From contig NC_021833.1 of the NCBI RefSeq assembly GCF_000439455.1, positions 496,001 to 560,000 of the forward strand: a stretch of 64,000 bases of DNA, written 5' to 3'. Source of the DNA: Spiroplasma diminutum CUAS-1. GTDB lineage: Bacteria; Bacillota_I; Bacilli_A; Mycoplasmatales; Mycoplasmataceae. Position numbers and translations under genes: made by a program. Position 1 is the first letter of the stretch. Each line of letters starts with the position of its first letter. The notes beneath the pieces are model-generated. The model saw only the letters and a program-made list of their open reading frames with translations. It searched no databases and was not told where the DNA came from. Positions 1 through 64,000 of this stretch are shown one piece after another.

Positions 1-73
1 CTACTTCACTTCTATTAGTAGAGTTAGTAATATCAATAAAACAATTCTGATTTTTAAATTGTTTTAAGTTCAT
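1..73 (-). CDS. Start of a phage structural gene, probably capsid (partial)
   Basis: An ATG at 73-71 sits 7 bases after an AAGGAG site and opens a frame that runs off the left edge, so only about 24 residues are visible (MNLKQFKNQNCFIDITNSTN and on). It lies directly downstream of a scaffold-like gene in the same direction. In tailed phages the major capsid gene normally follows the scaffold gene, so capsid is inferred from position only; the visible residues do not prove it. Confidence 0.4.
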   Translation of the reverse strand, partial: MNLKQFKNQNCFIDITNSTNRSEV

Positions 74-83
74 ATTTTTCTCC

Positions 84-553
84 TTAGCTTAAATCTAAAA
101 GATTTCCAGTATTAAAATCTTTTTTTGTTTTATTAATGTTGAAATTTTGTTCATCAATAATTTTAACTTTTTGCCAATTAATTCTTTTACAGACTTAATA
201 ATTTCTTCTATATTTGTATATGAAAAATTTTGCACCATTTGTTTAACAAATTCTAATTGTGTATCAGTGATATCTAAATTTTGTGATAATAATTCTTTTT
301 GAATTAACAGGTTATTTAATGATTGGATTTGAAATTCTTTATCTTTTATTGAATCCTGTAAAGCAACTATTTCTTGATTTTTATTATTTGCATTTTCTTT
401 AATAATTTCATTTATCTTTGATTTTTGTTCATCACTAAATTGTACTTCTTCAGCTGGTTCAATATCATCTGTTGTTTCTTCCAATTCCTCAGAAGTTTCA
501 GGCGCAGTTTCCTGAACTATTTCATCTACTTTTGTTTCTTCTGTCATAATCAT
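84..553 (-). pseudogene. Phage scaffold-like protein, frameshifted
   Basis: The N-terminal part is very acidic (repeated E/D/T/P, residues 4-40) and is followed by a coiled-coil-like stretch, the layout of phage DUF4355-type scaffold proteins. At about base 190 the reading frame goes wrong in a run of A. The present frame ends in an unlikely lysine/isoleucine tail. The neighbouring frame reads WQKVKIIDEQNF and ends NTGNLLDLS with a stop at 84, which looks like the genuine C-terminus, so one A seems to be missing. ATG codons exist at 553 and 547; the second has the better spacing from the AAAGGAG site. The gene is followed 10 bases later by a capsid-like start. The family call rests on composition and order. 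Confidence 0.55.
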
Positions 554-596
554 CTCCTTTGACCTTTGGCGAGTACCAATAAATTAAGTATAAAAA

Positions 597-621
597 AAAC
601 CTCTAAATTTAAAAGAGGTTT
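597..621 (-). terminator. Terminator of the DUF3800 gene
   Basis: An 8-bp perfect stem (AAACCTCT at 597-604, AGAGGTTT at 614-621) with a 9-base loop is followed on the minus strand by a run of eight T. It lies just after the DUF3800 stop codon. Confidence 0.75.
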
Positions 622-637
622 AGTTTTTTAGGTGAAT

Positions 638-1477
638 TTAAAATAAATCTATTAATTTACATTTTAAACATAGTTTTGATATAGTTTGGCATTGTTCCTT
701 AATTGTATAATGACATGAACAAGAAATTTTTTTATGCATTAATTCAAACATTTTATCTATGTCATTGTCTCATGGTTTTTTAGAATTATTTAAAAATCTA
801 CACATGGAAGAAATTAATCCGACATAATAATCAGAATATCTTATTAAAGGATTGGCATTAGATTCATATTGTTTGACTTTTATACTTATATTTGTAAATT
901 GTGAATTTCAATACATTTGAGTAATTATATAACTTTCCAGACTTTCTAATTTACTACCTTTTTTTTCTTCATTCGGTTCCAAAACTTTTGGTACAGATTT
1001 TCTTTGATCAACAAATATTTTTATTATTATTTCTTCGTCAAAACTAAAATTTGAATAATTAAGAGTCCTATCAACTAAGTAATATGACATCATGTTATAA
1101 ATGGCATTTAAATTAATCGCCCTGTTATTCTTTGATTTTCAGTTTTTTAAATTACATGTTATAGATATATTCTTTTGAGTTAAGTTCCTAATATTTTCAA
1201 ATAAAAATGACTTATTTTGTAAGCTCAAGTTATTTCACTTGACTTCTTTATGGTTTTTAGGATTGTCAATCAAAATATATTGTTCTAATTCTTTTTCCTC
1301 ATTCATTCTAAATTCTTTTATATTTTTTTCAGTTTTTAAGATATTTGACCTAATTTTGCTTTCAATTCTTTGAATATTTGAATAGTCATCGTTTATTATA
1401 TAGAAACCACCTACAACAAAAAATTCTGATAAATTATTTCCGCTTTCATCTAGATAAAAATTAATATATTTTGCCAA
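638..1477 (-). CDS. DUF3800 domain protein, prophage-borne
   Basis: This 279-residue protein begins MAKYINFYLDESGNN and continues with FFVVGGFYI, the YxDESG plus FVVGG signature of DUF3800. This family is often found in phage and mobile-element cargo and is thought to have an RNase H-like fold; its function is not settled. The first Asp-Glu (residues 9-10) would be part of the acidic site in that model. The frame contains at least four TGA codons that must be Trp. The start is TTG at 1477: it is the only in-frame start at a usable distance from the GAAAGGAA site (1493-1487). The gene has its own terminator and sits between the broken DnaC-like gene and the structural genes. It is intact although its neighbours are decayed, which suggests it may still be used. 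Confidence 0.7.
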
Positions 1478-1500
1478 AATAAGTGATTCCTTTCATAAAA

Positions 1501-1612
1501 AAAGGAGGTTTCCCTCCTCTGCATAGAGTTGTCCGTACTTACATCACGGTTAAGCTTTGCTACAAACATCTACGTCTTACATTTAAATAATAACACCTCT
1601 TTTTTAAAAAAT
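1501..1612 (-). ncRNA. Small structured RNA or attenuator leader in the prophage
   Basis: This 110-base gap between the DnaC-like remnant and the DUF3800 gene has no reading frame but strong pairing on the minus strand. CCGT (from base 1552) pairs with ACGG, CTCT pairs with AGAG around a GCAT loop, and a final GGAGG/CCTCC hairpin with a GAAA loop (about 1503-1518) is followed by eight T. The last hairpin is a textbook terminator and it sits only some 10 bases before the ribosome site of the DUF3800 gene. The element is therefore either a separate small RNA or a leader that can stop transcription before DUF3800. I do not recognise a known RNA family. Confidence 0.5.
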
Positions 1613-2412
1613 CTATAAATTATTCAAATATTTTTTTCTTTTATTTTCTCCAATTAATTCAATGTGTTTGTTTAGTAACCCTTCTATTCTCGAAAACAAT
1701 CTTTCAGATGCTATGTCGTCTTTTAATTTTTTAGAATATTTTTCTTTTAAATCATTTATTGAATAATTAGTAGTAATAATTGTTGTTAATTTTTTGATTT
1801 CTAATTTTTCAAATCTTTTCTCAAAAATTTCATAAATATATGGATATGTAGATTCATGAATAAATTCAACACCTAAATCATCAACTATTAATAAAGAAGT
1901 ATTAGCAAATTTAGAAATATGATTTTCTATAACTTGAGTATAGTCTGAATATTTTTAAGATCACAATGTTTGAATATCAGATATAAATTTTTACATATTA
2001 AAAAATACTGGTGTTGTAAATTTATTTAATGATTCTTCTATTTTCTTTTTTTTCTTCTGAGATTTCATCCATTTTATTATTTTCAGGAAAAGAACGTTCT
2101 ACTTTTATATATTCTTGAATAAATCCATATTTTTCTTTTGCATCAAATCATGAAGTTTGTTCAATATTATTATCTATTAATCTTTGTCTATATAAAACAT
2201 CATTATTGTTATATTGTTCATCTAGCTTAATAATTTTTTTGTTTTAAATTTTGTTTTTGAGTTTCATATAGTTTAACAAGTTCTTTTGAAAATGTTGTTT
2301 TACCAACTCCTGCTTTACCATAAATATATAATCCATTATTTTTATCTAAATTAATTTTTTCTAATAGATTTTTATAATCTAAATTATTATCAACATTATA
2401 TTTAAAAATCAT
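1613..2412 (-). pseudogene. DnaC/IstB-like helicase loader ATPase, decayed
   Basis: The parts of an AAA+ helicase loader are all visible but in three frames. The Walker A motif GKAGVGKTT is at residues 34-42, then a frame change occurs in an A-run near 2240 and another near 2050. Two TAA stops follow, near 2007 and 1953. Further on, the Walker B motif LLIVDDLG, sensor-1 TIITTNYS and sensor-2 SERLFSRI are in frame to a TAG at 1613. The start overlaps the stop of the SSB-like gene (TAATG), as expected in a phage replication operon. With four lesions this cannot make a full product. In phages these proteins load the host or phage replicative helicase. Confidence 0.75.
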
Positions 2413-2805
2413 TATTTGTCACCTTTAGACTTTAATTTTCTTTTTTGAATAGTTACTTGGGACATTAAAAATTTATTTTTTTTAGTAGTTTTTATGGGGC
2501 ATGTATACAGAACTTCCTAAACTTCGATTTGAGCTTTGGAAACATTATTTTTTATATTAAACGAATTCCTTAAAATGCCATTAAATTCTATATAATAACC
2601 TATTTTAATTTTTTTAAATCTAGATTATAATTCTATATCTTTAAAAATTAAATCAATTCATTGATTGTTATCAAAAATAATTTTTATTTTTTTTAATTAG
2701 TCATTCACCAGAACCATTGCTATTTTTTCTACTTCTTTCTTCTGGATCAGAATATACTTGACCAGATAAAGTTATATGATTATATTTTTTGATTTCTTTA
2801 TCCAT
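2412..2805 (-). pseudogene. SSB-like single-strand DNA-binding protein, decayed
   Basis: The frame opens MDKEIKKYNHITLSGQVYSD at 2805 and resembles the N-terminal OB-fold strand of phage single-strand binding proteins (xxLxGxVxxDPE). A frameshift in a run of eight A near 2690 is followed by a second frame with an IKIGYYIEFNGIL segment, two in-frame stops and a lysine-rich C-terminus. Its stop overlaps the start of the DnaC-like gene (TAATG) and its own start overlaps the end of the preceding 34-codon gene. Position beside a helicase loader supports a replication role; the SSB name is an inference from the fold-like pattern. Confidence 0.5.
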
Positions 2806-2902
2806 TATTTTCATCTTCATCATCTGTTCTACCAAAATATCAATTTTCACATATACTTTCAGCCATTGGATAAGAATTACCACAAATATTACACATTGTC
2901 AT
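2798..2902 (-). CDS. 34-residue Cys-containing phage protein
   Basis: A short frame starts 8 bases after a strong TGGAGG site. It begins MTMCNICGNSYP, with a CxxC pair near the N-terminus and a third Cys at residue 18, and ends in an acidic DDEDEN tail. The CxxC pair suggests a small zinc-binding knuckle. One TGA is read as Trp. The stop overlaps the start of the next gene by 8 bases, which supports translation as part of the operon. Function unknown. Confidence 0.5.
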
Positions 2903-2929
2903 TATCTTTACCTCCATTTTTATTTGAAA

Positions 2930-3160
2930 CTAAATTTGAAATAGTTTTGATTGAGTATCAATTATTCCAATTAATTCTTTAATTTGTGTAATGATTTTTC
3001 TTTTTGGTCCACAATAAATTTTTTTTAATTTCAAAGAAATTTCAATTAAACTGTATTCATTACAAACTTTTAGAACTTTACCTTTAGCTATTAAATAGCT
3101 TGAGTTTGGATAATAATTAAATTTTTTATTGCATTTAAAGTTTTGACAAATATTATTCAT
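2930..3160 (-). CDS. Small hypothetical phage protein (76 aa)
   Basis: The product is basic (MNNICQNFKCNKKFNYYPN, later CGPKRKIITQ) with four Cys residues, possibly a zinc-binding or nucleic-acid-binding protein. The start codon overlaps the stop of the 130-residue gene (TAATG), so the two are translationally coupled. It lies in the replication part of the prophage. I do not recognise the family. Confidence 0.55.
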   Translation of the reverse strand: MNNICQNFKCNKKFNYYPNSSYLIAKGKVLKVCNEYSLIEISLKLKKIYCGPKRKIITQIKELIGIIDTQSKLFQI

Positions 3161-3552
3161 TAGCTAATTAACTCTCCTGTACTAGAATCTCTAAAATTTC
3201 CTTTTAATCTCATAAATTCAAAATATTCTGGTTCCATTAATGATAGATATCTTATTTTCCCCTCGGTATTTTTTTGAGTACTGATAATAACGTAGTTTAA
3301 ATATTTTTGATCTACATAAACATCTCATTGATCAGTATTTTTGTTAAATTTTAATTTTATAGACATTCCAGATGTTTTCATAGGATTATTTATTTCAATC
3401 ATTTTTCCTTTTATACCGCCAACAAATGCCTTTATATTACTTTTCTCTGTTGTAGAGAACTGTAAAGTGAATTGTCTTTTCCTGTTTCTATTTTCTAAAG
3501 CTGTTTCCAGTCAAAACTTCAATATTGGACTTTTTAATGTTATTTTTTCCAT
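3160..3552 (-). CDS. Hypothetical phage protein (130 aa)
   Basis: An intact frame starts 6 bases after AGAAAGG, reads MEKITLKSPILKFWLETALE and ends STGELIS. Two TGA codons are read as Trp. The protein is rich in alternating hydrophobic and polar residues, as in a beta-rich fold, and has no membrane segment. It sits between the large foldable RNA block and the small Cys-containing genes, so an early or replication role is likely. No family recognised. Confidence 0.55.
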
Positions 3553-3561
3553 ATTTTTCCT

Positions 3562-3945
3562 TTCTTGAATTATTTAAAACCTTCGAGAAAAATCACATTC
3601 TTTCCAGAGTCCACTCAGGTTAGACGCACTTTGCCCTACAAAAAAGCAAAGTGCTATTCTTTCGGTCACCACGCAACGGCCAGCATACACGCGAGCATCA
3701 TTTACATTTTCTGCCCCAAAAACCTTTTCAGGAGTCTCGCTTTTGCAACTCGTAAGAGTTCAGACTGCCATAGTTTAAAACTATCTACCCCTAGCTAATG
3801 CTAGATGTGTTTTGAGCGCAACCCCAAAACTACCCCGCCTTTTAATAGATGCGGACTCTAATGGTTCACGTATACCACAACCGGATAACAATTTTGCCGC
3901 TTCCGCAAGTCTCATAAGCCGTCTCTAGCCAATTTCTGTAATCAG
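3562..3945 (-). ncRNA. Large, G+C-rich structured RNA candidate in the prophage
   Basis: Between the resolvase gene and the 130-residue gene lie about 380 bases without a coding frame. By hand count, 136 of 300 bases (45%) from 3601 to 3900 are G or C, far above the surroundings. Perfect local stems are 3626-3634 with 3646-3654, 3747-3751 with 3756-3760, and 3791-3795 with 3800-3804. A 7-bp long-range stem, 3606-3612 with 3853-3859, would close a domain of about 250 bases. This is how large phage or ornate RNAs look, and I cannot match it to RNase P, tmRNA or a group I intron. The strand is inferred from the flanking genes; there is no obvious terminator, so it may be processed from the operon transcript. 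Confidence 0.6.
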
Positions 3946-3948
3946 GAT

Positions 3949-4413
3949 TTAAATAATTCTTATATAATTTTCTTTTTTAGCTGATCTGTAATAGTAAATG
4001 ATTATTGCATCTACTTCATGCTCATTGATATGACTTAAATTTCAAAATCATCCACCAGCGCGACCAGTTTTAAATATTAGTCCATCAAAGTTTTTTTCTT
4101 TTCTACGAATTTTACCTTTAAAGTTTTTAATCATGAAAGAGTTAATTTTAAATATGTTTTTATATTTAATTTCAATTGCACCAAGTAGCTTAGCATACGA
4201 AACCATATCTGCATTAGCTACATTGTTCTGTAATGGTCTCATTTCTTCAAAAATAATACATTCGTTTATTAACGGATATAATATTCTAATTTTTTGTATA
4301 AAGTTAAAATGTTCTTTTCATTCTTTACTAAAGAAAGTATAAATATTAAAACCATCAAAAATAGAAGTGGTTCCTGTTCCAGACAAGTCAATTCCTAAAT
4401 AGTAACTATTCAT
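3949..4413 (-). CDS. RuvC-like phage Holliday junction resolvase
   Basis: A 154-residue protein begins MNSYYLGIDLSGTGTTSIFD. The GID plus following GTT is the first catalytic segment of RuvC-fold nucleases (Asp 9). Acidic residues follow at IIFEEM (about residue 59) and HEVDAIII (about residue 135), fitting the usual D-E-D layout. Such enzymes resolve branched DNA before phage packaging. The length is typical of the compact phage forms. Three TGA codons are read as Trp. The ATG at 4413 follows a GGGGG site and is in another frame from the broken gene before it, overlapping its end by a few bases. Confidence 0.6.
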
Positions 4414-4687
4414 ATAAATCAACCCCCATATTTTTTGAGTATCTTTTGAATTTTCATTCAATACAATCAAATGGGATTTCTAGATCCAAGATTTTATACA
4501 CTTCATATAAATTTTTTCTTAATCAAATCAAACATTCTTTTGGTCTAATACAATTAGGTAATTAGAAAGAGATAATATCTTCTCAGTTAATCTTATAAAC
4601 TTGCCTTTCTTCAAATTGATAGAATACTTTAAGTACTCTTTCACCTTTTGAAAAACGAATATAATTAAATTCAATTCTCGCACGCAT
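4406..4687 (-). pseudogene. Small phage gene split by an in-frame TAA
   Basis: The first half reads MRARIEFNYIRFSKGERVLK to a TAA at about 4562. The same frame then continues, clearly protein-like (IRPKECLIWLRKNLYEVYK, later PFDCIEWKFKRYS), to a TAG at 4406. With the stop removed the product would be about 93 residues. No shift of frame is needed, so a single base change explains the break. It is the first gene after the prophage promoter. Function unknown. Confidence 0.55.
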
Positions 4688-4708
4688 ATTTGAAATACAT
4701 CTCCAATA

Positions 4709-4737
4709 TTTATACGAAGTGTTTATTGGTTTCACAA
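4709..4737 (-). promoter_or_regulatory. Promoter of the prophage gene block
   Basis: On the minus strand TTGTGA (4737-4732) and TATAAA (4714-4709) are separated by 17 bases, a good match to the vegetative sigma-70 type promoter. It lies just upstream of the first small gene of the block. Confidence 0.6.
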
Positions 4738-4743
4738 AAGAAC

Positions 4744-4771
4744 AAAAAAAGACGAATTTATCGTCTTTTTT
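4744..4771. terminator. Bidirectional terminator between prophage block and the 346-aa gene
   Basis: GACGA (4751-4755) pairs with TCGTC (4761-4765), extended by A and T runs on both sides. It can stop minus-strand transcription leaving the 346-residue gene. Confidence 0.7.
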
Positions 4772-4828
4772 CTATTTTCCTACCTCTTTGTTATACACCC
4801 AATACTCAAATAAGCATTTTTTAAATCT

Positions 4829-5869
4829 TTAGTATTTAGTAAACTGATCAAAATCAGATTTTAAATCTCTATATGTTAAGCAATCATTTATTAATTTAAC
4901 TTGATTCTCCAATAATTCAAAAGTTGAAAACTTAAATCTTTGTTCTCCAGATAAATATATGCCATCTTCTTCAATTTTGTGTTCAGGTTTTAAACAATAT
5001 GGCAAAATCTCTTTATTAATTATACTTTCATTAAAATATTTAAATAATGGTCTATATTCACCTCTACCTGGACCTAAATTAACTAAGCCAATTGCAAATC
5101 TTGGATCTACTATAAATAAACTTAAGATATTTATTTTAGTTCTATCATCAATAAAATTTGCAATAGTTTTATTTGTTAATAAAAATGATTCTCTATCTAA
5201 TTCTGATATTTTGAAAAACTTAAAAAATGTATTGTTTACAACATTGTGAAAGTAAACATCAAGAAACTTATAATTTTGTGATTTAAAAACATCATTTGGA
5301 ACTATAATTCTTTTTTGATATTCTTGTAAATCAAAATTAATTTCAGAATTTTCTACATATTCATATAAACTTTCAAAAACTCTTTTACTAAAAATATAGT
5401 CATACATTTCAAATAAAATATAACTAACTATATTTAATATTGCTGTTTTATAATCTTGATCTATATCATTATTTAATACATCAAAGACCCTAAACTTTTG
5501 ATTGGTATTTGAAAAAGAAAACTTATATTCGCCATTAATTATTGTTATCATAAAATAAAAATACTTTAAGAATAATACTTCTTTTCCAGTCATTTCAATA
5601 TTCTCTGATTTCTTTTTTATTCTTTTATCAACAATAGCTTTAGCTACTTTTGATATCTGATTAAATTGTTTTGATATTTTTTCTAAATCAAACTCTTCAT
5701 TATTTTTAAATAAAATTTCAATAAATGGTGTATTTTCAAATGTAATTGTTTCTATTTGATCACTTACAAAGTCAATATATCTAAAAGAAAAAGACCCATC
5801 CTCATTTTGGGTTTTTCAACTTTCTAAAAATTCACTTGGCAAAATAAGATTTCTCTTTATTCTTTTCAT
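4829..5869 (-). CDS. Hypothetical protein (346 aa)
   Basis: The frame opens MKRIKRNLILPSEFLESW at 5869, about 8 bases after an AGGTGA site, and runs to 4829 with at least one TGA read as Trp. The protein is soluble, rich in Phe, Asn and Lys. Noticeable segments are FIDDRTKINILSLFIVDPRF and VNLGPGRGEYRPLF in the C-terminal half. I do not recognise the family with confidence. It is 12 bases from the 92-residue gene upstream, so the two form a small operon. It may be prophage cargo or a chromosomal gene beside it; the terminator and separate promoter of the prophage block argue for a unit of its own. Confidence 0.6.
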
Positions 5870-5881
5870 ATTGTCACCTAT

Positions 5882-6160
5882 TTACTCATTTTCTATCAAC
5901 CACAATTGTTTTGCAGCAGATATTGGAGTTGCAGTTATTATCACTTTTTGAAATTTATCAATAACAAAATATATATCTGTTTTTGAAGTTTTAATATAAA
6001 TATGCTTTGAAGTTTCAAAGCTTAATGTTGACTTTTCAATCATTTTAAGTATTTTATCTTTAAGTTTAAACTCTTCTTCATCAGCTAATTTAAGACGCTG
6101 TCTTATTCTCTGAATTGAATGTGTTGAAAATCCATATTCATGCTTATAATAATAACTCAT
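5882..6160 (-). CDS. Small DUF4258-like protein (92 aa)
   Basis: The protein begins MSYYYKHEYGFSTHSIQRIR and continues RQRLKLADEEEF. The FSxHxxxRxxxR pattern, then a KTDIYFVIDK beta hairpin and a VIITATPIS strand, resembles the small RelE/BrnT-like DUF4258 fold often seen in toxin or phage genes. This is pattern-based only. The start has a GAGGT site 4 bases upstream. A TATAAT at 6181-6176 is close to the start, so a short leader is likely. Its stop is 12 bases before the 346-residue gene, making it the first gene of that pair. Confidence 0.5.
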   Translation of the reverse strand: MSYYYKHEYGFSTHSIQRIRQRLKLADEEEFKLKDKILKMIEKSTLSFETSKHIYIKTSKTDIYFVIDKFQKVIITATPISAAKQLWLIENE

Positions 6161-6248
6161 ATTTACCTCAATATAATTATAAAGAATTTTTGCAATACAT
6201 TAAAATAAATATCGAATAACAAATAAAATAAAATAAAAAGATAAAAAA

Positions 6249-6264
6249 AACTTCTTTCGAAGTT
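6249..6264 (-). terminator. Terminator of the RDD gene
   Basis: AACTTC (6249-6254) and GAAGTT (6259-6264) form a hairpin with a TTTC loop, followed on the minus strand by eight T. Confidence 0.75.
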
Positions 6265-6280
6265 CTAATGTAAATAATTT

Positions 6281-6586
6281 CTAAGAAATAACTAAGAAAT
6301 TACCTGATCATCTTTCAGCAAATGTCCCTTTTTTCATACAAATCATTACTAAATCATAAAGACCTGGAATAATTAAAATGTAAAGTAAAGCTTGTAAAAG
6401 ACTGAAACCAAATAATCTAAGTTGCTTTTTAGTTGAATAACTCATCCCCATAGCTTTCATCCCTATTGAAGGTTTTGCCATACAGAAATTAATAATCATA
6501 AAGATTCAATAAATACCAAGTGTAATTCCTATAAGAAAATTATCAATTAAATTACACGCAACTCTTCTTCAAAATCCTGCATTCAT
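6281..6586 (-). CDS. RDD-family membrane protein
   Basis: A 101-residue protein starts MNAGFWRRVACNLIDNFLIG. The Arg and Asp in the first helix are the features that define the RDD family, and a KPSIGMKAMGM loop follows the first membrane segment, as is usual. Two further hydrophobic helices follow. RDD proteins are small membrane proteins of uncertain, possibly transport, function. It is a single gene with its own terminator, and three TGA codons are read as Trp. Confidence 0.65.
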
Positions 6587-6678
6587 ATTATTTTACCCCT
6601 TTCATATTAATTATACACTATAAGTGTTTATTTTTAAAGTAAAAAAAATGATTAATAATTTATCGTATCAATATAGAA

Positions 6679-7173
6679 TTAATACTTATTACTAATCAAA
6701 AAATTCTTTATTTCTTTTCCAGACCTATATTTTATTTCTAAGTTTTTAGAAACAAGTCTATGACAAGGAATCAATAATAATATTGGGTTTTTAGCCATAC
6801 AAGTTGCTATAAAACGTGTATGATCCACTTTATTTATTAATTTTGCAAAGTCTGAATAAGTAAAATATTGGCCATATTTTAATTTAGCAACCTCTTGCAA
6901 AATCTCTATTTGTTTTTCTGTTAAATTATTAAGATAAAAATCATCAAAATTTATTTTAATTTCTTCATGATTTTCAAATTTTCTAAGCATTTCAATATAT
7001 TTTTCAAATCCAGTTTCATTTAATACGTTTCTTACTTTATAGCCTTTATAAAAATCATGAATATTATCATTTTCAAATCCAATATATGCAAGTTTTTCTT
7101 CATACATAGCTAATTTAATAATTTTATTAGTAAAAATTTTAATTTTATAAACTTTTAAAATTTTTTCACTCAT
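6679..7173 (-). CDS. ogt: Methylated-DNA--protein-cysteine methyltransferase
   Basis: This enzyme removes methyl groups from O6-alkylguanine and transfers them to its own cysteine. The active-site motif PCHR is present in LLLIPCHRLVSKN near residue 137. The preceding helix-turn-helix segment (QYFTYSDFAKLI, then TRFIATCMAKNP) fits the DNA-binding part. At 164 residues it has the usual length of an Ogt protein. It is monocistronic, with a perfect bidirectional hairpin upstream at 7202-7227. The protein is in the cytoplasm and acts once per molecule. Confidence 0.85.
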   Translation of the reverse strand: MSEKILKVYKIKIFTNKIIKLAMYEEKLAYIGFENDNIHDFYKGYKVRNVLNETGFEKYIEMLRKFENHEEIKINFDDFYLNNLTEKQIEILQEVAKLKYGQYFTYSDFAKLINKVDHTRFIATCMAKNPILLLIPCHRLVSKNLEIKYRSGKEIKNFLISNKY

Positions 7174-7201
7174 TCAATATCACCCACTAAAATTATATGT
7201 A

Positions 7202-7227
7202 AAAAACTCAACAAAAGTTGAGTTTTT
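7202..7227. terminator. Bidirectional terminator
   Basis: An 11-bp stem, AAAAACTCAAC with GTTGAGTTTTT, has a four-A loop. It ends the minus-strand gene at 7260-8714. Confidence 0.8.
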
Positions 7228-7259
7228 ATTAATATAAACTTATTTTAGAAAATTAATTA

Positions 7260-8714
7260 TTATTTTTCTGAATCATCTGACTTATTATTATTTTTTTTAT
7301 TCTGTCTATCTTGAAGCATTTTTAAGAATGAATCAATGTCTTCTTGACTTTCATAAATAGATGGGTCCATCTCATATTTTCTTCCTTGCATTGCTTCTGA
7401 AATCATAGTTTGATATTCATTATTTGCTTTTGCAATTTTTTCTCTATCCATTTTTGGATTTAATACTAAAATCACGATAAGTGATACTGCAGTAGCAATT
7501 AATGAAATTAAATAGATTCATAATAAAACTTTAATTATAGTAAAGTCAAAAAAATCAGTCATTTGTTTTACTAAATCATTTATTCCAGCTTCGTTTTCTT
7601 TAATTCATTGACTAAATTCTGCTGGTGTCATTTTTGAATTCGCTACACCCATACCAAAAGACTTTGAAACTTGAGAAAATATTGTATTATTTCCAAATAT
7701 ATATAAGAAAGGATTTGAGAAACTAAATATCATAATAGCAACAAACATTCCTGGAACAACTAAATTAATTCCTGGAATTAAATATTGTTGTCTATAAGTT
7801 TTAGGAGGTTGAACAATTGTATAAATTATTCAAGCTATCATTAATCCCATAAGAATTAAAACAAAAATACTTCCTGCAGATCCTGAATTTATTCCTAATG
7901 CTGCTCCCATGGTTCAATTCACTTGAGTTGCTTTTCTATCATCTAATCATTTTTGTCAAGTTGCTTGAAACTCTGGAGTTCACCCAGTCCCTATTGTCTC
8001 TTTTGTAATTGGAAAAGGTTTAACTAATTGAAGATATAGAGATATGACAATAAAGAATATGGTACAAATTCCCATTGCAATACCTAAACTTAATTTTAAT
8101 CACTTAGTATATTTTGGTTTAGCATTATATGGATAAAATCTTGGATCTTGTAAAGGATGCAAAGGAACATTTCCCATAAAAGGATTTCCCTGTGTACTTT
8201 GTGCATTTGAAAATTTTTCATATCCTGCTGAATTTGAATCAGTATTTGGTCTTTCTTTTGTTTTATCAACAACTTCAGGTTCAACTGAATCTTTTGCTTT
8301 CAAATATTTTTCTTTTAATTCATCAGATATTAATGAATTTTCTTTAACTAACTCTTCAGTTAATTCAAAAGACTGATCAGTTAATGAATTTCTTGGTGTT
8401 TGAAATTTATTAAAACAATATGTTTGTAAGAAAACAATATCACTTAAAACTTCATCATTAGATTTATCATCTGGTTTTACAAATTTAATTTTTTCTTTTG
8501 TAATATTTACCAATGATTTACCAAAAACAGCTCCTCATTTTTGATCTTTAAAACTACAATTTTCATTAATTTCTAAAATTAGTAAATCATTTACTAATTC
8601 AATTGCTTGTTTTTTAAACTCAATATCATTTAATAATTCGACCCTTAATCTTTGGTCCTTTATTAAATTTGCTAATAAAAATATCGAATCTTGATATATC
8701 TTGTTAGCTTCCAT
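7260..8714 (-). CDS. Multi-pass membrane protein (484 aa)
   Basis: The first 200 residues are soluble and helical (MEANKIYQDSIFLLANLIKD) with a long acidic, Ser/Pro-rich linker. Several hydrophobic helices follow (for example IAMGICTIFFIVISLYL and AGSIFVLILMGLMIAWIIY), then a short lysine-rich cytoplasmic tail ending KSDDSEK. Many TGA codons are read as Trp. The start at 8714 follows GAGGTTAAAGAA. It lies 20 bases downstream of holA in the same direction. I do not recognise the family; it is probably one of the Mollicutes-specific membrane proteins. Confidence 0.65.
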
Positions 8715-8734
8715 TTCTTTAACCTCTATTCTTA

Positions 8735-9688
8735 TTAAACATTAAACATTTTTAATAGTTCAATTTCTGGAATTATTTTATTATCGTAAATTCCACTTTT
8801 TATATTCTTTTCTAATAAATATAACACTTTGATTTTATCATTTATTTGACTAATATCTAGTTTATTTTCCTCCAATAGCTTTGTAATTCTATAAGGATTT
8901 ATACTTAATATTGATGCAATTTCAGAATTATTAACTCGTTTTTGTCTATATAATAAAATATTTCTAAGTGATATCAAATTATTTGCAAGTAAAGCTAAAA
9001 ATGAATATATATCATTGTTAATTTCCATATAACTTGATCATTGTTTTAAAAATGTCTTTATATCATTTGAAATAAAACAATTTGCTAATTGAAAAGTATC
9101 AAAACTATTATATTTAGTAGTTATTTCATTTATTAATGGAATATCAATTTTCTTGTTTAAAACTATTAACTTATTGATTTCATTTGAAAACACTTGCATG
9201 TCATTTGGAAGTTTATCAATAAACAGTTCAATTGCTTCTAGATCATATTCAATATCTGCACTTTGCATTTTCATTAGAATAATTTGTCTCTTTTGATCAA
9301 CAGTTGGTTCATCTAATTTTAAAAGTTTACAATTACTTTCAGTTAATTTAGCAATTTTAAGTTTTTTTGAAAATTTATCAGAATTTAAAGTAAGTATTAT
9401 TTCAACTTCATTATTAGTTGAATTCAATATCTGCTCAACAAATTTTACATCATAAGTTTTATGGAGTTTTACCTTACTTTCATTTACGAATCAACAATCA
9501 TTTATGATAATTATTTTTTTAGAAGAAAATATTGAATATGTATTTATTTCTTCTAAAATAGAAGGAATTGCATCATCTATTAAAGAATATTCAAAAATAT
9601 CATATTCTTTTTCTAAGTTAATCTTCTGAATTAACTTATCAACTTGCTTTTTAATTAAAAAATTATCATTTGAATATATAAAGAACAT
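8735..9688 (-). CDS. holA: DNA polymerase III delta subunit
   Basis: The delta subunit opens the sliding clamp as part of the clamp loader. The 317-residue protein begins MFFIYSNDNFLIKKQVDKLI, the typical HolA start, and contains DLEAIELFIDKLPNDMQVFS followed by NEINKL, the family's domain II segment. The C-terminal domain has the IASILSINPYRITKL helices. Two or more TGA codons are read as Trp. A GTG at 9697 is in frame but lies inside the AGGTGAT ribosome site, so the ATG at 9688 is chosen. holA next to rpsT in opposite orientation is a common arrangement in Firmicutes and Mollicutes. Confidence 0.85.
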
Positions 9689-9746
9689 TTTTATCACCTA
9701 TTACTTATAATTTACCATTAAAAATTGATAAAAAAATTAATTTATT

Positions 9747-9775
9747 TTGAATTAAATTTGTTTTTACTATATACT
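9747..9775 (+). promoter_or_regulatory. rpsT promoter
   Basis: TTGAAT (9747-9752) and TATACT (9770-9775) are 17 bases apart, upstream of rpsT. A strong AAAGGGGTGA ribosome site follows at 9801-9810. Confidence 0.65.
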
Positions 9776-9817
9776 CTATTTGTATATAAATATCTTGTTC
9801 AAAGGGGTGAATCAAAA

Positions 9818-10060
9818 ATGGCAAATATTAAATCACAAGAAAAGCGTATTTTAACTAATGAAAAATCACGTTTAGCAAACAAAGCTTTTAGAAGTTCAGT
9901 TAAAACTGCAGTTAAAAAAGCTTTAAGTGCAAAAGCAGAAGGTTCAAAAGAAAAAGATGCTTTAATTAACGAAGCAGTTAGTTTATTAGATAAATCAGTA
10001 ACTAAAGGAATCTTTAAAGCAAATAAAGCTGCAAGAGAAAAATCAAGATTAATGAAATAA
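9818..10060 (+). CDS. rpsT: 30S ribosomal protein S20
   Basis: S20 is a primary binding protein of 16S rRNA in the small subunit. The 80-residue product starts MANIKSQEKRILTNEKSRL and is rich in Lys, Arg and Ala, with the classic helix AFRSSVKTAVKKAL and the C-terminal KGIFKANKAAREKSRLMK. An upstream in-frame ATG at 9725 would add an unlikely 31 residues; the ATG at 9818 has a strong ribosome site 7 bases before it and matches the family start. It is a single gene with its own promoter and terminator. Confidence 0.95.
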   Translation: MANIKSQEKRILTNEKSRLANKAFRSSVKTAVKKALSAKAEGSKEKDALINEAVSLLDKSVTKGIFKANKAAREKSRLMK

Positions 10061-10080
10061 TTAATTTCCAATAATAGAAA

Positions 10081-10101
10081 AAACTCTTTTAAAAAGAGTT
10101 T
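10081..10101. terminator. Bidirectional terminator of rpsT and comEC
   Basis: AAACTCTT (10081-10088) pairs with AAGAGTTT (10094-10101), with T tracts on both strands. The two converging genes share it; the comEC stop codon lies inside it. Confidence 0.8.
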
Positions 10102-12164
10102 TTTTGTATTCTTTTTACCTTACTTGTCCTTATATTATATTTATAACTATTTCTTCCGTTTGTAACATATGTTTTACAACTATATTTGTTTAAAGTATCT
10201 ATTGTTTCTTTACTTGGAAAATTTAAATTATTTTTTTTGTGACCAGAAATAAAGCATGTTTTAGGTTTTATTAATTTTATAAATGATTCTGATGTACTTG
10301 TTTTACTTCCATGATGACCAACTTGAAGAAAATCAATACCCCCTTTTACTTTACTTTCAAATATTGGATCATTTATTAAACTATATTCTCTTTTCTTTGT
10401 AGCATCTCCTGTAAAAAGGATTTTTCTATTTTTTACTTCTATTAACGAAACTTGTGAATTGTCATTTTCATCTTTATTAGATGTTTCAATGAAATTAGTA
10501 ATTTTCAAATCTTTTATTACATAAGTTCTTTTATTATCTGTATTTCAAAATATTTCTTTTATATTATAGGTTCTCTCAATACTTTCTAATTGATCATAGT
10601 GATCTTTATGATTATGACTTATAAAAGCAGCATCAATTTTTCTAATTCCCTTATAGATCAAATAACTTTCAAAACTTGTTTTATTAAAGCCAACTCCACT
10701 TCCTGCATCAAAAAGTATATTTTTTCCTTTATACTGTAATAAAAAGCTATTTGCATTTCCAACATTTAACATAACTATTGTTGAATTTAAATTTAATAGT
10801 TGATTAAACTCAACTATTAAAAAAGAATTAAAACTTAAAATTACAATCAAAAAGTTTCTAATTGATTTCTTGTTTATTTGTAAACTCAAAATGACTTTTA
10901 AAATTATAAAATAACTAATTAATCATAAAACACTAAAACTTCCTACAATTGTTGTTAAATTAATATAAGAAAAGCTTTTTGTATATAAATAAAGTATTTT
11001 GTATACAAATTCTAATATAGGATTGCAAAATGGAATAATGAATAAAAATGATAATATAAAGCAAAACGAAATGAATGGAACTAATAAAATTTCAAATATA
11101 GAACTAAATCAAAAAAATTTATAATCATAAAAAACTTGTAAAGGAATGAAAATAGAATTAATTATTAAAAAATTATAGATTAAATTTGTCATGGGCTTTT
11201 TATCTTTATACTTTTTAATAAATAAAACAGCAATAATTGAAAAAACAAATCCAATATTGAAAACAAATAAAGGGTTTATAAATAAACAAACTATTCATAT
11301 AATTGAAAGCTTTGTAAATTTTGATAATCTGAAATTTCAATTTAATTCAATTCAGTTAATTATTAACAAAATACATGACTTTAATATAAATAATTTAAAT
11401 CCCAATAAATAACTATATAAGAAGTACAAAATTATTGGAATAATTTTGTATTTTTTATACCTCTTAGAATTTTTGAATATCTTTTTATTAAAAAAATTTG
11501 CTATTAAATAAACATTTAATCCACTTAAGTTGATTAAATAAGTTAAAGAATAATTATTTAAATTTTTATAAACTGAATCTGAAGTTTTTTGTTGAAAGAT
11601 AAACAGTTTACTCAAATTATTTGAAGTATTAACTATTTTATAAAAGTAATAATTAATAAATTTAAAATTTCTTTTTAAGATTATTACATTAGAAATTTTA
11701 TATTTAACATTTTTGTTAAGTAAATATGAATTAAAATCAAATTCCCAAAAATTACCATTAACATTGACTTTTTCAAACTCCCCTACCAAAGATATATACT
11801 CCCCTACCGATAGTTTTACCTCCCCTACCGGTACATAATACAAAGTTTGAAGTTGTTTTATTAAAAAATATTTTTCTTTAACCTCAACTACCCTATAAAA
11901 ATTTAAATTTAGCTTTTGATTTATATCAAACTTATAAAATATCAGAAAAGATATTAAAAAAACAATTGTAAAAATAAGGAAAGGATAACTTTTCTTAAGA
12001 TCTATAAAAAATACAGATAAAATAATGCAATAAAATCCTATACAGATATATAAACTAGTCACTTCCCTACTCAAAGCTATTAGAACAGTTATAACAAAAG
12101 TAAATAGGAAGTAATTTCTATTAGTAAATAAGTTTTGGTAGTGCTTTATTATAGAAGTCCACAT
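10089..12164 (-). CDS. comEC: ComEC/Rec2-family DNA uptake channel protein
   Basis: ComEC forms the membrane channel for single-stranded DNA in natural transformation. The 691-residue frame, with many TGA read as Trp, shows the family layout. It has N-terminal membrane helices, then an OB-like segment around residues 100-150. The competence membrane domain follows (YLINLSGLNVYLI, where HLLAISGLHV-like sequence is usual). The C-terminal metallo-beta-lactamase domain contains FISHNHKDHYDQL, ILFTGDATKKRE and LQVGHHGSKTSTS. These metal ligands (HxHxDH and HH) are intact. The ATG at 12164 overlaps the end of the preceding gene by 44 bases. Start choice is uncertain. Presence of an intact lactamase domain argues against decay. 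Confidence 0.85.
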
Positions 12165-12657
12165 TAAATGTATTGCCTACATATATTTTCTTAAGTTTTT
12201 CCATGCATTCATCATAAGTATTTTCTTGTTCAAGTAGAATATCAACAGTTTTCTTTGCAACACCCTCACTCACTGATCTAGATGTAAAAAATTCTTGATC
12301 TACTTCAAATCTACTTATTCTAACGACTTCAACATTATCATTTGGATAAAAGTGAATTGTGTTATTCTTTTTTAAATTTGAATTATTTTCAATATCAAAT
12401 AAGTTATTTAAATAATTTAGGTTATTATTTTTTATTAATTCTTCTGATGTCATTGAATCATTTTTGTTCTTAACTTTACTTGGTAATATAGTTTGATCTT
12501 CTAGTTTTATTTGATATTTGACTTTAAAATGAACATAATTTTGATCTATAATTTCAATTTTAGTGTCCTCTTGAACTGTAAGGTTATAAATAGAAAACAA
12601 AGTTAAACCAATTAATAAAGAAAAAATTAATATAATAATATACTTAGAATTCTTCAT
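12121..12657 (-). CDS. Membrane-anchored ComEA-like protein
   Basis: A 178-residue protein has one N-terminal hydrophobic anchor (IIILIFSLLIGLTLFSIY) and an extracellular part. The C-terminus, GVAKKTVDILLEQENTYDEC then LKKIYVG, resembles the helix-hairpin-helix of the DNA receptor ComEA (GIGxxxAxxII, then a second hairpin). It overlaps the start of comEC, the partner with which ComEA normally shares an operon. The hairpin glycines are poorly kept, so the assignment rests on both pattern and position. Confidence 0.5.
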   Translation of the reverse strand: MKNSKYIIILIFSLLIGLTLFSIYNLTVQEDTKIEIIDQNYVHFKVKYQIKLEDQTILPSKVKNKNDSMTSEELIKNNNLNYLNNLFDIENNSNLKKNNTIHFYPNDNVEVVRISRFEVDQEFFTSRSVSEGVAKKTVDILLEQENTYDECMEKLKKIYVGNTFNVDFYNKALPKLIY

Positions 12658-12690
12658 ATTTCACCTCATATAACTAATCGATTAAAAAAT

Positions 12691-12720
12691 AAAAAAACAA
12701 ACATAATTGTTTGTTTTTTT
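12691..12720. terminator. Terminator of valS
   Basis: AAAAAAACAAAC (12691-12702) pairs with GTTTGTTTTTTT (12709-12720) around a six-base loop, directly after the valS stop codon. Confidence 0.75.
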
Positions 12721-12721
12721 A

Positions 12722-15373
12722 TTATTTATCTAATTGTTTAATCTTTTCTAAAAGTACTTCATATTGCTTTTTGTAATCTTCGTATTTTTTCTTTTCTTCT
12801 TCAACTTTATCTAAAGCTGCTCTTTTAATAAAGTTATCATTTGATAACATTTTTTCGCTTCTTTCAATTTCTTTTGAAAGAAGTGAAACCTTTTCTTTAG
12901 TTTCTAATAAAGCTTTTTCTTTATCAAAGAAGTCCTTATTTGGGATATCTAAGAAATAATCTTTAATTGCAAGAGAAGTATAATCTTTATCTTGAATAAT
13001 ATTGTTGTTCAATTGACAATTAACCATTTTTTCAACAAATAATTTAATATATTCTATTTCAACTTCTAATTCATTTTTAACTGATGAAGACGAATTATTT
13101 AAATATAGATTTAAACTAATTGCATTTTTAATCTTTTGGTTTGCTCTGAACTCTCTTAAAGTACTTATAATGTCAAAAATATGACTAATTGATTGAGTTT
13201 CGAATTTATATTCTTTTTCCAATCATCTTTCTTTTAAAATTGATGATTCTAGTGCAAAAGATTGATAGATTTCTTCTGTAACAAAAGGCATAAATGGATG
13301 TAACATAATTAAAATATTCTTTAATACATACCCTAGAGTTAATTTACTAAATTCTTTTTGATTTTCATTTAATAAGCTATTTTCTCCAATTTGTGCTTTT
13401 GACAATTCAATGTATCAAGAGCAATAATCATCTCAAATAAAGTTATATAAAACTTTTCCTGCAACAGTAAATTCGTATTTATCAATTGCTTCTTTAACTT
13501 GTTTTTGAGTTTCACTTAACTTTGTCAATATTCATAAGTCAATTTGATTTAAATTTCCTTCATTTTTTTCTAATGCTAAATCAAATTCTTGAGTTGTTGG
13601 TATTTTTTCAATACTTAACATAACAAATCTTGAAGCGTTTCAAACTTTATTAATAAAGTTTCAAGTACTTGTTAATTTCTCTTCACTATATCTCAAATCT
13701 TGACCTGGACTTGAATTTGTAAGTAAGAAATATCTAAGTGAATCTGCTCCATAAGTTTCAATAACTTCCATTGGATCAACACCATTACCTAATGATTTTG
13801 ACATTTTTCTTCCTTGTTCATCACGAATTAAACCATGAATTAAAACATCATTAAATGGTTTTGATTCAGTAAATTCTAAACTTTGAAATACCATTCTAGC
13901 TACTCAAAAGAAAATAATGTCATAACCAGTTACCATTGTTGATACTGGGAAATATCTTTTCATCATTTCAGATTCAGTGTCTTGATTTCAATCCATTGTT
14001 GCAAATGGTCAAAATGCACTTGAAAATCAAGTATCAAGAACATCTTGATCACGAGTTCAATTTTGTTCATCTTTTGGAGGATTTATACCAACATAAACTT
14101 CTTTTGTATCATTGTGATATCAAGCAGGTATTTGGTGTCCCCATCAAAGTTGTCTTGAAATAGTTCAATCATGTGAATTTTCCATTCATTTGTTTAATGT
14201 ATCATTAAATCTATTTGGATAAAATTTAATTGCATTATCTGATGATTGTAAGTCTAATACTTGTTTTGCAAGTGGTTCCATTTTAACAAATCATTGATCT
14301 GATATAAAAGGTTCAACAATAGCATTACTTCTTTCTGAATAACCTACTTGATGAGTTACATCTTCTTTTTTAATAAATGTTTTTTCTTGAGTTAATTTTT
14401 CAATTAATTGTTTTCTTGCTTCAAATCTATCTAAACCATTAAATTCAAGTGCTTTTTCATTCATTGTTGCATCATCATTCATTACATTAATTTGCTCTAA
14501 ATTATATTTTAATCCTAATTCAAAGTCATTAATATCATGAGCTGGAGTACATTTCATAACACCAGTTCCAAAGTCCATTTCAACATATTCATCTGCTATA
14601 ACAGGGATTTTAGCCCCGTTTGAGGGGTTTATAACAGTTTTTCCAATATATTTGATATATCTTTCATCATTTGGGTTTACAACAACACAAACGTCTCCAA
14701 ACATTGTTTCTGGGCGAGTTGTAGCAACTTGTAAGTACTCTTCTTTTGAGTTTTCTAGCATATATTTAAAGTGATACATACCACCTTGTGTTTCTTTGTA
14801 AATTACTTCAATATTTGAAAGAGCTGTTTTTTGTTTTGGATCTCAATTTATAATTCTTTTACCTTTATAAATTAAGTTATTTTCATACATATTAACAAAT
14901 ACATAATTTACAATTTTATTTAATTGTTCTGAATAAGTAAATTTTTCTTTTGAATAATCTAAACTTAACCCTAATTTGGCTCATTGACTTCTAATTGTTA
15001 AAGCATACTCTTCTTTTCATTCTCAAACTTTTTCAATGAATTTTTCTCTTCCCAAATCATATCTAGATATATTTTGCTCTCTTAAACGCTCTTCTACTTT
15101 TGCTTGAGTTGCAATTCCAGCATGGTCCATTCCAGGAATTCAAACTGTATCAAAACCATTTAATTTCTTGAATCTTATTAATAAGTCTTGAAGAGAACCA
15201 TCTCATGCATGACCCAAATGCAATTTACCTGTAACATTTGGAGGTGGAATTACTATTGAATATGCTGGTTTTTTAGAATCAAATTCAGCTTCAAATAACT
15301 TTTGTTCTAATCAAAGATCATATTTATTCTTTTCAACTTCTTTATGATTATATTTTTTTTCTAATTCTTTCAT
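12722..15373 (-). CDS. valS: Valyl-tRNA synthetase
   Basis: ValRS charges tRNA-Val with valine and proofreads threonine. The 883-residue frame contains the class I signatures [19 protein letters not shown] (HIGH region) and [12 protein letters not shown] (KMSKS), plus the editing-domain segment [10 protein letters not shown]. The C-terminus is a coiled-coil arm ([19 protein letters not shown]-like region). Numerous TGA codons are read as Trp, as in WIPGMDHAG. It starts 5 bases after AAAAGGAG and is controlled by a T-box leader. Length is normal for bacterial ValRS. Confidence 0.95.
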
Positions 15374-15398
15374 TATTTTCTCCTTTTAAATAAAAAAA

Positions 15399-15613
15399 CC
15401 TATTTTTTAATTATTTTAATTAAAAAATAGGAACGCATTAAAGAATTAACACGCGGTACCATCCTAATTGATTGTAAAATACAACCCACTCAAATTTTAA
15501 GTTTTTTATACTTATACAACCTTCAATAAAAGTAAATTCTAGTTCACACCAAACACTAGATCTCTGAAAATTACTTTTTATTTACTCCTTATAAGCAATA
15601 CAAATTTATTATA
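15399..15613 (-). promoter_or_regulatory. T-box riboswitch leader of valS
   Basis: The leader carries the invariant T-box sequence AGGATGGTACCGCG (15465-15452, minus strand). It is followed by a 15-bp terminator stem (15399-15413 with 15417-15431) and a T run just before the valS ribosome site. Upstream are Stem I sequences with AGTAATTT and GTGTTTGGTG. Uncharged tRNA-Val is expected to pair with the NGGT of the T-box and stabilise the antiterminator. A TATAAT at 15613-15608 is the likely -10 box. Confidence 0.9.
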
Positions 15614-15630
15614 TCAAAGTGAATAAAAAA

Positions 15631-15650
15631 AATAGCACAAAAGTGCTATT
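15631..15650. terminator. Terminator of the membrane gene upstream of valS
   Basis: AATAGCAC (15631-15638) pairs with GTGCTATT (15643-15650), four-A loop, T-rich tail on the minus strand. The 118 bases between it and the gene stop at 15769 show no other feature. Confidence 0.75.
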
Positions 15651-15768
15651 TTAGCCATAATTAACTTCCGACACTAAAAATGGCTATATTATTAAATTAT
15701 TTCATTCATTTCATATTCTCTTTGAATATTTTATCTAAGTAAATATCTACACTTGTTTTTAACTAAGT

Positions 15769-16617
15769 TTAAAAATTTACTCTGTCAATAGCATGTTTTT
15801 TAACTGATTTTTCACTAATTTTAATAAATTCAGCTTCTTTATATTGAATCATAGATTCTATACTTAAGAATCTTTGATATAGTAATATTTTTTCTTCTCT
15901 TTCGAAATTAATAACAATTTCTTCAAAATTTTCTTTATGAACATCTTTATCTTTGTTTTTTAAATTTAAAGAGATTTTATTAAAGTTATTTTTTAATTCT
16001 CTAAAAAATTTATTCATAGAAATTTGATAAATTGCATAAACAAGAGTTAAAGTAAATAGCGAAAATATAAATCCTGTTAATAATAATGAAATTGCAAATG
16101 ATATTTCTTTATTATTATTTAAAATAGTAGAAATAAGACCATAAAATAGTGGTTTTGAATTATCTTCATAATTCCTAATTATTAATGAATCACCTATTTT
16201 ACCAAGTTCTTCTAAATTAAATAGTTGAAATCCACCTTCATATTTAATATTTGCAGTCATATGATTACCTTGTAAAATTGTAAATACTATTAATGGTGTT
16301 ATTAAAATAGTTGTTTTAATAAAAGCTAAAATATTATTTTTTCTTAATATCGATCTAAAAGATGTATAAGAAACATTTTTAATATCAATTGATTTTATAA
16401 AGTTAGTATATTCAGATAAAAATTTAAATATAATCGCTATAATTGCAACAGTTCCAAGTATCAATTTTAATAAAATTAATATAATTTTATTAAAATAACT
16501 GTCAAGTATTACTTCAATAGAAGGCATAATTAAAAAACTGGCAAAAATGGCTATAATTGCTGTATAAATTATTAAGTTATTTCATTCTATTTTTCTTTTA
16601 ACTTGCTTAAATAACAT
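15769..16617 (-). CDS. Membrane protein (282 aa)
   Basis: The protein starts MLFKQVKRKIEWNNLIIYTA and has about four hydrophobic helices (for example IILILLKLILGTVAIIAIIF and ISLLLTGFIFSLFTLTLVY) and a basic, charged C-terminal third of about 90 residues. A likely extracellular loop lies between helices 3 and 4. One TGA is read as Trp near the start. No close family is recognised. It is transcribed alone, ending in a hairpin at 15631-15650. Confidence 0.6.
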
Positions 16618-16720
16618 AACTCTTTCCTCATAAATTTATTATAGAATAACTAAAAAATATTTCAAGTTTATAGTCTTTTTAAATAAAGTAAAAAATATTT
16701 TTTAAAATTAATTATTTACT

Positions 16721-17602
16721 TTAAATATCAAAAAAATCTATGAATATATGATCATATATTCTTTCAATTCAAAATAAATTTTTAGCTTTTTTTGATGAGA
16801 ATTCCATCATAAAACTTTGTTCTAAAAGTTCATAGTAAGTAGATCAAATTTCTTTATAAACATTTAGTATTTTTTCATTAGTTTCTTTTATTTCGCTAAT
16901 TTCTTTCTCACTTAGATCTTTTTTATTTGTAAATATAAAAAGACCATTTTTTGACTTTAAATCATTTTTTTTAAAAGTCATATTTAAATAGTTATCTGAA
17001 AATTTTGCATCATCAAATAGTGATTCATTTGAAAAATATTGACTTTTTATTAAATTTTTATACTTTGCTTCTATATCTTTATTTGCTTCAGTTAATTTCT
17101 GAAATGAATTTAAAAATGAAGGTAATAATAAAACATTAAGCATTGATGTTAAAATTGCTTTCATTAAATGTTTAGTGTCTAATAGCTCAAATAATTCATA
17201 GTTAATAAATATAACAGTTGTAAAGTTAACAACAATTATATAAATTCAAAATCATATTGGACTGAATTCGATACATCTTTGAGCTTTAAAATTGTGTTTT
17301 TCTAATTTTAAATTATAGTCAAAAACAAAAATTAATTGAAAGTATTTATTTTTGGCAAATCAGTTTGTATAAGTAAACTTTAAAAGTAAATAAATACTTG
17401 TTCCTACAACTGTTCAAGATATTAATTTTTGCTCATTTTTTAAGAAGAAATTTAATATAAATAGGATTAATGTTAATGAAAATATTGATTGGTCTAATAT
17501 AAATAAAAATAACGCAAATGGATTAGTTTTAAAAAGTTTTTTAACTAATTTATTATGCTTGTGAAGTAATTTTGAAGTATTTTGACTATTTTTTGATTTC
17601 AT
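16721..17602 (-). CDS. Membrane protein (293 aa)
   Basis: The frame opens MKSKNSQNTSKLLHKHNKLV, overlapping the end of the upstream gene by 17 bases, so the two are coupled. It has about four helices (FALFLFILDQSIFSLTLILFI is the first), then a soluble lysine-rich C-terminal domain. Several TGA codons, as in FSPIWFWIYI, are Trp. The family is not recognised. Confidence 0.6.
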
Positions 17603-18482
17603 TGTTCTTAATATTATTTCTAAAGTTATTTGTTTTAGAAGCTATAAATAAATATAAACTTCCTAGACCAATTATTATTCCCAAAATAGTTATAATTGCT
17701 ATAAACATTCATGTTATTCCACTGTTAATAAATGTTTCTCCTAATTCTGAACTAAGAGCTTTTTTATTATGAATTTCTAAAAAGAAATATGGATATGCGC
17801 CCTTTTTACTTGCCAATAATGCATCTGATCCTAAACTTTTATAAATCAATTCACCTCTTGTAAGTGAAACAACCAAGTAAATTAATGGATAAATAAGCAT
17901 TTTTCAAAAATCATGAACTATAAATTCTTTAAAGTTAAAAGTGATATTTTGCTTCATAAAAAATAAGAAATAAATAACAGTTAATATCGGTCCAATTGTA
18001 TGTAAAACCATTTGTTCAATTCATCAAATGGGTTTTAAACCATCACCAAGTGGTGATGCTAATAATTGGGGTAAAAGTAGTCCATTAAATATTAAAGCTG
18101 TAACTGTAATATAAGTTATAATACTTAATGAAAATGCTTTTGTAAGAACTTTCATTTGTCCTTCTTTGTTATGATTAAAAAATCCAATAATGAATCAAAT
18201 TACAACTAAAATATTTGATTGAATTGTAAAGTAACTAAAAAAGTTAATTATATAGCCTTCATAGTCATAACCAATTATTTCTATTCCTTGATCTAAACTT
18301 GAAATTATAGGACTATAAATTGCTCATTTTTGATATTTTTCACCATTATATTCATAAAAACTGTGGTCAATATTTATTATTCCTTTAATTAAACTTTCTA
18401 ATACAAATGCAGAAATTAATAACGCTACTGCTAATTTATATCAAAGTCTTCAATCTTTTAAATTTTGTTTATTTATAAACAT
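17586..18482 (-). CDS. DUF1600/Pr6Pr-like membrane protein
   Basis: The 298-residue protein has about six membrane helices. The segments FFSYFTIQSNILVVIWFII and IEQMVLHTIGPILTVIYFLF are close to the conserved parts (TxQSN and LH..xPI) of Pr6Pr and Mollicutes DUF1600 proteins, whose function is not known. It starts MFINKQNLKDWRLWYKLAVA after an AGGTG site and is coupled to the next membrane gene by a 17-base overlap. Confidence 0.65.
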
Positions 18483-18511
18483 GTTACACCTCACTTTTAG
18501 TATATAAAAAA

Positions 18512-18536
18512 ATTATAGACTATTTAAGTCTATAAT
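18512..18536 (-). terminator. Terminator of the 119-aa membrane gene
   Basis: ATTATAGACT (18512-18521) pairs with AGTCTATAAT (18527-18536), followed on the minus strand by seven T. Confidence 0.7.
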
Positions 18537-18574
18537 ACGTTGTTTTTTTGGTGTTATTTATTATAAAAATATTA

Positions 18575-18934
18575 TTAAGTATTTTGAACTTCTGTTAATT
18601 TAGAACTTGAAAATTTATCTATTTTATTTGCAAAATAAAAGTAAAATAGACCTCAATCAAGAACTGCTTTCTTTCTAACTTTTTCAACTTCAGTTCATTT
18701 TTCATTTACTTTTAAAAACGTAAATCCACAAATAAGTGAGAACATAGTAAATAAACAAATTAATCCAAAAAGTGCTGCTAATCCTAGTCAAAGTCATCAA
18801 ATACTTCCCATAGGGCTTATTACAAGTAAAGTTATAAAAACAGCAGTTAAAAGAATTGAAATGACAAATAAAATTGTTGAAGAAAGTGCAATCTTATAAA
18901 TTCCTTGTTTAAGCTTTTGAATTCTATTATCCAT
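18575..18934 (-). CDS. Small membrane protein (119 aa)
   Basis: It begins MDNRIQKLKQGIYKIALSST with two adjacent membrane helices (TILFVISILLTAVFITLLVI and a Trp-rich second helix reading GSIWWLWLGLAALFGLI) and a charged C-terminal part. The Trp codons are TGA. It is followed by its own terminator. Family unknown; typical of small Mollicutes membrane proteins. Confidence 0.6.
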
Positions 18935-19097
18935 AATAGTTCTCCTACTTCTTATTAATTTATTATAGACTATTTTAAATTAAAATGCTTCTTAATTATT
19001 AAAGGTAAATCAAATTTACTAAATTAAATAATATTTTAAAAGGTTTATTTACTAGATTAAAATTTTAAATTAGATAATAATTGGTTATAAATGATCC

Positions 19098-19664
19098 TTA
19101 TTTTTCTAAATTATTGATAAAATTGTTAATTTCTGTTGTTGATAAGGTTAAATTATTATCGTTAAATTTAACCTTACTTTTAATTACTTCAACTTCTTTT
19201 GCAATTTTGGGTTTTTCATTAGCATCTTTGACTACTTCAACTTCTCTTGAAACATTAGGTTTTTCATTAACATCTTTAACTGATTTAATTTCTTTTAAAA
19301 CAGCAGGTTTTTCAACACTTATATTATTTAAATTATCTGAAATACATTTCTTGCTTTTTAGCTCTTCTTTAAGATTTTTTTGCAAGTTTTCTTCTTTTAA
19401 ATTTGAAGATACTTTCTGCTCTATATAATTTATGACATTATTCAAAGCTAAAGAACTATTTATAATATTATTATTTAATTGTAAAAGTGGATCTGTAATA
19501 TTAATTCAATTTGTATAGTTATTATAAAAATTAGACATCATTTGTTGATAGTTCAAATAATTGGATATTTGATAAGCTTCATTAAATGTGTAAAACCTAT
19601 ATAAAATATTCATATTTCTATCTATAACAAGATACTCATTGTTTTGAAAAAATACATAATACAT
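19098..19664 (-). CDS. Hypothetical protein with short internal repeats (188 aa)
   Basis: The N-terminal half starts MYYVFFQNNEYLVIDRNMNI and is rich in Asn and Tyr. The C-terminal half is highly charged and contains two near-identical units, VKDVNEKPNVSREVEV and VKDANEKPKIAKEVEV, with a partial third copy before them (VEKPAVLKEIKS). Such charged repeats are common in Mollicutes surface-linked or cytoskeletal proteins. No signal peptide is seen. It is 28 bases downstream of the ABC ATPase gene and probably in its operon. Confidence 0.55.
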
Positions 19665-19692
19665 TTAATAACCTCTTCTCTTAATTTTAACT

Positions 19693-20634
19693 TTAATCTT
19701 CTTCATTACTTTTTATTTCAACTTTTATTCCCAATGCATTATGAATTGATTCCATATTAATTGGAAGTTTCATAAGATTAACTAAAGGTAAATTATTTTT
19801 TATTAAATATAAGAATAAATAATTTATTTGTTTATATTCATCAATAGATATAACCAATGAATTTTCTTGTTCGTCAAATTTGAACGATTTTATATTTTTA
19901 TTATTTAAAAAATTTCTAAACTGATCTAAATCAAATTTATCTTTAATATAAATTTTATATTTAGAAAAGACATTTAACTCTTCTCTTGAACCTTCAAAAA
20001 CTTTTTTTCCATTTTCTAAAATAACATATTCATCAATTATATCTGAAATTTCATCAATATTGTGAACAGTAATTATTATTGTTTTTCCCCTATTTTTATA
20101 TTCAACAAGAAGATTTTTTACTCTATTTCTTCAATAGGAATCTAAGTTTGCTCCTGGTTCATCCATAATAATTATTTCTGCATCTTTTATGAAACACAAA
20201 ATTAAATTTAATCTATTTTTCATTCCTCATGAAAATTCATTTACATTTTTATCTTTTGCAACTCATAAATCAAAATAATTTAATCAGTATTCTATTTTTT
20301 TATTAATTTCCTTTTTTTCAATTCCATAAACTAAACAAATAGTTTTTAAAAATAACACTACATTTATTTTATAAAGAGAGAAATCAATTTGTGTATAGAA
20401 GCCTATAAATTTATTCACTTTATAGTTATCTAGTTTTTTTCTCGAAGTATTCTTAACAAATATATCACCTTTAAAATTTCTTGTAGCTCCAATGATAGAA
20501 TTAATTAAAACACTTTTACCGCTTCCACTAGATCCCAAAATTGCAGTTATTTTTTTTTCATAAATTTTTAAACTTATTGGTCCCACCTGATTCTTTTTAA
20601 ATTTTTTTAAGAAATTTTTTAAGATTATTTCCAT
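19693..20634 (-). CDS. ABC transporter ATP-binding protein
   Basis: The 313-residue ATPase shows Walker A GSSGSGKS (residues 34-41), a Q-loop (FYTQIDF), a degenerate signature FSWGMKNR in place of LSGGQ, Walker B IIIMDEPGANLD and the switch His in ITVHNIDE. A C-terminal domain of about 80 residues follows. It powers the permease whose stop lies 4 bases upstream, and its ribosome site GAGGT overlaps that stop. With the lipoprotein gene this makes a three-part unit. Such MacB-like or drug-export-like units are frequent in Spiroplasma relatives; substrate unknown. Confidence 0.8.
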
Positions 20635-20638
20635 AACT

Positions 20639-22468
20639 TTACCTCATATCTATTTTGTTAAATTTATAAATAGAAATAATTATAAAAATTAACGCTAAAA
20701 ATAATTGAACTAATAAATAAATTCATGATTTAACATAATTATTATAAGTATCTGTTTTTATATAGTTTTTATCATTAAGATCAAATTTATATGAACTATA
20801 ACTTAAAAATAAATTCTTTTGATCATTGAAATAAATTTTTGATTTAGCATAATTTTTAAATCAAAAATCATTATATGAAAAGCCAGACATATTTGTATAA
20901 TTGTTTCATGTTCCATTAAATAAATTTAAATTATTATATAGATTAAATTTATTTCTTGATCCCGAATAAGAAATTCAACCACTATTTGATTTATCTAACT
21001 CATAATTTGTGGAGACAACATATTTGCTTGTATAATCTATAAAATATTCTTCTAAGATTCTTGAAGCTAACATAAGTGGAAAATATAAATTATTATTTAC
21101 AAACTTATTTTCATTAGTTCCAGCTTTAAAAGTAAAACCATTTTGCAATGTAGGACTTGGAGTTAAATTATATTTATAAAAATTTATTAAGTATTCTTTT
21201 TTTAATACTGCTTCAACAGAGTTATTATTTTTATATATTTTACTTTTTGTTTCATCAACAGAAATAAATTCACCAAAATAATCCGAAGAAAATTCTTGAA
21301 ACTTAGGAATTTCTTTTGTAATTGTTGTTACAAATTGATATAAATCTTCTAATATTAATTTCATATCTTTTTCTAAACTATTACTATTAATTAAATCTTT
21401 TAGTTCATCTTCTGAAATAAAAGTATTTTTTAAATATACTTCCATGTTAACTGAATCATTAACTCTAAAGTCTTTTAAATCACTTATCGATGCATCCAGG
21501 GGTAAACTTTTAATTTTAAGATCAGTTACACTAATTTCCTTATCATTTTCTTGAATTATATTTAGTTTACTTCAAAAATCTGTAAGTCTTTTTGAGATAA
21601 TTTGATCGGTTACAAACGACTCTTTTGTAAATCTATTATCTTCAACCATAAATTTATTTAAAGCATATGATAAATATGGATATTTCACTTGATAATTTAA
21701 AACATATTTCTGTAAATCAAATGCATCATAGAGATCAGCTACTTTATAAATTTGTCCACCATTATAATCAAATTTCAAAGTCAATTGACTTTCTTTTGTT
21801 TCAATAAATTGTCTTGGAATATTAGAAAGAAAAGTAATTGAAATTAATAATGTAGAAATTATTGTTGTGATTTGTACAGAAGTAAATAATAATAAGAATA
21901 ATATAAAAGACATTAAAAATAATACAGATAAAAAAGTATATATAAAAAATGATAAGTTCAATCTAAATATTAAATTTATATTATTTGTAGCTAATAGTCC
22001 AAAAATAGAAATAACACCAGATGATATTAAAATATTAGAAGTTATTATAATTAATAAAAGAATATATTGAGAACCTAACATTTTAGTTCGTGATACTTGA
22101 TTTGAAAAAATTAAATATAAAAGTTTATTATCTAAAATATTAATTATAAAAAATTGAAGTGCTCGCAATATTACTAAAAAAATAAATAATGAAATATAAA
22201 CTATTATATAAAAATTAAAAAATACAACTATATCTTTTCCTTCTGAAATAAATATAAAAGAAATTGAGAATAGAAATGGAAATATTAATAATAAAATATT
22301 TAAAATTAAAAATGATTTTTCTTGAAAAAGTACTTTAAAATTAAATTTTAATAAATTATTTATTGATATTTTATTTTTTAAATTAGTACTAAGCAAAATA
22401 TTATGTTGTGCTTCTTTCAATAAAGATTGAATTGTCTGATAAAGCTGAATTGTATTCTTCGTAAACAA
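20639..22468 (-). CDS. ABC transporter permease with large extracellular domain
   Basis: The 609-residue protein has a first helix pair near residue 50, then four hydrophobic helices (VVFFNFYIIVYISLFIFLVI and following). A 300-residue extracellular domain comes next, and a final helix (IYLLVQLFLALIFIIISIY) near the C-terminus. This is the outline of a type VII/ABC-2 or FtsX-like exporter with a big outer domain. The start overlaps the lipoprotein gene by 68 bases if TTG at 22468 is used; a later TTG near 22413, after GAAAGAAG, is also possible. Many TGA codons are Trp. Confidence 0.65.
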
Positions 22469-24299
22469 AAACTAAATTTAGAAAGTTAAATTTCATTTGT
22501 ATTGCAGTAGTTCTTTCAAAAAAACCAGTATATCTTGTAGTTTGCTTAAATCCATTATCTTGTTTTGTTAAATCAGAATATATTGCATTAAATGAGATTG
22601 ATTCGTTTTTTTCTCTATAGTTAGCCATTTTAAATTCAAAAGTTGATTGATTTCCTTCATCTAATAATTTATCTCTAAAATTAATTTGGTCACCACGTTT
22701 CAATGATAAACTTTGATTCATTTTACTAGTATAACTACTCGCAGTTGATTGTAGTTTATCTCAAATATTTTCTTCAAGTTCATTATCTCTGACTTTTCCA
22801 CTAAACGCAATTGGAGCATTAAATTCAGTATTATTATTTTTATTAACTATAGTAGTCTTTCTTGTATCAAATACATTTTGAAATGATTTAATACCCTTTA
22901 CTGCGTTAAAGTAAACTGCATTACCAAAAGAAGTATCTTTTAACATTGTTGAATTATTTGAATCACTATTTTCACTATTATCAATTGAAGCTGAATAAGA
23001 TATAACAAAATCATTTATTGATAAACTATAGTTTTCATTTATTTTAAGAGATAAACCATTAATTGTAACTTCTCCATTCATAAATGAATTAGACTTTTCA
23101 TAATTACCTGTATATTTATTTGCTTCTTTGAATTGATTAAAACTAACTTTGTAGTCGTCATTCATTATATTAATATTTTTATTAAGTAAGCTAAAAAGCT
23201 TATCATTTACATTTTTTAGTCCATAATCTTTGAAATTTATTTCATTTCCATTTTCTTCTAAATTAATAAAGACTGAATTATTTATAGCTTTATAACTTTG
23301 TTCGTCGGTCTTATTTTTAAATAAACTAAATTTTTTATCTTCCATTTTATCATTTATGGTACTTTTTGAAACTGTCACATTATTTTCTGAGAATTCTAAA
23401 CTAATATTTATATCTTTTAAATATTTATTTTTAATAAATGTTTTAATTTCGTTTTTAAATCCTTCACCATTATAAATGTTAGAAAAAATATTTTGTCTTT
23501 TTTTAGAATCAAATAGATCAAACATTTTGTAACTTTCATCTTTTTTAATATTAAATTCCATCATTTTAGAATCCAATCATGAATAGTTACTATCAGTATT
23601 TAAATAATCACTTTTAGCTTTTGAATTAATATCATTAACTATTGAAATTAAAACCTCATCATTTGTAAAAGTAAATGATAAATGTAAATTAGTATTAAAA
23701 CTTTCTTTAATACCTTCTTGATTTTTATATTGAATTTTTACATTTAAATCGATAACTGTTGAAGATAAAAAGTAGTCTGTACTACTATCAAATTCTTGTT
23801 CTTCATTTCAATTTCTATTTGTATATTTTATATCAATAGTATTTTTATCAAAGTTTGAATCCTCAACTACTTTATTATTTAAAAGTATTACATTATATTT
23901 ATCAGAACTTGTAGCTAAAGTATTTAACTGATTTTCTAGTTCAGATATTTTTAAAATATTATTAAAATCACTGACAATATCATTTTTAATATTTTCAGGC
24001 ATTTCACTTTTTGCAGTATTATTTTTTTGATCAGTATTTACTCCATACTTTTCAATATTTTCTCTACTAAAAAAGTTATAAGCTGTATTATCATTCACTA
24101 ATCCTATTAACTTATTTTTTTTAGAGTTTGCAAAGTCACTTATTATTTTACTTGTTTCTTCTTTTAAAGCTTTAATTAATTCAGAAACATCTTCATTAGT
24201 CTCTTTTTGATCTTCAACTTTATTTCCACAAGCAATAACACTTATTGGCGCTGGAACAATAACTCCAAAACCTACTAATAAATGAATTAACTTTTTCAT
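22401..24299 (-). CDS. Large lipoprotein linked to the ABC transporter
   Basis: A 632-residue protein begins MKKLIHLLVGFGVIVPAPIS and has a lipobox VIAC with Cys 24, so it is anchored to the membrane outside the cell. No enzymatic motif is seen; the mature part is Lys-, Asn- and Ser-rich with no second membrane segment. Its end overlaps the permease start, so it is most likely a functional partner of that transporter. Upstream, the promoter has a 19-T spacer (24364-24394) of the type that allows length-dependent switching. Confidence 0.75.
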
Positions 24300-24363
24300 T
24301 TTTTTCCTTCTTTCATTATTTAATGAAAAAAGTCAAATATGTACCCTATAAGTTGCTTTTTCT

Positions 24364-24394
24364 ATCTTATCTAAAAAAAAAAAAAAAAAAACAA
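24364..24394 (-). promoter_or_regulatory. Promoter with a 19-base homopolymer spacer
   Basis: On the minus strand TTGTTT (24394-24389) and TAAGAT (24369-24364) enclose a spacer of 19 bases, made of the remaining T run (T19 at 24391-24373) plus AGA. The spacer is two bases longer than the usual 17. A homopolymer between -35 and -10 boxes drives phase variation of some Mycoplasma lipoproteins. Here this is inferred. Confidence 0.45.
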
Positions 24395-24467
24395 TGGTTT
24401 TTATTACTAATCGTGTTAAAAATAGAAAAAGATATTCAATTAATTAACTGTTTTTTATATTTTTATC

Positions 24468-24665
24468 TTAATCTTCAACAATTTCTTTTGCATTGTTTAA
24501 ATTAAATACAGAGGTTTGTCAAACTTCATTTCCTGAAGAAACTCATCCACTAACTCCAATTAATAAATAAAATTTTGAGTTTCAATACCCTATTCCCTTA
24601 TTTAAAAGTGATTATATGAAGCACCTATATCCTTGTTTGTAAAACTATAATAATTATTAGAATCA
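24468..24665 (-). pseudogene. Short gene remnant with a frameshift
   Basis: Two short coding-like stretches are in adjacent frames on the minus strand. The first reads YYSFTNKDIGASYNH and the second, after a one-base shift, LLNKGIGYWNSKFYLLIGVS, then WVSSGNEVWQTSVFNLNNAK to a TAA at 24468. Several TGA codons act as Trp, which is what real genes here show. There is no usable start. It is a remnant of an unidentified gene between the lipoprotein promoter and the plus-strand START-like gene. Confidence 0.4.
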
Positions 24666-24727
24666 GTTATTTTATTTTTAATTAAATAAGTGTTAATATT
24701 TAATAAGTATAAAACTAAGGGGTATTT

Positions 24728-25171
24728 ATGAACAACTATGAAATAAATTTAGAAATAAATATTAAAGCACCTATTGAATTAGTTTGAGAAGAAATAATTA
24801 ATTTTCATGAATATGGTGTTTGAAATCCTGTATATTCATTTATTAAAGGAAAATTTGATGAACATAGTAAATTAAAAATAGTACTTAAAAATAATATGAA
24901 GTTAAAAGCTAAAATTTTAGAGATCAATGAATTAAATAACTTTAGTTGATTAATGACAATTGGACCTAAATTTCTTTTTAATTCTATTCATAATTTTGAA
25001 TTAGTAAAATTAGATAACGAAAACTGCAAATTTATTCAAAATGAAAAATTTGCAGGACTTGGTGTTAAAAGATTTTGAAAAAAAATGAAACTACAAACAG
25101 AGCAAGGATATGATTATATGAATATGGCATTAAAATATCTTTGTGAAAATAAATTTAAACAAAAAAAATAA
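24728..25171 (+). CDS. START/SRPBCC-like domain protein
   Basis: The 147-residue protein begins MNNYEINLEINIKAPIELVW and has the family opening APxEVWxxIxxFxxYxxWNP (here APIELVW then YGVWNP). The long beta segment and the final helix (QTEQGYDYMNMALKYLCEN) complete the SRPBCC fold, which binds hydrophobic ligands in a cavity. The natural ligand cannot be told. It has an AAGGGG ribosome site 7 bases before the ATG and ends in a perfect palindromic terminator. Confidence 0.7.
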
Positions 25172-25198
25172 AAGACAATTTTAATTAAAATTGTCTTT
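25171..25198. terminator. Bidirectional terminator
   Basis: AAAGACAATTTT pairs with AAAATTGTCTTT around AATT, followed by T runs in both directions. It serves the converging START-like gene and the large lipoprotein gene. Confidence 0.85.
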
Positions 25199-25208
25199 TT
25201 AATTAGAA

Positions 25209-27302
25209 TTAGTGTACTAATAACTTAATTTCACCAATTTCTAATTTACTGTTTTTATTATATTTAAGAATAATATTAAATACATTTTCAACTGTTCCAT
25301 CAGTTACAGTATATTCAAAATCATTTATTGCATTTCTTTTTATAACTACACTTATTCTTTTAAATAAATTTATAGCTTCAGTTTTCAATGCACTAATTTT
25401 TTCATCATTCTCATCTTTTCATTTTGAAAGTACATTACCTGTTTGAGAAAATATCTCTTTATTACTTTCTAAAATTTTAAAGAATTGTTCAAATACTGAT
25501 CCCTCTTTTACAGTTCCATCAGAATTCATTCCAAGAACTTCAAACATATTATTAATATCTTTTAAAGCATTTTCTAATGTTGAATCTTTTTTTAGTCTTG
25601 AAATTAATTCTCCTAAATCATTAAAATTTAATGTTGAATTAGTTGTTTGACTAAAAGCTGAATCTAAATCATTTACAATTTCTTTTAAAGATTTATTTGT
25701 TATAAAGTCCATTGAACTTGGTTTAGCTTCATTAAAACGTTTTTGTTCTTCTTCATTTTGTTCAACATCTTCTTCAGAGTTTTCTGTAAGTCCAGATAAA
25801 CTAATTTGATTCATTGGTACTGTTAAAAGATCTTTAATTGAAAAGTTCAATTTTGTATTTGAATTATTTCATAAATAACCCATTCAATCTTCTTTAAATT
25901 TATCTGCATCTCCATTATCTTTTATTTTTGAAATGATTTCTTTTACTGGACTTGGTAACATACCTTGAACTGTAAATATTAATCCAATTACTGTAGAAAA
26001 TAGTGTTCCACCATATTCCTTATTAATTCCTCCATTAATAAATGATCTAACAAGTGCATTAACATAAATATTAAAGAAACCTGCATTAATTTTATCTTGA
26101 CCCATTGCTTTTATTGCAAATTTACTCAATATTCCCATCAAACCATCATTTACTTTTTCTGTAAAATCTTTTGTTACACTAAAGTTTTTTGAGTTAGTTA
26201 CAAACAATGCGCCAATATAGTTTTTAAATACTATACCAGTTTCATCATTATTAACCATGAAGTTTAATTTTTTAAATATTTGTTTAATGTCAATTTGATT
26301 TGTATCAACAATTCTACTTCTTTTAACTTCAATTATTTCTAAAGTTAAAACTGAAGAAGTCATTTCATCATAACTAAATTGTTCTAAGTAAACTAATAAA
26401 GTTCTTACAAATCTAATTACTTCTGCAATTGAATCTATGTTTTCTAGGAAGTCAACTTTAAGTTCAACTTCTCCATCCATTATTGATTTCATTTTATCTA
26501 CTAATGTTGAAGTTGCTGATGAAATATTATCATCAATGTCTTGTTGAGATGCATAAGATAATTTTTCAGCACCTTTTCCATCAATAATTTTATTTATTGC
26601 ATTTGACAAACCAATCACACTTGAATTAAGTGCTGTTTGGTAACTCATATCTTTATAAAGATCATTTGAAAAAGCATTTTCTAATGCTTGTAGAGCATCT
26701 TGATTTAATACATTTCCAATTGTTTTTAGTAACTCTGGAGATACTATTGATTCTATCATTGCTGGATTTTGTGCAACAGCTGCAATTAATTGTTGTAATT
26801 GTGCTGGATCTGATAGAAATCCTAATACTTGAGGAATTGTATTTTTAATTGCATCAACAATCCCTTCATCTTCTACACCTGGGTCAAGAACATAATCTTG
26901 ATATACATTATCAGAAAGTTTTAAATCTGATGCTAACATATTGTTTACATTAAAGTATTTACTTGCTATTGTATTAAATTTTGCATTACTTTCAACATTT
27001 TCTGATTCATCAAATTTAGTTAATCCTAAATCTTTTAAATATTCATTTTTAACATTATTGTCCATATAATATTTACTACTAAAATGAGTTTCATTATCTG
27101 AAAGAGCATTTTGGTTTAAAAATAATGTCTTTGAATACTGTGACATTAATTTTGAAATAGTATCTTGTCTTGCTTCAGTTTCAAAGCCTTCATCTGGCTT
27201 ACTTGGATTTTCAGGAGCAACTTTGTTTCCACAAGCAACAACTGCACTTGCGGTTGAAGCTGACATTGTTATTGCCCCCATTAAACTTAATAATTTTTTC
27301 AT
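25209..27302 (-). CDS. Large lipoprotein, MOLPALP-like
   Basis: A 697-residue protein starts MKKLLSLMGAITMSASTASA and has the lipobox VVAC with Cys 24 followed by GNK. The mature protein is helical, with two long segments of Gln/Ala/Leu repeats (AQLQQLIAAVAQNPAMIES) and a hydrophobic patch near residue 440. This agrees with MOLPALP-type lipoproteins of the Spiroplasma group, though I name the family from overall look only. It lies 21 bases downstream of the GDSL-lipoprotein gene, same direction, so the two probably share a transcript. Function is surface-related but unknown. Confidence 0.65.
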
Positions 27303-27323
27303 TTTGTTTTCCTCTCTTTAATT

Positions 27324-28445
27324 TCATTTGTTTTCAATTTCTTTTAATATCATTTTCATAGCTGTTTGATGACCAACTTTTGTTGGATGAACATAATCTA
27401 TGAAAAAGAAATCATCTTGTTTTCCTTCATTTACAGATTTAACAGTTGCACTAATTTCTAAATTACTTAAATCAGCAGAACTTAAATCTGGCATTTTAGA
27501 ATTACAAAGATCATCAATTACATTTGCATTAGAATTTTCATTTTTAAATTCTTCTAGAATATCTGAAAATCTTGAATACAGATCAAAATATAATATTTGA
27601 TTGTTATAAGCTTTATTTGCTTTATTTATTAATTTTGCAATTTCGTAATTAAAATCATCACCAATTGTTTTTATTTTTTCTTTGTACGATGCTGATGTTT
27701 TATTGTATCTTGGTATTAGTGTCATATCTGGAGGAGATAAGAAAACTATTTTTTTAGCTCCATTATTCAATAAAGTATAAAGAGCATTTTTAATATTTAA
27801 TAAAGCGTCCACCATTATTTCTTCTCTTTTATTTGAATTTTCCATGTTATCCAACATAGAAAACATATCGTTTCCACCAATTTCCACTAAGAACAAATCA
27901 TCATCATGAATAACTTGTTGTTCTACAAGAGCTTGTGCTTGTTTATATATTCCTGTATTTCCCATTAATAAAGCAGCAGTCCCTGTAACTTCATAAGCTG
28001 TTGCTCCTCCAACTGAATAATTTTTTCCTCAAACTTTTTCATTATCTTTTTCAATATCAGCTTTATGAATTAAATTTGAAGATTTAAATTCTTGAGTTGT
28101 AAATTCTAAATGTTGATTTAGCAAAGCAGCTGTAGTTAATCCATTACTGAATCCACCAACATACTCGCCTGTTATTTTTAAATCAATTCCTAATTTATCT
28201 TTTGCAACAGTTTGTATTCCACCTTGATCACTTAATGAATCACCAAGAGTGAAAAAATTTGAAAAACCTTTATGTTTATTTTTATCATCGCTTGTATCTT
28301 TAATATTTCTTCTGTCAAATTGTGTTCCAATATTTTTATCAAAATCGTAATTTATATCTGCACTTTTTGGAATGCATGAAACAACAGTTGAACTTGAAAT
28401 TGTTAAACATCCAATTGAAGAAAGTGTCATAAGTAATTTTTTCAT
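27324..28445 (-). CDS. SGNH/GDSL hydrolase lipoprotein
   Basis: The 373-residue protein has a signal with lipobox VVSC (Cys 24) and an SGNH hydrolase domain. The nucleophile block is FTLGDSLSDQGG near residue 70, the Asn block is EIGGNDMFS, and the catalytic Asp-His block is DYVHPTKVGH near the C-terminus. These are esterase/lipase blocks I, III and V. It is likely an extracellular membrane-anchored esterase or phospholipase. Its start overlaps the stop of the membrane protein upstream (TAATGA), so the two are coupled. Confidence 0.85.
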
Positions 28446-29377
28446 TATTTATTTTTTCCCTTCTTTGAATTTAAAATTCATAAACTTAAAAAAGTTATAT
28501 ATATTGGTAAAACCAATATTATAAAAATAAAGAATAATACAATTCCAATTCTAAGAACAGTTAATGTATTTGTAAAAAATGGATAAGATAAATCTTCATA
28601 TGTAACTTTTGATTTTGCCATATTATTTTCGTTTTGACTTTTGTCTTTGAAAATACTGTGTCCCATAATATTAAAACCAAATTTTATATTTTCAATTTGT
28701 CTATTTAGAAATCATACTTTGTTATTTACAAGTAAAGTTCCTAATCCTTTTTTTACAGTTATTCCATTTAGTCCCGGACCTTCATAACTCATATATGAAT
28801 CATAAGTTTCTTGATCAATTATTGTTTGATTTCTTTTTGCATCTTGATAGAAGCTAGAAGAAAATATTTGATTTAGTCCATTGCTCTTAAACATTCATTG
28901 TATTCCAGCATTCACATATCCAAAACTCAAAAATTTTGTTGCAACTGCCTGGTCAAATTTAATTAAGTCAATTCCTAAATCATAAAGATCAATGTCCTTG
29001 TGATTTTTTATGTCATCGCCTCATCTATTTTCAAATCATTGATTTGAAAAGTTTGTATATGCTTCTTTACTAATTGCATAATTGACATCTTCATAAGAAT
29101 TTAAAGTTGATATTGCATCACTTGTATAAGCACTTTTAATTGCTGTGTTCATAACTTGTTCATATGTTACGTCATTGCCATCAACAACATATTTACCTTG
29201 AGGCATAATTTCTTTTATTTGTTTTTCAATACTATTAATAAATTTCTTTGATTCTAATCCCAATCCAGGAGTAACCATAAGAAGACTAAATAAAAATAGA
29301 AATGAAACTAATATAGAAGAAATAATAATTTTTAGCTTTATTTTTTCATAAAGAAAATTTTTTATCTTTTGCTTCAT
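28445..29377 (-). CDS. Two-helix membrane protein (310 aa)
   Basis: The frame starts MKQKIKNFLYEKIKLKIIIS, with a first helix (IIISSILVSFLFLFSLLMV) near residue 20 and a second (IGIVLFFIFIILVLPIYIT) near the C-terminus. The 220 residues between would be extracellular. A basic tail follows. It reads straight into the SGNH lipoprotein gene with a TAATGA overlap. Several TGA codons are Trp. Family not recognised; a surface partner of the esterase is possible. Confidence 0.6.
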
Positions 29378-29809
29378 CTGTATAATTCCTTTTACATTAC
29401 TATTTTTTTATTCATGATTTATAAATATTTTTTCGCTTGCAAACTAAATTTAAACTTATAATCATTTTTTTCTCACCTAAATTCATAGGCTTACAAAAAA
29501 TATACTCTTTTGTTTTTTACTTAACAATTTTTTAAATGCTTGACTTTTTCTCATTTTTTTATTCTTACTCTCTTAATAAAAAAAGTAACACCTATTTTAT
29601 TGATTCTTTTACTACTTAAATTTTTTGAAAAAAAAAAAAAAAAAGTAAAAAATTACTTTTTAAAATTATTAGAAAATTTATTTATTAATAAACACTTATT
29701 TATGGGGTTTATTTTTTTCTAACTAAAAAGAGTTTTTAAATTAAAAATACTTTTTTTCTTTAATAAAAATATTTTATATAATCTAAATTATTTTATAAAA
29801 AAAGTAAAT
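29378..29809. other. Intergenic region with 17-A tract and hairpin
   Basis: These 430 bases have no gene. A stem AAAAAGTAA/TTACTTTTT near 29640-29660 joins the 17-base A tract (29628-29644), so on the minus strand it looks like a terminator with a very long T tail. The rest is plain A+T-rich DNA; a GGAATTATAC site precedes the gene at 29377. Confidence 0.4.
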
Positions 29810-29827
29810 CTAATGATTTACTTTTTT
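29798..29827. terminator. Terminator of the P-type ATPase gene
   Basis: AAAAAAGTAAATC (29798-29810) pairs with GATTTACTTTTTT (29815-29827). The hairpin overlaps the last codons of the gene. Confidence 0.75.
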
Positions 29828-32701
29828 CTTTGATTTTCTTTTTTGTTTTTCTTTTTGTATATCAAGTTCAACTAATTCTTGAGTTAAAATTCTATTTCTT
29901 CTTCAAGGATCTGGTCTATAATGATACACTCCAAAAGTAATTCCATCCATTAATAACATAAACATTACTGGAATAATTGAAATCCCTAACGCTCCTGGAA
30001 TTAAATATCAATTGTTCATTGAATAACTTTGAATTGAAGCAAGATTTAATATTTTTTCATTAAATCCTGGAATGAAAACTACAATAATATTTAATAAAAT
30101 AGCCATCATACTTGCTAATCATAATTGTTTGTTAACAATTAAATTAATTTTTTTATCTGATTTTCAATTTGATAATTTAATGAAATTTGCATAGAAACAA
30201 GGTGCACATGTTATTGCTATAAACATTGCAGTTCTACCAAAGTCACCTATTTCAATTTTTTGTTCAACTGTTAAATCTTTACTTCTTAGTGCAGCATGTC
30301 AATTTGAACCAAATGAATCATTTCCAATAATTCTTATTAAATCATCACTAGTTACAAACATCATTCCAAAGTAGTATGCTCCAATTGAAGCAATTGTTGT
30401 AAAGATTATAACTTTTACAAAAGTATAACCTAAACCCTTAAACAAGGAGTTTTTTCCTTTAATTGGTTTTATTTTCATTAAAGTTGGATCATTTGCACCC
30501 ATACCCATTGAAAGAGCAATAATTGATTCAACAATTAAGTTCATTCATAAGATATTTGTAGCTTCTAAAGGAGAAACTGAATTAATTACAGAAAGAATAA
30601 ATATTGCAAGTACGTTTGCTAAGTTTACTCCAATTACAAAAGCAATTGCTCTTTTAATTTTTTGATAAACATTTCTTCCTTCATTAACACCTTTAATAAT
30701 AGTTTCAAAGTTATCATCAGTTAATATAATATCACTTGCTTGTTTTGCAACATCAGTTCCTGTAATACCCATAGCAACACCAATATCAGCTTTACTTAAA
30801 CTTGGAGCATCATTAACTCCATCACCTGTCATTGAAACAATATTTCCCTTTTGTTTTAAAGCATCAACAATTCTAACTTTATGTTCTGGGTTAACTCTTG
30901 CAAATACTTTAATTTGTTCAATTACTCTTAATAATTGATTATCATCAAGTCTGTTTAAATCCTCACTGCTCATTACTTCATATTCAGAATGAGCTAAATC
31001 TAAATCTCTTGCAATAGCAAGTGCAGTTATAGCATGATCTCCTGTAATCATTACAACTTCAATTCCAGCATCATGTGCTAATTGAACAGCATTAACTGCA
31101 GTTTCTCTAACTGGGTCAATCATAGCAACTGCACCTAAAAATACTAAATCATGTTCTAAATCATCTTTATCAGTCAATTTGTCATAATCTAAATGATATG
31201 CAAATGCAAGTACTCTTAAAGCGTCTTTTGATAATTCATTAGACATTTCAAGTAATTGTTTTTTATCTTCTTCAGTTATATCTCTTAGAACATTATCTAC
31301 CATGATTTTGCTACATCTTTGTAGCAATTGATCAATTGCTCCTTTTGTAAAAGCAGTGTTAATTCCATCAATTGTATTAACTGTTGTCATCATTTTTCTT
31401 TCACTATCAAAAGGCATTTCATCGATTCTTTTTCAAATATCACGTGAATCTTGTTCGTCATATCCAATAATTTCTGCATAGTCAACTAATGCTAATTCAG
31501 TTGGATCTCCAATTCTTTCATTCCCTTCTGTAACTGAGTCATTACATAATACTAATGCTTTTAAAAATAGATCCATATGCTTATCATTTTTTTCTTTGGC
31601 ATATTCTTTTGAAGTAATGATTTTATTGTCCATAATCATTTTTTTAACAGTCATTTTGTTTTGAGTTAATGTACCTGTTTTATCAGTACAAATAAAATTA
31701 ACATTTCCTAATGTTTCAACTGCTTGTAGTTTTTTTATAATAACATTTTGTTTTACCATTTTTTTAGTACTTATACTTAATGTAATAGATACAACTGCAG
31801 CTAAACATTCTGGAATAACTCCAATTGCCAAAGTAATTGCAACCATTAAGTAGTTTGCTCAAGCTTTTTGATCTCCACTAAAGAATAATGTACTAAAAAT
31901 TAAGATAGCTAAAATAAAGCTCAATCCACTAATTCAGTAAGTAAATGAATTTAGTTTTTTTTCTAATGGAGTTGATTCTTCTTCATTTTCATTAATTGAT
32001 TTTGCAATTTTACCAATTTCAGTATTTTCACCAATTTTAGTAACAACACCAATTGCTCTTCCTGAAGTAGTAAATGTTGACATAAATGCAACATTTTTCA
32101 TTTCAGCTAAAATTGTTGTTATTTCTTTTAAAGGTAAATGAGTTTTTTCAACAGGTAATGATTCACCTGTAAGAATTGATTCATCAATTGTTAAATCACT
32201 TGATTCAATAATTCTTAATTCAGCTGGAACATATTTTCCTGCTTCTAAAACAACAATATCACCTGGAACTAATTCTGATGCATCAATTTCTTGTTGCATA
32301 TCGTTTCTAATTACTACAGCTTTTGGTTTAGAAAGAGACTTTAAAGCATCCATTGATTTTCTTGCTTTAATAGTTTGAACTGTTTCTAAAATAGCATCAA
32401 TTAAAACAATAGAAAAAATAACTATTGCATCAATAAATTCTGAAAGTTCAATTTTTCCTTTATTTGATATTATAGGAGCAACTATTGAAATAACTGCAGC
32501 TCCCATTAGAACTAATAATATTGGTTCTACAAGTGTTTTTAAAAATATTATGTATCAAGGAGTAACCTTTCCTTGAGGTAATTCATTTTTACCAAATTTT
32601 TCTTGTTTAACTTCAACTTCTTGATTTGTTAAACCTTCTTTTAAATTTGTTTCTAAATTATTTTCGAGCTCTGTTTCAGAACTTAAAAGATGTTCGTCCA
32701 T
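29810..32701 (-). CDS. P2-type cation-transporting ATPase
   Basis: A 963-residue P-type ATPase of the Ca2+/SERCA-like kind. It has the actuator LTGES, the phosphorylation site DKTGTLTQ, the hinge MTGDGVNDAPSLSKAD and the soluble-domain motif MITGDHAITA. Helix 4 has the IGVIPECLAAVVSI stretch, where PEGL/PECL with a preceding V-I is the pattern of calcium pumps. Ten membrane helices are placed as usual. It probably exports calcium (or Mn2+). Near full family length, with its own terminator at the end. It is a single gene. Confidence 0.85.
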
Positions 32702-32775
32702 ATTTTTCCCATTTCTTCTTTTATATAAAAAAATTATAACAAAAAAATAATAAATGATAATAGATTTAATAAATA

Positions 32776-32800
32776 AAAAGTACTTTAAAAAAGTACTTTT
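32776..32800. terminator. Terminator of glyA
   Basis: AAAAGTACTT (32776-32785) pairs with AAGTACTTTT (32791-32800), T tract on the minus strand. Confidence 0.75.
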
Positions 32801-32802
32801 TA

Positions 32803-34032
32803 TTATAAATTAGTATAAATTGGAAATTTATCACATAGATCACTTACTTGTTTTCTTAAGTCATTTAAGTTATCTTCACTTTGATTTTTTAAAGCTTTTG
32901 CAATAATATCTGCAACAATTTTAAATTCTGTTTCTTTAAATCCTCTTGTGGTCATTGCTGGAGTTCCAAGTCTTATTCCAGAAGTATGTACTGGTTTTTC
33001 ACTATCAAATGGAATCATATTTTTATTTGATATTATTCCTATCGATTCTAGTACTTCTTCTGCTTGCTTTCCTGTAAGCCCAATTGAATCTTTTACTTCA
33101 ACAATTACAGTATGATTTTCTGTACCATTTGCAATTAGTCTAAGTCCATTTTCTTTTAATGAATTAGCTAATTGTTGAGCATTTAATATTATTTGCTTTG
33201 CATATTCTTTAAATTCTAAAGTAGTTGCTTCATAAAGTGCTTGAGTTTTTCCTGCAATTTGGTTTTCTAATGGACCACCTTGAACTCCTGGAAATACTGT
33301 TGAATCTAATTTTTTTGCAAATTGTTCTTTACATAAAACCAATCCACCACGTGCACCTCTTAAAGTTTTATGAGTTGTTGTTGTTACAACATCAGCATAT
33401 TCACAAGGATTTGGATGAACTCCCCCAGCTACAAGTCCTGCAATATGAGCCATGTCAACCATGAAATAAGCTCCTATTTTATCTGCTATTTCTTTGAATC
33501 TTTTAAAATCTATTATTTTTGTATAACTACTTGCTCCTGCCAATATTAATTTTGGTTTATGTTCTAAAGCAAGTGCTTCAATTTCTTCAAAATCCAATTC
33601 TTCTGTTTCTTTATTAACTTTGTAAAATACAAAGTTATATAGTTGTCCAGAAAAATTAATTGGATATCCATGAGTTAAATGACCTCCAGCATCTAAACTC
33701 ATTGATAATACTGTATCACCCGGTTGAATTAAAACTCTATAAGCTGCTTCATTTGCTTGACTTCCTGAATGTGGTTGAATATTTGCATGATCTGCTTTAA
33801 AAATTTGTTTTGCAAGTTCAATACCATATGATTCTATTTCATCAACGTATTTACATCCTCCATAATATCTTTTTCCAGGATAACCTTCTGCATACTTATT
33901 TGTTAAAACTGATCCATTTAATTTTAATACTGCTTCTGATACATAGTTTTCTGAAGCAATTAATTCTATGTGATTTTGTTGACGTTTAAGTTCATTTTTT
34001 AATGATTTTTCTATTATTTTATTCATTTCCAT
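32803..34032 (-). CDS. glyA: Serine hydroxymethyltransferase
   Basis: GlyA uses PLP to interconvert serine and glycine while loading tetrahydrofolate with a one-carbon unit. The PLP lysine is in [16 protein letters not shown]. Other signatures are [29 protein letters not shown] and [13 protein letters not shown]. Three ATG codons are close together (34038, 34032, 34026). The AAGGGG site is only 2 bases from the first and 8 from the second, so 34032 is preferred. The length of about 409 is normal. Confidence 0.93.
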
Positions 34033-34110
34033 TTTCATAACCCCTTTTTTATTGTTTCTTAATACAATATTACTAGAATTAATAAGATTATTTTTTAATA
34101 ATTAAATAAA

Positions 34111-34142
34111 AAAATCTCCTCAATTAAATAAAGGAGATTTTA
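34111..34142 (-). terminator. Terminator of the small-peptide operon
   Basis: AAAATCTCCT (34111-34120) pairs with AGGAGATTTT (34133-34142) and is followed by T on the minus strand. Confidence 0.75.
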
Positions 34143-34185
34143 AAATATTATCTTTGTTTATTTGCCAATATTAATTCTTTAAACT

Positions 34186-34290
34186 CTAATTTTGAACTCT
34201 TACTAATATTAAAACTAATGGTCCTTGAATTAAAACTGTTCAAATTGCAATTAATATTGCTCTTAAAATATAATCTTTTATAAATCCCAT
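34186..34290 (-). CDS. 34-residue membrane peptide
   Basis: A short frame reads MGFIKDYILRAILIAIWTVL and ends in VRVQN, mostly one hydrophobic helix with a Trp coded by TGA. The ribosome site is a strong AAAAGGAGG at 34308-34300, preceded immediately by 17 A. It follows the 116-residue gene by 65 bases and ends before a terminator. Its function is unknown; a peptide of this size may be a phage-like, bacteriocin-like or toxin-like membrane protein. Confidence 0.55.
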
Positions 34291-34308
34291 GTTTTATTCC
34301 TCCTTTTC

Positions 34309-34325
34309 TTTTTTTTTTTTTTTTT
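34309..34325 (-). repeat. 17-base homopolymer tract before the 34-aa gene
   Basis: T17 on the plus strand (A17 in the transcript) lies directly upstream of the AAAAGGAGG site of the 34-residue peptide gene. A length change here would move the upstream RNA relative to the ribosome site. Confidence 0.5.
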
Positions 34326-34355
34326 AATATTTTTGTTGACTGTTTTCATTTATTT

Positions 34356-34706
34356 TTATTTAGACATAAAAATACCTGTTAGTATTCCAGCACCAACTCC
34401 AGCAAAAAAGCAACACAATGCACCAACAATTTGTCAGATTATTTCTCTTAATGCTTGACTTCTACCTTCATAATCTCCATCTGCAGAACACTTTGAAATT
34501 CTGATTCTAATTTTAACAACATTAAAAATGAAAAATAATGTTAATAATCCCATTAGGCCAGTGAGCAATGCTCCACCATAACCTAAAAAATAATTCACTA
34601 ATGGTGTTAAATCAGGAATTTCTTCTCCTGCATCTCTTGTTGAATTTTCTAAATTGTTACTTAAATTACTTATAAATTTAAAATAGATTAAATCTAATTT
34701 TTCCAT
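34356..34706 (-). CDS. Two-helix membrane protein, TrbC/VirB2-like or phage-like
   Basis: The 116-residue protein starts MEKLDLIYFKFISNLSNNLE and has two hydrophobic helices (YGGALLTGLMGLLTLFFIFN and LCCFFAGVGAGILTGIFM) separated by a short charged loop (DYEGRSQALREII). Two helices with a charged turn is the plan of TrbC/VirB2-type pilins and also of small coat proteins of filamentous mollicute phages. Sequence does not decide between them. Upstream, the gene carries copy 1 of the 109-bp leader with a terminator just before the ribosome site. Confidence 0.45.
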
Positions 34707-34713
34707 ATTTTTT

Positions 34714-34822
34714 TCTCCTTTTCTTTTGTAATCAGGAATAAAAAAAACTAGTACAAAGTACTAGTTGAAATTTTATATGTAAAAATAAAGAACTAGATCT
34801 GTACCAGTGCTTTATTACCTTA
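34714..34822 (-). promoter_or_regulatory. Attenuator-like leader, copy 1
   Basis: Read on the minus strand, a first stem pairs AATAAAG (34816-34810) and ACTGG with CTAGT and CTTTATT (34788-34782), around the loop TACAGAT. A second stem pairs AACTAGTAC with GTACTAGTT (34766-34758 with 34754-34746, loop TTT) and runs into a T tract, so it is a terminator. The ribosome site and ATG of the 116-residue gene follow. CTGGTAC of the first stem can alternatively pair with GTACTAG of the second. The same leader is at 35721-35828. A TATAAT lies just upstream, at 34832-34827. Confidence 0.6.
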
Positions 34823-34862
34823 ATTGAATTATAGCATAGATTATTCTATTTCATTTAGGTTT

Positions 34863-35714
34863 TTATCATCTTTTTTCCATATTTCTACTTGAAATGATAG
34901 TATCTTTATGTTTAAAAATCATTTTTAATTGTTCCATTTCATCTTCTAATGTTTTTATTTTTTCTTCAGCATCTTTTATTTCAAAATTTAATGTTCTTAA
35001 CTCTACTTGTTTTTGTTTTAATTCAATTTTTAATTCTTCAGTTTCCCTAGTTTGTTCAACATACATATTTTTAAAACTTCATCTTCTTTACTTAAAAATG
35101 CTTTTGAATTTAAAACATTAATTTTGTTTATAGCAAATTTTGATTTATCAGTTATTTTTTCAATATTTGAAATTAGTTCATCAATATCTTTTGAATATTC
35201 TTTTATTTTTTTTCTTCTTAAATCTAATTTATTGCTAATTCATAAAGGATTATAATTTCTTTTATTTTCAATATCTGAAAATTGATTATATAATTCTCAA
35301 TGTTTTCTCTCAAAATCAGTTAATTTATAAATTTCTCCTGTTTGGATCAATTTGATAAATATCTTTCTTGATTTGCTGATCATTGGATAAATTGAATATT
35401 TTAAAATTTTAGAATCTTTAATTGTAACTGAACCAATTGTTTGTCTTAATCTTTTATTATTTACAACATAAATATCTATTTTATTTAAGTTTTGATAATA
35501 TCTATCTTTTATTTTTCTTGTACTTTGAATTTTTCATCCTCTATTTTCTATTTTTTTAGATTTAAATACTCCAACAAGAGAATAATTTTTATCTATTTTT
35601 TTTAATTTCAACTACATTTCTTAATTTATTATCTCCAGAAATATAATTACCATTAGGATCATCTTCTTTATGAAAATCCCCTGGAAAAAATGTAACCATT
35701 TTCTTTATTTTCAT
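34863..35714 (-). pseudogene. Coiled-coil protein gene, frameshifted twice
   Basis: The frame starts MKIKKMVTFFPGDFHKEDDP. It shifts in a run of A near 35600 and again near 35070. Joined, the three parts give a product of about 280 residues: a basic globular N-terminal part (LVGVFKSKKIENRGWKIQST) and a strong coiled-coil C-terminus (TEELKIELKQKQVELRTLNF). One stop-free reading exists only if one base is added or removed at each A run. It carries copy 2 of the leader upstream. The family is not recognised; the gene looks recently inactivated. Confidence 0.6.
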
Positions 35715-35720
35715 TTTTAT

Positions 35721-35828
35721 TCTCCTTTTCTTTTGTAATCAGGAATAAAAAAACTAGTACAAAGTACTAGTTGAAATAATATATATAAAAATAAAGAACT
35801 AGATCTGTACCAGTGCTTTATTACCTTA
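35721..35828 (-). promoter_or_regulatory. Attenuator-like leader, copy 2
   Basis: Nearly identical to the leader at 34714-34822. The hairpin arms are unchanged: AACTAGTAC at 35752-35760, GTACTAGTT at 35764-35772, and the AATAAAG/CTTTATT stem. The differences are confined to the linker between the two stems and to one base in the T tract. It ends at the ribosome site AAAGGAG of the broken coiled-coil gene. Confidence 0.6.
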
Positions 35829-35864
35829 TAAAGATAAATAAGTTTTTATTTATTAAATTTATAG

Positions 35865-36365
35865 TTAAATTAAGTTAAAATATTGCTTTAAATCAATAAT
35901 TCTTTGATTTGAACTTCCTCTATATAAAATATTTGGATCATATAATTCTTTTACAAATCTGCCATCAACTAAAGTATCCACAAGTGTTAAAAGTATATAC
36001 ATTGCTGATTGCTTGTCATCAATATTATTTTTTTTATCTATTAATTCTTCAATAGTAAAGCCAGTGTATAGTCATATATTTAATCCCGTTTCTTTTTTTA
36101 ATTTCTTAACAAATGGAATTAATTCAATTGCACTAAACATTGGATCTCCACCACTAAATGTTATTCCATTCAATAATGGGTTAGCTTTTATTTCATCAAT
36201 AATTTCTTTTTCATATTGATCATTAAAATCTTTTCCAATTTTAAAACTTCAACTAATCATATTATGACAACCCTTGCAAGCATGTAAACAACCAGCAATG
36301 TAAATTGAATATCTCAATCCAGGACCATCACTTATTGTTTCTTTAAAGATTTTTAATATTTTCAT
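35865..36365 (-). CDS. nrdG: Anaerobic ribonucleotide reductase activating protein
   Basis: NrdG is a radical-SAM enzyme that makes the glycyl radical on NrdD. The 4Fe-4S site is CLHACKGC (CxxxCxxC) near residue 30, followed by the [11 protein letters not shown] motif. The 166 residues fit the family. Its start overlaps the stop of nrdD (TAATGA), as expected for the pair. Two TGA are Trp. The protein is cytoplasmic and oxygen-sensitive. Confidence 0.9.
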
Positions 36366-38488
36366 TAATTATTAATTTTATGTTTTACTCTTTCTGCTTC
36401 TTCAGCTTGCTTTCCTTTATTTCAACCATCTAAATCACCAACTAAATAACCAGTAATCCTTCTTGTTCTTGAAATATTTTCATTTCCACACATTTGACAT
36501 TTAAATGGGATTAAAGAAGTATAATTACATTCTTTACATCTATCCACTGGATGATTTAAGCTTCCATAATTAATTCCATATACTCTCATTGCATTGATAA
36601 TAGAAAGTACAGCATGTAAATTTTTTTTAGCTTCACCATCAAGTTCAATATAACTTATACTTCCAGCTAAAGTTAAACTATGATAAGCAGCTTCCTTTTT
36701 AATTTTATTTATAGCACTAATATTGTAATAAACAGGAATATGGTTTGAGTTTGTAAAATATTCTCTGCTTGTAATTTCATTAATTTCTCCAAAATGTTTT
36801 TTAGTAATAATCATCATTCTACCTGCAACAGATTCTGCTGGAGTTGCAATTACTCCAAAGTTTAAATGAGTTTTTTGTTTTCATTCTAAAGCAACTTCAT
36901 TAATAACTTTCAATATTTCTAATCCAAAGTTCTGAGCTTCATCATTTTCTCCATGATGAAAATTTAATAAAGCTTTTAATGCTTCTGCTAAACCAACAAA
37001 TCCAATTGTTAATGTTCCTTGTTTAAATACTTCTTTTACAAATTCTTGTGGTTCTAAATCTTTTCCTCCAGTTAAAATATTGTTCATCATTAAAAAAGGA
37101 AACTCTTTTGCAAGTGCAGTAGATTGATAATTAAATCTTTCTAAAAGTTGATCACAAACTTCTTGAGAATAAAATTTCACTTTTTCTAAATATTTATCTT
37201 TTATTTCTTTTTTATTAATTGAATTAAAATCAATTTCATTATTAATAATTTTATTTTCTTCTTTTAATAATTCTAAAGCTATGTAAGGTAAATTTAATGA
37301 TGTAAAACTTAAATTACCTCTACCTATTGATGTTTTATCACCATTTATATTTTCAAAAACTCTCGTTCTACACCCCATTGTAGCAGGTTCATAGTATCAA
37401 GAATTTTTACTATTCTCTTTTCATAATTCATGAGTATTATATTCCTGATCCAAAAACATAAAGTTTGGAAATAGTCTTAAACTAGTTGTTCTAATAGAAT
37501 TTAAAAATAAATCAAAATTTTTTGCATTTCAAATATTATTATCGTTAAATCAGTCTTCTTGATTCATATTCATTGCTTTTTTATAATCATTTTCATCAAA
37601 ATTAATTCCAGTTTTAACTTTAAAAATTACAATTGGGAATATTGAAGTTTCACCATTTCCCAAACCTTCTTGTAATGCTTTTAAAAGAGATTTTGTAACT
37701 TGTCTTCCTTCTTTTGATGTATCTGTTCCAATATTTATTGAAGAAAAAACTACTTGATTGCCACCCCTTGAATGTTGTGTATTTAAATTATAAATAAAGC
37801 CTTTCATTGCTTGATCTGTTTCTTGAATAACATCTTTATTTGTTATATTAAATATTTTTTCAAAATCATTATCAGTTAATTTTATATTAGTTAAATAAAC
37901 TTCCAATTTACTTTTATTAATTGATTTAAATTTAATTTCTTCATCCAATTTTATTTTATTTAATTGATCTTCGTTAAATTCTATTTCTGAAAAAATAAAA
38001 AAGTTCTTCAAATTTTTTATTAAAGCTTTTCTAAAACTTTTATTTACTCCTGGTGCCATAAAATAATCAAAGGCTGGTATTGATTGCCCTCCATGCATTT
38101 CATTTTGAGCAGTTTGAAAAACAATTGCTGCCAATTCAGCATATACTTGAATTGATTGAGGTTCTCTAATTAAACCATTTCTAGTTCTAAAACCATTTGA
38201 AAATATCTCTTGAATATTATATTGTACACAAGTTGCTGATTTAGTTGGGTAATAATCTAAATCATGTATATGAATTAAAGATTTATTATGAAGTTCTGCA
38301 TGAAATGGTTTAAGTAAATTTTCTAAAGCATATTCTTTTGAAGTAATTGATGCAAACTTCATCATTTTTCCACTTGGAGTGTTACCATTCATATTAGCAT
38401 TTTCATTTTTAACATCATTATTACTTATTGATATAGCTTGATTAAAATCTTTTAAAATTTTATCAGAATTTAATTTTTTATTATTCAT
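36365..38488 (-). CDS. nrdD: Anaerobic ribonucleoside triphosphate reductase
   Basis: NrdD makes deoxynucleotides without oxygen, using a glycyl radical. The 707-residue frame has the radical site [12 protein letters not shown] near the C-terminus (the RxxGY glycine loop) and a zinc site of two Cys pairs, [18 protein letters not shown]. The active-site segments [10 protein letters not shown] and [15 protein letters not shown] are also present. Near the N-terminus, [14 protein letters not shown] lacks a full ATP cone, so the enzyme may be regulated differently. Several TGA codons are Trp. It is upstream of nrdG. Confidence 0.92.
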
Positions 38489-38540
38489 ATTATTTCCTCT
38501 TTCTCTTTAGTAACTTAATTGAATATTTATTGTATCTTTT

Positions 38541-38553
38541 AAGTTGTGAACTT
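38541..38553. promoter_or_regulatory. Candidate operator upstream of nrdD
   Basis: AAGTTGTGAACTT is a 5-3-5 inverted repeat 53 bases upstream of the nrdD start, near a TACAAT that could be the -10 box. It does not match the usual NrdR box. Function is a guess. Confidence 0.25.
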
Positions 38554-38631
38554 ATATTCTCAAATTTTTTTAAAAAATCAAGAATATACAAAAATATAAA
38601 AAGTTTATAGAATTGTAAAATAAAAATAAAA

Positions 38632-38649
38632 AAAGACTATAAAGTCTTT
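38632..38649. terminator. Terminator of the glucosidase gene
   Basis: AAAGACT (38632-38638) pairs with AGTCTTT (38643-38649), extended by A and T runs on both sides. Confidence 0.7.
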
Positions 38650-38657
38650 TTTTGAAA

Positions 38658-40097
<1,440 letters not shown>

Positions 40098-40098
40098 T

Positions 40099-41748
40099 TT
40101 ATGCTCCTCTTAATACTTTAATATTTTTTTTATATTCTTCTTTTAATATTTTTTTATTATAGATATCTTCTTTTGATTTTTTATTTGAAAACTGATTCAA
40201 ATCTTCTTTATATTTAGTTTTCAATAATAAAACCTGTTCATTAATTTTATTAACATCAAAATCGTATTCATCTTTTAATAATTTTAATGTTCTTTGTTCA
40301 AAAAATTTAATTTTAGATAAAAGTAATGTTGCAATACAGCTTATAGATATTGTTGTAATCATACTGAATAATCCTCAAAGCATATTACCACCAATTCAAG
40401 TTTGAATTCCCAATGACTCGGGTGCTTTTATTGCAAAACCTATCACTCCAAGAATACCAAATGGAGCAGCTGATGTTCATACTCCTGCAGCTGTATATAA
40501 CAGACATCCAAAGTATGTTCCAATAATTGCTCCAATCATTGGATATACATATTTTATTCCAACAGAATAAATACATGGTTCAGTTACACCTGCAATTAAT
40601 CCTGATGTAGCATTTGAATATGCTATTTGTCTTATTTTTTTACAATTTTTATATCTGAAACCAAATGTAAATGTTGCAATAGCTGTTGATACATTTGAAA
40701 ATATTAATAAACCTAATATTAAACTTCCTTGATATTGTGCAATATCTTGCATAATAATAGGTGTTATTGTTCTGTGTAAACCAAATATAACCATTGGAGA
40801 ATATAAAGCTCCAATTACTGGTGTGAAAATATATTTAGTTATATTATGTGTCATTAAAAAGTTAAATGCTAAAGATAAATAACTTGTAAACAATAACCCT
40901 AAAGGTGCAATTGTAAGAATTGAAATTAAACTAGTTAATAATATTACTGTAACTGGTTCAACTAACATTCTAAAACTTCCAAGATTAACTTTTTGCATTA
41001 GTCTTTGAATATGAACCCCCATTACAGCAACTATAACCATTGGTATAACCATTCCTTCAAATGATATTTTTCATGGATATCTAAGATCTCCAAAAATACC
41101 TCAGCTTGGCATTGCTTCTAAAATTGTTTGTCCTTCTTTTATTTCCAAATCCATTAGAGCTGTAAGTAATGGATTACATAATATAACACCAATTACTAAT
41201 CCATATATTTCTTTACCACCCATGACTTTAAATGTTGATCATGCTACACCTATAACAACAAAGTATGTCATTCCTCTAGATATTGTTTGATTTAAATCAT
41301 TTCATTCATTTAATCATTCTTTATCTAAACTATTTGATAATAAAAATATTGGCATTCTTATCATCTCTCATAAACCAATTGCTATAAGAATAATTAATAA
41401 TGGTGCAAAAACCTGTGATATAAAAGTTAAAAATGATTTCCTTTGAACTTTCATATTTAATTCTTTATCCTCATTTATATCCAATTTTGGTAAACTATTT
41501 AAACCATTTTCTTTACAAAATAATTCATAAAATTTATTAACAGTTGGTCCAATTATAATTTGATATTCTCCACTAGATAAAATTACACCTGAAACAAAGT
41601 CTAATTTCTTTATTTCATCTGCTTTAAATAAATTTTTATCCCTTAGTATTAAACGTAGACGTGTCATACAATGATATACTTTTTCAATATTTTCCACGCC
41701 TCCAACTAAGGAAGTAATTTTTTTAACATCCTCTATTCCGTACTTCAT
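40099..41748 (-). CDS. PTS beta-glucoside-type IIBC permease
   Basis: A 549-residue permease. The IIB domain holds the phosphocysteine in VYHCMTRLRLIL near residue 30, and the IIC domain has about ten membrane helices, including TSGLIAGVTEPCIYSVGIKY, a family signature. No IIA domain is attached. Instead, the C-terminus is a 70-residue, highly charged, likely coiled-coil tail (VNKINEQVLLLKTKYKEDLN). The ATG at 41748 follows GGAGGT; the upstream TTG in frame would lie inside that site. It lies next to a GH1 enzyme and an RpiR regulator. Confidence 0.85.
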
Positions 41749-41800
41749 AAATACCTCCAATAGTATTTTCTACTACCTTATTATGTATTTAAAGTAAAAT

Positions 41801-41829
41801 GAACTAGTTTAAAAAGATTAAACTAGTTC
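41801..41829. promoter_or_regulatory. Inverted repeat upstream of the beta-glucoside PTS
   Basis: A perfect 12-bp inverted repeat, GAACTAGTTTAA and TTAAACTAGTTC, with a 5-base spacer (AAAGA). It overlaps the stop codon of the RpiR gene and lies about 53 bases upstream of the PTS start, near a likely promoter (CATAAT as -10). It shares the AACTAGTTTAA core with the GntR operator at 48149-48164. It may be an operator, or simply the RpiR terminator. Confidence 0.45.
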
Positions 41830-42575
41830 ATTAAAAAATCAATATATTTTCAAAGATGTATTAACTCAAAGTTTCTATCAATAAATGTTTTTTCAAAATT
41901 CTCATTGTCAAAATAATAGACATTATTTTTATTACCTGATAAATAGTCTTTTCAATTTAATGAAGCAATAATAGCTATATTATTTGTATATTTTATTACA
42001 TGTTCAAAAACTTTTTTAAGAATATTATTATCTCTTCCTGAAAAAATAAATAAGAAATTATTTTGATTTATATCAATATTTGTAATACTTAAAATATCTC
42101 TTTCTATTTTAATAAACTTATTATCAATATTATTTTTTAAAAGTACATCTTCTAAAAAGATTGTAGAATATTCTGTTTGATACGAAGAAAAAATAAATAT
42201 TTTATTATTTTTTAATTCTTTAAAGAATTTGCATAGTGAAGTTCCAACCTCATCTATTCATTTATTTAATATCTTATTTTTTTCATCAAATAATACTTGT
42301 TTTTCATTCATAGTATTATTAGATACCTTTAATATAAAATTATTTTCAAATTCAATTTTTAAACGTATTTGTAATTCTCTATAACCACTTACAAGTGCAG
42401 CTTTTGAAAATGATGTTATTGTTGCTTTTGAACAATGACAACTAAATGCTAAATCTTCTTGACTTAAAAAAATACCATTTGAAAAATCATCTAATATTTT
42501 TTTTGATATTATTTTAAATACTGTATTTCTATTTTCTTTTCCCAAATTATCAATTCTAGTGTAAATAGACTTCAT
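41823..42575 (-). CDS. RpiR-family transcriptional regulator
   Basis: The 250-residue protein has an N-terminal helix-turn-helix with the CSKATITSFSKAALVSGYRE stretch and a C-terminal SIS-like sugar-phosphate domain (KIFIFSSYQTEYSTIFLED). The order HTH then SIS is that of RpiR proteins, which sense sugar phosphates. The SIS part is short and weakly conserved. It stands first, before the PTS and glucosidase genes, so it probably regulates them. One TGA is Trp. Confidence 0.75.
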
Positions 42576-42619
42576 TTTTAATTACTCTTTTCTTTCATTT
42601 TAATTATACAAATAAAGTA

Positions 42620-43099
42620 TTAAACTAAAATATAATTTTTTACTTTAATATTGTTTTTATTAAATGATTCATTCTTATAAGTAAAACCTAACTTTTCCAT
42701 AACTTTTCTTGATGATTCATTACCCTCTTTAAATGACGCTGTAAATATATTTATATTAAATTTCTGTCTATATAATTCAATTATTTCTTTTGCAGCTTCA
42801 GTGCAGTAACCTTTATTTCAATAATTTTTGTTTATAATTCATCCAAGATCTACTAAATTTTCTTTTAATCTTGCTTCTATAATACCAATAAGTTTATTAT
42901 TTTCTTTAAGAACAATTCCATACTTACCTTCAAAATCATCTATAAAAATTTTTGTTATTATTTCTTTAGTCTCATCCAAAGATTTATGAGTTATAAAATC
43001 TACATACTTTGTATTTTCTAAATCTGATGAATATTCAAAAATATCTTTAGCATCTTCAATTTGTATTCTTCTTAGAATTAATCTTTTTGTTTCAATCAT
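42620..43099 (-). CDS. GNAT-family N-acetyltransferase
   Basis: The 159-residue protein begins MIETKRLILRRIQIEDAKDI, the RimJ/RimL-type opening. The acetyl-CoA binding motif is seen as NKGYCTEAAKEIIELYRQKF (QxxGxG/A-like) near residue 95. Length is typical. Acceptor unknown. One or two TGA are Trp. It is a single gene between the RpiR and fructokinase genes. Confidence 0.75.
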
Positions 43100-43130
43100 T
43101 TTATATTTCCTTTTTAAAAATTATATATAA

Positions 43131-43157
43131 AAAATAGAGTTTACTAAACTCTATTTT
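43131..43157. terminator. Terminator of the sucrose operon
   Basis: AAAATAGAGTTT (43131-43142) pairs with AAACTCTATTTT (43146-43157), a 12-bp stem with a three-base loop, at the end of the kinase gene. Confidence 0.8.
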
Positions 43158-44070
43158 AATTTTCTAAAAATGATAAAGCTCCCAAATATCTAACTGCTCT
43201 ATTTGCAAATTTATTTGATTTAGAAACTATTTCAATTATTTTTTCTTTACTTGAATTTTGATCAATATTTTCTGTAACAAATTCATTTATTAAACTTGAT
43301 ATAAATGCATCACCTGCACCTGTTGTATCAACAAGTTCTTCACATTTAATTGTTGGAACAAAAATAATTTCATTATTTCATCCACACATTGTATCTTTAC
43401 TTCCACGAGTAATACAAATTAAACTTTTTGAATTTTCATTCATTAGAACTTTTAATGCCTCTTGCTCATCTTTAATATTTGTAAGTAAAATTAATTCTTC
43501 ATCACTTAATTTAATTAAATCAGCTGATTGTAAAAAATCTTTACAATGATTTTTAAATTCATCTATTTCATTTTCAGTTACTCAAAGTTTATCTCTAAAG
43601 TTTGGATCAAAACAAAATTTAATATTATTAGTCTTTGAAAATTTAAATAATTCCAGATAAGATTTTTTTAAATCTCCTTCTAAAAATCCTGTTGCACTTC
43701 CAAAGTGTATAAAATTAATTTCTTTTAATTCATCTTGTGAAAATTTTGATAGATCAAAATCTGCATCACTGTTTCTAATAAATTCAAAAAATCTTTCTTT
43801 GTTTTCATCTAATGTAACCTTTGCAATTGTTGTTGGTAAATTAGAATTTTGAATAAAATCTTTTTTAATATCAAATTTATTTATAAATGTATTAATTTCA
43901 TTTTTGTAGTTATCACTTCCTAAACTACCCATAAAATAACTTTCATTATTTTTTAATGCAGCAATTGAACAAGCAACATTGAAACTTGCTCCACCTACTT
44001 CAGCTTTAACTTCTCCTTCAGCTGAATACACATCCATTAATACTTCACCTATTGAAACTATTTTTTTCAT
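43156..44070 (-). CDS. scrK: PfkB-family fructokinase
   Basis: The 304-residue kinase phosphorylates fructose left over from sucrose cleavage. The start MKKIVSIGEVLMDVYSAEGE and GGASFNVACSIAAL form the N-terminal PfkB signature, and the C-terminal DTTGAGDAFISSL has the catalytic Asp. One or two TGA are Trp. It is 4 bases downstream of the GH32 gene, with its ribosome site inside that gene's end. The gene name follows the operon. Confidence 0.85.
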
Positions 44071-44074
44071 AATA

Positions 44075-45541
44075 TTAATTTTCCTTTAACTTATTTTTAA
44101 ACATAATATTGTTTCAAATATATTTATTTGAATCAAGTTGAATTACTTTGACATTTTTTAAATCAGTTGAAATTTTATTATGATCTTTTATAAAGAATCT
44201 CAACGAAATTGCATGTTGACCATCATTAATAAAAATTTCTAAACAACTTCTATCAATTAAAATTCTAATATTATTAATTTTTAAATTACCTAAATTAATT
44301 AATGAAGGTAAATTTATTTCATCATTGTAATCCATATTTGTTCTATCAATTCAGAAAATATTATTTTGATTTTTTAAAATAATATTCTTATTTTCACTTT
44401 GTAATTTAATTTCAAAATTATTATTTGAAATATCATTTGAAATAATTTCAACTAAACCATTTTCATAATTAAAAACATTTTCTTGATAATTAATTTCATT
44501 TAATCTTAAATTTTCTAATTCTTTAATTGGTAATTGATACAGAGAATCGTTCTTTACAAATAATTCTCTTGGAATTGTTAAGTGATTACTTCAAGTAGTT
44601 AACTCTTTTGGAAACGGACTTGATTTTGAATTTCCTAATCATCCTAACATAATTATTCTATCTTGTGTATTTGAAAATATTTGTGGTGCATAAAAATCAA
44701 AACCTAAATCAATTTTTCTTAATTGAGTTTTAAATTTAAAGTTAGCATCATTGTCTACTTCTACTTCTCGATATTTAACAAAGTGACTTCCTTCACTCAA
44801 AGGTGTGTCTTGTTCAAGACAAGCAAAAATAAATTCTTTTCCATCTAAAACAAAATAATTTGGACATTCAACCATGTATGAATTTTGTTCATCACCTTTA
44901 TCAACAATAATATCTTTTTTTCAATTTCAATTGTTTCCATCAAACTCATAAACATTTAGAACACCTTCTTTGTTTAAAGTCTGTGCTCCATTTAACATAA
45001 ATAATTTATTTTCTTTTTCAAAAACAACTGGGTCTCTAAAATGTCCTGTATATTTTTCTAAATCACATTCAAATAAAAATTCTTTTGTAATAACTTTTTC
45101 TCTTAAATCAATTAACGCTTTTAATGTATAACTTGTTCTATCAACATCATTAAACTTAACATTTCCTGTATAATAAATTTCCATTTCACCTTTTGAATTT
45201 ACTCTTGCACTACCTGAAAAAACACCATTCTTATCATATTCATTTGAAGGAATTAAAGTTAATCCTTCATATGTATAATTTATGAAATCAACAGTTGTGT
45301 ATAGAGCTCATGATTTATTGTAGTGTTCTATGCTAAAAGGACAACTTTGCATGAATACAAAATATTGTCCTTTGTAATATACTAAACCGTTTGGATCATT
45401 TGTTGAACCAGAATAACTTGACAAATGAAATTGATTGTTATATCAATCACTTTCCTTTTTTTCGTGATACTGTTCGAACAACTCTAAGTGACTTTCATTT
45501 ATTAAACTATATTTTTCTCACTTCATTTTATTGTTCTCCAT
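44075..45541 (-). CDS. scrB: Sucrose-6-phosphate hydrolase (GH32)
   Basis: The 488-residue enzyme splits sucrose-6-phosphate into glucose-6-phosphate and fructose. The nucleophile Asp is in SGSTNDPNGLVY, the transition-state Asp in GHFRDPVVF, and the acid/base Glu in MVECPNYF. All three are the GH32 signatures. The C-terminal beta-sandwich contains IDRSCLEIFINDG. Several TGA are Trp. It is coupled to the PTS permease upstream (11 bases) and fructokinase downstream. Confidence 0.93.
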
Positions 45542-45552
45542 TTTGATTACTA

Positions 45553-47388
45553 TTATTTATTTTTTTTCTTTTCTTCTTTAGCTTTTTGTTTTTCAACTTT
45601 ATCATTTTCTTTTGAAATTTTTACTTCTTCAAGATATTTTTCATATTTTATTTTATCTTCTTTTAACTTAATTTCTTTTTCTTTTAATTTTTTAATTTTT
45701 TGTTCTGATTTTTTTACTTTATCTTCTTTATCTTTTAAGTCAACTTCTTTTTTAAGTTTCTTTAAATCAATTTCAGCATTAGTTAATTTAGTTGAGAAAT
45801 TTGCTAATTGTTTTTCAGTAACTTTTTTTCCAGCTTCTCAATAAAAGAAGAATGTAAGAGCAAATGCAGATCCAAATGCTACACCATTAACTAAAATAAT
45901 TAATAATAAGTTTCTAATACTATCTGAATATAATAATAGTCCTGGAAGTACTGTTACTCCCATACCACTACAAGTAACATTTAATAAACCAGCTACAAAT
46001 CCTCCAATGAATCCTCCAATTGAAGCAAAGATAAATGGTTTAACTTTAGGTAAGTTAACTCCAAATATTGCAGGTTCTGTAATACCAAACATAGTTGAAA
46101 CTGCAGAAGACATTCCCAAGTTTCTTTCTTGTTTTGATTTTGCTTTTAAAGCAACTGCCATTGCAGCTCCACCTTGTGAAATAATTGAAGCTGTTCAAAT
46201 TGCATTAAATATTGATCCAGTCATTATTCCAGCTTCGTTTGGAATATTTCCTTTAATTACAAGTTGCATTTCTAAACCTTGTAATACTTGATGACAACCT
46301 GTAATTACAATAGCTTGTAAAATTCCTGCAATTAATCCTGTTCCAAATCCAAATGGAATAGAAAGAATTGCTTGTGTACCAATTAATACTCCCTCTTCAA
46401 CTAATAATAAGATTGGCCCTAAAACAAATAAAGCAGCTAATAATGAAATTAAAATTGTTAAGAATGGAGTAAAAATAATATTTACAGATTTTGGCATTCA
46501 TAATTTAATTCATTTTTCTAAATATGCAACACCAATACCAATTATTAGTGCTGGCAATACAGATCCTTGATAACCTGTAATTGGAATTATTCACAATTTA
46601 ATAGGTGTAACTCCTTCTTCCATTCAATTTAAGCCTTTAGAAATTCAAAATTCTTTGGCAGTTAGTCCTTCTATAGGATTTTTTGCTCAATTTTCTACGA
46701 ATTTACTTTGTGCTTCTCAAGCAGAAATTGCTCCTTTATCTGGTAATAATGGACTTATTAACATTAATCCAATAATAATCCCAAGTACTGGGTTTCCACC
46801 AAATCTTTTAACTGTAGATCAACAAACTAATACTGACAATGAACTAAAAGCTGTTTTAGTTACAATATCAATAATAATTCCTAATAATGATGATGAATCA
46901 TAATTAAAAATATTCTTAAATAAAGCAGCAACACCCATTGCAAGACCTGCTGCAACAATAGCAGGAATAATTGGTAAGAATATATCTCCCAATGTTTTCA
47001 TGCTCATTTGTAATCAAGCAAATTTCCCACCACTATTTCTTAGTGCATCTTTATTTGCTTTTGCCTTTAATTTAAAGTCCTCAAATGAATCTGATTTTGA
47101 AGATTCATTTGAATCCTTTGAAGTGATATTTACTTCTAGTAGTTTTTGAACTTCTGCATAAGCTGCTTCAACAACACCAGTTCCTAAAATAATTTGTAAT
47201 TGATTTTGAGTTCAATTTGTTCCCTTAGCAATTGGAGAAGCTTTAATTTCATCAATATTTACTTTTTCTTTGTCAATTACATTAAAACGTAATCTTGTAA
47301 CACAGTGTAAATATGATTCAATATTTTCTTTTCCACCAACTGCATCAACAAATCTTTTTGCTTCTTGTGCATAATTTGTTTTTTTCAT
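45553..47388 (-). CDS. scrA: PTS sucrose-family IIBC permease
   Basis: A 611-residue permease. The IIB Cys is in YLHCVTRLRFNV near residue 29, and the IIC domain has about ten helices with the sequence FGITEPAIFGVNLPKVKPFI of the sucrose/glucose superfamily. No IIA domain is present; the last 95 residues form a very basic coiled-coil (TNAEIDLKKLKKEVDLKDKE and on). It is co-transcribed with GntR, GH32 and fructokinase genes, which points to sucrose. The ATG at 47388 follows AGGTAC. Confidence 0.85.
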
Positions 47389-47415
47389 TGTTAAGTACCT
47401 TTTCTATAATTAATT

Positions 47416-48114
47416 TTATTTTCTTCACTCAATAAAAGTTCATTCGAAAAACTTTGGATTATATCAACTTTTTCTAAACTCTATAATTTCTCCAAAGATA
47501 TCATAGACTCTTCCAGAGTCTAAAATAAATGACTTGAAATTTAAATTTTGAAAATGCTTTAATAGTTCAAAATTTTGTTCCTCTTCTGTAAAAGAAATAT
47601 TTTTTGAAGAGTGACTTACTATTATATTTGAGTTTTGCTCAATAAATAACATTAAACCATTTTGGTTTAATTGATCAATAGTGAGATTTTTAAATTTACT
47701 TTTTGATATATAACTTTCTTGATAAAGAATATTTTCATTTTCTTTTGTCTTTCTAAGACATTTAAAATGAAATAGTTTAATACCTTCTTGGAATCCTGTT
47801 AATTGAGAAATATTTTTATCACAAGTAACTTCAATTAAATCATAGTACTCATTTTTTGATCCTGGAAATAATTCTCTAAAACTAAATAATAGATTATTTG
47901 AAAGTTTATCTTGTACAACAAAGCCTTTTCCATTAACTGATTTAACAATTTTTAATTCAATCAACTTATTAAACGCTATTCTAATTGGTTGTTCAGAATA
48001 TTTAAACTTTGTTTTTAACATATTCTGACTTGGTAAAATTTCTCCTGGTAATACTTTATTTTCTCTTATTAAATACATTAAATAATCAAAAACAATTTCC
48101 CATTTCTTATCCAT
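47416..48114 (-). CDS. GntR-family transcriptional regulator of the sucrose operon
   Basis: The 232-residue protein has an N-terminal winged helix (ENKVLPGEILPSQNMLKTKF) and a C-terminal effector domain (SFRELFPGSKNEYYDLIEVT), the GntR/HutC pattern with chorismate-lyase-like ligand domain. It ends with SWYNPKFFEWTFIEWRK, whose Trp codons are TGA. It is first in the operon, before scrA. A perfect palindrome overlaps its promoter (48149-48164), so it probably controls itself and the operon. Confidence 0.8.
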
Positions 48115-48136
48115 TTTTAAAATTCCTTACAACACT

Positions 48137-48164
48137 ATTATACTGAGTTTTAAACTAGTTTAAA
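48137..48164 (-). promoter_or_regulatory. GntR promoter with palindromic operator
   Basis: On the minus strand TTTAAA (48164-48159) and TATAAT (48142-48137) are 16 bases apart. The 16-bp perfect palindrome TTTAAACTAGTTTAAA (48149-48164) covers the -35 box and half of the spacer, the classical position of a repressor site. The stop codon of the upstream PTS gene lies inside it. Confidence 0.65.
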
Positions 48165-49828
48165 TAGTTTTCTAAAGATTTTTTACCTCATTTAGTTTTT
48201 AAAAGAACTGTTGACATTCCAGCTGTTGCTATTGTTGAAATAAACATAGCAATTGAAATATGAGCTCCCATTGGAATATTTTGAAGTATTGAATTAATAT
48301 TTTCACCTTGTAAATATTCTTTTGTTTGATTTACCGTTCAATCAAATTGAACTAAACCTATTCAACTAGCACTTCCAAGTGAATTTGCAACAGTATGTGT
48401 CATTCCCAATCATCATCCTGCAATTCCACTTCCAATAGCAGCTGCTATAAATAATGGTTTAATTTGAAGATTTATTCCAAACATTGCAGGTTCTGTAATA
48501 CCTGTAAAGCCACCAATTGCACTTGAAGTTCCTTTTGTAATCTGTTCTTTATCTTTTTTACAAAAGAATATAAACACAAGTGCTGCAGTTCCCTGAGCAA
48601 TATTTGATACACAAGCAACTGGTGTAATAAATGATGAGGAATGTCCATATTTTAATTGAGTATCCACCAATAATTGAGTTTCAATTGGTAAAAATCCTTG
48701 ATGCAATCCTGTAATAACAAGGAAAGGATAAAAGAATGCAAATATCATTCCACCAAAACCAATAAAGTTTCAATTAGTATATTTAAACATTGCAGCAAGT
48801 CCAATTGATATTCCTTTTCCAATAATTTGTCCTAATGGTCCAATTATTCAAAACGCTAATCATGAAGATAATAATACTGTTCCTAATGGAACTACAATAA
48901 TTGCAATAACATTAGGAGTAATTTTTTTAAACAGTTTTTCTAAATTAACAGATATTGCCAATACCATTAAAACTGGTATTATTTGTGCTTGATATCCAAT
49001 CAACTTAATTTTGAAAAATCCCCCTGCTACATTTCCAAATATTTGATAATAAACTCCAACAGTTTTATTTAACATTTCATCATAATTGTTAATTGGAGGT
49101 TCTAAACCATTATTTTTTAATCAATTTTCAAATGCCAATTTTCTGGCTTCTTCAATTATGTTTGAATCTGTATTTAAATCAAAACCTAGTAAAACTGGAG
49201 TATTTGTTGCATAACTATTTAATAATCCTGGTGAAATTAAAACCAATCCCATTGCCATTCCTAGATAAGGATTACCTCCTCATTTTTTAGCTGCACTGTA
49301 ACCTACAAATGCTGGCAATGATCCTAAAATTGCTCCTCCAATAATATCTAATAATTTTGTAAATCCAGATGTTGGTGCAAAAGTTCCAATTAATGATTTT
49401 AATGCAAGTGACATACCACCAGCAATAAAAATAGGAATTAACGGAACAAATATTGAAGCAAATGAGTTCATTCCTCTTTTTGAAATCATAAAAACATTTG
49501 ATTTAAATGATACATCTTTTCTTCATAATGGTTCTTTATTTTCAATGTCTATATTTCCTTCAGTTGAAGATTCGTTCATAATAATTTTCATTTGATTAAA
49601 AAGCTTATCAACTATTCCTGCTCCAATAATAATTTGATGTTGAGTTTCTTGTTTTTTATATCCTTTAAATAAAGGATGCTTCTTTACTTTTTCAAGATCA
49701 AATTTTTCATCATCATTTAGGATGAATCTTAATCTTGTTGCACAATGTTGAATTTCTTTGATGTTTTCTTTACCACCAATTAATTCCAGCATTAAAGAGG
49801 CGTCGTCATAAAAATACTTTTTTGCCAT
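48155..49828 (-). CDS. PTS IIBC permease, substrate unclear
   Basis: A 557-residue permease with the IIB Cys in EIQHCATRLRFIL and about ten helices in IIC, including GGFTGITEPAMFGINLQIK. It lacks IIA. It resembles trehalose/sucrose-type permeases. The upstream region has a half-site TTTAAACTA like that of the GntR operator. It reads into the GntR gene region with no clear terminator, so both may be controlled together. Sucrose and trehalose are both possible substrates. Confidence 0.7.
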
Positions 49829-50465
49829 ATTTCCTCCTGTATATCACTTTAATTATTTAGTTTAAAACATTAAAGTAATAGACCTATGATTATAAGTTTT
49901 TAAATAAAATAAAAACCCCTATTTCTAGGGATTTAATCAATTGAGAATTTATAAGACATACTAAACCAATATCATGGAGTAATATTGGTTTTGAGCATAA
50001 TTTTAAATAAAAGTATTTTTTAGAGGACATCTTTTCAAATAGGTAAAAATTTTACATAGCAGTATGACTAGGCAATATTCCAATAGAGATCAAAAAATTG
50101 TTTATATTGTACCTTTATGCTGTAATTCTAAAAAATGTTACTTTTAAATTAAACTTATATTTTTTTTGCGGAAGAAATTGAAATCTCTCCCTAAAAATAT
50201 TCTTTCAAATTTTTTAGTTTATAAACATATAAGTTGAAAAAATATTCTACTTTTAAGTTGTTAAATGATTATTATTATATTTTAGAGATACTAAAACATT
50301 TTTAAATATGAGATTTCTCTTTGCTTTTTTTTTTTTTTTTTATGATTAAGAGGTGCTAATCTTCTCCTATTATGATTAGTACACTAACATTTATATTTAG
50401 TAAAAAATAAAATAATTCTTCTTTTTAAGTTATATAATAATAAAGTTAAGGGGTGAATTTATTTT
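49829..50465. other. Intergenic region, no gene seen
   Basis: This 640-base stretch holds a terminator-like hairpin (CCCTA 49917-49921 with TAGGG 49926-49930) and a 10-bp inverted repeat (49963-49972 with 49982-49991). A T17 tract (50325-50341) and a TATAAT (50433-50438) before the SDR gene are also present. Short open frames on the minus strand carry stops and no ribosome site, so I do not annotate them. Confidence 0.4.
50319..50346 (+). promoter_or_regulatory. Candidate promoter with 17-T spacer
   Basis: CTTTGC (50319-50324) and TATGAT (50341-50346) flank a run of T (50325-50341). The -35-like box is weak. It resembles the arrangement before the lipoprotein gene at 24364-24394. Confidence 0.3.
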
Positions 50466-51302
50466 ATGAAAAACAAAGTGTGATTCATAACAGGTGCTAG
50501 CCAAGGTTTTGGTTTATTATTTGTTAAAAAATTACTTGAAAAAGGACATTGTGTTGTTGCTACAAGCAGAAGTCCTGAAAAAATAGTAGAAGAAATTGGG
50601 GAAAATGATTGTTTATTAGCAATTAAAATAGACTTGTCTGATCAAAAACAATTGGATGATGCTATGAAACAATGTGTTGATAAATTTGGGTCAATTGATA
50701 TCTTATTAAACAACGCAGGTTATGGACAATTATGAACATTTGAAGAATCTTCAGATGAAGAAATTAGAAAATGTTTCGAAGTTAACTTCTATGGTACATT
50801 AAATGCTACTCGTAGTGCTTTACCATATATGAGAAAACAACAATATGGACATATTTTTACAACAGCTTCAGTTTGAGGTTATGTTGGAGATCCATATACA
50901 TCAACTTATGCTGCAGTTAAATTTGCAACAGATGGTTGAAGTGAAGCTTTAAGTCATGAACTTGAAGGTTTAAAAATTGGAATAAGTTGTATTAAACCTG
51001 GTGGATTTAGAACTAATTTCCTAGAGTCAACTTCAATGGTAACTGGAGAAGACAAAATAACTGATTATAAAAAAAATAGAGATGAATTTTTCCAAGGTCT
51101 ATCTAAGTTTAATAAACAACAAGATGGTGATCCAGAAAAATACTGTGATTTTATAATTGATTTAACTTATAAGGATTCAAAACCACCACTTCATATTTTT
51201 ACAGGTAGAGATGCTTATAAGAAAGCAGAAGACAAAATTGCTAAAATCAGAAAAGATATGGAAGAGTTACAACAAGAAGCTACAAACTTACATGTACAAT
51301 AA
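50466..51302 (+). CDS. Short-chain dehydrogenase/reductase, active copy
   Basis: The 278-residue enzyme has the cofactor motif TGASQGFG near residue 9, NNAGYG near residue 89, catalytic Ser in TTASVWG and YAAVK as the Tyr-Lys pair. This is the full SDR catalytic set. The C-terminus has a charged helix. It is on the plus strand, 110 bases from the minus-strand operon, facing it. The substrate is unknown. A second copy is at 61378-62208. Confidence 0.85.
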
Positions 51303-51330
51303 AAAATCACGATTTAAATCGTGATTTTTT
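51301..51330. terminator. Palindromic terminator of the SDR gene
   Basis: A perfect 30-base palindrome whose arms begin AAAAAATCACGATTT. It starts in the stop codon and serves the plus strand. Confidence 0.8.
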
Positions 51331-51386
51331 ATATTTAAAATTGATCAATTTATTTTTATTGTATTGTTTTATTCAAAACTTAAATT

Positions 51387-51413
51387 AAAAAACACAAGTA
51401 AATTGTGTTTTTT
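51387..51413. terminator. Terminator of the 13-gene operon
   Basis: AAACACAA (51390-51397) pairs with TTGTGTTT (51403-51410). The A and T extensions make it work on the minus strand, at the end of the PTS IIA gene. Confidence 0.75.
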
Positions 51414-51723
51414 AATTATTTAAACTATATAAATTAATTAAATGTTCTGCTAAATCTAAAATAATTATAGCACTTGTCAAATGATCTTGTGAATGGATAA
51501 AAAGCAATGATATATCTAATTTTTCTCCACCAGCTTCATCAGAAATAAGTTCAGCATGAATTTTATGTACTTTATTTAATTCCAATTTTGCTTCTTTAAG
51601 AGTTTCTTTTGACTTTTCAAAGTCCCCTTCTTTTGCCATATTGATTGCACTTAGTCCTAAGCTTTTTGCATTTCCTGATGTTGCTATTAATTCCATACTA
51701 ACATTTATAATTTTTTCATTCAT
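51412..51723 (-). CDS. PTS lactose/cellobiose-family IIA
   Basis: The 103-residue helical protein carries the phosphoryl group from HPr to IIB. Its phosphorylated His lies in LLFIHSQDHLTSA, where the family has VHAQDH. AKEGDFEKSKETLKEAKLEL is the conserved second helix. It is the last gene of the operon and completes the split PTS with the IIB and IIC genes at the other end. A family-sized protein with no domain fusion. Confidence 0.88.
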   Translation of the reverse strand: MNEKIINVSMELIATSGNAKSLGLSAINMAKEGDFEKSKETLKEAKLELNKVHKIHAELISDEAGGEKLDISLLFIHSQDHLTSAIIILDLAEHLINLYSLNN

Positions 51724-51724
51724 A

Positions 51725-52279
51725 TTATTGATAATCTCCTATTTTTTCTATATGTTTATTTTTAAAAAGAAGATCATCTAATTTTCATTCATTGTCTTCT
51801 TTACTATATATGAAAAAGATTGTTTTCATAAGTGCTTCACTTTTATCTTCTTCATTTTTATATCTAATATCTTCAAAAAAAGTATTTGTAACTGAAAATA
51901 TCATGTGATTTTTAGAGGAAATTGATTCTATTGTATAAATACTTATATATTTTATAACTAAATCATTTCCTGCCTGAGAATCATAGTAATTTATTATTTC
52001 TTCTTTCATATTTATACATTGACTTTTAAAATTATTAGTTTCTTTTTCTATGCCAGAACAAGAATCTTTTTGTTCAACATTTAAAACTATTTGTTTATAA
52101 TAAATATCAGTCTTATTTTTATATTCGATATATAAAAAACCTTTAAATCCATAACCTCAAGTAATTACAGCAGTTAAGGAAAATAAAACTAATATTAGTA
52201 GTATTGAAAGTCATCAATATAACGACTTCTTATTTAAAAATGTTTTTTGACAAACTTCTCTTTCACTTATTTTATTCAT
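51725..52279 (-). CDS. Single-helix anchored hypothetical protein (184 aa)
   Basis: It begins MNKISEREVCQKTFLNKKSL, then one hydrophobic helix (WLSILLILVLFSLTAVITWG) and an extracellular part with two Cys about 25 residues apart. The start overlaps nothing but is 10 bases downstream of the RpiR gene; the stop is 1 base before the IIA gene. Trp codons are TGA. Family unknown; the operon position suggests a surface or substrate-related role. Confidence 0.6.
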
Positions 52280-52289
52280 TCTACCTCAC

Positions 52290-53120
52290 TTATTTTGCAG
52301 TAATTAAAACTGACTTATAATTTTCCACGTTATTTTTTTCAATTAAAATTTGAATTAAAATATCTATTAAAAATATAAATGGAATTCTATTTCCCCTTAT
52401 TAAAGATTTGAAATTTTTATCATTATTAAACACAGATAAATTTAAATCAGATAATTCTTTTATTCTATTTTTTTCAATTCCCGTTAATGAAATTAGAAAT
52501 TGCTGTTTTTCTTTTATTTTTTCAGCTAAAGTTACTAATTCCTTTGTTTCACCAGATATAGAAAATATTATAAAAAGCGACATTTCATCTTTTCTAGAAT
52601 TTACACTTAATAAAGTTTGTTGAATTATAGAATCATTAACTGCAATTGCATTAAATCCCAATCTTTGTAGTTTTAATGAGAAATCGTATGCAACAGTAAA
52701 TGTACCACCTAAAGCAAATATAAAAATTTTATTTGCTAAATTTATTTTATCTGTAACTTCATAAATTTTATTATTATTAGATAATATAGAATAATTTTTT
52801 TCTAATATTTCATTTATATATGTCATTTCTTTTTCTATTAATAAACTTAAGCTTTCATACTTAACATCTTGATCTTGGTCATTGAAAATAGCACTTTTCT
52901 TATAATTTTTAATTTCATATTTAAATTCAGCAAAAGATGAATATCCTAATTTTCTAATAAATCTTGTAACTCCACTAGTTGAATAATTAATGTTTTTTGC
53001 AAACTCTCTTATGTCAATAGTATCCATTTTTTCTAGATTATTAATTATAAATTCAACAATATTCTTATTAGTTTCATCACTATTTCTAATCTTTTTTAAT
53101 TTTACAATTACATTTGACAT
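52290..53120 (-). CDS. MurR/RpiR-family regulator
   Basis: A 276-residue protein with an N-terminal helix-turn-helix (INYSTSGVTRFIRKLGYSSF, the family signature) and a C-terminal SIS domain (IFIFALGGTFTVAYDFSLKL, IFSISGETKELV). SIS domains bind sugar phosphates or amino-sugar phosphates. The ATG at 53120, 5 bases after AAGGGGAAAA, is preferred over an in-frame earlier start. It sits inside the operon it probably controls. Confidence 0.82.
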   Translation of the reverse strand: MSNVIVKLKKIRNSDETNKNIVEFIINNLEKMDTIDIREFAKNINYSTSGVTRFIRKLGYSSFAEFKYEIKNYKKSAIFNDQDQDVKYESLSLLIEKEMTYINEILEKNYSILSNNNKIYEVTDKINLANKIFIFALGGTFTVAYDFSLKLQRLGFNAIAVNDSIIQQTLLSVNSRKDEMSLFIIFSISGETKELVTLAEKIKEKQQFLISLTGIEKNRIKELSDLNLSVFNNDKNFKSLIRGNRIPFIFLIDILIQILIEKNNVENYKSVLITAK

Positions 53121-53133
53121 AATTTTCCCCTTA

Positions 53134-54339
53134 TCAATGTTGAACAATTTTTATTAATCCAATAACTGACAAATTATCTTTATTTGAGATTATTATATCA
53201 TCTCCCAGTATTTTTTTAGCAACACTAAGAATATACTTATTATTAAATATTCCACCTGTAGCTTTCAATATTATAGTTTTGCCCTTAATTGATTCAATAA
53301 TTTTTTTATAGTTAGATATTCTTAAAAATAATTGATAAATATATGTATACAATACATTTATATCTATCTTAATATCTTCAATATTCAAAATTTTTTGTTC
53401 AAATCTTTCAAGAAAAAAATATATATCCACATCTAATAGTTTACATTTTGAAAAATCTAGACTTTCTATTTCATCTAATTTAATATTCATTTGTTTAGCA
53501 ATTAGTTCTATATTGTTTCCGCCATTTGAAGACGAAATTCCATATATATATTTATTATTATAAATTGGAAAACAATAATCATATTTGTATTTGGTATCAA
53601 CAAAACTATCTGAAATATATCTAATACCTAATGTAGTTCCAACAGACAACGATACTTCATTATCTGCTGTCACAGAACCAATTGCTGCTGCTGCACCATC
53701 TGAAATACCTAAATCTATTGATAATTCAAAATTATTTATTTGAGTTTTGAAAACTCTTCTTTTAGTTAATATTTTTGGTAAATTAACTTCATTCAAATTT
53801 ATATAATCTAATATTTCAGAACTATAATTTAGGTTTTTACAATCTACAACTCCAAGTGCTGATGCATCAGATATTTCAATATATTTTTTTCCTGAAAATT
53901 TATATAAAATATAACTCTTTAAAGTTGTAATATGATCAAAGGAATATGAAGTTTGATATTTAATTTTATAAATTGGTAAAAATGAAGAATTTACTAATCC
54001 ATTTATACTTCTAAACAGTTCCTTCTTATCATTTGGAATATCAAATGATATATTTTCTATTAGTGTTCTTCCTTTTCCAATTTGTTCATAATTATTATTT
54101 AAAAATAAAATTGTATGCATAGCAGAAGAAAAAACAATTAATATATTTGAATTGTACTTTTTATTAACATCAATACAAAAATCTCTTAAGAAATCAAATA
54201 ATTTTTCTGCACAAAATAAATTTTCATTATCAAAATAAATATCTTTATTTGCTTTTGAAATACTCTCGATATTTTTCTCGTTCTTATAAATTTCAATTTT
54301 TATATTGGTTGTTCCAAGGTCTATAAATATTTTAATCAT
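53134..54339 (-). CDS. FGGY-family carbohydrate kinase
   Basis: The 401-residue kinase starts MIKIFIDLGTTNIKIEIYKN, the phosphate-1 motif. Other family signatures are SDGAAAAIGSV, VGTTLGIRYI and KATGGIFNNKYIL. It is shorter than most FGGY kinases (about 480-500), mainly in loops. It would phosphorylate a sugar or sugar acid in the cytoplasm. Its start overlaps the DUF871 gene by 8 bases. Confidence 0.78.
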   Translation of the reverse strand: MIKIFIDLGTTNIKIEIYKNEKNIESISKANKDIYFDNENLFCAEKLFDFLRDFCIDVNKKYNSNILIVFSSAMHTILFLNNNYEQIGKGRTLIENISFDIPNDKKELFRSINGLVNSSFLPIYKIKYQTSYSFDHITTLKSYILYKFSGKKYIEISDASALGVVDCKNLNYSSEILDYINLNEVNLPKILTKRRVFKTQINNFELSIDLGISDGAAAAIGSVTADNEVSLSVGTTLGIRYISDSFVDTKYKYDYCFPIYNNKYIYGISSSNGGNNIELIAKQMNIKLDEIESLDFSKCKLLDVDIYFFLERFEQKILNIEDIKIDINVLYTYIYQLFLRISNYKKIIESIKGKTIILKATGGIFNNKYILSVAKKILGDDIIISNKDNLSVIGLIKIVQH

Positions 54340-55450
54340 TAGGTATAATTTTAAAATGTGTTCATGGAGTAATTTCGTCTAAAATATAATTCATTTTATC
54401 ATCTAATCTTCCAACTACATTTCTTAAACCATCATTTGGAATATCATGTTTTACAATTTGTAACTCACCTTTATATTTATTGTAATTATTATTTGGTATA
54501 ACAAGAGAACCAGCTGGAATAATTTCATTATTATAGTTTCTTGGTTTTATGTCAAAATCTTTGTATAAAACTCTTGTTGTTGTACTTCTTAATATATTTT
54601 GTGCTATGTCACCTCTTACAAAATGATTACCATAATCTATAATTTCTAATTCTTCTTTAGTCACATCTTTTTCTAATGATACTTTTATATGTTTTCTAAA
54701 ATCAAAATGTTTAATTATTGATTCAAAATCTTTTTTATTTGCACATTGAGTAGAAATATAAATATAGCTTACAAATGAATTTGATAAAAAGTGATTCACT
54801 TGTAATCCAATTTCTAAATCCCTATGCATTTCCAAAGTTGGTAAATTTTCACTTACATCTCAAGGTCCAACACTTTCGTGATCAGTAATAGTTACAAAAG
54901 CACCCATTCTTAATCCCATTTTTTTTATATCATCGTTATATTTTTTAAAAAGTTTATAGTCTAATCCAGAATGTCTTTGTGGATAAAAATTATGTAAAGC
55001 TTGTAAGTTTTGTGTATTAGCTCCATAACTAATAATATTTCTTATATGTTCATTAAATGTTGAACAATTTAATTCAATTTTAATATTATAACTATTGTAT
55101 GTTAAATGTGATTCAAAAATTCCGTTAAATTGGTCATCAAGTCTTAAACAATCAATATTTAACTCTTTAAAGAAAAGTAAATCAGGATTTTTATAATTTA
55201 TATTTATTGAATCAAATGTTGATTTATTTACATCAATTGTTATATAGTAACCTCTTTTTTTTGCTTCATTAATTGTATCTTTATATTTTTCTAAAAGCTC
55301 AGAATTTTTTTGTTCTAGAATATCAATAAAATTGATAAAAAGTAAATCAAATGAATAAGTTTTAGCAAGATCTAAATATTCTATTATTTCTTTCATTTCA
55401 AGCTTTTCAGGATATATAGAAATTCCTAATTGCTTTGATATATTATTCAT
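54332..55450 (-). CDS. DUF871/MupG-like TIM-barrel protein
   Basis: A 372-residue protein starts MNNISKQLGISIYPEKLEMK, the strand-1 signature of the DUF871 family. In Staphylococcus the member MupG acts as a 6-phospho-muramidase on MurNAc-6-phosphate disaccharide. The barrel continues with LNIDCLRLDDQFNG, IELNCSTFNE and HNFYPQRHSGLDY, where conserved residues are kept, then a smaller C-terminal barrel-like domain (PAGSLVIPNNNYNKYKGELQ). Cell wall is absent here, so another phospho-glycoside is the likely substrate. One TGA is Trp. Confidence 0.72.
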
Positions 55451-56195
55451 AATTTTGTCTCTCCATAATTTTATATAACTGTTTTACTTTTTCTATATTT
55501 GTAATACCTGTATCTGCATCTATAATTGAATTATATACGTGAGGTATTATTGCTTTAACTTTTGCATCTAATGCAATTTTTATAACTTCTTCAAAATTTT
55601 CTAAATCTAAACCACCTGTTGGTTCAATAACAAAATCATTTTCAGCACATGCTTTAACAACAACTTTGTATTCTTCTATAGTAGATAAACCATTCATAGG
55701 GAAAAATTTAATTGAATCTCCTCCCATATCTTTAATAATTTTTATCGCTGTATTTATTTCAACTATAGCATCCTCATTATCTTTTGATGAACTTAAAGGA
55801 CCAGTATTAATTTTTACAAATCCTGGTTTACCTGTTGGAGAAACCAAACAATTTATAAAGACTTCCTCATTTTCAAAATCACTAACAGTTAATCCAACTC
55901 CTGTAAAAACTTGATTTGCATGAGCTGGTTTAATTCTTTTTGATAATCTGGCAACCATATATGATTGTTTTGGATCACCAGCTCCTAAACCAATACTAAT
56001 TTTATTGTTTATTTCGCTCTTTCATTTAGACATTTCATTGAATGCTAAATCATCATTTGCAAAATCCTTTGATAATATTCCAACTACAACATTTCCCTCT
56101 GTAGCTTCAACAATTTCTTTTGCATTGTTTAAATCTTTTGCTAAGACATTTAAACATATTCTTTCTTTATAAAAGCAAATATTTTTTTTATTCAT
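55443..56195 (-). CDS. KDGP aldolase, DgaF-like
   Basis: The 250-residue enzyme splits 2-keto-3-deoxy-6-phosphogluconate to pyruvate and glyceraldehyde-3-phosphate. The segments GLGAGDPKQSYMVARLSK, INTGPLSSSKDN and GGDSIKFFPMNGLSTIEEYK (with the Schiff-base Lys in SIKFFP) are those of the DgaF family. PTGGLDLENFEEVIKIAL follows. The stop overlaps the next gene start by 8 bases. In Salmonella DgaF works in glucosaminate degradation. Confidence 0.85.
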
Positions 56196-56199
56196 TTTA

Positions 56200-57252
56200 C
56201 TATTCTCCTAATATTCTTATAATTTCTTGATTAATTATTTTTGCTTCTTCAAGAGATATATTTCTTAAATCTATATCCAAAAAGCCTTGAAGTGAAAAAT
56301 AATCTCTTAAATAAATTGCAACATCATTTTTTTTCAATCTTTCTGATAATTCTCTTGCCGAGATTATACTATCTTTAATTTCAAACCTAATTCTTTCAAT
56401 ATTTCTATCATCAATATCTTTTCAGCAGACAATTTTTGAATTATTGTTAAATATATCTAAATATGAATTAAAATTGATAACTTTTTTAGGAATATAATTT
56501 TCTAGTGCTTTTAACAAACCATAGATATTTTCTTTTCCAATTTTCATTACTCTGCCTATTATATTAGAATGAAGTTTTATATTATTAATAATCAATTCAT
56601 TTTTACCAAAAACAAGTCCTGATGTTGGACCTTCTACGGCTTTAGAACCTGAGAAAATAACAACATCAATATCCATAGATGAATATTTTTTTATGTCTTC
56701 CTCTGCTGCACAATCAACTATTAAAGGAATTTTATTCTTTTTAGAAAGATCTATAACTTCTTGTAATGAAGCCATATTTTTTTGTACACAATGATGTGAA
56801 ACAACATATAGTATAGCTGCTGTATTAGAATTTATCTGATATTCATAATCCTCTTTTTTACACATATTTGAATATCCAGCTTCAATTGTCTTAGCCCCAA
56901 TTAAGTTTAAAAGAATTTCAATAGGAGCCCCAAAATCAATATTTTGCCCTTTGGCAATTATGATCTCATTATTATTTGGGACAATTTTATTTACATCATA
57001 AACTCTATCTTTATATATTGTTGCTGCTGCTGCCAATGATATTCCAGCTGATGCGGAATTTACTACACAAACATTTTCACTATTAATTATTTTTTTAATT
57101 TTTAAATTAACTTCTTCTTTAAATTCTGACATTACAAAAAAATTATTTCCTGCATATTTGATTGCATCTGCAACATCATCACTTATTCTTGACACTCCTA
57201 ATATACTCATTCTTCCATCTGCATTTATTACTTTTCTAAAGTTATTTTTCAT
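56200..57252 (-). CDS. PLP ammonia lyase, DgaE-like
   Basis: The 350-residue enzyme is like D-glucosaminate-6-phosphate ammonia lyase, which releases ammonia and gives KDGP. It belongs to the SelA-like PLP fold. It shows NSASAGISLAAAATIYKD, IVDCAAEEDIKKYSS and FSGSKAVEGPTSGLVFGK with the PLP lysine. The ATG at 57252 has GAGGT 6 bases before it, inside the preceding gene, and is preferred to an earlier ATG. One TGA is Trp. Located beside DgaF and a deacetylase. Confidence 0.82.
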
Positions 57253-58348
57253 ATTTTGGTACCTCATAAAAATTTCCATTAACAATTACAGCATACGGTT
57301 TTATTTCTTCTTCAATTTCTATAGAATTATTTAATGAATCAAATTCTAATAATTTATTTTTTTCAATTTTAAAAAAGGTTAAATTAGCTATATACCCTTC
57401 TTGAATTTTTCCCATTTTCTTTAAATTAAAATGTTTATATGGATTATAACTAACCATTTTTAAAATCTCTTCTCATTCAAAACCAATACTTCTAAATTTT
57501 GACATTGTAACTGCTAATGATTTAACAGTTCCATCCTCTATATTTTTATTATAAATATCTGTGCTAATAATATCAGGTTTAAAACCATTAGCATACGTAC
57601 CATTTACACACTTATAATTAAAACTTTCACTGCCATGACCTACATCAAAAATAATTCCTTTGTTAATACAAGTTTTTAAATCATTTGTTAATGTATAATC
57701 AAAATTAAAAACAGAATTATTTTTATAATTATAAATATGAGTTATGATATCTCCTTTTCTAAGCCTTTTAGATATATCACTAAATTTAGGTGGTTCATTT
57801 CCAATATGGACCATTAATGGTTTCTTTATATTTTTTAGTTCTCTTTCTTCTAAAAAAATATCAAGAGGTTTAATTCCTTTATTTAAAGTGACACTTTTAC
57901 TCATTCTAGCTTTAAAACCAATGATAAAGTTTTCATATTTTTTATCAATTTCAAAGGTTATATCTTCTAAATTTGATAATTCAGATTGTTTATAAATTCC
58001 TTTTTTAGAAATATTTAATAATATTCTTAAATCTGTTTTTAAATTTTTTTTAACTTCTCACATTTTTTCAATTCCATCAATACCAACAGACCCTGCGTCT
58101 ACTATTGTAGTTACACCCATCTTATATCCAATATCTTCAGGATTTGAACCATAAATTTTATTTGTTTCATCACAATGAACATGTGAATCCATTCATCCAT
58201 AACTTACAAATATATCATTTTCAAATTTTATTTCTTCAAAATCAGTTTCTAAAAATTGATCTGGCTTATTAAATAAAATTTTTCCATTAATTATATAAAT
58301 GTTTTTTTTAATATTATTGATATCTTTTATATTGAGTATTTTTAACAT
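57242..58348 (-). CDS. Amidohydrolase/deacetylase family metallohydrolase
   Basis: A 368-residue amidohydrolase with the metal motif GWMDSHVHCD (HxH in strand 1), MVHIGNEPPK, IITHIYNYK and the Asp in IISTDIYNKN. NPYKHFNLKKMGKIQEGYIA is the usual end segment. Such proteins next to DgaE/DgaF are thought to remove an acyl group from the sugar acid. Its end overlaps the DgaE start. Two TGA are Trp. Confidence 0.8.
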
Positions 58349-58350
58349 AC

Positions 58351-58851
58351 TTATTTATAGTCCCTCACTTTATTTAATAAATAATCCTTTAATAAAATTA
58401 CTTTATTAATTACTCTTGCATTAAAAGTATTTTGTCTTTTTTTATGAGTCTTTTTATCAATTTCTTCAACTGTTCTTTTAGATTCTAAATATCAAACACT
58501 AGTATTTTTTGACTTGCTTGATGTTCTAACATATATTTTTGTTAAAACTGTTTCATTAGAATTTAAATTTGTTAATTCTATTGATTTATTTTCTTCAAAT
58601 TCGGTTATTATATAATTTTTTGAAATACCATTGGTGTCTGATATTTTTAAGCTTATTGATTTTTTTAAATTTTCTATTGAGAAATCTTTTGTAGTAACAT
58701 TTTTAAAAATATATTTAGTGAACTCTGTTCAAAATTCTTCGCAACTTAATTCTATTTTAAAAAATATTTCAGAGGCATAAATTCGATTTAACTCTGAAAT
58801 ATAATTATCAAAAATAGGATTTTCAAAATTATTTATCTTTTGAATTGTCAT
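58351..58851 (-). CDS. DUF3284-like protein (166 aa)
   Basis: It starts MTIQKINNFENPIFDNYISE and has no membrane segment. A middle beta-rich part (LSCEEFWTEFTKYIF, then TNGISKNYIITEFEENKSIE) resembles DUF3284, small SRPBCC-like proteins that commonly lie in PTS operons. Low similarity, so the name is tentative. Its start overlaps the membrane protein upstream by 23 bases. Confidence 0.45.
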
Positions 58852-59260
58852 TATGGAAACCTATTTTAAGTTCTCTAAATTTTGAAAAGTTGAATACTAC
58901 TTCTAGTCCAACCACTGTTAATAATATTATTCAAATAATGAAACCTACTATACTATTCAATAATATTCCACTTATAAAGAATAGTGAAATGTAAATTATT
59001 CATTTTATTGGACTGAAGTTTTTTCTATTTGATCCATAAATAAAACCACCCACAACTAGTGTTGCTAATCCCATTAATAACATTGTAGGGTTGTTATTTC
59101 CAAATAAACTTTTTACTCCTTGTCACTCTTCTCAAAGAATAGTAAAGTAAATTAAATAAATAATTATTATTAATGCTCCTAAAACTGCAGTAAAATTATG
59201 TCAATAATTTCTTCAATCTTTTTTAGCTTTAATATTAGATTTATCCTGTGAGTTTTTCAT
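58829..59260 (-). CDS. Membrane protein (143 aa) of the operon
   Basis: The protein begins MKNSQDKSNIKAKKDWRNYW and has about four helices (AVLGALIIIIYLIYFTILW, LLMGLATLVVGGFIYG, IIYISLFFISGILL, IIWIILLTVVGLEVVF). Several TGA are Trp. It lies between a smaller membrane protein and the DUF3284-like gene. Function unknown; possibly part of the uptake complex. Confidence 0.6.
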
Positions 59261-59263
59261 AGA

Positions 59264-59542
59264 TTATAAAATCCTTTCTCTAATTTTATTTTGTTTTAGT
59301 AAATAATACATATAATTTAATCATCAAGGTAAATATATGGCCATAAAAATCATAAGAAATATAAGACTCATAAAAATAGCTAATATTCATGAAATAGATA
59401 TAAAGAATACTAAACCTACTATACCAATGATTCAATTTTTTCCTCTTAATTTTCCTTCAAATTTTTTATATATTAATGTTGCTGCAATTCAATTTATCGT
59501 AGCAACAACTAAAAATATGAAAGTTATGATCAAGATGTTCAT
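59264..59542 (-). CDS. Small membrane protein (92 aa) of the operon
   Basis: It starts MNILIITFIFLVVATINWIA and has three hydrophobic segments (IFLVVATINWIAATLIY, WIIGIVGLVFFISISWILAI, SLIFLMIFMAIYLPWWLNY). The start is 1 base after the IIC gene stop. TGA codons give the Trp pairs. No family recognised. Confidence 0.55.
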
Positions 59543-59543
59543 T

Positions 59544-60947
59544 CTATAAAACCCCTGATTCAGCATCTATTTTTTCTTTTTTAAGTAGGAATCTATCATA
59601 AGCAATTGTGAATGGTAATCAAATTGCTATTGATGATGCTAATACAGTAAGAGCTGAAATTGATGCTTGTCATTGATTACCACTCGCAAAGAATGCTCCA
59701 ATAGGTCCAGGCATTGTTCATGGTGCCATTGTTACTCAATGAACCCCTAGCATTTTTTGAAATGTAAATCCAACAGTTGCTGATATAACTGGTCCCAATA
59801 CAAATGGAACTCACATAAATGGATTTAGCAATATTGGTAAACCAAATAGTATTGGTTCGTTAATATTAAAAATTCCTGGAACTAAACTTGTTCTTGAAAT
59901 TGATTTAACAGTTGCTGATTTACAGAAAATTGATCCCACAATTACAAGTCCTAATGTATTTCCTGCTCCACCAACTTGGGCAAATCATTGAAAGAATGGT
60001 TCAATGAATACATTTGGTATTTTTTCACCATTTTTAAATGCCTCTTGATTTTCTTCTAATGCAATAATTCAAAATGGTCTTGTTACAGATTGAACTAATG
60101 AACCACCATGAACTCCAAATCATCATAAAAATGTTATTAAAAATATTATTATTAATGCTCCCGCTAAGTTACTTACTAAGAAGTTACCCATTGGTGATAA
60201 AGCATCTCTTAAAAAGTTAGCTAAATCAAATCCTACAATATATCTAATGAATCCAATTATTAACGCTCCAAAAAATATTGGAACTAGAGCAGCAAATGAA
60301 TTACTTACTGCATCTGGAACTTGTTTTGGCATTCTAATAGTTATTCTATATTTTAAACAGACTCTATATATTTCAACAGTTACTGTTGATGAAACAATAG
60401 CAACGAAAGCTGTTGCCCCACCTAATTCTTTAATATTTATTCATAGACCACCTTTTAAAACATTTAAAGATGTTCCAGCGCTTTCAAGTAATGCAGATAA
60501 TTGTTTTAATTCCTCTGCACTTAATACAGAAACATTTATTGACAATGGAAATAATCACATAATATATCCCATTGCTCCAATAACTGCTCCTTGAGTAGAA
60601 CTAATTCTACTTAAACGTGCAAGCTCTGAACCTATACCAATTGACATATATAAAGCCATAACTCCAAAAGTAAATCTATTTATTAGATCAAATGCAAGTT
60701 TTAGTTTTTCTGGAAAAAGATTTCCTAAAACTTGACCATCTCCTGCACCAATCGGTATACTTGAAATTATTAAAAATATACTTCCTACTAAAATAAACGG
60801 AAGTGCGGCCATAATTCCATTTCTAATTCCAAGTAGATGTCTTTGAGTACTTATCTTACCAAATAATGGAATTAGCTTGTTATTCATTCAAACTTTAATT
60901 TTTGAATCTTCTTTTATATTATTTGTTCCCTTATCTTTTTTGGACAT
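59544..60947 (-). CDS. PTS lactose/cellobiose-family IIC permease
   Basis: The 467-residue protein has about ten helices. The sequence NEPILFGLPILLNPFMWVPF is the family signature, and HLLGIRNGIMAALPFILVGS the N-terminal one. It is the membrane channel of a split PTS, with IIB just upstream (TAATG overlap) and IIA at the other end of the operon. The substrate is a disaccharide-like beta-glycoside, to judge from the family; the downstream genes suggest an amino-sugar acid. Confidence 0.88.
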
Positions 60948-61246
60948 TATATATTCTCCTTATTTTTCTCTCAAAATTCTGTAATAGAGTTCAAATTAAA
61001 GAATTCTGGTTCTATTTGAATTAATTTTATTTGACCTTGAACATCTTCTTCAAGTTTTGAGTACATATGTTTAATTTGTGGAGATACTAATAGAATTGAA
61101 TAATCTTCTAAATAATCTAATCAACTAGTATCAGTCATTATTCCTTTTGCTTCAAATTCAATGTATCCATTAGCACACTCATTTAATTTTTTTGCTATCA
61201 TTGTGGTTGAAATTCCACCACTACATATTAATAATCCTTTTTTCAT
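60947..61246 (-). CDS. PTS lactose/cellobiose-family IIB
   Basis: A 99-residue IIB protein with the phosphorylated Cys 8 in KGLLICSGGISTTMIAKKL. This is the CxxGxSTS-like loop of IIB-cellobiose. It is the first gene of the 13-gene operon, following GGGAGG, and its stop overlaps the IIC start. Partners are IIC and IIA of the same operon. Confidence 0.88.
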
Positions 61247-61377
61247 ATAACCTCCCAAAATTATTTTATAGGAAATTTTTTTGATAATATTCTCTTAATA
61301 TTGAAAATATTTCCAAAAATATTAATTAAGAATTTAAACTTTTATAAACTATAATAATACTAATAAGGGGTAAAAAA
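61247..61377. promoter_or_regulatory. Divergent promoter region of the 13-gene operon and second SDR
   Basis: The 131-base gap carries TATAAA (about 61271-61266, minus strand) for the operon and TATAAT near 61350 for the SDR gene. The near-palindrome GAAAATATTTC at 61303-61313 (GAAA, three bases, TTTC) is a candidate site for the RpiR regulator encoded in the operon. -35 boxes are poor. Confidence 0.45.
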
Positions 61378-62208
61378 ATGAAAAACAACGTATGATTTAT
61401 AACTGGTGCAAGTCAAGGACTTGGATTTGAATTAACTAAGGAACTTATTGATCAAGGTTTTAAAGTTGCTGTTACTTCTAGAACACCTGAAAAAATATCA
61501 AAAAAAATAAAAAGTGATAACTTACTTGCTTTAAAAGCAGATGTTACAAATCAAGAAGATATGAATAATTCATTAAAACTTGTAAATGAGAAATTTGGAT
61601 CAATAGATATTTTAGTTACTAATGCAAGTTTTACAAGACTTTGAACTTTTGAAGAAAGCGAAGCTGAAATTATTAGAAAAAGCATGGAAATAAATTTCTT
61701 TGGATCTTTAAATACAGTAAGAGCTGCTCTTCCCTATTTAAGAGAACAAAAGTATGGACATATTTTTGTTACAAGTGCAAACTGAGGTTATGCTGGTTTT
61801 CCCTATTCAACTTGTTTTGGAGCAACAAAATTTGCTTTAGATGGTTGAGCAGAAAGTATAAGTCATGAATTAAGACCTTTAGGAATAACTGTATCTAGTT
61901 TAAAAAATGGTGGATTTAGAAGTGATTTTTTTGCTAAAGAAAACTTATCTGGAAAATCTAAATTCAAAGAATATAAATTAAATAGAGATCAATGATTTGA
62001 TACTTTAAAAGGTTTTGATAAGAAACAAGATGGAGATCCAATTAAATATGCTAAGTTTTTAATTAATCTTTCTAAAAAAGACCAATTACCTTTACATATT
62101 TTCCCAGGAAGAGATTCAAACCACTTTGCTGAAGTCAAAATTGAAAGATTAACTGCAGATATGGAGAAAATAAAAAAAGAAGCAACAAATTTACATGTTG
62201 AAGATTAA
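61378..62208 (+). CDS. SDR-family protein lacking catalytic Ser and Tyr
   Basis: A 276-residue paralogue of the protein at 50466-51302. The cofactor motif TGASQGLG is kept, but NNAG is TNAS, the TTASVWG segment is VTSANWG (catalytic Ser to Ala), and YAAVK is FGATK (Tyr to Phe). The lysine is kept. The frame is intact with AAGGGG 8 bases before the start, so it is expressed. It probably binds NAD(P) or a sugar ligand without normal redox chemistry. TGA codes Trp. It lies head-to-head with the operon. Confidence 0.85.
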
Positions 62209-62234
62209 AAAAGAACTGCATTGCAGTTCTTTTT
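62207..62234. terminator. Terminator of the second SDR gene
   Basis: A near-perfect palindrome, AAAAAGAACTGCA with TGCAGTTCTTTTT, begins in the stop codon and has a T tract in both directions. Confidence 0.8.
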
Positions 62235-62244
62235 AATTATAAGA

Positions 62245-62598
62245 TTATAAAATGTATTTTGTTTTATGTATTATTTTTTTATATGCATATACACCATAAA
62301 GAAATGCGAATATATTTAAAAATAAAAACTCTAAAATTATTAGTATTAAAAATTTATTCATTATTTGTGTATCTAATGAACTTTTATAGACATCAATTTT
62401 AGTAATAATTATTAAACAATATAGAAAACTTACAATTGTTTGTAAAGAAACAATAATTACAAGAGTTCATCAAAAAGGAAATCTATAACTAATTGCTATA
62501 TAAATAGAACTAATAATAAATAATATTGTAGAAACAATAACAACCCCTATACTTGAATTTAAGGCAAAGTTTGATTTTTCTCTGTCATTGAATCGCAT
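62245..62598 (-). CDS. Membrane protein (117 aa)
   Basis: The protein starts MRFNDREKSNFALNSSIGVV and has about four hydrophobic helices with few loops. Trp codons are TGA. Its start overlaps the stop of the GH13 gene upstream (TAATG), so it is the downstream gene of that operon. Family unknown. Confidence 0.55.
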
Positions 62599-64000
62599 TA
62601 TTTTATATTCCTTTCCAAAACAATTACTTGATAAGGTTTAATTAAGTTAAAATTAAAATCATCATAATTATTTAATATAATTTTTCATTCATTTCTTTTA
62701 ATTTCTAAATTTAAATTTATATCATAATTATTTCAATTTGTAATAATAATTGCTTTTCTATTATTTAAAGTTCTACTATAACTATATTCTTGTTCTTTGA
62801 AAAAATTAATATTTCCATCACAGTATAAATTATCTGTTAATCTTAATTTAATTACTTTTTTATAAAAACTTAATACTGAATTTCTATCTTTTATTTGAGA
62901 TTGAACATTTATTCTTTTATAGTTTTCATTTAAAAATAACTTTAAATCTTTTGTTTTTGAGAAACCAGAATTTTCAGTATTATCTCATTGCATTACACTT
63001 CTAGCATTATCTCTTGATTTTGCTCTTAAAATATTAAGAACTTCTTCTTCACTTAATGTATTCAATAAATCCTTAGCATTTCCAATTGACTCTATATCCT
63101 TAAAATCTGAAATTGATTCAAAATTTAAATTTGTCATACCAATTTCTTCTCCTTGATATATAAAGGGAATACCTCTCATTAAAGAAGTAAATGCAAATAT
63201 TGATGTTGCACTTTCATATCAAAAATTAATTGTGTCTCCAAACCTTGAAATAGCTCTTGGTTGATCATGATTATTCATAAATAAAGCAAGTGTAGAATTA
63301 TTATTTTGAAAACATGTTTGCCATTCTTTTTGAAGTTCCCAAAATGAATTTAAATCAGGTTTCATATTACTTCATTTATTGTTATCTTTATAGTCTACTT
63401 TTAAATGTAAAAATGTAAATATTGAATCTAACTGCTCATTTTCAGTTTTTGCATATCTTAAAGATTTTTCCTTAGTAGTTGAAGAAACCTCTCCAACAGT
63501 AAATATTTCCTTATCTTTACTAAAAACATTTATATTGAGCATTTTAAAATATTCTTCTATATGTTCTCCATCTGTATAAAAACCTCTACCATCACCAAAT
63601 AAATCATTTTCATATACTTTGGGTTTACTATATAAATTACAAACATCTAATCTAAATCCATCAACACCTTTTTCTCTTCAGAAATTTAAAATCTCTATAA
63701 ATTTTTTTTGAAGCTCTTTATTTTCTCAGTTTAAATCTGGCTGCTCTTTTGTAAATAAATGTAAATAATACTTATTCAATTTAGGAACATATTCTCAACA
63801 TGACCCTCCCATTTTACTTTTTCAATTAGTTGGCTCTTTACCATCAATCGGATCTTTAAAAATATAATAATTCATATATTTTTCTTCATTATTAAGTGCT
63901 CTTTTAAATCATTCATGCTTATTTGAAGTATGATTAAATACTATATCAATTATTATTTTAAGGTTTCTCTTTTTTGCTTCCAAAACAAGAACTTCAAAAT
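62598..64000 (-). CDS. GH13 alpha-glucosidase, partial
   Basis: The gene runs off the right end; 466 C-terminal codons are visible. The catalytic Asp is in VDGFRLDVCNLYSK, the Glu acid/base in FTVGEVSSTT, and the transition-state Asp in MNNHDQPRAIS. VFNHTSNKHEWF is the earlier GH13 block and RDNARSVMQWD the later signature of oligo-1,6-glucosidase and trehalose-6-phosphate hydrolase. Both are possible. Several TGA are Trp. Confidence 0.85.

Follow-up and report, generated by a model that had tools for sequence, protein, structure and literature searches.

Positions 3593 to 3930 of the window (the whole 64,000-nucleotide stretch of Spiroplasma diminutum CUAS-1 DNA analysed here) encode, on the minus strand, a structured RNA of approximately 338 nt whose 5′ end lies at position 3930 and which represents a new RNA family of mollicute mobile elements, absent from Rfam. 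The family is known from six genomes, all belonging to one mollicute family (that containing the window and those designated G013, G027, G004, G031, and G064), its members ranging from 338 to 383 nt in length. We consider the chances evenly balanced that this RNA acts in cis as the processive antitermination leader of the long operon of its element, and rate at somewhat short of even the fuller proposal that it constitutes an undescribed class of RNA antiterminator, of approximately 340 to 380 nt, the hairpins of which are conserved and include a GNRA hairpin and a loop, UUGC, that is invariant; in Mollicutes, this class would pass between conjugative elements and tailed phages and would drive their long, terminator-studded operons.

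Identification and structure of the RNA family

The genome containing the window comprises a single contig of 945,296 bases in which TGA specifies tryptophan. The initial annotation, derived from the sequence alone, had drawn attention to approximately 380 non-coding bases at 45% G+C between positions 3562 and 3945, with perfect local stems. This composition was borne out (G+C of 0.453 over positions 3601 to 3900, against 0.20 to 0.28 in most neighbouring intervals) and the stems were found exactly as described, the local stem GCACTTTGC/GCAAAGTGC being read in the window sequence at positions 3626 to 3654; the RNA is indeed located within the proposed limits, the conserved element lying slightly inside them and on the minus strand. 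As had been described, a mobile element here carries a structured non-coding RNA that is rich in G+C.

A BLAST search covering 60 genomes from the bacterial family recovered three relatives, located in G013 (93% identity), G027 (92%), and G004 (75%), while the first match in G054 proved to be a 29-base chance match inside a gene. Construction of a covariance model from related prophages had been suggested with the initial annotation, and the model built from the window and these three sequences (R1) identified two more full-length members in two further genera, G031 (E value of 1.7e-12) and G064 (8.5e-7). When a second model (R2), built from all six sequences, was applied to 298 genomes from the order and 395 from the class, the significant matches were confined to the known relatives, all others having E values of 0.008 to 0.9; the E values of both models are rough owing to a short calibration. 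These weak matches were judged to be due to chance, as the five inspected were located in or overlapped host protein genes or were devoid of the other domains, and R1 matched none of them. Searches for the RNA in phage and plasmid nucleotide collections found nothing, and scans of genome and viral collections with exact patterns returned chance matches only, Spiroplasma genomes being absent among the loci listed. The proposed Rfam search, which covers GOLLD, ROOL, and other large RNAs, yielded no match for the window at the gathering threshold, nor any up to an E value of 10 over 701 bases, and scans of the loci around three relatives were likewise devoid of a relevant match.

Short open reading frames are present in the region (44 aa at positions 3781 to 3915 and 65 aa at positions 3574 to 3771), and folding of the single sequence is only modestly unusual (z scores of −2.04 for the minus strand and −2.73 for the plus strand), both of which would fit a protein-coding region or the chance folding of a G+C-rich patch. 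Against this, stops occur in all six frames of every member, even with TGA taken as Trp, and 1-nt indels separate the copies of close relatives, so that these frames are interrupted and translation is excluded. The initial annotation had named a coding frame with homologues, or relatives devoid of conserved pairing, as observations that would speak against an RNA; the frames are broken, and covariation is extensive across the six members, a result which refutes the coding or chance-folding explanation and leaves it highly improbable.

The comparative evidence for an RNA structure is far stronger than the thermodynamic evidence. In a sequence-only MAFFT alignment (A5) of the central part of the RNA, in which hairpins A, C, D, and E were scored, 95.7% of cells were paired, compared to 73.0 ± 2.3 in shuffled alignments; both-side changes were apparent in 17 of 24 pairs, compared to 6.5 after shuffling, and sliding the partners reduced pairing to 32 to 47%. 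In a second alignment, curated by hand over the full RNA and fitted by eye, there are 70 pairs, 32 of them with both-side changes, and 97% of the cells are paired. This curated model supersedes the long-range pairing predicted by RNAalifold, which was used for R1, and is preferred because distant relatives support its hairpin A.

Following the minus strand from its 5′ end, the model comprises a GNRA-tetraloop hairpin (positions 3897 to 3908), whose loop is GGAA in the window and GAAA, GUGA, or GAGA in relatives and whose stem covaries in the hand alignment; the 5′ strand of P1a, UCCGG (3881 to 3885), which is partnered by positions 3603 to 3605 (GGA, with a bulged U), contains one covarying pair only, and is weak in the window (3 bp) and strong only in G031 (8 bp); and hairpin A, UGGU-AUACGUGA-ACCA (3862 to 3877), with both-side changes in three of its four pairs. 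Dimerisation via the palindromic loop (ACGU) of hairpin A was considered and rejected, the palindrome not being retained in G031. The 5′ strand of P1b (3853 to 3859, GGACTCT) pairs with its 3′ strand (3606 to 3612, AGAGTCC) to form the 7-bp long-range stem of the initial annotation, which is perfect in the window and retained in part among relatives: it is kept by both-side changes in G031 (AGUGU/AUACU), in three relatives contains a single A-G mismatch, and receives no more than partial support in G064. Hairpin C, GTTTTGGG/CTCAAAAC (3809 to 3830), displays the loop GUUGCG, of which UUGC is invariant, and all eight of its pairs vary, six of them on both sides, in the sequence-only alignment. 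Also on the minus strand are hairpin D, TCTAGC/GCTAGG (3790 to 3805), with both-side changes in five of six pairs; hairpin E, ATAGTT/AACTAT (3770 to 3784), preceded by a conserved GG[U/A]AG; domain F (3733 to 3766), closed by AGUCU/AGACU in the window and by AGACC/GGUCU in G031; and, from the hand alignment, hairpin G (3626 to 3654), GCACUUUGC/GCAAAGUGC, replaced by GCAGUUUGC/GCAAACUGC in G031.

Deviations from Watson-Crick pairing are predominantly G-U rather than A-C (24:1 in cells and 8:1 in columns, P of about 0.02), which points to the minus strand as the RNA; this test is supportive rather than conclusive, since G-U was allowed when the pairs were chosen.

Carrier elements and gene neighbourhood

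In the window, the RNA is located in a decaying Spiroplasma prophage; G013 carries it in a tailed prophage (terminase, phrog_2, E value of 5e-7), and G027 and G004 carry it in remnants. The G031 carrier is a conjugative element of approximately 47 kb, encoding a T4SS coupling protein (PF02534, E value of 9e-40) and a weak relaxase match, which occupies a site between host ribF and rpsO; the RNA is the first feature encountered in this element, and the element genes are co-directional with it. This insertion splits the conserved infB-rbfA-truB-ribF-rpsO cluster (L081/L104). The carrier in G064 also harbors a conjugation operon (PF02534, E value of 2e-32), and here the RNA is located at the right end and faces outwards, such that the operon would be reached only after circularisation.

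The placement near an element end in several genomes, together with the requirement of conjugative elements for an oriT and a single-strand origin, is in keeping with a DNA-level structure (a single-strand origin, oriT, or packaging or replication site) whose hairpins would act as single-stranded DNA, and covariation is also expected of such hairpins. This explanation appears improbable in view of the strand-specific tolerance of G-U pairs, somewhat biased as that test is, the RNA-like nature of the GNRA tetraloops, the occurrence of the family in tailed prophages as well, and the position of the RNA away from the relaxase gene in G031.

The RNA and the element gene that follows it share a strand in all six genomes, the RNA being upstream of and co-directional with the operon, and a small same-strand gene begins 30 to 115 nt past the RNA. 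That gene in the window (positions 3160 to 3552, minus strand) specifies 130 aa, has no assigned function, and differs between elements, the next genes (130, 76, about 41, and 72 aa) not being homologous to one another. The invariable presence of a small downstream gene might suggest another type of cis-acting leader, sensing a ligand, a protein, or temperature, or serving as a translation or stability element for that gene; however, non-homologous next genes are a poor fit with the control of one specific gene, neither an expression-platform terminator nor a helix sequestering the Shine-Dalgarno sequence was seen, and we regard such a leader as unlikely.

Two other small genes are shared between the element kinds: one whose product begins MTEETKVDE (positions 95 to 553 of the window) is common to the prophages of the window and G013 and to the conjugative element of G064 (approximately 17458 to 17931), and a homologue of a 76-aa gene at positions 2930 to 3160 of the window is found in the conjugative element of G031, which indicates gene exchange between phages and conjugative elements. 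The prophage remnant of the window additionally harbors a DUF3800 gene (positions 638 to 1477; PF12686, E value of 1.5e-12), for which G013 has no counterpart at the corresponding position. Genes of the DUF3800 family are known to lie beside other orphan RNA motifs.

A comparison of the window with G013 gave 92% identity for the RNA (95% in its core), against 84% for the RuvC region and 76 to 83% for downstream segments; between G013 and G027, the corresponding values are 95% for the RNA and 88% for the RuvC region, the RuvC copy of G027 being a pseudogene with stops. The earlier argument that preserved pairing beside decaying phage genes would suggest selection finds support in the intact RNA next to this pseudogene and, judged from these sequences, the RNA region is non-coding and under selection. 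The relationship is reversed between G013 and G004, with 96% identity in the RuvC region against 80% in the RNA beside it, a pattern suggestive of mosaic exchange, or of recombination swapping RNA variants.

The RuvC/RNase-H-like gene itself (positions 3947 to 4413, minus strand; 154 aa with TGA read as Trp) immediately precedes the RNA in the window, as the RuvC-like gene also does in G013 and G004. Its product shares the motif GIDxSGTGTT...E...HxxDA with homologues, although no Pfam family was matched above threshold. No RuvC gene lies beside the RNA in G031 or G064, and RuvC homologues in multi-copy prophages of other Spiroplasma occur where the RNA is absent. Because each is found without the other, the two do not appear to be functionally tied; the RuvC-like protein was rejected as a partner of the RNA, and a functional link is probably not present. 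An omega-type guide RNA was likewise discarded, as the Rfam model IS605-orfB-I scored 11.9 bits against a gathering threshold of 94.2, and did so outside the RNA, while the neighbour that would have to serve as the TnpB-type partner is a RuvC-like protein of small size, the gene for which is missing next to the RNA in two relatives.

Sense terminators and the proposed antitermination mechanism

Operons studded with sense terminators require a terminator-resistant polymerase. The 1.03-Mb genome of G031 contains one hairpin terminator, AGTAGTACGAAAGTRCTGCTTTTTT (repeated hairpin sequence, AGTAGTACGAAAGTACTGCTTTTTT), in ten near-identical copies genome-wide, all of which are intergenic, lie on the strand of the RNA, and are located downstream of it within the element, with none elsewhere; the terminator was never found in the reversed control. 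The ten copies span C1:585399-617394 (L081, L100, L104). The element of G064 harbors five near-identical sense terminators of a sequence differing from that of G031, and in both genomes a sense terminator is also located approximately 150 to 215 nt upstream of the RNA. The window contains a minus-strand sense terminator upstream of the RuvC-RNA unit (positions 4743 to 4772), possibly an insulator, and others follow the RNA on the same strand, ahead of the DUF3800 gene (1494 to 1520) and ahead of the MTEETKVDE gene (591 to 621), the latter terminator having a similar counterpart at the same place in G013 (L006, 11151 to 11176). Intrinsic sense terminators thus occur inside the operons of both element kinds, as single internal copies in the window and G013 and in greater number in the conjugative elements; prophages without the RNA contained no such repeated terminators.

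In the proposed mechanism, the promoter would lie close to an end of the element, and the RNA would be the nascent leader of the transcript. The RNA would then fold on the elongating RNA polymerase, alone or together with a host or element protein, and enable it to pass the intrinsic terminators that separate the element genes, whereas transcripts begun elsewhere, which would not contain the RNA, would halt at the first terminator. The family, its structure, strand, and placement, and the terminators were computed; from these we infer that the RNA is an antiterminator, because its size, position, orientation, and context match the pattern of canT and conAn, which provide for the reading of such operons in conjugative elements of Gram-positive bacteria. 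Features which speak against an antitermination leader are the few internal terminators of the window's own prophage, the mere 3 bp of P1a in the window in the curated alignment, and the RuvC-like gene directly upstream in the window, G013, and G004, owing to which the RNA may not sit at the 5′ end of the transcript.

Repeated terminators are not specific to RNA-bearing elements, a possibility that was considered and rejected: four conjugative elements and one fragment from the same bacterial family, in which the RNA was not detectable, contain two to eight repeated sense terminators. The terminators therefore do not single out the RNA as the agent, and the link between the two is circumstantial; conjugative elements of this kind probably need antitermination. 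Similar terminator sets, each specific to its element, were observed in the conjugative elements of G019 (8), G064 (5), G065 (5), G076 (5), and G027 (4). The G+C-rich noncoding regions of RNA-less elements were considered as variants of the RNA and proved to be tRNA genes or inverted-repeat elements. Among the repeats observed is a multi-hairpin sequence of approximately 300 nt and 47% G+C (L139, 15044 to 15452; G065, 37181 to 37560 and 42547 to 43078), which is 96 to 98% identical between two genomes, occurs in both orientations inside conjugative elements, and looks like a small inverted-repeat mobile element.

Should the antitermination proposal be correct, a new class would join the few known RNA-based processive antiterminators, one RNA family would serve phages and conjugative elements alike, RNA antitermination would extend to wall-less bacteria with reduced genomes, and the manner in which such elements keep operons of 30 to 47 kb silent yet fully expressible would become testable. 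Were the mechanism to prove wrong, there would still be a well-supported but unclassified family of large structured RNAs, with six members and a covariance model.

Comparison with known RNAs

GOLLD and ROOL RNAs are often located near phage tRNA islands and form homo-oligomeric particles. The ROOL RNA env-120 measures 659 nt and many GOLLD RNAs exceed 800 nt, and ROOL can equal 16S rRNA in abundance (PMC12286853). The initial annotation had raised a possible likeness to these RNAs, and the present family does share with them a large, ornate, non-coding RNA carried by prophages and other mobile elements, an elaborate multi-hairpin structure with conserved loops, and conservation beyond that of the neighbouring genes, as might be expected of a stable, trans-acting or self-assembling RNA which is processed from the operon and accumulates as a particle. 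The likeness fails, however, by Rfam model, by size, the members being about half to two thirds the length of those RNAs or less, and by setting, as a tRNA/tmRNA search of the 64-kb window found none and hence no tRNA island. Evidence of abundance is likewise absent from a strand-specific RNA-seq study of S. diminutum and S. taiwanense, which names tmRNA and RNase P alone among non-coding RNAs with high expression (PMC5726471), although the RNA locus might have been counted there as a hypothetical gene or have been silent at the time. A stable ROOL-like RNA is accordingly considered doubtful, and less likely than an antiterminator.

A closer resemblance to the proposed antiterminator is provided by canT of Tn916, a cis-acting RNA of approximately 340 to 450 nt located at the element end, which reads into its operon only after circularisation (PMC11658703). 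Like canT, the RNA described here is a structured RNA of several hundred nucleotides near the end of a conjugative element, oriented into a terminator-containing operon, and its outward-facing layout in G064 is that of Tn916; unlike canT, with which it was compared by description only, the family is also present in terminase-bearing prophages. The conAn system of pLS20, composed of the protein ConAn1 and the RNA conAn2, overcomes more than 20 internal terminators and likewise opens a long, terminator-studded conjugation operon with a structured RNA (PMC8955417). The presumed conAn2, a 383-nt gap after the first gene of the pLS20 operon (3083 to 3465; z score of −4.6), is not homologous to the Spiroplasma RNA by model: over 1.8 kb including this region, whose exact limits are presumed, R1 and R2 with filters off gave best scores of 4.8 and 10.2 bits, respectively, which are at chance level. 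RNA-only, cis-acting processive antitermination, as proposed here, is known from the put RNA of HK022 and the EAR of Bacillus subtilis (PMC9378689, PMC11658703), from which the Spiroplasma RNA differs in that it resembles no Rfam model up to an E value of 10, any models of these two elements included. As judged by these comparisons, the new RNA family probably works as canT and conAn2 do, a likeness of function which does not imply kinship.

Follow-up and report, generated by a model that had tools for sequence, protein, structure and literature searches.

A repeated leader with two competing predicted RNA folds in the remains of a conjugative element of Spiroplasma diminutum

Introduction

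Two nearly identical leaders of about 110 nt stand close together in the genome of Spiroplasma diminutum CUAS-1, each in front of a gene, which raises the question of what kind of element they are and whether their base pairing is kept in relatives. How the transfer genes of Mollicute integrative and conjugative elements (ICEs) are silenced and switched is largely unknown, and the one ICEA paper that we searched raises regulation only as an open question. An earlier note, made from the letters alone, had considered a new cis-acting RNA plausible at this place. Here, we analysed a window of 64,000 nt (NC_021833.1, 496,001 to 560,000), from whose first letter all window positions are counted, together with related genomes (designated G) and loci (designated L).

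Results

Two copies of a transcribed leader

The two leaders are both on the minus strand and are 96% identical in alignment (Table 1). The changes are confined to the linker and to the length of the U-tract, the stems being left intact as the earlier note had it, and both stems that it described, P1 and T2, were found, everything reading on the minus strand. The block common to the two copies begins at the predicted transcript start (TAAGG) and extends as far as the Shine-Dalgarno sequence; beyond it the identity drops sharply, on one side within the promoter and on the other at the start codon. As the identity ends at these two points, the repeated unit is the transcribed leader. The spacing between the −10 box and the leader is the same in sister genomes, where the boxes are TATGTTATACT and TGTTATTATAT.

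None of 200 dinucleotide shuffles folded as well as the leader (z = −3.6). At minimum energy, the alternative structure is predicted, with the arms of P1 paired to those of T2. No copies other than these two were found in the 945 kb of the genome. When the leader detector was run on 65 genes of the window, the pilin-like gene behind leader copy 1 was the single one to pass.

Table 1 Features of the leader region, in window coordinates
Feature	Position	Strand	Basis or remark
VirB6-like (Mbov_0396-type) ICE membrane protein, 34-aa stub	34186-34290	-	N-terminus match
Pilin-like ICE gene, 116 aa	34356-34706	-	Sub-threshold T4SS_pilin and Mbov_0395 matches; sister-genome homologues
Leader copy 1	34713-34822	-	Predicted transcript start to just past Shine-Dalgarno
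Shine-Dalgarno AAAGGAG, copy 1	34715-34721	-	Sequence
Strand a'	34734-34757	-	T2 3' arm, U-tract and following ATTCCT; partner of strand a
T2 U-tract	34747-34740	-	Run of T's after GTACTAGTT
T2, intrinsic-terminator-like hairpin	34746-34766	-	AACTAGTAC-TTT-GTACTAGTT
P1 hairpin	34784-34816	-	AATAAAG/CTTTATT and ACTGG/CTAGT, 7-nt loop, then TTT
Strand a, about the first 22-25 nt of the transcript	34797-34821	-	P1 5' arm and loop; complementary to a'
Predicted transcript start, copy 1	about 34821	-	Just past -10 box
TATAAT -10 box, extended -10 TGCTATAAT, copy 1	34828-34833	-	Sequence; sister-genome position
Broken ICE coiled-coil gene, three frame-shifted pieces	34863-35714	-	Match to G019 gene
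Leader copy 2	35719-35828	-	P1 35822-35790, T2 35772-35753

Remains of an ICE behind the leaders

The leader region is flanked by glyA and an nrdG/nrdD pair (gene names from translations). The pilin-like protein shares 46.5% identity over 86 aa with the ICE pilin of G019 and is clearly homologous to proteins of four congeneric genomes, and the VirB6-like stub is 60% identical over 30 aa to an Mbov_0396-type N-terminus. The pieces of the coiled-coil gene, of 41, 193 and 67 aa, correspond to residues 1-37, 35-221 and 223-280 of a G019 gene of 290 aa, which is intact and carries a leader of its own. Because of these three genes, the segment between glyA and nrdG/nrdD is taken as the remains of an ICE, of which nothing else is retained in the window. 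The earlier note had called the coiled-coil gene broken, which is right, the gene being an ICE relic in three pieces, while its "membrane protein" turned out to be the pilin-like ICE protein. The context, a decayed conjugative element whose intact relatives have one leader per operon, was not foreseen.

Type-A leaders in sister genomes

Homologues of the leader, referred to as type A, were sought by a pattern scan and by a covariance model built from 16 copies. In G005 and G016 a diverged copy immediately precedes the pilin, and in G019 and G013 one stands before the pilin or the short gene ahead of it. Inside one complete ICE of about 30 kb, G019 holds ten copies, placed at the heads of operons that encode the MobL relaxase with VirD4/TraG, the Mbov_0397 VirB4, the pilin with VirB6 (Mbov_0396), the Mbov_0399 surface protein and others. 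This ICE is of the Mbov_0395-0399 type, with NF045975, NF045889, NF045892 and the pilin PF18895 above the cut-off. Further partly decayed sets or single copies occur in G017, G004, G005, G016, G013 and G011.

In these relatives, the leader lies between the −10 box and the ribosome site of ICE operons, and the order is −10 box, strand a, P1, linker, T2, U-tract, ribosome site and start codon. A T2-like hairpin followed by a U-tract is present in six diverged type-A sequence groups. In most relatives a T-run directly follows P1 as well; on this account P1 resembles a terminator there and may itself stop transcription.

Among the 295 genomes of the phylum that were searched, strong covariance-model matches are restricted to this genus. 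The matches outside it were weak (about 38 bits or less) and were not counted as homologues, and opposite-strand matches at true copies, caused by the near-palindromic hairpins, were discarded. A nucleotide search of 60 relatives with the leader gave noise only, except for a 69% match in G019 that is a true homologue, and nothing useful came from searching phages at the DNA level, or plasmids, viral contigs and GTDB contigs with the pilin protein.

A long-range helix carries the covariation

An antiterminator-like pairing of CTGGTAC with GTACTAG, as put forward in the earlier note, is supported. It forms one section of a more extended complementarity between the entire 5' end, AAGGTAATAAAG.ACTGGTACAGA, and TTTGTACTAGTTTTTTTTATTCC(T). 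The resulting helix a:a', of 19 bp, joins the 5' end of the transcript to the 3' arm of T2, its U-tract and the following bases. In the window, the duplex energy is −20.0 compared to a shuffled mean of −9.7, a value equalled by 4 of 2000 shuffles. Across the 16 aligned type-A leaders, 92.8% of the cells are paired, with both-sided changes in 6 pairs (23 cells). The covariation of a:a' amounts to 0.224 against 0.141 ± 0.013 after shuffling, none of 500 shuffles reaching it, and slid partners give 0.098 at most.

P1 and T2 exhibit no covariation in the same 16 relatives, where no pair has changed on both sides and the hairpins are almost invariant; on reading the sequences, both-sided change in P1 and T2 is seen only between the window and the remaining ones. 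The compensatory changes that had been predicted for the two hairpins are thus absent there and are located in a:a' instead. The outcome named beforehand as fatal to a new RNA, exact recent duplications without covariation, is not what we observed, the homologues being diverged and their a:a' helix covarying.

The apical loop of P1 is wholly different between lineages (TACAGAT, CAGCG, TGGAA, TTTTGTAG, CGATA), and its match to the downstream strand is kept. A "sensor-like" P1 in the sense of a ligand sensor is therefore unsupported, only the downstream match being conserved. The P1 loops of six lineages (TACAGA, CAGC, CAATA, TGGAA, TTTTGTAG, TTGTAC) each match the T2 of the same leader: the cis assignment is the unique best of 720, with 36 contiguous pairs compared to a mean of 12, and for 21 unique copies the cis total was reached by none of 100,000 shuffles. 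This complementarity is lost in a few copies, namely at 1009.8 kb of G013 and in one copy each of G017 and G019. In many variant copies the helix is preserved by G-U pairs, which indicates selection on RNA. The predicted energies of the two competing folds, P1 plus T2 and a:a', are close, and both folds draw on the same bases. On this comparative evidence, the mutually exclusive pairing a:a' is under selection.

Unrelated leader sequences with the same layout

Upstream of VirB4 in other ICEs of the family, we found the same layout with unrelated sequence. Pairing of the a:a' kind was matched by 3 of 2000 shuffles in G031, by 0 of 2000 in the second ICE of G013 and by 2 of 2000 in G064. Three more leader types were recognised, each as a multi-copy set within its own ICE, and two of the three come from other genera. 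Type B occurs in G013 and G019 (GTTCACAAGAGATATGTTAGGAA...TTTTCTAACATATTTTTGAGAAC), type C, with seven copies, in G031 and type D, with five, in G064. Strand a' is present in types B-D, with no clear T2 terminator. In the ten type-B copies compared, all positions of a 13-bp core are paired; G-U variants occur, as does a single compensatory change on both sides (GTTAG/CTAAC to GTCAG/CTGAC).

When strand a was scored against the downstream region for nine lineages of types A-D, the cis combination was the unique best of 362,880 permutations, a strong but inexact measure since the nine lineages are not all independent; the cis sum is −213.6 kcal/mol, the mean being −113.5 kcal/mol. Strand a is better conserved than a' within an element, with core mean identities of 0.957 versus 0.879 in type B and 0.978 versus 0.904 in type C. 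Orthologous operons, those of VirB4, bear different leader types in different elements. Two ICEs, with leader types A and B, reside in G019 (L180/L181, 236-270 kb of G019; L174/L175, 222-258 kb of G013), so the leader sequence tracks the element and not the host. Judged from these sequences, each transfer element has its own version of the leader.

Beyond the family, the survey covered the flanks of VirB4. On some 55 VirB4 loci outside the sets the detector gave about two stray matches; two isolated matches, at L164 and L205, were judged to be due to chance. No such leader adjoins VirB4, within 1.5 kb on each side, at the VirB4 loci of Mycoplasma (f7) and of the citri clade.

Searches for known RNA families and regulators

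At the curated scores of Rfam, whose families include the T-box, the riboswitches and the C4 antisense RNA, nothing matched in the window, and two tRNAs were the sole matches in 120 kb of ICE sequence. A relaxed threshold produced chance-level matches only. The earlier view that the leader is not of a known T-box, purine or preQ1 type agrees with this result, and the proposal of a new cis-acting RNA is strengthened by the mutually exclusive folds and their absence from Rfam.

Antitermination by a NusG paralogue of the LoaP/RfaH type was rejected, as each of nine genomes has exactly one NusG. No element-borne regulator common to types A-D was found at phmmer E<1e-6, a search that small, fast-evolving proteins could escape. 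The proteins common to the elements of types A-D are only the relaxase, VirD4/TraG, VirB4, VirB6 and the Mbov_0399 protein.

Discussion

The leaders are an uncatalogued group of self-pairing RNAs that head most operons of transfer elements in Spiroplasma-like bacteria. They probably decide between an early stop and the continuation of transfer-gene transcription. We consider it moderately probable that the leader acts as a promoter-proximal attenuator of transcription in an ICE, with two competing folds; here it is present on two genes of a decayed ICE. In the window and in relatives, a hairpin with a U-run lies between promoter and start codon, both as P1 and as T2, which is the arrangement of an attenuator.

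A transcript predicted to start just past the −10 box would begin with strand a. This strand could either close into the local P1 hairpin, with T2 forming downstream and U's after both, or pair with a'. With P1 formed, T2 would be free to form and transcription would stop before the gene, so that RNA polymerase would normally meet P1 and T2 and mostly stop. If strand a were kept out of P1, it would capture a', T2 would be blocked and the polymerase would enter the operon. Promoters, transcript starts and terminators are predicted from the sequence, and the termination, its trigger and any action in trans are inferred. Since the same leader precedes the majority of operons in an ICE, a single signal could control them jointly.

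Several points count against attenuation. P1 and T2 are conserved in sequence in the aligned relatives yet do not covary, loop complementarity is lost in the few copies mentioned, and neither a trigger nor a shared regulator protein emerged from the searches. Moreover, P1 should form first and is followed by its own U's in most relatives; a', which is made later, cannot prevent termination at P1, and in types B-D, where a' follows the P1 U-tract and T2 is not clear, a:a' cannot rescue P1 termination in the same transcript. This difficulty leaves room for trans action, as in P4 CI and IsrK, or for an effect on how stable the read-through mRNA is or how it is processed.

The former would make the leader a same-strand antisense RNA of the phage P4 CI or Gifsy-1 IsrK kind, which we regard as unlikely. 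A short RNA ended at P1 and containing strand a would accumulate and act in trans on the a' of read-through transcripts from every operon of its element; the result would be autoregulation, or immunity against a second copy, and each element type would have a code of its own. The near invariance of strand a within an element, while a' varies with pairing kept, counts in favour of this, as do the joint divergence of a and a' between elements and the different leader types on orthologous VirB4 operons; the failure to find a common element-borne regulator protein also speaks for it. IsrK and CI are published precedents for a terminated or processed short RNA with a downstream complement (PMC4825925), and here, too, a complementary stretch follows further down the transcript. 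However, strand a is part of each read-through transcript, so that cis should beat trans unless the leader is processed, and the odd copy at 1095.8 kb of G019 pairs in cis and not with its sisters. An extension of the same idea, rather unlikely in our judgement, is that ICEs of the Spiroplasma/Mesoplasma type use an element-wide, protein-free RNA code: most operons would begin with the same terminated strand a and have a matching a', with one code per element, and the short RNAs would act in trans, coupling all the operons and telling self from a second copy, much like phage immunity.

It is distinctly doubtful that P1 simply serves as an early terminator or insulator and that a:a' forms only in read-through mRNA, where it would hide the 5' end from exonuclease or make an RNase III site of about 20 bp. 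In all types a' lies downstream of the P1 U-tract, which would let the helix form only after read-through, and the helix, some 20 bp in length, starts only a few bases from the predicted 5' end; but the T2 and U-tract kept in six type-A sequence groups, and the P1 kept within each element, are left unexplained. The near-palindromic type-A hairpins (CTAG), the inverted repeat made by the ends a and a' and the sharp ends of the window copies on both sides would also suit a feature of the DNA, either an operator palindrome situated after the promoter or a MITE-like unit, bounded by terminal inverted repeats, of which copies were placed before many genes. This we hold to be very improbable: G-U pairs maintain the helix in many variants, in the operons that were inspected the unit sits between the −10 box and the ribosome site, and the layout recurs in unrelated sequences.

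The attenuator reading has its nearest relatives among the RNAs of mobile elements. P4 CI and IsrK also have a mobile-element leader, an early terminator or processing, and a downstream complement on the same transcript, and alternative structures control the following genes; each is one locus per element, experimentally shown to act in trans (PMC4825925). In contrast, the present leaders number up to ten per element, belong to Mollicutes, are predicted from sequence and have no match in Rfam. The canT RNA of Tn916 likewise governs terminator read-through in the conjugation genes of an ICE; it is a single RNA within a 452-nt fragment and acts processively on distant terminators (PMC11658703), whereas the leaders here are of about 110 nt, have their own terminator-like hairpins and are repeated before each operon. 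The conAn system of pLS20, with the protein ConAn1 and an RNA at the head of one operon of more than 30 kb, similarly places the control of conjugation operons with intrinsic terminators in a leader (PMC8955417); no small protein common to the leader-bearing elements was found here. Both are known RNA controls of conjugation operons in Gram-positive elements, and each stands singly at the front of a long operon. Processive antitermination of this type, with action on many later terminators, does not fit a set of ten leaders that each serve one operon and bring their own terminator-like hairpins.

The T-box, purine, preQ1 and PyrR-type attenuators and riboswitches of Firmicutes set a terminator against an antiterminator between promoter and start codon. 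The leaders differ from them in matching no family and in a "sensor" loop that keeps only its complementarity to a'. Attenuators normally retain their sensor sequence; here it is unusual that a and a' diversify together under a constant layout, only the pairing being kept. What is new is an attenuator-type leader as an element-wide set whose sequence shifts from element to element. It is a concrete element, not in Rfam, in several ICE lineages and several genera; it would add a Mollicute case to RNA control in mobile elements beside P4, IsrK, canT and conAn, and it yields specific base changes that can be tested.

Additional features of type-A leaders and their elements

Many type-A leaders outside the window have a palindrome, TTTTCCCYRGGGAAAA, that is perfect or nearly so and stands just ahead of the ribosome site. 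It lies between T2 and the ribosome site at L077/L078 (G019), L082 (G004), L084 (G016), L087 (G005) and L079/L081 (G017). Neither window copy has it, nor do some of the G019 copies, and it could be an operator or an extra hairpin. In derived copies at L137 (2703-2773, plus strand), L134 (8155-8224, minus strand) and L087 (15228-15308, minus strand), one hairpin with a U-run is left, P1 and T2 being seemingly fused or one hairpin lost. A leader-like P1 hairpin is located at 8431-8338 (minus strand) of L133, on the plasmid-sized contig 1 of G004 (11,138 bp), behind a ParA-like operon, of which it may be just the terminator.

Within the type-A ICE of G019, L077 encodes (1100887-1099121, minus strand) a protein of 588 aa that by eye is reverse transcriptase-like, with a YKDD motif. 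Upstream of the first leader, G004 (436-441 kb, L082) and G017 (460-463 kb, L079) present a conserved block with a ParB-like protein of 253 aa and several small conserved proteins, before which there is no leader.

Follow-up and report, generated by a model that had tools for sequence, protein, structure and literature searches.

Spiroplasma diminutum CUAS-1 is a small bacterium without a cell wall, probably associated with mosquitoes. The window, a 64,000-nucleotide stretch of its genome, carries 13 open reading frames (ORFs) on the minus strand (genetic code 4, TGA=Trp), running from 61246 to 51412 (Table 1). Adjoining genes overlap by up to 23 nt or are separated by gaps of at most 10 nt, and a Shine-Dalgarno-like sequence precedes most of the 13 starts. 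A terminator-like repeat overlaps the stop codon of the last gene. All 13 genes are present in unchanged order in two further genomes, G179 and G193 (in total three of the 20 genomes listed for the genus Spiroplasma), so the arrangement is more than a chance grouping. From the packing and the synteny, we infer that the 13 genes form one transcript. The thirteen-gene cluster proposed in an earlier sequence-only reading was thus confirmed as a set of real, tightly packed ORFs with conserved order.

Table 1. Genes and features of the S. diminutum operon, by position in the window
Feature	Position	Strand	Evidence or remark
Candidate operator, palindrome TGGAAATATTTTCA upstream of IIB	61302..61315	-	identical upstream of IIB in three genomes
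PTS lactose/cellobiose-type IIB	60947..61246	-	PF02302 above cut-off
PTS lactose/cellobiose-type IIC	59544..60947	-	PF02378; TIGR00410 (lacE subfamily) above cut-off
TM1, small membrane protein directly after IIC	59264..59566	-	no family match; in three Spiroplasma genomes
TM2, membrane protein	58829..59260	-	no family match; about 62% identical in G179 and G193
Soluble 166-aa protein	58351..58851	-	no Pfam/NCBIfam match; orthologues 64% and 58% identical
AHD, EF_0837-type amidohydrolase, predicted N-acetylglucosaminate deacetylase	57242..58348	-	TIGR03583; PDB 2ICS E=1.6e-72
DgaE-type PLP ammonia-lyase (SelA/DgaE-type)	56200..57252	-	start ATG 57252; longest ORF to 57285
DgaF, 2-dehydro-3-deoxy-phosphogluconate aldolase	55443..56195	-	PF07071 and NF047796 above cut-off; PDB 3LM7 E=5e-83
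GH170 (MupG/ChbE family) predicted 6-phospho-glycosidase	54332..55450	-	PF19200 and PF05913 above cut-off
FGGY kinase, gluconokinase-like, predicted glucosaminate (or KDG) kinase	53131..54339	-	PF00370 (FGGY_N) above cut-off
RpiR/MurR-type regulator	52290..53120	-	PF01418 (HTH_6) and PF01380 (SIS) above cut-off
TM3, single-span membrane protein, C-terminal soluble part	51725..52279	-	one hydrophobic segment
PTS lactose/cellobiose-type IIA	51412..51723	-	PF02255 above cut-off
Terminator-like perfect inverted repeat	51383..51417	-	15-nt arms, 5-nt loop, T-run

Profile matches agreed with the labels given earlier to PTS IIB, IIC and IIA, the amidohydrolase, the DgaE-like and DgaF-like enzymes, the MupG-like barrel, the FGGY kinase and the RpiR regulator. 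The transporter belongs to the lactose/cellobiose class, with IIC scoring 302.5 bits against TIGR00410 (cut-off 236) alongside PTS_IIA and PTS_IIB domains; IIC lies below the cut-offs of the cellobiose and chitobiose equivalog models, scoring 148.5 bits against the N,N'-diacetylchitobiose IIC model NF007634 (cut-off 760). IIB is 89-90% identical in G179 and G193. For AHD the best model is TIGR03583, at 359.8 bits and below its cut-off of 432; the putative metal-ligand set (HxH, Lys, His, His, Asp) is present in the window protein, and at no position does more than one of the 88 aligned proteins deviate from it. Judged by its scores (267.8 bits against an equivalog cut-off of 600, and 356.7 against 385.3 for subfamily TIGR01437), the next protein is DgaE-like and is not classed as a DgaE equivalog. 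Its His/His/Lys residues align and are retained in every locus class as well as in the window, with one His162 exception among 93. DgaF scores 357.9 bits against the NF047796 equivalog model (cut-off 300).

By its domains, the DUF871/MupG-like barrel belongs to GH170 and is a relative of MupG, with 259.4 bits for MupG_N (cut-off 24), 115.3 bits for MupG_C (cut-off 24.4) and PDB matches to 1X7F (E=3e-70) and 2P0O (E=6e-27). The FGGY kinase has TIGR01314 as its best model, at 58.1 bits and far below the equivalog cut-off of 648.6, and its sole PDB match is the gluconate kinase 3GBT. The RpiR protein would control the operon, probably through the palindrome upstream of IIB, which has one to two exact copies per genome.

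The gene-cluster comparison suggested as a check in the sequence-only reading was carried out on 98 loci, found through DgaF. Across them one AHD-DgaE-DgaF core is combined with interchangeable transporters, and the grouping of lactose-type PTS, GH170, deacylase, DgaE and DgaF recurs in Bacillota. A kinase is present in 43 of the 46 GH170-positive loci versus 4 of the 52 GH170-negative ones, and the same holds by genus group (16/17 versus 2/26; p=9e-9). Seven well-supported independent pairs were available on the DgaE/DgaF tree; kinase and GH170 go together in about 5.4 of them and run counter to each other in 0.1, a borderline result (median p=0.06). No kinase accompanies phosphorylating monomer-type transporters, namely the mannose PTS and probably SFCGS/DUF4310-12, and an amidohydrolase and a kinase are both missing from mannose-PTS loci such as Salmonella dga. 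Two Listeria loci have a kinase without GH170, together with a GntP (gluconate) permease, which is a non-phosphorylating aldonate-type importer. Within the genus Spiroplasma, two other clusters with a lactose-type PTS and GH170 carry a sugar kinase, of the ROK (L175) or BadF-like (L179) type. Among the GH170-positive loci without a kinase, L012 resembles a separate mupG-type operon, in which one neighbour is similar to MurQ by eye.

These patterns suggest a rule in which a disaccharide PTS with GH170 needs an aldonate kinase and a phosphorylating monomer transporter does not. The operon would carry a kinase because the disaccharide PTS phosphorylates the non-reducing sugar only, so that GH170 frees an unphosphorylated acid. 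The kinase, whose need had been left as a puzzle, is thereby an expected part that tracks GH170 across loci. Since it is of the PfkB family in other Bacillota clusters and of the FGGY family here, the function has been filled at least twice.

All steps of the pathway that we propose are drawn from family and context. The lactose-type PTS would import a disaccharide and phosphorylate its non-reducing GlcNAc at C6, and GH170 would cleave the product to GlcNAc-6-phosphate and unphosphorylated N-acetylglucosaminate. The former would pass to NagA and NagB, whose genes lie elsewhere in the S. diminutum genome. The amidohydrolase would remove acetate from N-acetylglucosaminate, the FGGY enzyme would phosphorylate the acid at C6, DgaE would convert glucosaminate-6-phosphate to KDG-6-phosphate and ammonia, and DgaF would split KDG-6-phosphate into pyruvate and glyceraldehyde-3-phosphate. 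The earlier idea of a disaccharide PTS feeding a phospho-glycosidase, a deacylase, DgaE and DgaF was largely right, and comparative genomics supports it well; the additions are chitobionate, the logic of the kinase and the comparative support.

Chitobionate (GlcNAc-GlcNAc1A) is the C1-oxidised dimer released when lytic polysaccharide monooxygenases (LPMOs), which are copper enzymes, cut chitin. We consider it probable, on family and context, that the operon serves the catabolism of a beta-glycoside of N-acetylglucosaminate by the proposed pathway, with chitobionate as the most likely substrate. Chitobionate is the best guess because DgaF tracks chitin-type LPMO genes, being found in 61 of 72 genomes with an AA10 LPMO versus 40 of 313 without (counts uncorrected for phylogeny). 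Against this, LPMO and DgaF clusters do not form one operon, and no LPMO was found within 10 kb of DgaF. A further pointer to this substrate is that Lacticaseibacillus paracasei depends on ChbE, of the same family as the window barrel, along with a cellobiose-type PTS, to grow on N,N'-diacetylchitobiose (PMC12791066). Uptake of free glucosaminate was rejected, as the mannose-PTS loci for glucosaminate are without deacetylase, GH170 and kinase. It also counts against the chitobionate reading that no LPMO and only a weak GH18 match were found in the S. diminutum genome, so that the host or other microbes would have to supply the substrate. According to PMC9156745 and work cited there, an insect AA15 LPMO yields aldonic chitin oligomers, and breakdown of the peritrophic matrix requires a different insect LPMO; such products are a plausible source of oxidised chitin for an insect symbiont.

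The same pathway logic could serve another glycoside, with a different non-reducing hexose or hexosamine or an acid from another polymer, which we regard as rather unlikely. In the best tree the Spiroplasma GH170 forms a separate lineage outside the Bacillota class C clade, which means that its specificity could differ, and the genome is without an LPMO; against this, the DgaF core co-occurs with LPMO in a related order, the genome encodes both NagA and NagB, and the GH170 enzymes studied to date have N-acetylhexosaminides as substrates (PMC6262408, PMC12791066). The tree also hints at convergent recruitment of GH170, but a single clade of Spiroplasma and class C enzymes was not rejected when two E. 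avium paralogues were included (AU p=0.077); a value of p=0.0009 came from the set without them, and we make no claim of convergence. A somewhat stronger, though still minority, possibility concerns the order of steps: DgaE would deaminate unphosphorylated glucosaminate and the kinase would then act on KDG, as with OngB, OngC and KdgK of Pseudoalteromonas, a variant of our preferred explanation that is compatible with chitobionate. The marine pathway indeed deacetylates and deaminates ahead of phosphorylation (PMC9537276), and 2AFB, the structure of a KDG kinase, ranks among the best PDB matches of the Bacillota PfkB. However, the window kinase is gluconokinase-like, the substrate of Salmonella DgaE is the 6-phosphate (PMC9529869), and DgaE of kinase clusters shares tree clades and the His/His/Lys residues with mannose-PTS DgaE, which by analogy would see the 6-phosphate.

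Two readings that dispense with this logic are much less probable. The PTS, GH170 and kinase might serve an ordinary beta-glycoside and be chance neighbours of a separate glucosaminate cassette, since in the same family the AHD-DgaE-DgaF core alone is also shared with class B loci; this is very improbable given that the 13-gene order with overlapping genes is kept in three genomes and that GH170, kinase and core recur together in many Bacillota genera. Peptidoglycan recycling, by import of MurNAc-GlcNAc and cleavage by a MupG-type enzyme, would suit the MupG Pfam families of the barrel and the RpiR/MurR type of the regulator. We rejected it as the main reading and hold it to be extremely unlikely, because the 13 genes include no MurQ etherase, the remaining enzymes fit glucosaminate catabolism, and Mollicutes have no cell wall of their own.

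The combination of parts in the operon appears to be undescribed. Closest in content are class C loci of Enterococcus and Clostridium, which hold the same functions in one operon (GntR, lactose-type IIC, a small membrane protein, GH170, AHD, DgaE, DgaF, PfkB) but have PfkB rather than FGGY and GntR rather than RpiR, with IIA and IIB usually outside the operon; we found no experimental work on them in the literature. The L. paracasei chb cluster (chbR, chbC/A/B PTS, chbD, chbE) likewise joins a cellobiose-type PTS to GH170 for a chitin-derived disaccharide (PMC12791066), yet as described it lacks an amidohydrolase, DgaE, DgaF and an aldonate-type kinase, and its substrate is the unoxidised dimer. 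Salmonella dgaABCDEF, for D-glucosaminate, shares the DgaE and DgaF steps with conserved catalytic residues, whereas its mannose-type PTS imports and phosphorylates the free acid, and deacetylase, glycosidase and kinase are missing. The Staphylococcus aureus mupG-murQ-murP-murR cluster also has GH170 acting on a PTS-phosphorylated disaccharide, but differs in its MurQ, which is absent in Spiroplasma, its PTS class and its downstream enzymes. The Pseudoalteromonas ong cluster (OngA, OngB, OngC, KdgK, OngR) resembles the operon in its oxidised-chitin substrate, RpiR-type regulator, deacetylation, deamination, kinase and KDG-6-phosphate end point (PMC9537276). It differs in having a periplasmic beta-hexosaminidase and an SSS importer with no PTS, a D-aminoacylase-type deacetylase (subtype V, Cys/His/His), and deamination before phosphorylation. 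The operon has no homologues of OngA, OngB, OngC or OngIT; its enzymes match other families, and the likeness is one of functional analogy.

Four of the 13 proteins are not accounted for by the chitobionate explanation, and we count them against it. The three membrane proteins noted earlier proved to be real ORFs with no family match, conserved in G179 and G193, although in the sequence of G193 TM3 seems to be broken into two ORFs. Only TM1 has a positional counterpart in other Bacillota, matching in position and size a membrane protein of 83-105 aa in the IIC-GH170 interval of 36 of 41 class C loci; homology between the two received no support from hhalign (17%). The label "DUF3284-like" was not supported for the 166-aa protein: DUF3284 (ChbD/CelI), the family of chbD, gave no Pfam match for it or its two orthologues and no NCBIfam match for the window protein.

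In the literature covered, catabolism of oxidised chitin has been described for marine Gammaproteobacteria; the operon bears on how Gram-positive bacteria use the oxidised products of their own chitin LPMOs. We give an even chance to the broader view that a so far undescribed PTS-driven pathway for C1-oxidised chitobiose, present across Bacillota and separately assembled with another kinase family in insect-associated Spiroplasma, is the Gram-positive counterpart of marine ong, giving the chitin LPMO products of bacteria and insects a metabolic fate in the host gut. This would suggest that a reduced-genome insect symbiont feeds on by-products of host cuticle or gut-lining turnover. The kinase rule makes the substrate and the enzyme roles directly testable, and provisional functions follow for EF_0837-type amidohydrolases and the adjoining PfkB and FGGY kinases.

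The operon lies in a complete genome of 945,296 bases in which TGA is read as Trp; its 13 minus-strand genes are separated, by their coordinates, by at most 10 nt when the DgaE and RpiR starts are set at ATG 57252 and ATG 53120. Family searches bore out the labels that the sequence-only reading had assigned to the PTS subunits, amidohydrolase (AHD), DgaE-like and DgaF-like enzymes, MupG-like barrel, FGGY kinase and RpiR regulator; its "DUF3284-like" label failed them. The order of all 13 genes is identical in two further Spiroplasma genomes, G179 and G193, and DgaF was found in none of the remaining genomes among 20 listed for the genus. The three genomes share, letter for letter, a 14-nt near-palindrome upstream of IIB, and the operon ends in a perfect hairpin with a T-run. 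In G193, the single-span membrane protein TM3 looks split into two overlapping ORFs, reflecting a frameshift or sequence error.

Positions of the operon, its surroundings and related clusters (window coordinates unless a locus is named)
Feature	Position	Content
Thirteen-gene operon	51412-61246 (-)	Lactose/cellobiose-class PTS IIB, IIC, IIA; EF_0837-type AHD; DgaE-type PLP enzyme; DgaF aldolase; GH170 barrel (MupG family); FGGY kinase; RpiR regulator (family searches)
TM3	51725..52279 (-)	Last gene but one
TM3 in G193	L010 12175-12721	
First flanking dehydrogenase	50466-51302	
Second flanking dehydrogenase	61378-62208	
Adjoining sugar genes	44075-49828	
ROK cluster, window's own genome	L175 1429-7646 (G000:C1:222428-228645)	Lactose-type PTS, GH170, ROK kinase, lipoprotein
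BadF-like cluster, G179	L179 2545-8190	Lactose-PTS, GH170, RpiR regulator, BadF-like kinase
Lipoprotein row, G179	L180 4425-9987	

The gene-cluster comparison suggested by the sequence-only reading revealed several layouts sharing one catalytic core. Class A combines a mannose PTS with DgaE and DgaF and lacks AHD, GH170 and kinase; by analogy with Salmonella, its substrate would be free glucosaminate. Class B, also without a kinase, joins AHD, DgaE and DgaF to a transporter-like four-gene module (SFCGS/DUF4312/DUF4311/DUF4310), seen in the close Mollicute relatives L011, L012 and L013, all class B, and in about 50 other loci. A literature search found no paper on this module; because class B often adjoins a PRD regulator that carries an EIIA-type domain, a PTS-like transporter is a plausible guess. 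Class C, which co-occurs with class B in some enterococci, contains a lactose-type IIC, a small membrane protein, GH170, AHD, DgaE, DgaF and a PfkB kinase. The layout of the window's operon follows class C logic, with PfkB replaced by FGGY.

Across 80 named loci from DgaF-guided retrieval (best-matching DgaF loci only, leaning to Enterococcus, with L027 and L061 the same locus) and 18 from whole genomes, a kinase was present in 43/46 GH170-positive loci versus 4/52 GH170-negative ones, and in 16/17 versus 2/26 after collapsing genus groups (p=9e-9). GH170 changes state 14 times on the DgaE+DgaF tree, where 7 independent well-supported pairs placed the kinase with GH170 in 5.4 and opposed in 0.1 (median p 0.06), a supportive rather than conclusive result. 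The four kinase loci without GH170 are L033, two from Listeria, which carry a GntP gluconate-type permease, and one from Vagococcus, which adjoins an amino-acid permease gene. We read this as a kinase need set by transport: a transporter that phosphorylates the acid would make the kinase dispensable, whereas acid arriving unphosphorylated, either imported by GntP or forming the reducing end of a disaccharide taken up by a PTS, would require one. The ROK cluster, possibly a chitobiose system, and the BadF-like cluster fit the same logic, with another released sugar.

By alignment, DgaE retains the lysine and both histidines of the Salmonella enzyme whose structure is solved (roles from PMC9529869). 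Phosphorylation would precede the DgaE step, since class A DgaE, whose substrate by analogy is a 6-phosphate, falls within the same clades as class C DgaE. This argues against the live alternative that DgaE acts first and the kinase then phosphorylates KDG, an order favored by the resemblance of PfkB enzymes to KDG kinase. AHD retains its HxH, Lys, His, His and Asp ligands, in contrast to the marine pathway's OngB, a Cys/His/His enzyme (PMC12017989).

The presence of AHD here and its absence from class A argue for an N-acyl group on the substrate, and GntP together with the gluconokinase-like kinase argues for an aldonate. Characterized GH170 enzymes, MupG (PMC6262408) and ChbE (PMC12791066), use 6-phospho-N-acetylhexosaminides, and chitobiose growth needs ChbE (PMC12791066). 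Of 385 genomes from the enterococcal order, 72 have an AA10 LPMO, and DgaF occurred in 61 of them versus 40 of the 313 without (odds ratio 38, uncorrected for relatedness). In combination, these cues favor chitobionate (GlcNAc-GlcNAc1A) as the probable substrate. The window's genome carries nagA and nagB and has no LPMO, and any GH18 match in it is weak at best; in G179, at least two of a row of lipoproteins have GH18 chitinase-like domains. Since an insect LPMO yields aldonic chitin oligomers (PMC9156745), the host is a plausible source of oxidized chitin. A literature search found no description of a PTS route for oxidized chitobiose; one may exist elsewhere.

The three Spiroplasma DgaE/DgaF group with class B L011, from another genus of the same family, with full support in a quick tree with AT-rich rows flagged. 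The different kinase family suggests that the Spiroplasma lineage probably assembled the disaccharide layout independently; GH170 itself may or may not have been recruited separately. Paralogous short-chain dehydrogenase genes (53% identical, same orientation) flank the operon and may mark its insertion site or a duplication; a copy of the first, 83% identical, lies near the cluster in L010. Also adjoining the operon are a GH32-like hydrolase and two EIIBC-type PTS genes, assigned by eye, one confirmed by Pfam.
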